A stretch of 20,743 nucleotides of DNA, taken from the IMG/VR virus record IMGVR_UViG_3300034095_000859, positions 1-20,743 of that record; one strand, written 5' to 3'. The translations under genes were made by a program, and so were the position numbers. Each line of letters begins with the position of its first letter. Within the stretch, counting starts at the first letter, position 1. The DNA is from a virus. Shown one piece after another: positions 1 to 20,743 of this stretch. The notes beneath the pieces were generated by a model that was not told the origin of the DNA, did no database searches, and saw nothing but the letters and a program-made list of their open reading frames with translations.

Positions 1-2
1 GC

Positions 3-2564
3 TTGATTCAAATAACCGAGCCTGTTAAATTCGATGGTGCAAGCTTTACAGTTGAACAGGATAAAAGCCGTTATGGTAGGGATATAAGTTACGGAAATGA
101 GGAAGTAAGTTTGGAGTTTTATGATGGTACTTTTGATAATGGTTTAACAATGGGTTTATTTAACTTATTAGATTATTATAAAACATACGGTTTTGAAAGT
201 GAGGTTGAATTTATATTGAAGAAAAACGGTGTAACTTTTACTGTTGGATTGTTAGACTTTCAAATGGCAAAGACTGACTTACTTACTTATTTTGAATGTA
301 AAGTAATTCAGGAAAATAACAGGGCAATAATAAATAGGCGAAGTGATATTAATGTTGATGTATTTAGCGATAAAGATTTGGATTTAAACACAATCACACC
401 ATTAACAACTGAAAATATACTATTAAAGGCAAAGCCAGTATTACAAGTAAGTGAATGGAAAAGTATTGGATCAGAAACATTTCCTATTGATTCAACAGAT
501 CCGACAGAAATATGGTGTTTATTTAATTTAGCACAAACAAATGTATCCTATGGAATTGAAAATTCTTTAGGTTGGTTATCAAATAAAATTTATACAGCAA
601 CCATTTCAGATGCTGAAAAATTCGGTTTAATATACGCACAAAATAAATTAAACAATATAAAAGTAACTGCCACAATTGATATGACTTATGTGGTAACGCA
701 AGGTGTATTCCCAGACCTTGGGTTTATGGGTTTATATTTATGTTGGGGTGATACTTTTGATCCTTCAAATACATCAACAACAAGGCATTTATTATATAAC
801 GATACATGGGGCGCTTCAGTAGAAAAAACGGTATTATTAAATGAAACATTTGAATATACAATCGACGAAGTTAGTCAGGGTGGAAAAGTTTGGTTGTTTT
901 GGGCTGGGATTGGATATGTTGATTGCAATATTGATGTTACTCACAGAAATTTTGTTGTAAAAGTTGATGCCGTATCAACATCAATTGATAGTATTGTAAA
1001 AGGGGTTCGATATGTTGATTTGTTTAAACAAAATATAAAATCAATTTCAGGGTTAACACTTGATGCGCCAAAATTTGATGTTGATGGTGAATTTTATGAG
1101 CAATTTGCTTTTAATGGTAAATTAATAAGGCAATATGTTGACAAGCCATTTTACGTTAATTTTAAGGACTTAACAGAAGGATTACAAGAATTAAATGCTG
1201 ACTATCAAATAAATCAAAATAATGTATTTATAGGGCAGTATAATGATTTTTATAATAATGTTGATTTGGGTGGATTTTTACAAGCGCCTGATTCAGAATT
1301 TAACACAAATTTTAATGATAGATATAGTATTAACAGTTTTAATTATTCTTATAAGACTTTTGAGCAAAATAAAGATGAAAGCAACACAATTGACAGCATA
1401 CATACAGATGCGCAATTCTTACTTCCAAACAAACTTGTTGAAAATGTTAAAAAAGTAGAGGTTAATTATATTCGTGATCCATTTAGTATTGAGGCATCCA
1501 GAAGGCAAGGAATAAATACAAAAGAAAGCACTTCTTTGGATAATGACGATAAAGTATTTTTGATTGATGTTTTTCCACTACCTTCAGGAAGTACAAATGG
1601 ATTTGGATTACGTTTATTAATGCGAATGAATAGCGGAAGGCTTGAGATACTTAACAATACTTTAAACGGTGATGGTACTCCATTTGATTGGACTTTATTA
1701 GGTTTTGTTGTTGGTTCTGATTTTGATATTATTGCTGGTGAAAATATAGGATCTTACACAGTCTATTCGTTAGAGCGTGAAAAAATAGTGTTAACACCGA
1801 TTGGATTTACACCAAGTTTTGAAGGTGATGGATTTATAAAAACAGAATTTCCACTAAACAATGTATCTTATGTAAATAGAACAAGTCAGGGATTTACTGA
1901 AATACTTAATTTGTCAAGTGGCGACAATTATAGTAATTTAAGGTATTCAATAAAAAGGAATATGAAGTATTGGAGCAGTTATTTAAAAACAGCATCGAAA
2001 TACAAACCAAATGGAATTATACAAAATACATTCTTTAAAAATAACGGTTTACTTTCAACAAAATACGGATCAGAAACGGTTGCAACTGTTGAGGGTGGCA
2101 ATATTAATGTAACAGATTTAAGCGATGCAATTTTATCACCGATGGTGTTTAAAACAAAAGTTGTAGCAGAATTTGAAACGGTTAAAAATTTGTTGGATAA
2201 TTTAGCAATACAAAAAGGATTTATTCGAGTTGTTGACACTAATAACAGGGTTTTAAAAATACATCCGACAAAATTGGATTATGAATGGGTAACTAATTTA
2301 TTAACAATTGAGGGTGAGCAAAGAAATGAAAGCGACTTTGTAACTATTGACACAATCGGTACTGAATTAATCAATATTAACGAGGTTGGTTATGATTCGA
2401 TAATATTAAAACGTAACTGGTTTAAAATTGATGGTTTTTTTGTAACTTTGTACGATTTCAATAGTGTACCGTTAATTAATCCAACAAGGATAGAAAAAGT
2501 TAAGGTTAATGGGGTAGCATATACAAATGCAGTTAATTTAGCAGATGCAATAAATGGATTATAG
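3..2564 (+). CDS. Large virion (probable tail) protein, 5' end probably cut off
   Basis: The frame is open from the left edge. The first usable start is a TTG at base 3, so the true start may lie outside the window and the 853 residues are a minimum. The protein is rich in Asn, Asp, Phe and Tyr with many beta-prone segments, as expected of a tail or baseplate structural protein. No signal peptide, membrane segment or catalytic motif is visible. It overlaps the next gene by 11 bases and heads a run of tail-fibre genes that leads to the lysis cassette, which places it in the late structural operon. I infer a tail or baseplate role from position and composition only. I cannot assign it to a named tail protein family. 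Confidence 0.6.
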   Translation: MIQITEPVKFDGASFTVEQDKSRYGRDISYGNEEVSLEFYDGTFDNGLTMGLFNLLDYYKTYGFESEVEFILKKNGVTFTVGLLDFQMAKTDLLTYFECKVIQENNRAIINRRSDINVDVFSDKDLDLNTITPLTTENILLKAKPVLQVSEWKSIGSETFPIDSTDPTEIWCLFNLAQTNVSYGIENSLGWLSNKIYTATISDAEKFGLIYAQNKLNNIKVTATIDMTYVVTQGVFPDLGFMGLYLCWGDTFDPSNTSTTRHLLYNDTWGASVEKTVLLNETFEYTIDEVSQGGKVWLFWAGIGYVDCNIDVTHRNFVVKVDAVSTSIDSIVKGVRYVDLFKQNIKSISGLTLDAPKFDVDGEFYEQFAFNGKLIRQYVDKPFYVNFKDLTEGLQELNADYQINQNNVFIGQYNDFYNNVDLGGFLQAPDSEFNTNFNDRYSINSFNYSYKTFEQNKDESNTIDSIHTDAQFLLPNKLVENVKKVEVNYIRDPFSIEASRRQGINTKESTSLDNDDKVFLIDVFPLPSGSTNGFGLRLLMRMNSGRLEILNNTLNGDGTPFDWTLLGFVVGSDFDIIAGENIGSYTVYSLEREKIVLTPIGFTPSFEGDGFIKTEFPLNNVSYVNRTSQGFTEILNLSSGDNYSNLRYSIKRNMKYWSSYLKTASKYKPNGIIQNTFFKNNGLLSTKYGSETVATVEGGNINVTDLSDAILSPMVFKTKVVAEFETVKNLLDNLAIQKGFIRVVDTNNRVLKIHPTKLDYEWVTNLLTIEGEQRNESDFVTIDTIGTELININEVGYDSIILKRNWFKIDGFFVTLYDFNSVPLINPTRIEKVKVNGVAYTNAVNLADAINGL

Positions 2565-3699
2565 TTTTATAAAATTATCGAAAACAATAGATAGTGAAAA
2601 TCCAAAAATTTCACAAATTAACTATTCAGATTGCGTTCAGTTATTACCCAGCGAATCATATTTACAAATAAGTAACAACGCTGACGGCATAGCATTTGAC
2701 AATGACTTTGCTGTCTTTGTTGTTGATTGTGATAATACGGAATTAGCAGATATAACCACAAATGTATCAATATTTGAATTTACTGATATTAAAGGGATTC
2801 AACAAATAGCTTTTGAATTAAATTTTCTTACTGTTGACTTTGGATTTGAGCCTGTTAGGTTAAAATTTGTTAAGACAACTGGATCAGATATTTGGTATTC
2901 AAATGAAATATTAATAACTGAAGAAGCTGAAGAACAAACAACACGTTTTGACTATAAAGCAAACGGATATTTTCACGGAATTTCTTATGATGTTTTAGAC
3001 TTTTATCAATCAATTAGGTTAAGATGCTTTTTTGACCGTTTAGACAATGAAACGGAAGTAAAAGACTACTATCAGATAAGCAAAGGTAATACAATCAGTA
3101 CAAGGGCTTTATTTAAAGAATTAAGCCAGTATAAATTTGTAAATATAAATCCTTTTGTATTTAGAAGGATAAATATATTATTAATTCACGATATTATTTA
3201 TATTGATGGATTGAGAATGACTAATAAAACAAATGTAAAAGGGTCGGAACGCTTAGGCTATTCTAATTTATCAGAAGCTGAATTTTCTGCATACATAAAC
3301 AACAGCGACCCTTTTAATTTTGATTATCAAATTTACGAAGGTTTAAAAATTACAGAAAATAATCCAGTTGGGCAAATAAGTTTATATGCGTTTTTTAATG
3401 AAATTTCATTTTCTTTGAATAAACCAGTAACATTAAATCCAATAGCATCACTAATAAATTTAAAAGATGGTGATGGAAATATTTTATTTTCTTTTAATTA
3501 TTTAGATTTAACATTTGACGGTGTTTATTATAACATAGATTCAAGCGCATTTACACCAGCAATTGGAAGTTATACGGTTGAAATTCCAAAAGGCTTATTT
3601 TCTTCAACACTTCAAACAACAGATTTTTATTCGTGGACTTTTAATATTGTTGGTGGTGATTATTCAGATTCAGATTATTCAATAGATTATTTAATATAA
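2554..3699 (+). CDS. Virion structural protein, probably tail
   Basis: A 381-residue protein whose ATG lies 11 bases inside the previous gene, indicating translational coupling. The sequence is acidic and beta-rich, with a segment near residues 60-135 (runs such as VSIFEFTDI and AFELNFLTV) that resembles Ig-like or jelly-roll folds of phage tail proteins. It has no membrane segment or enzyme motif. It sits between a large tail-like protein and a likely fibre gene, so it probably belongs to the distal tail or fibre attachment. This role rests on context; I do not recognise a named family. Confidence 0.55.
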   Translation: MDYSFIKLSKTIDSENPKISQINYSDCVQLLPSESYLQISNNADGIAFDNDFAVFVVDCDNTELADITTNVSIFEFTDIKGIQQIAFELNFLTVDFGFEPVRLKFVKTTGSDIWYSNEILITEEAEEQTTRFDYKANGYFHGISYDVLDFYQSIRLRCFFDRLDNETEVKDYYQISKGNTISTRALFKELSQYKFVNINPFVFRRINILLIHDIIYIDGLRMTNKTNVKGSERLGYSNLSEAEFSAYINNSDPFNFDYQIYEGLKITENNPVGQISLYAFFNEISFSLNKPVTLNPIASLINLKDGDGNILFSFNYLDLTFDGVYYNIDSSAFTPAIGSYTVEIPKGLFSSTLQTTDFYSWTFNIVGGDYSDSDYSIDYLI

Positions 3700-3705
3700 A
3701 ATTAT

Positions 3706-4233
3706 ATGACACAAGCAGAATTAACAGCGTTTATTAACGCTAAAATTAGAAATAAAACGCCTAAAGTTGTTAAGGTAGAGCACGCAGATGTTGAACAAGA
3801 AATAACAGATACTTTGTTTGACAATGTAAATTCATTAATTACTAGTATTTCAACAGTAAATGATTATATTGATCAAATTAATGAAAAAATTGCTTTAAAT
3901 AGCGGAGTTGTTAAAAGTATTAATATATCATCTGGAACTGTTGGAGCAAGCAGTGCGATAGCTGGTAATATTACAAGTTGTATTTTAAATTCTGTAAGTG
4001 TATATGGTAATATATATACAGTTACTTTGGCAAATGCAATGCCAACTACTAGTTATAGTGTGTTTTTTTCGTTAGAATCTAAAAGCGGTAATATGGAAGA
4101 TGATAATAATGCTTTAAACGTAGTTTTTAAACCTTTGACAACCACAACCTTCCAATTTTCGATTGATGACGCTGGATCTAAATCAGGTGATTTAATTGAT
4201 TTACATTTAAAAGTTTATAACAATAATTACTAA
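3706..4233 (+). CDS. Small tail-fibre-like protein
   Basis: A 175-residue protein. The first 65 or so residues are predicted helical (TQAELTAFINAKIRNKT, then a stretch ending VNDYIDQINEKIALN) and may form a short trimerising helix. The remainder is Ser/Thr/Val-rich beta sequence (roughly 70-175) like the distal part of a phage fibre. It starts 6 bases after the previous stop and ends 2 bases before the next start. An N-terminal helix plus a beta-rich C-terminus directly before the long fibre gene suggests a fibre base, connector or accessory adhesin. This is inference from layout and composition. Confidence 0.55.
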   Translation: MTQAELTAFINAKIRNKTPKVVKVEHADVEQEITDTLFDNVNSLITSISTVNDYIDQINEKIALNSGVVKSINISSGTVGASSAIAGNITSCILNSVSVYGNIYTVTLANAMPTTSYSVFFSLESKSGNMEDDNNALNVVFKPLTTTTFQFSIDDAGSKSGDLIDLHLKVYNNNY

Positions 4234-4235
4234 TT

Positions 4236-6809
4236 ATGGCTGCTACATTAGAAATACGAAAAAAAAGTCTTAAAACGTGGCTTCACGTTCCAAGTGATGC
4301 AGATAATTTTATTTTATCTAAATTCTATTGTAAAACAGACGCTGGCACATTTAAAATAGTTGAAGAAAGCGGGAGCAATAGAAGGGAATATTCATATACT
4401 GATATAACGGTTTATGACGACACCGATATAGGAACGCCAGAAACATTTGCAAGCGCTCAGGCTTTAATGTTGAGGTTAGAAGTTCTGAAATATACGGGTT
4501 TTAATAGGGATGGGGACATCCCAACTTCGTACATTGAAAGTGTTGTTGCTGGAACTAACGTAACAATTGACAATACAGATCCTTTAAATCCAATTATATC
4601 AAGTTCTGGAGGCGGTGGCGGTGGTACTCAAAATTTAAACGAGGTTTTAGTTGAGGGCAATTTTACTGGTGGCGAAAATATATCTATTTCAAGTGGCGAC
4701 GCTATAATATTAGACAATGGTTCGTTACTTAGAAAAGGTACAATCGACGCTGGTTATGGAGGTGCAAACGGTATAGCTCAAATTTGTTCTGTAGGTTATG
4801 AGTTGAAATGGGAAGCTGGTCGTTTATATGTAATGGGCGATGGCGGTACAACAATTAGAGAAGTTTCGCACAATTTTACAACAACTCCTGCAGCTACAGA
4901 TGATACAAGTAAAGGCTTTATAGTTGGTTCACGTTGGATTTTAGACGATGGCGATTTATATGTTTGTACTGACAACACAAGTATGGCTGCTGTTTGGGTA
5001 TTGCAACCAAATATTCCAACAAAAACAAGCGACCTTATAAACGATGGCGACAACGGTACATCTCATTTCATTTCGTTAGAAGATTTACCAAGCACACTTA
5101 CAGTTTACCCTACAACTGTAGCTAGTGGAATTGGCGGGTACAATAAATTAGTATCTTCAATTACAGACCCCGACTATAATACCACAGCAGTAGATGTATC
5201 GACAGGAGCAATTACAGGAACAGACCAATTAATTGCGGGATTGATAACAGACCAAAACCAAATTATCGGTAATCCTGGTGTATTCAATATGACCACTCTC
5301 GGTAATATTAGAAAAACAAGCGGTTCGGGTCAAGCGGAATTTTTCTTTAGAGTTTATAAAAGAGATTCAGGAGGTACTGAAACATTAATACTACAATCTA
5401 ACAATACACAACAAATTACTTCGGCTATTTATGCTGAATTTTTTGCAAATGGTTTGTGGAATGATGGTATTTTTGTTTCAACAGATAGAATTGTAATTAA
5501 ATTTTACGGTACAAAAGTAGGTAGCGGTTCAAATCCGACTTATGATTTTCAATTTGGAGGAACATCTCCAGTGAGAAGTGTTATTCCAGTTCCTTTAAAT
5601 GTTATTCCGAGCGGAGGTTCGCCTTTAACCCGTGAAGAATTTAGTTATACAAGTTCACAAGATTTTACATTATCAGGAACGCCAAGCTTTATTTACGCTG
5701 TTTTTGTTAACGGTCAGGAGTTAAATAGTTATCAATATTCTTTCGTAACTACTACTTTAACTATTGGCGATACTTTGCAAAGTGGTGATAAAATAAACAT
5801 TCTTTATACACCGACATCGAGCGGGTTTTTAGAGTATTACACGAAAGCTGAAGTGGATGCCATAACAATAGCAACTACAAGTCCTTTAATAGGTGGAGGG
5901 GATTTAAGCGCAAATAGAACAATATCAATCCCGATGGCTGATGCTGATTATGATGGATATTTAAGTAGTTCTGCATTTAATAATTTTAATGCAAAACAAG
6001 ACCCTATAACATTAACAACTAATGATTTTAGCGGCGTTGCTACTTTTTCAAGCGGAACTTTAAACATTCCAAATTACGAGGGATTTATACCAAAATTAAA
6101 AGGACACGAAACTTTCAGAGGTGTGAACTTTTCAAATAACTCTACAACAGATACTTTGTTTGGCGGGATTACAATTGGGACAAGTGCCTCACTTGCCGCA
6201 AGATCAGTTGCCTCTACAAATTTTGCCGCAAAACAAATTCGTAAAGGTTATTTCGGTAGTGTTGTTTCAGCCGGTAGATATACAGGTGTTAGGGGTTCAG
6301 CTCTGTTATGGTATATGGGTGGCGGTTTTAAGTATGTATGTGATTTTCATATATCCGATACTGCTTTTGGTAGCGGTTGCCGTCAATTTTATGGAATGGC
6401 TGGTGTAACTACTGATTTAACTTATAGTGATTCTGTTTTGGTTTCATCATTACTAAATATTATTGGAGTAGGTTCGGATGCTTTAGATACAAATCTTCAA
6501 GTATTTCATAATGATGGGTCAGGAACGGCTACAAAAGTTGATTTGGGAGTTAATTTTCCAGCAAATAGAACAGCAGGAGCAGCGTTAACAACTGTTTATT
6601 CAATTGAATTATATAATGATTCAGCAAGTACAAACGTTAAATATTGTGTAAAAAACAAAGAAACTGGAAGCGTTGCAATGGGTACAATTACCACAAATTT
6701 ACCTTTACATACACAAGGTTTAAATTTCTTCGCTTCACGTTGTATGGGTGCGGGTATTACAAATACAGGACAATTTGATTTATTAACTTTAGGAGTTTAT
6801 TCTTTATAA
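4236..6809 (+). CDS. Long tail fibre / receptor-binding protein
   Basis: An 857-residue modular fibre protein. An N-terminal domain (1-120) probably attaches to the virion. A six-glycine linker follows near residues 125-130, after the stretch TNVTIDNTDPLNPIISSSG. The central part has beta modules including VFVNGQELNSYQYSF near 495 and a SPLIGGGDLSANRTI segment near 550, both common in fibres of Bacteroidota phages. The last 240 residues or so (LFGGITIGTSASLAARSVAS through the TGQFDLLTLGVYSL end) match a C-terminal domain I recognise from many Flavobacteriia phage fibres, and are likely the receptor-contacting tip. Three smaller fibre-type genes follow without gaps. The host receptor cannot be deduced. 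Confidence 0.8.
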   Translation: MAATLEIRKKSLKTWLHVPSDADNFILSKFYCKTDAGTFKIVEESGSNRREYSYTDITVYDDTDIGTPETFASAQALMLRLEVLKYTGFNRDGDIPTSYIESVVAGTNVTIDNTDPLNPIISSSGGGGGGTQNLNEVLVEGNFTGGENISISSGDAIILDNGSLLRKGTIDAGYGGANGIAQICSVGYELKWEAGRLYVMGDGGTTIREVSHNFTTTPAATDDTSKGFIVGSRWILDDGDLYVCTDNTSMAAVWVLQPNIPTKTSDLINDGDNGTSHFISLEDLPSTLTVYPTTVASGIGGYNKLVSSITDPDYNTTAVDVSTGAITGTDQLIAGLITDQNQIIGNPGVFNMTTLGNIRKTSGSGQAEFFFRVYKRDSGGTETLILQSNNTQQITSAIYAEFFANGLWNDGIFVSTDRIVIKFYGTKVGSGSNPTYDFQFGGTSPVRSVIPVPLNVIPSGGSPLTREEFSYTSSQDFTLSGTPSFIYAVFVNGQELNSYQYSFVTTTLTIGDTLQSGDKINILYTPTSSGFLEYYTKAEVDAITIATTSPLIGGGDLSANRTISIPMADADYDGYLSSSAFNNFNAKQDPITLTTNDFSGVATFSSGTLNIPNYEGFIPKLKGHETFRGVNFSNNSTTDTLFGGITIGTSASLAARSVASTNFAAKQIRKGYFGSVVSAGRYTGVRGSALLWYMGGGFKYVCDFHISDTAFGSGCRQFYGMAGVTTDLTYSDSVLVSSLLNIIGVGSDALDTNLQVFHNDGSGTATKVDLGVNFPANRTAGAALTTVYSIELYNDSASTNVKYCVKNKETGSVAMGTITTNLPLHTQGLNFFASRCMGAGITNTGQFDLLTLGVYSL

Positions 6810-6811
6810 TT

Positions 6812-7036
6812 ATGGAACAATTTATTTTACAAAGCGAAAACATTATTTTAGATGATAACGAGGTTAACGTGATATTAAGACCAATTAATACTGCAATAGT
6901 TAATTATATTGGCACGTGTAAAGTGTATAACAATTTAAGCGATGCAACGGCTGATTTATCAAATTTTATTACAGAAATGACACCTATTTTATATTACAAT
7001 ATGGATTCATCAATAAGAGAAAACTACTATTTATAA
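6812..7036 (+). CDS. Small protein in the tail-fibre operon, unknown
   Basis: A 74-residue protein starting 2 bases after the long fibre gene; its TAA overlaps the next ATG (TAATG). The composition is acidic and Asn/Tyr-rich with no membrane segment or known motif. Its place between two fibre genes suggests a minor tail component, a fibre-assembly helper, or a translational coupling gene. I do not recognise the family. Confidence 0.5.
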   Translation: MEQFILQSENIILDDNEVNVILRPINTAIVNYIGTCKVYNNLSDATADLSNFITEMTPILYYNMDSSIRENYYL

Positions 7037-7392
7037 TGGAAGGAACTAAAAAAATATCGAGAGGTCAATTAGAAATAAATCCAACAGTTCAAACCGTTAC
7101 AAGTTCTGCGACGGTAACGCCAACGAGCGCAAATGATTTGGTAACTATTACGGCTCAGGCTGCTGGTTTAACAATTGCAAATCCAACAGGCACAATGGTA
7201 CAGGGTCAGGCTTTAATGATTCGTATAAAAGATAACGGAACGGCTCGTAGTATTGCTTTTGGTACTAATTACAGAGCATTAGGTATAACACTACCAACTA
7301 CAACCGTAATTAATAAAACTTTGTATTTAGGTTGTATATGGAACGCAACCGATACAAAATTTGATGTTGTTGGATTAAATCAGGAAGCCTAA
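7036..7392 (+). CDS. Fibre-tip-like beta domain protein
   Basis: A 118-residue protein made almost entirely of one beta-rich domain (about residues 18-115) with the pattern VTSSATVTPTSANDLVTITA, TIANPTGTMVQGQALMIRI, RSIAFGTNYRAL and KTLYLGCIWNATDTKFDVVG. This pattern is typical of C-terminal domains of phage tail fibres and appendage proteins, here encoded as a free-standing gene. Start and stop overlap the neighbours by one base each (TAATG), so it is translated with the surrounding fibre genes. It probably contributes to host adsorption as an extra fibre tip or decoration. The fold assignment comes from family resemblance. Confidence 0.65.
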   Translation: MEGTKKISRGQLEINPTVQTVTSSATVTPTSANDLVTITAQAAGLTIANPTGTMVQGQALMIRIKDNGTARSIAFGTNYRALGITLPTTTVINKTLYLGCIWNATDTKFDVVGLNQEA

Positions 7393-8219
7393 TGTATTAT
7401 AGTTTAATTAGTTCTATGCGGAAAACTCCAGCAAGTGCATTTGATGCAGATGCTCAAGCATTTATTACAGCTACTGCAATAACCGATACAACGCAACAAA
7501 ACGCAATTAATACTTTAGTTTTAAATTTTAAAAGCTACGGTATATGGTCTAAAATGAAAGCTATTTACCCAATGGTTTCAGATGCTGCGACTTCAGCATT
7601 AAGAGCCGAGCAACACAAATATAATTTAAAAGATCCAAGAGATTTAAACGCTGCTTTTAGATTGTCATTTATTGGGGGTTGGACTCATTCAGCTACTGGA
7701 GCTTTGCCAAATGGAACGACAGGTTATGCCGATACCTTTTTAAATCCTGCTACAATTATAGCAAATGTAAACGATGGTCATTTAAGTTATTATTCACGTA
7801 CTAATAGTTCTGGAATTAACCAAATTGATATGGGAACATTCGACGGTACTACTGCATTTGACATGGTTATAAAATTTGGTGGCGCAAATTTAGCTGGAGC
7901 TTGTATAAACATGAGTGACGGAAATGTTTTTACAAACGCAACAGCTTCAACAGGACTTTATCACGCAAACCAAAACAACACGGCAAACGTAAGGAAAATG
8001 TTTAAAAATGGTTCTGTTTTAGCTACTCAAACAATAGCGCAAAATTTACAACCGAGTCAAAGTATTTATGTAGGGGGTAGAGGTGGAGTAGCTTCGGGAT
8101 TTTTAACAAATAGACAATGTGCTTTCGCTTCAGTTGGTAATGGATTAACCGATACGGAAGCGGCTAATTTTTACACAGCGGTTCAAGCATTTCAAACAAC
8201 TTTATCTCGTCAAATATAA
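7392..8219 (+). CDS. Putative lectin-like tail appendage protein
   Basis: A 275-residue protein. The N-terminal 70 residues are helical (FDADAQAFITATAI, then TQQNAINTLVLNFKSYGIW). The rest has the features of a concanavalin/LamG-like jelly roll: LNAAFRLSFIGGW near 85, HLSYYSRTNSSG near 130, repeated short beta strands, and a closing LTDTEAANFYTAVQAFQTTL near 255. I know this arrangement from structural proteins of Bacteroidota phages; a carbohydrate-binding adsorption role is likely but not proven. It is joined to both neighbours by TAATG overlaps. Confidence 0.65.
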   Translation: MYYSLISSMRKTPASAFDADAQAFITATAITDTTQQNAINTLVLNFKSYGIWSKMKAIYPMVSDAATSALRAEQHKYNLKDPRDLNAAFRLSFIGGWTHSATGALPNGTTGYADTFLNPATIIANVNDGHLSYYSRTNSSGINQIDMGTFDGTTAFDMVIKFGGANLAGACINMSDGNVFTNATASTGLYHANQNNTANVRKMFKNGSVLATQTIAQNLQPSQSIYVGGRGGVASGFLTNRQCAFASVGNGLTDTEAANFYTAVQAFQTTLSRQI

Positions 8220-8431
8220 TGGAAGTTTATAAATTAACAACAGAACAAAAAGAAGCTTTAATAGGTCAAACTTATGACGGTTTACAATATTTTAACCCAG
8301 TTTTAGATGCGGATGGCAATTTTTTTATATCTATTGAAGAAGTAAATCAATGTATTAATGAATTATTTCAATGGGTTAAAGATTTGCCAATAATTACATA
8401 CAATCCTATAATAAATGAACTTTTTTTATGA
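8219..8431 (+). CDS. Small protein at the end of the tail-fibre block
   Basis: A 70-residue acidic protein (MEVYKLTTEQKEALIGQTYD onward) with a central FNPVLDADGNFFISIEEV and a VKDLPIITYNP near the end. Short proteins of this type often follow fibre genes in Bacteroidota phages, but I know no function for them. Its ATG overlaps the preceding TAA, and the next gene begins inside its last codons (ATGA). It may be a fibre accessory protein or chaperone; that is a guess from position. Confidence 0.55.
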   Translation: MEVYKLTTEQKEALIGQTYDGLQYFNPVLDADGNFFISIEEVNQCINELFQWVKDLPIITYNPIINELFL

Positions 8432-8616
8432 AAAATAAAATATTAAATGTAGTAACTACTATAATCGGGATTTGCATTTTGTTTCTGCAAGTGTGGAAAT
8501 ATTACAGCCATACTTTAAATTTATCATTTAATGAAGTTATTTTAACCATCATTGCATTATTATTATTAAAAGACCCAAATAAATTAATTAACTTTGTAAA
8601 AAGTAAAATAGAATAA
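8428..8616 (+). CDS. Candidate holin, two transmembrane segments
   Basis: A 62-residue protein with two hydrophobic segments (about residues 6-22 and 36-48), a short polar turn and a lysine-rich C-terminal tail (NKLINFVKSKIE). Size, two-pass topology and position two genes before a lysozyme fit a class II-type phage holin that would make the inner-membrane lesion releasing the endolysin. It overlaps the preceding stop by 4 bases and shares TAATG with the next gene. Holins have poor sequence conservation, so the call rests on topology and context. Confidence 0.6.
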   Translation: MKNKILNVVTTIIGICILFLQVWKYYSHTLNLSFNEVILTIIALLLLKDPNKLINFVKSKIE

Positions 8617-8876
8617 TGGATTATATCAGCATAATAATAGGATCTTTACCAATGATTGGAACAATTGTAGGTATTTATATCAAAATGAACAATGTTATAA
8701 TCCGTCAGGATATGAAAATTGAACATTTAGAAATGAAAATAAATGAAATACAAGTAAATGCCGAAAAATTGAATAATATTCTATTTAAGAAGCTGGAAGA
8801 AATGGATAAGAAAATGGATGATGTAAGAATGCACGCTTTTAGTTGTATTAATTTTAAAACAAATAAAAATGGGTAA
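8616..8876 (+). CDS. One-pass membrane protein with coiled coil, lysis cassette
   Basis: An 86-residue protein with one N-terminal transmembrane segment (about residues 4-23) followed by a charged helix with heptad-like spacing (about 32-72, from IRQDMKIEHLEMKINEIQ to KKLEEMDKKMDDV). An N-terminal anchor with a periplasm-spanning coiled coil matches an i-spanin or accessory holin. No separate lipoprotein partner is visible, so full spanin function is uncertain. The lysozyme start lies 8 bases inside the 3' end, giving coupled translation. It could also be a holin regulator. Confidence 0.55.
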   Translation: MDYISIIIGSLPMIGTIVGIYIKMNNVIIRQDMKIEHLEMKINEIQVNAEKLNNILFKKLEEMDKKMDDVRMHAFSCINFKTNKNG

Positions 8877-9321
8877 AATAAATAAAGATTGTTTATTATT
8901 AATTGCCGAGTTTGAGGGTTTATCTTTAAAACCTTACCTTTGTCAAGCTAAAAAAGCTACAATAGGTTATGGTAATACCTATTATAAAGATGGTAAAAAG
9001 GTTACAATGTTAGATAATCCAATAAGTAAAGAAGATGCGCTTATATTGCTTGAAAACGTTGTTAATTCATTTGCTAAAGAAGTAAACAAGTTAGTAAGTG
9101 CGCCACTTAATCAAAATCAATTTAATGCGGTTGTATCTTTTGCATATAATGTAGGAATGGGTAACCTAAAAAATAGTACATTATTAAAATTAATTAATAA
9201 GGATCACAATCAAATTGCAATTGCAAACGAGTTTCTAAAATGGGTTAACGCAGGCGGTCAAAAGTCAAAAGGATTAGAACGTAGAAGAATTAAAGAATCA
9301 CAAATTTATTTTAAAAAGTAA
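8869..9321 (+). CDS. Phage endolysin, GH24 (T4-type) lysozyme
   Basis: A 150-residue soluble muramidase that would cut the beta-1,4 bond between N-acetylmuramic acid and N-acetylglucosamine in the host wall. The family active-site pattern E-x8-(D/C)-x5-T is present: E16 in AEFEG, C25, and T31 in ATIGYG. The downstream FNAVVSFAYNVG segment (about 85-96) and the closing WVNAGGQKSKGLERRR segment are also typical of the family. The length is normal. There is no signal peptide or SAR segment, so export depends on a holin; the two small membrane proteins just upstream fit that. The second triad position is Cys rather than the Asp of T4 lysozyme. Confidence 0.92.
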   Translation: MGKINKDCLLLIAEFEGLSLKPYLCQAKKATIGYGNTYYKDGKKVTMLDNPISKEDALILLENVVNSFAKEVNKLVSAPLNQNQFNAVVSFAYNVGMGNLKNSTLLKLINKDHNQIAIANEFLKWVNAGGQKSKGLERRRIKESQIYFKK

Positions 9322-9325
9322 CAAA

Positions 9326-9487
9326 ATGGAAAAAAAAGATTTGATTAATTTAGCATTAAAAGAAGTAGCTATTAAATATAGCGAAAGCCCAGCAACAACA
9401 AACGCTGGAAGGTGGTTGAGGTTAATTGTAAAGTATTTACCGACTGATTTAATTATTAAGGCTTTTGCACATAAACTATCAAGATAA
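9326..9487 (+). CDS. 53-residue protein after the lysozyme, unknown
   Basis: A short ORF (MEKKDLINLALKEVAIKYSE through AFAHKLSR) that begins 4 bases after the lysozyme stop, with an A-rich ACAAAATGG start context like its neighbours. It is predicted helical, basic at the C-terminus, and has a moderately hydrophobic patch (RLIVKYLPTDLIIKAFA) that could be an amphipathic helix. It is the last gene before the sRNA promoter and terminator, so it closes the late operon. An accessory lysis role is possible but unsupported. Confidence 0.55.
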   Translation: MEKKDLINLALKEVAIKYSESPATTNAGRWLRLIVKYLPTDLIIKAFAHKLSR

Positions 9488-9492
9488 TTTTT

Positions 9493-9500
9493 TATATTTG
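9493..9500 (+). promoter_or_regulatory. Bacteroidota -7 box, putative sRNA promoter
   Basis: TATATTTG matches the TAnnTTTG -7 consensus exactly. The nearest TTTG upstream (9464-9467) is 25 bp away, longer than the usual 17-23, so the -33 element is weak. It faces a short foldable region that ends in a terminator and contains no credible ORF. Confidence 0.5.
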
Positions 9501-9503
9501 CAA

Positions 9504-9581
9504 CAGTCCCCAACTATTCAATAGCATTAGTGCTGGACTTTAAAAAAAATAACCTTGTAATTAATTTTGCAAGGTTTTTTT
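9504..9581 (+). ncRNA. Putative phage small RNA, about 75 nt
   Basis: The region lies between a TAnnTTTG box and an intrinsic terminator and has no plausible gene. AGTCC (9505-9509) pairs with GGACT (9535-9539). Inside this stem, CTAT/ATAG (9514-9517 with 9521-9524) and AGCA/TGCT (9523-9526 with 9531-9534) form two alternative short hairpins that share two bases. An A-rich linker leads to the terminator hairpin at 9551-9576. The domain therefore folds compactly before a terminator, as many bacterial sRNAs do. I do not recognise a known RNA family; the transcript itself is inference. Confidence 0.4.
9551..9581 (+). terminator. Intrinsic terminator of the late operon and sRNA
   Basis: A seven-base-pair stem AACCTTG (9551-9557) with CAAGGTT (9570-9576), a 12-nt loop and a run of seven T from 9575. 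An A-run precedes it, so it could also stop transcription from the other strand. Confidence 0.8.
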
Positions 9582-9593
9582 ATGCAATAGCGT

Positions 9594-9620
9594 GTAATTA
9601 AATTTAATTACTTATATTTG
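9594..9620 (+). promoter_or_regulatory. Promoter of the HTH gene with perfect 18-bp operator
   Basis: GTAATTAAATTTAATTAC (9594-9611) is a perfect palindrome and is followed after one base by TATATTTG (9613-9620), an exact TAnnTTTG -7 box. The HTH start is 28 bases downstream. The -33 side has no clean TTTG. Three near-identical palindromes occur at the same place in other promoters of this window, so this is a real operator type and probably the binding site of the HTH protein itself. Confidence 0.75.
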
Positions 9621-9647
9621 CATTTATAATCATAAAAACAAAATGCT

Positions 9648-9815
9648 ATGAATAAAAAATTAAAAGAACTATTTATTAAATCAGGCTTAACAAAAGCCGA
9701 GTTTTCCCGAAAGTGCGGAATTAAAAAACAGAATCTTAATCCGTATTTAACCGATTTGTACGAAATGAAATTATCAACTTTCGAAAAAATAAAAAAGAAT
9801 TATTTGCGTAATTAA
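9648..9815 (+). CDS. Cro-like HTH regulator, 55 residues
   Basis: A short protein (MNKKLKELFIKSGLTKAEFS onward) carrying a lambda-repressor-type helix-turn-helix at about residues 14-36 (LTKAEFSRKCGIKKQNLNPY), with little beyond it, as in minimal Cro proteins. It has no peptidase or oligomerisation domain. The ATG is chosen because an earlier ATG at 9643 runs straight into a stop. The gene lies between two copies of an 18-bp palindrome; its own TAA at 9813-9815 is inside the second copy. It is therefore the leading candidate for the repressor that acts at the four palindromic promoters, including its own. Binding is inferred. Confidence 0.8.
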   Translation: MNKKLKELFIKSGLTKAEFSRKCGIKKQNLNPYLTDLYEMKLSTFEKIKKNYLRN

Positions 9816-9864
9816 ATTTTATTACACTATCTTTGACAAATATTAATACAAAAACAAAACAAAC
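9800..9864 (+). repeat. Duplicated promoter-leader, copy 1
   Basis: Bases 9800-9825 are identical to 14031-14056. After a short divergent stretch, both copies continue with TTTGACAAATATTAATA (9832-9848 and 14062-14078) and an A/C-rich leader of AAAACAAAACAAA type up to the ATG. The copies differ only in the -7 region and a few leader bases. Confidence 0.8.
9803..9835 (+). promoter_or_regulatory. Promoter of the early/recombination operon with operator
   Basis: TTTG at 9803-9806 (-33), 21 bp spacer, TATCTTTG at 9828-9835 (-7). The palindrome GTAATTAAATTTTATTAC (9808-9825) fills the spacer, so a bound protein would block RNA polymerase. The HTH gene stop codon lies inside it. Confidence 0.8.
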
Positions 9865-9865
9865 C

Positions 9866-9958
9866 ATGAAAAACTTCTTTTTAAAATTAGACTACCAAAT
9901 TAAGTTTTGCTACATTTTAGCAATCATTTTTATCTTAAATTTTATATTTCGATCATAA
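9866..9958 (+). CDS. Tiny membrane protein, 30 residues
   Basis: MKNFFLKLDYQIKFCYILAI and ten more residues: a basic N-terminus and one hydrophobic segment (about 12-28). It is the first gene after the operator promoter, has an A/C-rich leader, and its TAA overlaps the next ATG (TAATG), which supports translation. Its early position suggests a host take-over or superinfection role, but nothing in the sequence shows this. Confidence 0.5.
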   Translation: MKNFFLKLDYQIKFCYILAIIFILNFIFRS

Positions 9959-10059
9959 TGGAAAACAAAGAAAAATTTAACGAATGGATGCAAAAGATTA
10001 AAAATATCTATTTTGCTGATAATGAACAAATGACTAACGCTTACACTAAAATCAATTAA
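9958..10059 (+). CDS. 33-residue early protein, unknown
   Basis: MENKEKFNEWMQKIKNIYFA and 13 more residues; charged and helical. Its ATG overlaps the preceding stop, and the next gene starts 2 bases after its stop, so it fits the gene-to-gene spacing of this operon. I do not recognise it. Confidence 0.45.
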   Translation: MENKEKFNEWMQKIKNIYFADNEQMTNAYTKIN

Positions 10060-10061
10060 TT

Positions 10062-10313
10062 ATGAATAGTTACGACGCATGGAAGGAAGGTCGCTTTAAT
10101 AGCGAATCACCAATTAACCAAATAGAAGTTGATGCCGAAATAATTTCAACTTATTACACTTTATCAGAAGCATTTTACAGCGGACACGAGGAAGCATTTC
10201 AGGATAAACAAATAGAAATACTTCACGAGTTAAATGTTATATTAGAAGTATCAAAATCAATTAACTCAGGAATGGTTTCAAGAATAGAAAGATTAATAAA
10301 TAAATGTAAATAA
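10062..10313 (+). CDS. Early protein, unknown
   Basis: An 83-residue helical protein starting MNSYDAWKEGRFNSESPINQ, with an acidic middle and basic end (SRIERLINKCK). No motif recognised. It is packed 2 bases after the previous stop and 1 base before the next gene, in the operon that delivers the ERF annealase and SSB-like protein. Function unknown. Confidence 0.6.
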   Translation: MNSYDAWKEGRFNSESPINQIEVDAEIISTYYTLSEAFYSGHEEAFQDKQIEILHELNVILEVSKSINSGMVSRIERLINKCK

Positions 10314-10314
10314 G

Positions 10315-10761
10315 ATGGGAGCAAATTCAGAAACATTTTTGGAATTAAGAGCGCAAGACTTTGTTACAATGTACGATGCAAGTTTCACAAAAAAAGAAGC
10401 GCAAAAAGTAGGTTTAAAACTGGTTACCGATTTACTCGACAACGGCAATGTTGACAAAATGGAATTTATTGCTAATTTAGCACGTTTAAGCGAGGTTGTA
10501 GGTACTGCAATGACAGAAGCACGTAAACATATTACCGAAGAAAAACAAACGGTTATGGGCGTTGAATTTACACCAGTAAACGGAGGTAATACAATTAACT
10601 ATTCAGAAGACCCAATTTACCAACAACTAAAAGCGGATTTAGATGCAAGGGCGGAATTGCTTAAATTAGCACAAAAACAAAGCGTTATTGACATGTACGG
10701 TAATGACGTACCACTGGTAAGCACAACACCCCGCAAATCGAGTATAACAATCAAATTTTAA
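10315..10761 (+). CDS. Protein upstream of ERF annealase, unknown
   Basis: A 148-residue protein, largely helical (LRAQDFVTMYDASFTKKEAQ, AFTKKEAQ-type start, then NLARLSEVVGTAMTEARKHI). It is charged and shows no catalytic motif. It lies directly before the ERF gene (4-base gap). In many phages this slot carries an accessory recombination, nuclease-inhibitor or Gp157-type protein; I cannot assign it to one of these. A role in recombination or in shielding phage DNA is inferred from position. Confidence 0.6.
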   Translation: MGANSETFLELRAQDFVTMYDASFTKKEAQKVGLKLVTDLLDNGNVDKMEFIANLARLSEVVGTAMTEARKHITEEKQTVMGVEFTPVNGGNTINYSEDPIYQQLKADLDARAELLKLAQKQSVIDMYGNDVPLVSTTPRKSSITIKF

Positions 10762-10765
10762 TACA

Positions 10766-11251
10766 ATGGAAAATATAGCAAAAGCACTTGTGAAAGCACA
10801 ATTGGAAATGATCACACCAAAGAAGGGAAGTGTTAATCCATTCTTTAAAAACAAGTACGCAGATTTAAACGATGTTTTAGCGGCAGTAGTTCCATCTTTA
10901 AACAATAACGGTATTGTATTATTACAACCGTTAGTTAATATCGAGGGAAAAAACTTTGTTAAGACTGTTTTAATGCACGAATCAGGAGAGATATTTGAAA
11001 GCCTTGCAGAAATATTTTGTAAAAATACAAATGATGCACAAGCCTATGGATCTGGAGTTACTTATGCGAGAAGATATAGTTTAAGTTCTATTGTTGGTAT
11101 CGGTTCAGAGGATGACGATGCACAAAAAGCCGTACAAGCCAAACCAATGGCAACGGCTGAAATATTAGCCAAAGCGAAGGCAACTAACGCTACAATGGCG
11201 CAAATTAAGACTAAATACAGCGTAACAGCAGAACAAGAAAAAAATTATTAA
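10766..11251 (+). CDS. erf: ERF-family single-strand annealing recombinase
   Basis: A 161-residue protein with the hallmarks of the ERF superfamily: NPFFKNKYADLNDVLAAV (about 24-41), a GIVLLQPL strand (about 49-56), ESGEIFES (about 72-79) and the signature AYGSGVTYARRYSL (about 93-106) followed by an acidic SEDDDA. The protein anneals complementary single strands during phage recombination and end repair. The C-terminal tail is short compared with P22 Erf. A single-strand-binding protein gene follows 21 bases downstream, the usual pairing. The family call is firm; the exact DNA substrate in this phage is inferred. Confidence 0.9.
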   Translation: MENIAKALVKAQLEMITPKKGSVNPFFKNKYADLNDVLAAVVPSLNNNGIVLLQPLVNIEGKNFVKTVLMHESGEIFESLAEIFCKNTNDAQAYGSGVTYARRYSLSSIVGIGSEDDDAQKAVQAKPMATAEILAKAKATNATMAQIKTKYSVTAEQEKNY

Positions 11252-11272
11252 TAACTAAATAAATAAACAAAA

Positions 11273-11608
11273 ATGGCTTTAGAAGTAACAGGAGTAATCG
11301 AAAACATTTTACCATTAGAAAAAGGACAATCAAAAGATGGTAAAGAATGGAAAAAACAAAGTTTTTTATTGAAAACATCCGATCAATACAACAACCTTTA
11401 TTGCTTTGAAATTTTCGGAGATGAGAAAGTAGAAAACTTTATTAAATTTAATAAAGTAGGTCAATCGGTAAAAGTGGATTTTAACGTAGGTTGCAACGAG
11501 TGGAACGGTAAATACTTCACAAAATTATCGGCTTGGAAAATCTTTAAAGCTGATTCAAAAGAAGAAGAAGTTTCACAAGAAGAAATTGAAAGCGATCTTC
11601 CATTTTAA
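11273..11608 (+). CDS. SSB-like OB-fold protein (DUF3127 type)
   Basis: A 111-residue protein. It begins LEVTGVIENILPLEKGQSKD and continues GKEWKKQSFLLKT, the pattern of DUF3127 proteins, which are OB-fold single-strand-binding proteins common in Bacteroidota and their phages. After the OB domain (about 1-93) comes an acidic tail ending ESDLPF, close to the acidic tip of bacterial SSB that recruits partner proteins. It sits directly after the ERF gene, so it probably coats single-stranded DNA for annealing and replication. The A-rich leader AACAAAAATGG supports this start. Confidence 0.85.
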   Translation: MALEVTGVIENILPLEKGQSKDGKEWKKQSFLLKTSDQYNNLYCFEIFGDEKVENFIKFNKVGQSVKVDFNVGCNEWNGKYFTKLSAWKIFKADSKEEEVSQEEIESDLPF

Positions 11609-11620
11609 TATTAATAAAAT

Positions 11621-11640
11621 CCCCCTATTAATTTAGGGGG
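11621..11640 (+). other. Strong GC hairpin without T-run
   Basis: CCCCCTA (11621-11627) pairs with TAGGGGG (11634-11640) around a 6-nt loop. On the + strand it is followed by TAATAAAAAC, not a T-run, so it is a poor + strand terminator. The minus strand reads into ATTTTATTAA. It lies between the SSB-like gene and the next gene and may stabilise or process the mRNA. Confidence 0.5.
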
Positions 11641-11660
11641 TAATAAAAACAAAAAACAAA

Positions 11661-12002
11661 ATGATACCAGAAGAAAATAGAATTAATCACATCGTTATAA
11701 GTTCACAAGTTTTGAGTTATTATATTGCTGGAATGAAATCAGACAACTATTTTAAAAAAGTTTTATTAAAATTTACAAATAATTTTATTGAACAACTGAA
11801 AACTATTGAATGGAAGTATTTCGATAAAATGTTTAAAAAGGAAGAAGAAGCTGCTGTAATTGTTTATGAAACTTATGACAATTTTATAAAAACAATTGCA
11901 TCAGTACCAATTTGGGAAATGCAAAATGTAACTAAAATTTTAGAAGCGTATAACAAAGATCCTAAAAGCATTGAAGGAATAGTAAAAAAGACATTAAGAT
12001 GA
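11661..12002 (+). CDS. Early-region protein, unknown
   Basis: A 113-residue helical protein starting MIPEENRINHIVISSQVLSY, mixed acidic and basic, with no recognised motif. It starts 20 bases after a strong hairpin and ends in an ATGA overlap with the next gene, which shows it belongs to the same transcript. I find no basis for a function. Confidence 0.6.
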   Translation: MIPEENRINHIVISSQVLSYYIAGMKSDNYFKKVLLKFTNNFIEQLKTIEWKYFDKMFKKEEEAAVIVYETYDNFIKTIASVPIWEMQNVTKILEAYNKDPKSIEGIVKKTLR

Positions 12003-12340
12003 AAAGAATAGCTAAAACAAATAGAATCGGTTTGACTGTTGGTAAAGAATATAAAATTATTGATGATAAATTTAATGATGAATATTATCATACAACAGAT
12101 GGTTTTATGTTATTAAAAGAAAATTTAAACCATTATTTTGAACCTGAACCAAAACAGAAAAAAGACAAAGTAGTAACACAAGTATTAAATAAGTTCAAAG
12201 AACGCTCTAAAATAGGAATTAAGAAGTACGGTACAACTTTACACGAAAATAATACAGACGACTTTTTAAATCACTTACAAGAGGAGTTAATGGATGCGAT
12301 TTTATACTTACAAAAACTTAAAAACAATGGAAACAAATAA
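11999..12340 (+). CDS. Two-part protein with MazG-like C-terminal helices
   Basis: A 113-residue protein. Residues 5-48 look like a small beta-barrel (GLTVGKEYKIIDD, then GFMLLKENLNHYF). The linker EPKQKKDK leads to a helical domain (about 58-108) with KYGTTLHENNTDDFLNHLQE and an EELMD acidic motif near 95-99. This half resembles the small phage MazG-like/diphosphohydrolase-associated proteins (KYG...EExxD). It overlaps the previous gene by 4 bases and the next by 14. A nucleotide-pool or sensor role is a family-based suggestion. Confidence 0.5.
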   Translation: MKRIAKTNRIGLTVGKEYKIIDDKFNDEYYHTTDGFMLLKENLNHYFEPEPKQKKDKVVTQVLNKFKERSKIGIKKYGTTLHENNTDDFLNHLQEELMDAILYLQKLKNNGNK

Positions 12341-12467
12341 AATAGCACAATTAATAGAATGGATAGACACAGAACCTAACTTAGTTAAAGTTAAAGATGG
12401 TTTTTTATACCACGGTCAATATTTTACAAACCAACAAATAATAGAAATTTATGTTAAACGAGGTTAG
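12327..12467 (+). CDS. 46-residue protein bridging two genes, unknown
   Basis: METNKIAQLIEWIDTEPNLV and 26 further residues, ending IIEIYVKRG. It overlaps the previous gene by 14 bases and the next by 17, a tight chain of coupled reading frames typical of phage operons. No motif. Its use rests on the good ACAATGG context and the overlap pattern only. Confidence 0.4.
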   Translation: METNKIAQLIEWIDTEPNLVKVKDGFLYHGQYFTNQQIIEIYVKRG

Positions 12468-12816
12468 AGAATTTCAGACAATAGGTCAACAAATTGTTAA
12501 CGATTTACCAACGGTTAATAGCTTTAAAGATTGTGAATTAAGGTATAAATTAATGAAAGAGGAAAACCTGGAGTATTTAGGAGCGTGTTATAATAATGAC
12601 AAAGTAGAGATATTAGATGCTTTAGTGGATCAGGCTTATGTATTATTTGGAAGTATAAACTTTCACGGAATGCAGGATGTTTTTTCGGAAGCTTTTAGGA
12701 GAGTTCACGCTAACAATATGACAAAGTTTCCAAATGGAAAAGTATTGTTAGATCCTGACGGAAAGATATTGAAACCTGAAGGATTTGTACCGGTGGATTT
12801 GTCAGATTTAATTTAG
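12451..12816 (+). CDS. MazG-like nucleotide pyrophosphohydrolase
   Basis: A 121-residue all-alpha protein with the metal-binding pattern of MazG/HisE-type NTP pyrophosphohydrolases: KEENLEYLGA (E38 and E41) followed by EILDALVD (E53, D56, D60) and then NNMTKFPNGK near 88-97, typical of the family. It would hydrolyse (deoxy)nucleoside triphosphates to monophosphates and pyrophosphate, which may clear unwanted nucleotides or alarmones. It ends the recombination operon, 8 bases before an intrinsic terminator. The family call is good; the substrate is unknown. Confidence 0.75.
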   Translation: MLNEVREFQTIGQQIVNDLPTVNSFKDCELRYKLMKEENLEYLGACYNNDKVEILDALVDQAYVLFGSINFHGMQDVFSEAFRRVHANNMTKFPNGKVLLDPDGKILKPEGFVPVDLSDLI

Positions 12817-12823
12817 TATATTT

Positions 12824-12854
12824 ATGCGCTCTATAACAGGGCGCATTTTTTTTT
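12824..12854 (+). terminator. Intrinsic terminator of the recombination operon
   Basis: An eight-pair stem ATGCGCTC (12824-12831) with GGGCGCAT (12839-12846), one G-U pair, a 7-nt loop TATAACA, and a run of nine T after the stem. The following gene has no clear promoter, so read-through may occur. Confidence 0.85.
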
Positions 12855-12871
12855 AATCAAATAACCAAAAT

Positions 12872-13987
12872 ATGAGTATTTTTTCAAAGTATAATGATGA
12901 GATTTTAGAATTATTACAAAAAGGTTTAAGCAATCGAGAAATTGCCAAACAGATTTTACCAGGACAAACTTCAGGACTTAGAAAGTATATTGCAAAAATT
13001 AAAAATAATACGGGGGTTCTAAATGCGTGTAATAGTTTACAAGTAGATCCAAAAACTACTCCTATGCTTTGGTTAAAAAATAAACAAGCAAGTGTAAGAG
13101 TTACCAATCCACTATTCGAGAAACCTGAAGAAAAACAATTTCAAGACCTTACAACAACTTTAATAAAAGATTTACAGGAATACGCTCCTAATTTTGTAAA
13201 GTTAGAACGAATTGAAAACAAAGATTCTTATTTATTAGTTTTAGATCCAGCCGACATTCATATAGGTAAGCTATCAAAACACTTTGAAACAGGCGAAGAT
13301 TATAATAACCAAATAGCGGTCCATAGAGTTTTAGCAGGAGTAAAAGGTATTTTACAAAAAGTTAGTTCATTTAATATTGATAAAATACTTTTTATAGGTG
13401 GAAATGATATTTTACATATTGACAATCCAAAAAGAACAACTACTTCAGGAACTCCACAGGACACAGACGGAATGTGGTTTGAAAACTTTATAATAGCTAA
13501 AAATCTTTATATTGATGTTTTAGAAATATTACTACCTATTGCCGATGTACATTTTTGTTTTAATCCAAGTAACCACGATTATACTAACGGATTCTTTTTA
13601 GCACAAGTAATTGAAACTTATTTTAAAAATTGTCAAAACATTACTTTTGATACTTCGATAGCACACCGTAAAGGTTTTAGATACTATAACAATCTTATTG
13701 GAACTACTCACGGTGATGGTGCAAAGCAAGAATTACTGCCTTTGTTAATGGCCCAAGAGTTCCCTATTGAATGGAGTTTAACAAAACATAGATACGTATA
13801 TACGCATCACGTACACCACAAAACAAGTAAAGACTATGTAGGTATTACAGTTGAATCTTTAAGAAGTCCTTCAAGCGCTGACAGTTGGCATCACAGACAA
13901 GGATATCAGCATTCCGTAAAAGCTCTTGAAGGTTTTTTACATTGCAAAAATAACGGTCAAATCGCCCGAATTACGCATATTTTTTAG
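12872..13987 (+). CDS. Metallophosphoesterase with N-terminal HTH
   Basis: A 371-residue protein. Residues 8-42 form an HTH (YNDEILELLQKGLSNREIAK) that may bind DNA. The calcineurin-like phosphoesterase core is marked by D128-x-H130 (DIHIG), a GGND loop at 176-179, the NPSNHD motif (231-236), THGDG (279-283) and THHVHH (311-316), all metal or phosphate ligands of the family. It would cut phosphoester bonds of DNA or nucleotides; the DNA-binding half suggests DNA as substrate. It lies between two terminators with no clear promoter of its own. SbcD-like nuclease activity is one option, but no SbcC partner is present. Confidence 0.8.
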   Translation: MSIFSKYNDEILELLQKGLSNREIAKQILPGQTSGLRKYIAKIKNNTGVLNACNSLQVDPKTTPMLWLKNKQASVRVTNPLFEKPEEKQFQDLTTTLIKDLQEYAPNFVKLERIENKDSYLLVLDPADIHIGKLSKHFETGEDYNNQIAVHRVLAGVKGILQKVSSFNIDKILFIGGNDILHIDNPKRTTTSGTPQDTDGMWFENFIIAKNLYIDVLEILLPIADVHFCFNPSNHDYTNGFFLAQVIETYFKNCQNITFDTSIAHRKGFRYYNNLIGTTHGDGAKQELLPLLMAQEFPIEWSLTKHRYVYTHHVHHKTSKDYVGITVESLRSPSSADSWHHRQGYQHSVKALEGFLHCKNNGQIARITHIF

Positions 13988-13996
13988 TATAAAATT

Positions 13997-14026
13997 AAAT
14001 CGGTTATTTATTTAGTCGATTTTTTT
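13997..14026 (+). terminator. Intrinsic terminator after the phosphoesterase gene
   Basis: AAATCG (13997-14002) pairs with CGATTT (14017-14022). The stem extends by G-U, U-G and T-A pairs around an 8-nt AT loop. A T-run continues to 14026. Confidence 0.75.
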
Positions 14027-14030
14027 ATAT

Positions 14031-14095
14031 TTATTTGCGTAATTAAATTTTATTACTTAAATTTGACAAATATTAATAACAAAACAAAACAAAAA
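14031..14095 (+). repeat. Duplicated promoter-leader, copy 2
   Basis: Second copy of the promoter-leader at 9800-9864. The first 26 bases are identical and the leader is nearly so. It lies in front of a different operon, which suggests duplication by recombination of a regulatory module. Confidence 0.8.
14034..14065 (+). promoter_or_regulatory. Promoter of helicase-methylase operon with operator
   Basis: TTTG at 14034-14037, 20 bp spacer, TAAATTTG at 14058-14065. The palindrome GTAATTAAATTTTATTAC (14039-14056) is identical to the copy at 9808. A leader of 30 bases rich in A and C leads to the first ATG. Confidence 0.85.
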
Positions 14096-14191
14096 ATGGT
14101 ACAAACTACATCTTTAAAGCATTACAAAGAATTGAAAGAAAAAGGTATTTTAGTAAAATTAGTAACAAAAGAAGATTTAAACAAAAAATAA
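14096..14191 (+). CDS. Short leader-position protein, 31 residues
   Basis: MVQTTSLKHYKELKEKGILV and 11 more residues ending LVTKEDLNKK; basic and helical. It is the first ORF after the operator promoter, its ATG follows an AAACAAAAAATGG leader, and its stop is 1 base before the helicase start. It could be a genuine small early protein or a translational leader for the helicase. Confidence 0.45.
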   Translation: MVQTTSLKHYKELKEKGILVKLVTKEDLNKK

Positions 14192-14192
14192 A

Positions 14193-15560
14193 ATGACAGA
14201 TTACAAAGAATTTTTAGAAACAAAAAGACACTCAATAGGCAACTATGGGTTTAAAGCAAATTACATTCCTGATATTGCTTTTGACTTTCAAAGACACGTT
14301 ATTGAAAAAGCTACTTTAAAAGGTCGTAGTGCTGTTTTTTTAGATACTGGATTGGGTAAGACTTTAGTACAATTATCTTTAGCTAAAAACATAGTAAACC
14401 ATACCAATAAAAAAGTATTAATATTAACTCCTTTAGCGGTTGCGTTTCAATTTATTTTAGAAGCTGAAAAGTTAGGTATTGACGACATTGAATACTCAAA
14501 AGATGGCAAGCACACTAAAAAAATAGTTGTTTGTAATTATGAAAGATTACACTATTTTAATGAGAATGATTTTGAAGGAGTTATTTTAGATGAAAGTAGT
14601 ATTTTAAAAAACTTTGACGGTAAAATTAAACAAGAAGTAACAAGCTTTGTTAAAAAAATACCTTATAGATTTTTAAGTACGGCTACACCATCACCTAACG
14701 ACTTTATAGAATTAGGTACAAGTTCGGAAGCTTTAGGATATATGGGTTATATGGATATGTTAGGTAAGTTTTTTAAACAAAATAATAATGCAATTGATTC
14801 AACTAATAGAAATATTGGAGAAAAGTTTTACTTAAAACCACACGCAGAAAAAGACTTTTTTGCTTGGGTTAATCAATGGTCAATTATGGCAAAAATGCCA
14901 AGTGATTTGGGTTTTTCAAATGATCGTTATAATTTACCTGAATTAATTGTAAATAAACATATAGTTACAAATGATAGCCAAATTTCTATAGATGGTCAAT
15001 TACAAATGTTTAATATAGTAGCTAAAAATTTTAATGAAATTCGTTATGAACAAAAGCAAACGGAAGAAAAAAGATGTGAAAAAGCTATTGAATTAGCAAA
15101 AAATAAAACTTCAGTATATTGGTGTAATACTAATAACGAAAGTAGTATTTTAAAAAGTTCAGATAAAAATGCTATTGAAATTATAGGATCTCAAAGTATT
15201 GATAAAAAAGAAGAAATACTTTTAGCTTTTGCAAATGGAGAAATTGAAAGACTAATTACAAAGGCAAAAATGACCTCTATGGGTTTAAACTGGCAGCATT
15301 GCAATCATTCAGTATTTTTTCCAACGTGGAGTTATGAACAATATTACCAAGCTATAAGACGTTTTTGGAGGTTTGGACAAACAAAAGACGTTACTATTGA
15401 TATGGTTATTTCTGACGGGCAAACAAGGGTTTTAGAAGCCTTAGAACAAAAAACACAAAAAGCAATACAATTACATAGAAATCTAACAGAAAACGTAAAC
15501 CGTTCATTTGAACACAAAGTAAAAGAATTTAACAAACAAATTATTAAACCTAAATTTTAA
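14193..15560 (+). CDS. SF2 (SNF2/DEAD-like) helicase
   Basis: A 455-residue helicase core with the superfamily 2 motifs in order: a Q-like FDFQRH (30-35), Walker A DTGLGKT (51-57), DESS (133-136, motif II), STATP (162-166, motif III) and QAIRRFWRFGQ (386-396, motif VI with two Arg fingers). The YYQAIRR...RFGQ ending resembles SNF2-type translocases. No nuclease or extra domain follows. It is a DNA-dependent ATPase/translocase that probably remodels or unwinds DNA. A DNA methyltransferase starts 12 bases later on the same transcript, a pairing seen in other phages and mobile elements. Confidence 0.85.
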   Translation: MTDYKEFLETKRHSIGNYGFKANYIPDIAFDFQRHVIEKATLKGRSAVFLDTGLGKTLVQLSLAKNIVNHTNKKVLILTPLAVAFQFILEAEKLGIDDIEYSKDGKHTKKIVVCNYERLHYFNENDFEGVILDESSILKNFDGKIKQEVTSFVKKIPYRFLSTATPSPNDFIELGTSSEALGYMGYMDMLGKFFKQNNNAIDSTNRNIGEKFYLKPHAEKDFFAWVNQWSIMAKMPSDLGFSNDRYNLPELIVNKHIVTNDSQISIDGQLQMFNIVAKNFNEIRYEQKQTEEKRCEKAIELAKNKTSVYWCNTNNESSILKSSDKNAIEIIGSQSIDKKEEILLAFANGEIERLITKAKMTSMGLNWQHCNHSVFFPTWSYEQYYQAIRRFWRFGQTKDVTIDMVISDGQTRVLEALEQKTQKAIQLHRNLTENVNRSFEHKVKEFNKQIIKPKF

Positions 15561-15572
15561 AAATAAAACAAA

Positions 15573-16577
15573 ATGGTAAAAGATCAAATTATTACAGAAA
15601 ATTACGCAATCTATAATGGAGATTGCATGGAAGTATTACCAACTTTAGACACTGAAAGTGTAGACTTAGTTGTTTATAGCCCTCCATTTGCTGGACTATA
15701 CAATTATTCAAGTTCAGAAAAAGACTTTTCTAATTGCGATAGTAAAGAACAATTCTTAGATCAATATGAATTTATGGTAAAAGAAATGGCAAGGGTAACT
15801 AAAAAAGGTCGTATTAATGCGGTACACGTTACAGATGTTCATACAAATACCTGTCATCTTTGGGACTTTCCACACGAAGTAATTAGAATACACGAGAAGT
15901 ACGGTTTTGATTATAGAAATAGAATAACTATTTGGAAAGAACCTTTAAAAGTTCGTATGCGTACTATGGTCCAGTCTTTAATGCATAAATTTATTGTAGA
16001 AGATTCGACAAAGTGTTTTACTGCTATGCCTGATTATGTTTTAGTATTTACTAAAAAAGGCGAAAATGAAGTACCAGTAACTCATCCTTTTGGAATGAAT
16101 CATTATGCGGGTGAAATTCCAATTTTACCAAACATTTTAAGAGCTTGGAATAATGCTAATAATTCAGATTTAAACGAGGTGCAACTTTGGGATCATTTAA
16201 ACAATATTAATGAGGATGACAAAATAACTAAATTAAATCATTATATATGGCAGCGTTACGCATCCAGTGTATGGGATGATATTAGAATAGATAATGTTTT
16301 ACCTTTTAGAGATTCAAAAGAAGAAGATGACGAAAAACACGTACACCCTTTGCAATTAGATGTAATTGATAGAATTGTAGAATTATATTCTAATCCTGGA
16401 GAAATTGTTTTAACTCCTTTTATGGGTGTAGGTAGTGAAGTTTTTAGCCCTGTTTCAATGGGTAGAAAAGCAATAGGTATCGAGTTAAAAGATAGTTACT
16501 TTAAACAAGCTAAGTTAAATTTACAAGAAGCTGCAAAAAGATTTAAAGAAAGTATAAAACAAGAAACTTTATTTTAG
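15573..16577 (+). CDS. DNA methyltransferase, beta-type (N6-adenine or N4-cytosine)
   Basis: A 334-residue S-adenosylmethionine-dependent DNA methyltransferase. The catalytic motif IV SPPF (36-39) precedes the SAM-binding motif I TPFMGVGSE (281-289), the order of the beta class. A GDC at 16-18 and IELKDSYF (303-310) complete the fold. It would transfer a methyl group to the exocyclic amine of adenine or cytosine. No restriction endonuclease is near, so it is probably an orphan, self-protecting or regulatory enzyme working with the helicase just upstream. The last residues, QETLF, resemble a sliding-clamp-binding peptide. The target site cannot be read from the sequence. Confidence 0.85.
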   Translation: MVKDQIITENYAIYNGDCMEVLPTLDTESVDLVVYSPPFAGLYNYSSSEKDFSNCDSKEQFLDQYEFMVKEMARVTKKGRINAVHVTDVHTNTCHLWDFPHEVIRIHEKYGFDYRNRITIWKEPLKVRMRTMVQSLMHKFIVEDSTKCFTAMPDYVLVFTKKGENEVPVTHPFGMNHYAGEIPILPNILRAWNNANNSDLNEVQLWDHLNNINEDDKITKLNHYIWQRYASSVWDDIRIDNVLPFRDSKEEDDEKHVHPLQLDVIDRIVELYSNPGEIVLTPFMGVGSEVFSPVSMGRKAIGIELKDSYFKQAKLNLQEAAKRFKESIKQETLF

Positions 16578-16599
16578 TACATTTACAAAGTTTTGTTTT

Positions 16600-16628
16600 A
16601 GCCGCTGAAGAAATTTAGCGGTTTTTTT
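16600..16628 (+). terminator. Intrinsic terminator of the helicase-methylase operon
   Basis: AGCCGCT (16600-16606) pairs with AGCGGTT (16617-16623), one G-U pair, 10-nt loop. The T-run begins in the last stem bases and ends at 16628. Confidence 0.85.
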
Positions 16629-16635
16629 ATATCTT

Positions 16636-16668
16636 TTTGTTATTTATTCAAAAAAAGTATTATATTTG
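16636..16668 (+). promoter_or_regulatory. Promoter of the replication operon, no operator palindrome
   Basis: TTTG at 16636-16639 (-33), a 21 bp spacer and TATATTTG at 16661-16668, an exact TAnnTTTG -7 box. Unlike the other four boxes it has no GTAATTA palindrome. The transcription start is expected around 16672-16675, directly at the first hairpin of the leader. Confidence 0.8.
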
Positions 16669-16671
16669 TAC

Positions 16672-16771
16672 TCGTAATGTAGTGAGACACGTTACAAAAC
16701 CGAAAATATTATAAAAATCCTATCAGGAAGGCGAGTCTCACACCAGCCAACTTGATGGGATTTTACTTTTT
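16672..16771 (+). ncRNA. Structured leader RNA with possible kissing loops
   Basis: The first hairpin is GTAATG/CGTTAC (16674-16679 with 16690-16695). Its 10-nt loop holds GTGAGAC (16682-16688). The second hairpin has a 12-pair lower stem (16714-16725 with 16753-16764, one G-U), two further pairs (16726-16727 with 16751-16752), a 2x2 A-A internal loop and a three-pair cap GGC/GCC. Its 13-nt terminal loop holds GTCTCAC (16735-16741), the exact complement of the first loop. The complementarity is seen in the sequence; a kissing complex and any control of the replication operon are inference. It could be a leader or a short RNA. Confidence 0.55.
16714..16771 (+). terminator. Possible attenuator in the replication operon leader
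   Basis: The second leader hairpin (AAAATCCTATCA with TGATGGGATTTT at its base) is followed by a U-rich TTTTACTTTTT. An AC pair interrupts the U-run, so termination would be partial. It lies 40 bases before the first start codon and could act as an attenuator. Confidence 0.45.
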
Positions 16772-16810
16772 AACTAAATAGTTTATCGGTATCTTAAAAC
16801 CGTTATTATT

Positions 16811-17044
16811 ATGGCAAATTTTGAATTAAAATTTTTAGATTCAAGAAAAAAAATGTTTATTACAGTAAACGCAACTCCTAAGGGTAATTACGAATTTTTT
16901 GAAGATTATATTAAAATAAATCTTGGAGAATTTGACGGTCAAGAATTATGGATTAATCTTGATAAAAGTACCGCTATTAAATTTGCCAAAACACTTCGTA
17001 CAGAAATAAACAAAATTACAGAAAGCGAGGTTTCTAATGAATAG
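16811..17044 (+). CDS. First gene of the replication operon, unknown
   Basis: A 77-residue protein (MANFELKFLDSRKKMFITVN onward) with an alternating beta start, an acidic middle and a helical C-terminus (AIKFAKTLRTEINKI). It is probably a small beta-alpha domain. No motif is recognised. It overlaps the replisome organiser by 8 bases, so the two are co-translated. It may be an accessory DNA-binding or regulatory protein for replication, by context only. Confidence 0.6.
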   Translation: MANFELKFLDSRKKMFITVNATPKGNYEFFEDYIKINLGEFDGQELWINLDKSTAIKFAKTLRTEINKITESEVSNE

Positions 17045-17726
17045 CTATGAATTATCTCGAAAATGGTTTGATTGGAGTTTTGAAAATCCTGAAAAAATAA
17101 GTCCTAACCATTCCGCTTTATATTTTTTTGCAATTGAACATTGTAATAGATTAGGATGGAGAGAAAAATTTGGTTTTCCAACTGAAATGGCAAAAGATGC
17201 AATAGGTATAAAATCTTATAATACTTATGTTAAAACTTTAAATGATTTAGTTGATTGGGGTTTTATAAAAATGATCCAAAGAAGTAAAAATCAATATTCA
17301 GCTAACATAATTGCACTATCAAATTTTAATAAAGCACTTGATAAAGCACTTGATAAAGCAATAGTAAAGCACGTAACAAAGCAAGATGAAAGCATTGATA
17401 GTATAGATAAACCAATAACCAATAAACCAATAAACGATAATGACCATTCGGTCAATTGGGATGGACTTCTTTTACAATTTAATTCTATAACAGGAAAAAA
17501 ACTAAAAGTAGTTTGTGATAAATCTAAAAGGCAAATAAACGCAAGGTTAAAAGAAGGTTATTCTAAATTGGATATTGTTAACGCAATTACAAATTGTTTT
17601 AATGATGATTACCACAAAGAAAACCCTAAATATTTAACATTGGAATTTATAAGCCGACCTGATAAGATGCAAAAATACGCTCAAGAAATTAAAAAAGCAA
17701 AACCTAAACAACAAGACCGACTATGA
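17037..17726 (+). CDS. Phage replisome organiser / replication initiator
   Basis: A 229-residue protein with a helical, probably winged-helix N-terminal part (1-95; KFGFPTEMAKDAIGIKSYNT followed by LVDWGFIKMIQRSKNQYSAN). A low-complexity linker (about 99-140) and a C-terminal domain (about 141-215; LLLQFNSITGKKLKVVC, INARLKEGYSKLDIVNAI, YLTLEFISRPDKMQKYA) follow. The C-terminal part matches the conserved phage C-terminal domain found in replication proteins (TIGR02220 type). By analogy with lambda O it binds the origin and recruits the helicase. The linker-coding DNA carries an iteron-like repeat array. The helicase gene lies two genes downstream. Confidence 0.8.
   Translation: MNSYELSRKWFDWSFENPEKISPNHSALYFFAIEHCNRLGWREKFGFPTEMAKDAIGIKSYNTYVKTLNDLVDWGFIKMIQRSKNQYSANIIALSNFNKALDKALDKAIVKHVTKQDESIDSIDKPITNKPINDNDHSVNWDGLLLQFNSITGKKLKVVCDKSKRQINARLKEGYSKLDIVNAITNCFNDDYHKENPKYLTLEFISRPDKMQKYAQEIKKAKPKQQDRL
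17331..17454 (+). other. Putative intragenic replication origin (iteron array)
   Basis: Six AAAGCA units begin at 17331, 17343, 17355, 17366, 17378 and 17389, spaced 12, 12, 11, 12 and 11 bp. The first two share the 12-mer AAAGCACTTGAT. The 11-bp steps break the codon frame, so selection acts on the DNA. They are followed by AT-rich DNA with three ACCAAT units (17411, 17418, 17426) and the inverted repeat TGACC-ATTC-GGTCA (17441-17454). The array lies inside the initiator gene, as in lambda O. Confidence 0.55.
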
Positions 17727-18235
17727 GTAAGCCAAATTTAAAAAAGTCTTTTGAGTGGTTGTTTGAAAGATTTACAAAGGAAACTATTAAGCCGTGCCAA
17801 TTTGATTTAGACTGTTTGGTAAGCATAGCAGAAAAAACAAATGAAATAAACAAAGAAGCGTTTCAGGAAAATACTATTTTTGCCAAGATGTATGTTTATT
17901 GTTTAATGCACGAATTAGAATTTTACAAGGATATTGACTTTGCAACTAAAAAACTAAATGAGGTTTTAGATGCACCTTTAGAAAAAACGTGTGATGATTT
18001 TTTAAATAGATTAAATCACTTAGAATTAAATAAGTATTTAAAATCAATCGGAATTAATACGGATCATTTAAAACAATTGACAAAAGAAGAAGAAATAAAA
18101 CAAGGCGTTTTAATGAATGAAAATAAAAAAAATATACAAATATATGTTTTAGGTAAATTCACAAAGGAAAACGTGTTTAAATCGATTAATAATGCAATTA
18201 CAAACTGTATTATTAATTTTAAAAACAAAAATTAG
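17723..18235 (+). CDS. Replication-operon protein, unknown
   Basis: A 170-residue, mostly helical protein (MSKPNLKKSFEWLFERFTKE onward). It starts with an ATGA overlap to the initiator gene. It is rich in Lys and Glu and has no nucleotide-binding or metal motif. Between the replisome organiser and the helicase, a helicase-loader or replication-accessory role is attractive but unsupported. I do not recognise the family. Confidence 0.6.
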   Translation: MSKPNLKKSFEWLFERFTKETIKPCQFDLDCLVSIAEKTNEINKEAFQENTIFAKMYVYCLMHELEFYKDIDFATKKLNEVLDAPLEKTCDDFLNRLNHLELNKYLKSIGINTDHLKQLTKEEEIKQGVLMNENKKNIQIYVLGKFTKENVFKSINNAITNCIINFKNKN

Positions 18236-18242
18236 TAAAAAT

Positions 18243-19124
18243 ATGGAAATTAATATACCAAAAATAGAAATTGGAAAACAAAACGAAATAATAAAAGGCA
18301 CAAACTTTTTAGATATTTTTAAAAATAGTTATGTTGATCCTTCGGAAGAAATAAAACCGCAACCAGTTGCAATAAGTATAGGTTCTTCTGAATATAAAGG
18401 CATAAATTACCCTATTCCGTTCGGATCTTATGGAGATTTTTCTTGTATAGTCGGAGCTTCTAAAAGTAGAAAAACATTTTTTAAGTCTATGATTGAAGCA
18501 GCTTATATTGGCGGTGCTTCTAATATTTACAATCCTTCGATTAAAGGTCATAATACTAAAGATAAACTGATAATATCAATTGATACAGAACAATCAAAGC
18601 ACCATACTCAAAGAGTAGTGAGAAGGGTTTTAGATTTAGTCGGTTCTAACTATGATTTATATAAAACTTTTTCTTTGCGTACATATTCGCCAAAAGAACG
18701 TTTTGAGTTTATAAATTGGTTAGTTTATGAGAGTGAATTTAAAAAAGATATTGGATTGATGTCTATAGATGGTTATGTAGACCTGGTAACAGATTTTAAT
18801 AGTCTTGAACAGGCTACAGGATTAACCGAAAAGCTACTTGAATGGACAGCACGTAAAGAAGTAAAAGAACAAATGCACATTACAGGTATTTTACATAAGA
18901 ATTTTGGAACTGCTAAACCTGTAGGACACGTTGGCTCAAGTGTTTTAAAGAAAGCTGAAACAGTTGTATTTATAGACAAAGAAGAAGAAATCTCAAGCGC
19001 AAAATGTGAATATAGTCGTAATATGGAATTTAAAACTTTAAATTTTGGAATAAATAAAGATTGGTTGCCTTACGAAATTGAAGAAGGAATAGTAGTTAAT
19101 AACAAAAAAGAAGTATCATTCTAA
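18243..19124 (+). CDS. RecA-fold replicative helicase-like ATPase
   Basis: A 293-residue protein starting at the ATG at 18243. An earlier in-frame ATG at 18192 would overlap the previous gene by 44 bases and adds a 17-residue unlike extension. Walker A is GASKSRKT (71-78), IDTEQS at 113-118 holds the likely catalytic Glu, and a hydrophobic GLMSIDG (171-177) gives Walker B Asp176. This layout matches RepA/DnaB-like RecA-fold ATPases (AAA_25 type). The Walker A Gly before Lys is Arg, a variant. It probably loads on the origin as the phage helicase. A one-base TAATG overlap joins the resolvase. Confidence 0.8.
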   Translation: MEINIPKIEIGKQNEIIKGTNFLDIFKNSYVDPSEEIKPQPVAISIGSSEYKGINYPIPFGSYGDFSCIVGASKSRKTFFKSMIEAAYIGGASNIYNPSIKGHNTKDKLIISIDTEQSKHHTQRVVRRVLDLVGSNYDLYKTFSLRTYSPKERFEFINWLVYESEFKKDIGLMSIDGYVDLVTDFNSLEQATGLTEKLLEWTARKEVKEQMHITGILHKNFGTAKPVGHVGSSVLKKAETVVFIDKEEEISSAKCEYSRNMEFKTLNFGINKDWLPYEIEEGIVVNNKKEVSF

Positions 19125-19450
19125 TGGATATAAAATTACATATTAAACCGATGTCGATTAATAACGCTTTTAAAGGTCGTAAATTCAGGACAAAAGAATA
19201 TGATATTTTTATAGTTCAGTGTTTACGATTGCTTCCGAATAAAATAGAAATACCTGATGAAACAAATATAAAACTTGATTTGGAGTTTGGTTTTAGTTCT
19301 CGAGCCAGTGATATTGATAATTGCGTAAAAACTTTTATAGATTGCTTGGTTAAGAAGTACAAAGTAGATGACCGATTTATATACGAATTGCATACTTTTA
19401 AAACAATCGTAAAAAAAGGCGAGGAGTTTATACGTTTTAAAATATACTAA
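19124..19450 (+). CDS. rusA: RusA-family Holliday junction resolvase
   Basis: A 108-residue protein with the RusA signature: SINNAFKGRKFRTKEY (11-26), the catalytic cluster ASDIDNCVKTFIDCL (61-75; D63, D65, D73) and VDDRFIYELH (81-90; D82, D83), followed by a conserved Lys. RusA dimers cut four-way DNA junctions that arise in phage recombination and replication. The length is slightly under the usual 115-140. Its position directly after the helicase in the replication operon fits. No key residue seems missing. Confidence 0.88.
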   Translation: MDIKLHIKPMSINNAFKGRKFRTKEYDIFIVQCLRLLPNKIEIPDETNIKLDLEFGFSSRASDIDNCVKTFIDCLVKKYKVDDRFIYELHTFKTIVKKGEEFIRFKIY

Positions 19451-19657
19451 ATGAAATTAGCCGATAAAATAGAATTATTTAAAAAAAACAATCCTGACAG
19501 ATTAGAGCATACCTTTAAAAATGGTTTAATATTCAAAGGAAGCGGAAATTATAGGTTGCATTGGTGGATTGATAGCCTTTATAAAGATGCTGTAAATGAG
19601 TGGAATACAAAAAAAGAAAAAAATATTGCAAATTTTTTAGAAAAATGTATTGCGTAA
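19451..19657 (+). CDS. Small protein ending inside an operator, unknown
   Basis: A 68-residue basic protein (MKLADKIELFKKNNPDRLEH onward) that begins directly after the resolvase stop. It has a central GSGNYRLHWWIDSLYKDA with conserved-looking Trp residues, and no known motif. Its stop codon (19655-19657) is inside the fourth operator palindrome, so binding of the repressor there would also touch the end of this gene. Function unknown. Confidence 0.6.
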   Translation: MKLADKIELFKKNNPDRLEHTFKNGLIFKGSGNYRLHWWIDSLYKDAVNEWNTKKEKNIANFLEKCIA

Positions 19658-19679
19658 TTAAAATTTATTACGATATTTG
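19649..19679 (+). promoter_or_regulatory. Promoter of the last small-gene operon with operator
   Basis: ATTG at 19649-19652, a 19 bp spacer and GATATTTG at 19672-19679 (one mismatch to TAnnTTTG). The palindrome GTAATTAAAATTTATTAC (19654-19671) fills the spacer. The first ATG is 31 bases downstream, after an A/C-rich leader. Confidence 0.75.
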
Positions 19680-19710
19680 CTAAAGATAACAACAACAAAA
19701 CACAAATATT

Positions 19711-19923
19711 ATGACAACTATTCAATCACACAAAGTACACACTAAAGTAGCAAAAGTTTTAAGATTTTCAGGATATAAAGCTACTTGTGTAAGAAATGCA
19801 AGTTTTGACTTTAATAATTATGAAGTTGAAATAAAAGGAATTAAAGAAAATGAACTAAAAGAATTATACAATGTAGTTTTTGGAATTTTTAATAATACAA
19901 TGATTAATTTAATAGCTAAATAA
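19711..19923 (+). CDS. Small early protein, unknown
   Basis: A 70-residue mixed alpha/beta protein starting MTTIQSHKVHTKVAKVLRFS, with basic first half and acidic middle. It is the first gene after the fourth operator promoter. No domain recognised. The next gene starts one base after its stop. Confidence 0.6.
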   Translation: MTTIQSHKVHTKVAKVLRFSGYKATCVRNASFDFNNYEVEIKGIKENELKELYNVVFGIFNNTMINLIAK

Positions 19924-19924
19924 T

Positions 19925-20131
19925 ATGACACCAAAAGAAAAAGCAGCAGAGTTAATTGATAAATTTACTTACTGGAATACAAGTGAAGCCGAAAGGGAAG
20001 GAATAAAAAGCGCTTTGCATTGTGTAGCTGAAATTATAGGAGTAAAATTATTATGGTTTCAAAAAGACACAAAAGAAATAGAATACTGGCAAGAAGTAAG
20101 AAATGAAATAGACAAAATAAATAATTTATAG
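19925..20131 (+). CDS. Small helical early protein, unknown
   Basis: A 68-residue protein starting MTPKEKAAELIDKFTYWNTS. Short proteins with this type of N-terminus are frequent in phages and prophages of Flavobacteriia, but I know no function. It is predicted all-helical, with an amphipathic pattern and several Trp. It is packed between its neighbours with 1-2 base gaps. Confidence 0.6.
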   Translation: MTPKEKAAELIDKFTYWNTSEAEREGIKSALHCVAEIIGVKLLWFQKDTKEIEYWQEVRNEIDKINNL

Positions 20132-20133
20132 TT

Positions 20134-20619
20134 ATGACACTAACAGAAATAAAAGAAATCTTTAACATAGATTTAAAAGCAAAAAACAGAAAACATCACG
20201 TTTTATTTTTAAGGAATCTATATTTTAATCAGCAATATAATATTTATCAAAGGACTATCTTTAATATTGCTCACGAATTAGAAATGAATAGAGAATCTTT
20301 GTATAATTCACTATTTAAAACTAAATTTTATGAAGAAGATCAAAACTATCAAATGATAAAAAAAGCATTTGAAACAAAAGATTTTAAAATGTACTCGGAT
20401 GCTTGTTATATCATTAAGAATAAAACTTACCCTCCAGTACCTACGGAATTTAAACCTAAAAGAAATAAACCGTTTAAAAAAGCTGAAAAGATGCCTGAGG
20501 TTAGATGGCACTATTTAAGAATAATTGAAACTTTACGCAAAGATAATAAAAATAGTCTTTGGGAAAAACCTATGAAGGAGTTTACAATTAATGATTATAA
20601 AATTTTAGAATCTTTATAA
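20134..20619 (+). CDS. Helical protein with possible HTH, unknown
   Basis: A 161-residue protein. Residues 20-62 (RKHHVLFLRNLYFNQQYN, then RTIFNIAHELEMNRESLYNS) look like a helix-turn-helix with some resemblance to the C-terminal DNA-binding helices of DnaA. The later part is rich in Lys and Pro (EFKPKRNKPFKKAEKMPE near 115-133), suitable for nucleic acid binding, and ends in a short helical domain. It is a candidate DNA-binding regulator or replication accessory; the family is not recognised. Confidence 0.6.
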   Translation: MTLTEIKEIFNIDLKAKNRKHHVLFLRNLYFNQQYNIYQRTIFNIAHELEMNRESLYNSLFKTKFYEEDQNYQMIKKAFETKDFKMYSDACYIIKNKTYPPVPTEFKPKRNKPFKKAEKMPEVRWHYLRIIETLRKDNKNSLWEKPMKEFTINDYKILESL

Positions 20620-20632
20620 ATATTCGTTTTAA

Positions 20633-20647
20633 CGGCGATTAACGCCG
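20633..20647 (+). other. Intergenic hairpin and AT palindrome
   Basis: CGGCG (20633-20637) pairs with CGCCG (20643-20647) around ATTAA. It is followed by AAATAAG, so it is not a + strand terminator. A perfect palindrome TTAAAATTTTAA lies at 20655-20666, and TGGG/CCCA (20677-20680 with 20694-20697) could form a weak hairpin before the last start codon. Possible leader structure; no promoter box is visible. Confidence 0.4.
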
Positions 20648-20709
20648 AAATAAGTTAAAATTTTAAATAAAACTTCTGGGCGGAGTAATAAAACCCAAAA
20701 CCAAATATT

Positions 20710-20743
20710 ATGAATACAGTACAAAACGCACCAATGACAAATG
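20710..20743 (+). CDS. Start of a gene cut by the window end
   Basis: An ATG at 20710 in an A-rich context (CCAAATATTATG), open to the end with MNTVQNAPMTN. The same AAATATTATG context precedes the gene at 19711. Too little is present to identify the product. Confidence 0.45.
   Translation, partial: MNTVQNAPMTN

What the first reader, a model, noticed from the sequence alone, without database searches (positions are those of the whole stretch)
9493..9581. Possible small RNA between the late and early regions
An exact -7 box, about 75 nt with nested short stems (AGTCC/GGACT closing two alternative hairpins), then a clear terminator, and no gene inside. This could be an sRNA that acts on the host or on phage mRNAs at the late/early boundary. 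The loop of the terminator also carries GTAATTAATTTT, a partial operator-like sequence.
Basis: partly seen in the sequence, partly recalled or inferred. Interest (0 to 1): 0.55.

Follow-up and report, generated by a model that had tools for sequence, protein, structure and literature searches.

The report
Phage-borne antidote RNA to abortive infection
This phage carries, right after its cell-lysis genes, a stray copy of a tiny RNA that bacteria normally keep next to a defence toxin gene, so the phage probably brings its own antidote against that defence.

Summary
The small-RNA observation is real, and its identity could be worked out. At 9493-9583 there is a TATATTTG box, 4 nt, a 35-nt hairpin (AGTCC/GGACT) and a terminator, with no gene inside. 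In about 25 close relatives the same slot, between the last lysis-region gene and the terminator, holds other hairpin cassettes or none. A covariance model built from the window hairpin and one copy in an unrelated phage (L114) finds it in Flavobacteriales chromosomes: 6 of 395 genomes at E <= 2e-5. Five of the six lie 23-65 nt downstream of an Abi_2 (AbiD/AbiF) gene, with the same box-hairpin-terminator layout. The sixth ends a prophage tail-gene region. Phage and host copies differ by a compensatory base-pair swap. The window and four other phage records hold no Abi_2 gene. AbiF proteins elsewhere are RNases neutralised by such an adjacent RNA. Best reading: an orphan AbiF-antitoxin RNA, a phage RNA mimic that blocks abortive infection, like pseudo-ToxI but for a different toxin. 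Other cassettes in the slot match the RNA of a second Abi_2 clade (B) and a DUF3800-linked hairpin (A), so the slot looks like an interchangeable bay for antidote RNAs. Neutralisation itself is inferred, not shown.

The parts
9326..9487 (+). 53-aa ORF, last gene before the slot, downstream of the endolysin gene (8869-9321)
   Evidence: ORF; 32 relatives in viral contigs; endolysin by PHROG 4.6e-49
9493..9500 (+). TATATTTG, Bacteroidota-type -7 promoter box of the RNA gene
   Evidence: all 7 Abi_2-adjacent host copies have TAnnTTTG 8-12 nt before the hairpin; the box is absent from the slot of close relatives that lack this hairpin
9505..9539 (+). Cassette D hairpin: outer stem 9505-9509/9535-9539, 3x3 internal loop CCA/GCT, inner stem 9513-9518/9526-9531 (one mismatch), 7-nt loop 9519-9525; orphan AbiF-antitoxin-like RNA
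   Evidence: covariance model R1 hits in host chromosomes; pair counts on 9 sequences; 20 of 23 host-invariant positions kept, two of the three changes being the two sides of one compensated pair
9551..9583 (+). intrinsic terminator of the RNA and of the late/lysis operon; U-tract on both strands, so probably bidirectional
9505..9583 (+). predicted mature RNA, about 75-80 nt (start inferred from the box)
   Evidence: inference

Best explanation
The feature is a phage-borne orphan copy of the small RNA that Flavobacteriia keep next to one clade of Abi_2 (AbiD/AbiF) toxin genes. In bacteria the RNA gene (TAnnTTTG box, hairpin, terminator) lies just downstream of the toxin gene; by analogy with studied AbiF systems the RNA binds the HEPN RNase and holds it inactive. 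The phage has the RNA but no toxin gene in the record held. It would be made late in infection, from its own box and by readthrough from the lysis operon, and would bind AbiF when host transcription falls and the host antidote is lost, so that the cell does not abort the infection. Shown: the anatomy, homology to Abi_2-adjacent RNAs, covariation, absence of Abi_2 from the record, and exchange of cassettes in the slot. Inferred: transcription, binding to AbiF and the anti-defence effect.
For: R1, built from the window and L114 copies only, hits 6 of 395 Flavobacteriales genomes at E <= 2e-5. Five of these six lie 23-65 nt downstream of Abi_2 genes on the same strand (PF07751 E 4e-39 to 6e-44; PADLOC AbiD). 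The sixth (L283/L330) ends a prophage tail region. In an independent Abi_2 search, all 6 loci of this clade carry the downstream RNA: 3 of 6 by R1, 3 by eye, and one of the 6 (L323) is the same locus as L287. D-linked Abi_2 proteins separate from the rest with support 1.000. Pair counts: 6 of 11 pairs change on both sides, shuffled mean 2.1, 0 of 500 shuffles as high. PDB 8vz6, an Abi family protein described as AbiF with its antitoxin RNA in PMC12737573, matches the L287 protein at 2.4e-22. No Abi_2 in 5 phage records, window included. RCd22, an AbiF RNA, neutralises AbiF in trans (PMC12373285, abstract and passages).
Against: No expression or binding data. Rfam abiF (RF03085) does not match the window or the host copies, so this RNA lies outside the described family. 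The window has no -33 TTG at usual spacing (4 of 7 hosts do), and the phage copies L114 and L283 and the orphan L288 have no box. The inner stem in the window has a mismatch and one otherwise host-invariant loop base differs. The window is a 20.7-kb record and may be a fragment, so a toxin gene elsewhere cannot be ruled out. E-values are from a shortened calibration.
Confidence: 0.78

Rival explanations
1. Remnant: an ancestor of the phage carried a whole AbiF toxin-RNA module as superinfection defence and only the RNA is left, without present function.
For: Whole AbiF modules occur in prophages (PMC12373285, abstract). Only the RNA is present here.
Against: Three phages that do not look related carry the RNA alone, each at the 3' end of a late gene region, and structure and host-invariant positions are kept. 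Cassettes for other toxin families swap in the same slot.
Confidence: 0.1
2. Base-pairing regulatory sRNA acting on host or phage mRNAs.
For: Promoter, hairpin and terminator layout.
Against: Family members sit beside Abi_2 genes and covary as a structured hairpin; RCd22's main target was the AbiF protein (PMC12373285, passages). No target search was run.
Confidence: 0.06
3. 3'-UTR hairpin that only stabilises the late mRNA or helps termination; likeness to Abi_2-linked RNAs is chance.
For: It sits directly before the terminator, and in L114 has no box of its own.
Against: Five of six strong chromosomal hits are directly downstream of Abi_2 genes; 7 of 25 relatives have nothing in the slot.
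Confidence: 0.04

Closest known systems
Pseudo-ToxI of phage PhiTE (PMC3475682; abstract and passages read)
   Same: A phage-borne RNA resembles a host RNA antitoxin and lets the phage escape abortive infection by mimicry.
   Different: The toxin there is ToxN (type III ToxIN) and wild-type PhiTE needs repeat expansion. Here the RNA is a single complete hairpin for Abi_2/AbiF-type toxins in a cassette slot; no escape test exists.
AbiF with its antitoxin RNA: RCd22 of C. difficile (PMC12373285, abstract and passages), PbAbiF-AbiFr (PDB 8vz6; PMC12737573 passages), Rfam abiF RF03085
   Same: Small structured hairpin RNA encoded next to an Abi_2 HEPN protein; neutralises it by direct binding in the studied cases.
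   Different: The window RNA has no toxin gene beside it, is not matched by RF03085, and its host homologues lie downstream of a different Abi_2 clade.
abiF RNA annotated in cyanophage S-CREM1 (PMC9964418; passages read)
   Same: An abiF-type RNA in a phage genome; the paper also mentions three bacteriophage genomes in Rfam.
   Different: Found by RF03085, and in the passages read not linked to AbiF neutralisation; a different RNA family.
Racrs, RNA anti-CRISPRs (PMC10651486; start of abstract and two passages read)
   Same: Solitary phage-encoded small RNAs that mimic the RNA of a host defence.
   Different: They mimic CRISPR repeats; here the model is a toxin-associated hairpin.

Membership tests
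AbiF/AbiD-associated antitoxin-like RNA | Homologues lie next to Abi_2 genes | tested here: met
   5 of 6 strong chromosomal hits directly downstream of PF07751 genes; 6 of 6 clade members in a separate search, 3 by model and 3 by eye
AbiF/AbiD-associated antitoxin-like RNA | Conserved, covarying hairpin | tested here: met
   88.9% of cells paired, 6 of 11 pairs with changes on both sides, 0 of 500 shuffles as high; best of 7 registers
AbiF/AbiD-associated antitoxin-like RNA | Binds and neutralises the Abi_2 protein | not testable with these tools
   needs expression or binding experiment
Rfam abiF RNA (RF03085) | Score above gathering cut-off (37 bits) | tested here: not met
   0 of 9 records over cut-off, window, L114 phage and 7 bacterial genomes; RF03085 does match L301 and L303, upstream of the other Abi_2 clade
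Phage RNA antitoxin mimic (pseudo-ToxI-like) | Phage carries the RNA without the toxin gene | tested here: met
   0 of 5 phage records have Abi_2, window included, but records may be fragments
Phage RNA antitoxin mimic (pseudo-ToxI-like) | Expressed in infection and suppresses abortive infection | not testable with these tools
   no transcriptome or plating data
DUF3800-linked hairpin RNA (cassette A type) | GATTNNGGTGTC...GGTCGA hairpin, next to DUF3800 gene | tested here: not met
   no GATTNNGGTGTC match in the window with up to 1 mismatch; D homologues lie beside Abi_2, not DUF3800
Racr (RNA anti-CRISPR) | Resembles a CRISPR repeat | not tested
   no comparison with a CRISPR repeat collection was made

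The most novel reading that the evidence does not exclude
The slot between the last lysis-region gene and the terminator is a dedicated, interchangeable bay for RNA antidotes. Phages swap in the RNA partners of at least three host toxin groups (two Abi_2 clades and DUF3800), singly or in pairs, and so tune which abortive-infection systems they can ignore. DUF3800 plus its hairpin would itself be a protein-RNA toxin-antidote defence.
Probability: 0.5. Interest if true: 0.9.

Novelty: new variant of a known kind. Interest (0 to 1): 0.77.

Why it matters
RNA mimicry of antitoxins by phages is known from few cases (pseudo-ToxI; Racrs for CRISPR). This gives a concrete candidate against AbiF, the toxin family proposed as the ancestor of Cas13, and a way to find more: look for swapped hairpins between late-operon stop codons and terminators. 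It also suggests that DUF3800 proteins, with linked RNAs of unproven role, belong to defence, and makes that testable.

Tried and rejected
Rfam at gathering threshold over the window found nothing; at E <= 10 only sub-threshold matches, E 1 and weaker. Exact 35-mer in viral contigs: 0. Exact-type D pattern in genome contigs: 0. D pattern with up to 3 mismatches in 397 Flavobacteriaceae genomes: 0; the hairpin is too diverged for patterns and only the covariance model found it. crAss-like phage hits (E 0.3) were first noted as D and then rejected on reading the sequence, because the AGTCC/GGACT stem is missing. Of 39 pattern hits only L114 was kept; of 19 only L114 again; of 2, L281 was rejected. 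R1 hit L289 (E 1.5e-3) was dropped: inside coding sequence, outer stem missing. L288 (E 1.3e-3) is kept as a weak orphan, included in A4. The ten weaker R1 hits (E 0.005 to 0.08) were not examined; about 40 chance hits at E <= 0.1 would be expected over 395 genomes and 18 were seen. R3 (cassette B) gave mostly chance-level hits genome-wide (26 of 386 at E <= 0.1, about 39 expected); its link to Abi_2 rests on the Abi_2 loci. Cassette C has no partner identified: 5 of 140 Flavobacterium genomes have the motif; in the one I read it follows an unrelated gene.

The hypothesis that D pairs with DUF3800 was tested and dropped. In the Abi_2 tree L300 and L310 were left out because the automatic ORF choice failed, and fragments L326-L328 were not examined.

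Full report
WHAT IS THERE. The window is a 20,743-base virus record of Bacteroidota-phage type, with an endolysin gene at 8869-9321 (PHROG 4.6e-49), a 53-aa ORF at 9326-9487, and a small HTH regulator at 9648-9815 (PHROG regulator, E 2e-4). Between them lie TATATTTG (9493-9500), a 35-nt hairpin (9505-9539) and a terminator (9551-9583). No gene lies inside. The 5' hairpin alone is only modestly better than shuffles (z -1.8 to -2.6); its support comes from comparison.

A SLOT WITH EXCHANGEABLE CASSETTES. Relatives of the endolysin (31 loci) and of the 53-aa protein (32 loci) were fetched and the sequence after the stop codon read. Of the 32 loci (L037-L061) have a comparable slot; L062 and L063 run straight into a gene, L064 has another short unit, and L065-L068 are distant. 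By my reading the 25 hold: cassette A only 12, cassette B only 2 (L041, L050), B plus A 1 (L048), C plus A 1 (L061), a C-like hairpin 1 (L046), nothing 7 (L038 is cut short at the terminator), interrupted by a gene 1 (L054). None has the window's hairpin (D). The terminator following D in the window is letter for letter that of L037, which has no cassette, so D with its box looks like an insertion of about 50 bases.

A SECOND PHAGE. Loose patterns in viral contigs gave one true second copy, L114, a phage not found among the relatives: 40 of 44 bases identical, after a lysis-type gene group and about 20 nt before a terminator, without a TAnnTTTG box.

HOST HOMOLOGUES. A covariance model from these two sequences (R1) was run over 395 Flavobacteriales genomes. 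Six have matches at E <= 2e-5, when about 0.01 would be expected by chance (E-values are per genome and roughly calibrated). In five (L282, L284, L285, L286, L287) the hairpin lies 23-65 nt after the stop of an Abi_2 gene on the same strand (PADLOC calls them AbiD). The sixth, L283, follows a tail region in a prophage: tape measure, baseplate hub and tail proteins. So the RNA occurs without a toxin beside it in three phages, each at the 3' end of a late gene region before a terminator.

REVERSE TEST. Abi_2 genes were then sought independently: 29 of 249 Flavobacteriaceae genomes. Among the 27 loci read, 6 belong to the D-linked clade (L321-L325, L329; L323 is the L287 locus). All six have a TAnnTTTG box, hairpin and terminator downstream; R1 confirms three (E 3.7e-12, 8.2e-11, 8.2e-7), the other three are diverged and judged by eye. 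In a tree of 30 Abi_2 proteins the 11 D-linked ones are split from 19 others by a branch with support 1.000.

STRUCTURE. On nine sequences (A4: window, L114, L282-L288) 6 of 11 pairs change on both sides, shuffled mean 2.1, 0 of 500 as high, and every slid register is much worse. The fourth outer pair is G-C in the seven bacterial-genome copies and C-G in the two free-phage copies. Measured against the 23 positions invariant in seven Abi_2-adjacent RNAs, the window keeps 20; two of the three changes are that compensated pair, the third is in the loop. All seven Abi_2-adjacent copies have TAnnTTTG 8-12 nt before the hairpin and a nearby terminator; the window has it at 4 nt; L114, L283 and L288 have none.

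THE OTHER CASSETTES. Cassette B: model R3 from four phage copies matches upstream of Abi_2 genes of the other clade (L316 1.7e-9, L309 4.1e-6, and a series at 3e-4 to 0.1), where Rfam abiF itself also matches two loci (L301, L303). Genome-wide, R3 hits were at chance level, so B rests on those Abi_2 loci. Cassette A: a covarying hairpin (13 distinct sequences) also found before terminators in other Flavobacterium-type phages, and in genome contigs next to DUF3800 genes: 15 of 23 loci at a gap of 36-62 nt; type I restriction genes flank the three I examined. It is sparse: 4 of 101 Flavobacterium genomes. Rfam matched none of 12 such loci. DUF3800-linked RNAs are known as families (Rfam names in PMC11701678, passage; described as putative ncRNAs in PMC10910872, passages); that they come from the 2017 study of 224 candidate RNAs is recalled. 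Cassette C is unexplained.

MECHANISM. In C. difficile the AbiF RNA RCd22 neutralises AbiF in cis and in trans by direct binding (PMC12373285, abstract and passages). A structure of PbAbiF with its RNA exists (8vz6, described in PMC12737573, passages) and matches the L287 protein at 2.4e-22. An orphan copy of such an RNA on a phage is most simply an antidote carried against the host's abortive infection, as shown for pseudo-ToxI against ToxIN (PMC3475682, abstract and passages). No Abi_2 gene was found in the window or four other phage records. Transcription, binding and protection are inferred.

NOVELTY. Searches of the paper library found no report of a phage RNA acting against AbiF, nor of this RNA family or slot. 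They did find an abiF RNA annotated by Rfam in cyanophage S-CREM1 (PMC9964418, passages), in the passages read not interpreted as an AbiF antidote. Most subscription papers are not in that library; an old lactococcal report of a phage sk1 region protecting against AbiF was seen only as a reference title in PMC12737573 and may be related.

Noticed in passing
window 9594-9611, 9808-9825, 14039-14056, 19654-19671: Operator-like palindrome GTAATTAAATTTAATTAC with 0-2 mismatches, 4 sites against 0.28 expected; the first three are followed within a few bases by a TAnnTTTG box. Probably the regulon of the small HTH protein at 9648-9815.
   Followed up: partly
L008/L044/L047 and L049, between slot promoter and HTH gene; L054 near 2960-3060: tRNA-like genes inserted just downstream of the operator promoter, or after cassettes C and A, in relatives of the window (seen by eye only).
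   Followed up: no
L220-L238 (15 of 23 genome-contig loci): DUF3800 gene with a convergent covarying hairpin RNA (GGATTNNGGTGTCCNNGGTCGA) 36-62 nt from it; in the three neighbourhoods examined next to type I restriction genes. The same hairpin rides in many phages before terminators.
   Followed up: partly
L187 about 12287-12323: Cassette A hairpin directly behind a TATCTTTG box in a phage contig, the same layout as the window's cassette D.
   Followed up: no
L018 5035, L024 2284, L054 2931, L061 2668 (script offsets); L332 1500-1523: Cassette C, near-perfect hairpin AAAGTGGTC-NAATTN-GACCACTTT, in phages and in 5 of 140 Flavobacterium genomes; in the one chromosome locus read it follows an unrelated gene. 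Partner unknown.
   Followed up: partly
L035, L036, L064, downstream of the lysis-region genes: Other box - short RNA - terminator units in more distant phages (TATATTTGCAGAGGTAGTTTTCC..., TATATTTGAATTCCACGTG...) that fit none of cassettes A-D.
   Followed up: no
L331 (L288 region): Weak orphan D-like RNA (E 1.3e-3) beside an HTH regulator and a DNA methyltransferase, no Abi_2 gene seen next to it.
   Followed up: partly

Follow-up and report, generated by a model that had tools for sequence, protein, structure and literature searches.

Contacts of 7-8 bp between variable loops are formed by ColE1 RNAI/RNAII and CopA/CopT, and in phages the pairing of RNA with RNA in an operon leader brings about early termination or repression, as in the P4 CI/P1 C4 RNA. 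An analogous layout is found in the guanidine-IV (mepA) riboswitch, where the loop of an upstream hairpin kisses the loop of the terminator hairpin in the leader; according to one proposal (PMC11611296), this kissing loop makes the terminator dissociate and favours read-through. The put RNA of phage HK022 is described, in the relevant part of one account (PMC9378689), as two stem-loops downstream of early promoters.

We analysed a leader in a 20,743-nt stretch of viral DNA (positions 1 to 20,743 of IMG/VR record IMGVR_UViG_3300034095_000859; hereafter “the window”) that resembles each of these systems in part. It shares with ColE1 RNAI/RNAII and CopA/CopT a 7-8 bp loop-loop contact near replication genes, but the contact lies within one molecule rather than between sense and antisense RNAs, and leaders of this kind also precede non-replication genes. 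Like P4 CI/P1 C4 it shows RNA-RNA pairing in a phage operon leader, although here the pairing is intramolecular and loop-loop, and some of the carriers are lytic phages. From the guanidine-IV riboswitch it differs in lacking an Rfam match and in preceding phage early genes rather than guanidine exporters, and because its loop sequences change freely among relatives, no invariant ligand pocket is visible. With put it has in common two hairpins at the start of an early phage transcript and more than one copy per phage, whereas the relevant part of the put account (PMC9378689) reports a minor-groove triplex and no kissing loops, and the host belongs to another phylum.

A sequence-only reading had proposed that the leader of the replication operon is a kissing-loop RNA with an attenuator, and every coordinate it gave for the hairpins and the loop complementarity proved correct on direct reading and folding of the sequence (Table 1). 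When the window was scanned for two hairpins with complementary loops, the leader was the top-ranked site (score 66.7, against a best score of 60.9 among ten Markov-shuffled windows), and its folding energy is -35.3 kcal/mol, compared with -22.7 for shuffles (z = -3.85). Hairpin 1 begins 5 nt after the TATATTTG promoter element, and transcription would start at about 16673-16676; a seventh pair, T16680-A16689, is possible in the unpseudoknotted fold, which leaves a loop of 8 nt. Upstream, a terminator-like hairpin (16600-16623) separates the leader unit from the preceding methyltransferase gene. Hairpin 2 went unreported by promoter/terminator prediction, its 13-nt loop exceeding the 8-nt loop limit of that procedure. 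Two other promoters in the window (9804-9835 and 14035-14065) have in common an imperfect palindrome, TTGCGTAATTAAATTTTATTAC, located between -33 and -7, and the leaders that follow them, ACAAATATTAATA..CAAAACAAA, are short and unstructured; at the first of these promoters lies a small HTH-like ORF (9648-9815).

Table 1. Features of the leader and the adjoining genes in the window, with leaders of related phages that precede HNH genes (positions prefixed by locus)
Feature	Position	Strand	Basis or arrangement
Promoter, Bacteroidota-type, TTG (16637-39)-N21-TATATTTG (16661-68)	16637..16668	+	sequence
Kissing-hairpin leader RNA	16674-16764	+	order: promoter, hairpin 1, linker, hairpin 2, U-rich stretch
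Hairpin 1: 6-pair stem 16674-79/16690-95, 10-nt loop 16680-89	16674..16695	+	sequence, fold, covariation
Kissing strand 1, GTGAGAC, in hairpin 1 loop	16682..16688	+	two-hairpin scan, covariation, loop match in relatives
Linker, A/U-rich, single-stranded, contains AAAATATTATA, conserved in part	16696..16713	+	alignment
Hairpin 2: outer stem of 14 pairs (16714-27/16751-64), internal loop, cap, 13-nt loop	16714..16764	+	fold, covariation
Hairpin 2 internal loop, AA/AA	16728-29/16749-50	+	tandem G.A in most relatives
Hairpin 2 cap, GGC/GCC	16730-32/16746-48	+	sequence
Hairpin 2 apical loop, 13 nt	16733-45	+	sequence
Kissing strand 2, GTCTCAC, exact complement of GTGAGAC	16735..16741	+	scan, covariation, relatives
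U-rich tract after hairpin 2, terminator-like, TTTTACTTTTT	16761..16771	+	sequence; T counts in the family
Hairpin 3, CGGT-AUCUUAAA-ACCG, conserved loop, 4-bp stem, 8 nt before the 77-aa start codon	16787..16802	+	covariation
77-aa ORF, first gene of the replication operon	16811..17044	+	homologues, predicted beta4-alpha fold
Replication initiation protein (O-like)	17037..17726	+	PHROG 428 and 18020
HNH-linked leaders	L003:3027-3110, L040:1136-1218, L055:1548-1624, L119:5253-5332, L219, L235

Relatives were gathered by three routes: 80 IMG/VR loci were retrieved via the 77-aa protein encoded directly downstream, 38 further loci via the neighbouring replication protein, and phages of Flavobacterium, Cellulophaga and Olleya by BLAST. 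Nearly all of their leaders follow the same plan in the same place, yet with completely different loop sequences (for example CTCTCAC/GTGAGAG, GTGGAACG/CGTTCCAC, GTCGAGAG/CTCTCGAC and CGGGCAGG/CCTGCCCG). The loops match far above chance: among 66 distinct leaders gathered via the downstream gene, with the RNA playing no part in their selection, 60 show complementarity of 7 bp or more between the two loops, as against 7.6% when loops of different sequences are combined and 1.4% for shuffled ones, and most of the six leaders below 7 bp represent a hairpin missed by our simple parser. Aligning the closest 30 sequences gives a kissing helix of 8 pairs, 6 of which show changes in both partners, and 99.2% of its cells are paired; pairing over the whole structure is 97.6%, dropping to about 40% in slid registers, and none of 500 shuffles reached any of five measures. 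Across 68 matches to covariance model R1, every one of the 20 stem pairs has changed in both partners, and pairing covers 94.6% of cells, compared with at most 45% when slid. Two of these rows are true sites matched in antisense, and the alignment, having been fitted to the model, leans toward structure. One relative (L014) is near-identical to the window in its upstream sequence and has a different, compensated kiss (GTGAGATTT/AAATCTCAC) as well as a different, fully compensated hairpin 2 stem (CCGATA/TATCGG).

Comparison with relatives could also have revealed loss of the loop complementarity and of the second stem; its outcome favoured the structure, and two loops with conserved, covarying complementarity, as expected of a kissing-loop RNA, were found. 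On this comparative evidence, which strongly backs the kissing-loop part of the sequence-only reading, we regard the structured RNA and its kissing contact as real, and since evolution preserves the kiss through paired changes, the kiss must matter.

The common anatomy of the family can be read from 68 non-redundant members (<80% identity). A kiss was a condition of the scan that selected them, and their kiss lengths of 7-10 bp (61 different sequences) therefore provide no independent test. Hairpin 1 has a stem of 4-9 pairs, the linker is about 15 nt long, and the outer stem of hairpin 2 comprises 6-14 pairs. GA occurs on both strands of the hairpin 2 internal loop in 43 of these members, where 9 are expected, which identifies a tandem G.A motif of which the AA/AA loop of the window is a degenerate form. 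A strict TAnnTTTG is present in 61/68, usually 1-6 nt before hairpin 1. In all 68, the 8 nt that follow the last G/C of hairpin 2 are rich in T (mean 6.0, minimum 4, with only 4-5 in several members), the control count after hairpin 1 having a mean of 2.2.

The leader always precedes a gene, with the start codon within 3-54 nt in the measured set. Replication-operon leaders place the U-tract about 45 nt upstream of the start codon, and the distance from hairpin 2 to the start codon is 3-27 nt in direct leaders, those of homing endonucleases included. These short distances, and the protection that a structured 5' end could give a transcript, would suit a 5'UTR element for mRNA stability or translation in which the U-rich stretch serves as an open ribosome-loading region. 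We consider this quite improbable, as a U-tract about 45 nt from the start codon, with hairpin 3 in between, does not fit a ribosome site, and the spacing to the start codon varies while the U-tract does not.

In our preferred reading, the leader probably acts as a stop-or-go signal for DNA-replication and other early genes. A constant U-tract directly after a stable hairpin, in a position between promoter and start codon, points to an intrinsic terminator and so to an attenuator, which these features of sequence make the likely interpretation; the attenuator part of the sequence-only reading is thus borne out indirectly, through the universal U-tract and the promoter-gene position, where the kissing-loop part has covariation behind it. 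The fuller proposal, that the attenuator works in cis, with hairpin 2 terminating transcription and the kiss from hairpin 1 modulating it, has in our estimation an even chance of being right. As RNA polymerase leaves the TTG/TAnnTTTG promoter, hairpin 1 would be the first part of the transcript to be made, at its 5' end, and a kiss of 7-10 bp would then join its loop to the apical loop of hairpin 2. The second hairpin and the U-tract would serve as an intrinsic terminator at which some transcripts stop after about 100 nt while the rest enter the operon, and the kiss would set or change the terminated fraction, most likely via the speed or completeness with which the base of hairpin 2 closes. 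An RNA-binding protein, elongation speed or a ligand are candidate triggers. Termination at hairpin 2, an effect of the kiss on it, the direction of that effect and any trigger are all what we infer.

Competition between kiss and termination, as had been suggested from the sequence, is a plausible switch by analogy with the guanidine-IV riboswitch, which offers the nearest working model for this leader. The kiss touches the far end of a stem of 14-17 pairs, the base of which need not be disturbed. No conserved antiterminator helix was found, the arms of hairpin 2 pairing elsewhere no better than in shuffled sequence. A competing antiterminator helix is not required in all attenuators, and the kiss itself could take its part. 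A model in which the kiss acts through strain on the linker gained no clear support and was set aside, linker length and stem/stack length being negatively rather than positively correlated; in half the members the linker is about long enough to bridge the stack.

The RNA is carried by Flavobacterium, Cellulophaga and Olleya phages (among cultured isolates morran9-1, mumin6-1, phi19:1, phi10:1 and Harreka_1) and by many IMG/VR contigs, at the heads of early operons; in a whole-record search with a second model, 38 of the 44 longer IMG/VR records match, the E-values of the RNA models being rough. The replication operon has one copy, also in phages whose replication proteins are of another type, as in mumin6-1 (helicase and VapE). 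Some phages have further copies, each between a promoter and a start codon and with other loop sequences, before genes for HNH (NUMOD4) and GIY-YIG homing endonucleases, Erf, YopX, a DNA methyltransferase and an SNF2-type helicase (names read from translations, from PHROG matches of window homologues or from record annotation), and one record (G012) has four copies with four different kisses. A whole-locus scan gave 114 matches, compared with 13 in equal-sized shuffled sequence, numbers that depend on the threshold and to which fragmentary contigs may hide additional copies. The description of the element as the leader of the replication operon therefore holds for the copy found there but is too narrow, as the copies at all these other genes rule out an element confined to that operon. 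Close versions of the leader (kiss GTCGTCG, GTGGTCG or GTGGACG) lie before HNH homing-endonuclease genes of different phages, a sequence pattern which suggests that leader and HNH gene travel together. The annotated hypothetical protein morran91_gp042 (L002:4035-4178), which overlaps both the promoter and the leader RNA, probably does not represent a gene.

Location at the very 5' end of early transcripts in several early operons, with two hairpins, is also what an RNA that modifies RNA polymerase in the manner of HK022 put, for anti-pausing or antitermination along the operon, would show. This we hold to be very unlikely: the U-tract always follows hairpin 2, whereas put RNA, to our knowledge, has no U-tract or terminator tail; the + strand of 16811-20743 contains no terminator-like site in need of suppression; and copies before single homing-endonuclease genes would gain little. 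Loops as diverse as those seen here resemble specificity loops, and a compact pseudoknotted RNA with a terminator-like 3' end could be a separate product of ~100 nt, ending at hairpin 2 and acting in trans on host factors or, like P4 CI or P1 C4 RNA, on other phage leaders, with read-through secondary. For greA/rnk it has been proposed that an attenuated leader also serves as a trans RNA (PMC2965389). The invariable position close before a gene and the several copies per phage with different loops speak against such a product, which we think unlikely. Lysogeny genes were not found by the authors in the muminphages, the group that includes the carrier morran and mumin isolates (PMC7077304), so that prophage immunity is unlikely there. 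The cis-acting attenuators could also form an RNA-only phage regulon, in which each early operon's own promoter-proximal kiss would decide between termination and read-through without a dedicated protein and loops would be kept different against cross-talk, a proposal that we regard as something of a long shot.

Downstream of the U-tract, hairpin 3 retains its stem through compensatory changes (CGGT/ACCG, AGGT/ACCT, CCGT/ACGG, CAGT/ACTG, CTGT/ACAG and GGGT/ACCC). In L031 and in L004/L086/L184 an inserted small ORF parts the kissing RNA from hairpin 3, and the two are therefore separate modules; hairpin 3 belongs to the 77-aa gene, of which its sequence and position would possibly make it the translational operator. 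BLAST matches to hairpin 3 in gut phages (L186-L188) were dismissed as chance, the kissing RNA being absent there, and a search of 84,980 bacterial and archaeal species, each represented by one genome, yielded neither the hairpin-3 pattern nor a confirmed relative of the 77-aa protein. Homologues of the 77-aa protein (L007-L086) have near-invariant ends (MAKFELKFLD ... LDKSTAIKFAKTLRTEINKITESEV) and a hypervariable middle, and swaps of this middle are independent of the RNA leader. Its AlphaFold model has a beta4-alpha fold, with best structural matches, at modest Z of up to 7.0, to the single-strand nucleic-acid binders PUR-alpha, MRP1/2 and PC4. Individual examples argue against a link between RNA type and protein variant: L008/L011/L036 have the same RNA with different proteins and L064/L068 the same protein with different RNAs.

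That the leader is not a recognisable riboswitch or sRNA agrees with searches of Rfam 15, which returned no match above the gathering cut-off in the window or in 18 loci with diverse copies, and only chance-level matches of the leader below threshold. The rnk leader (RF01772), likewise a hairpin followed by a terminator-like hairpin, is a near-miss that spans the leader, but at 17.6 bits against a cut-off of 55 (E = 1.1) it is at chance level. No published description of such an RNA was found in the open-access literature. Judged by these sequence comparisons, the window leader is one member of a sizeable family of structured RNAs that matches nothing in Rfam and whose covariation, the tertiary loop-loop contact included, is very clean. 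Gene regulation in flavobacterial phages has been little studied, and the family is located at their early genes; the cultured carrier phages make termination and loop-swap tests directly possible. If the kiss controls termination, the leader would be a natural, easily reprogrammed kissing-loop switch.
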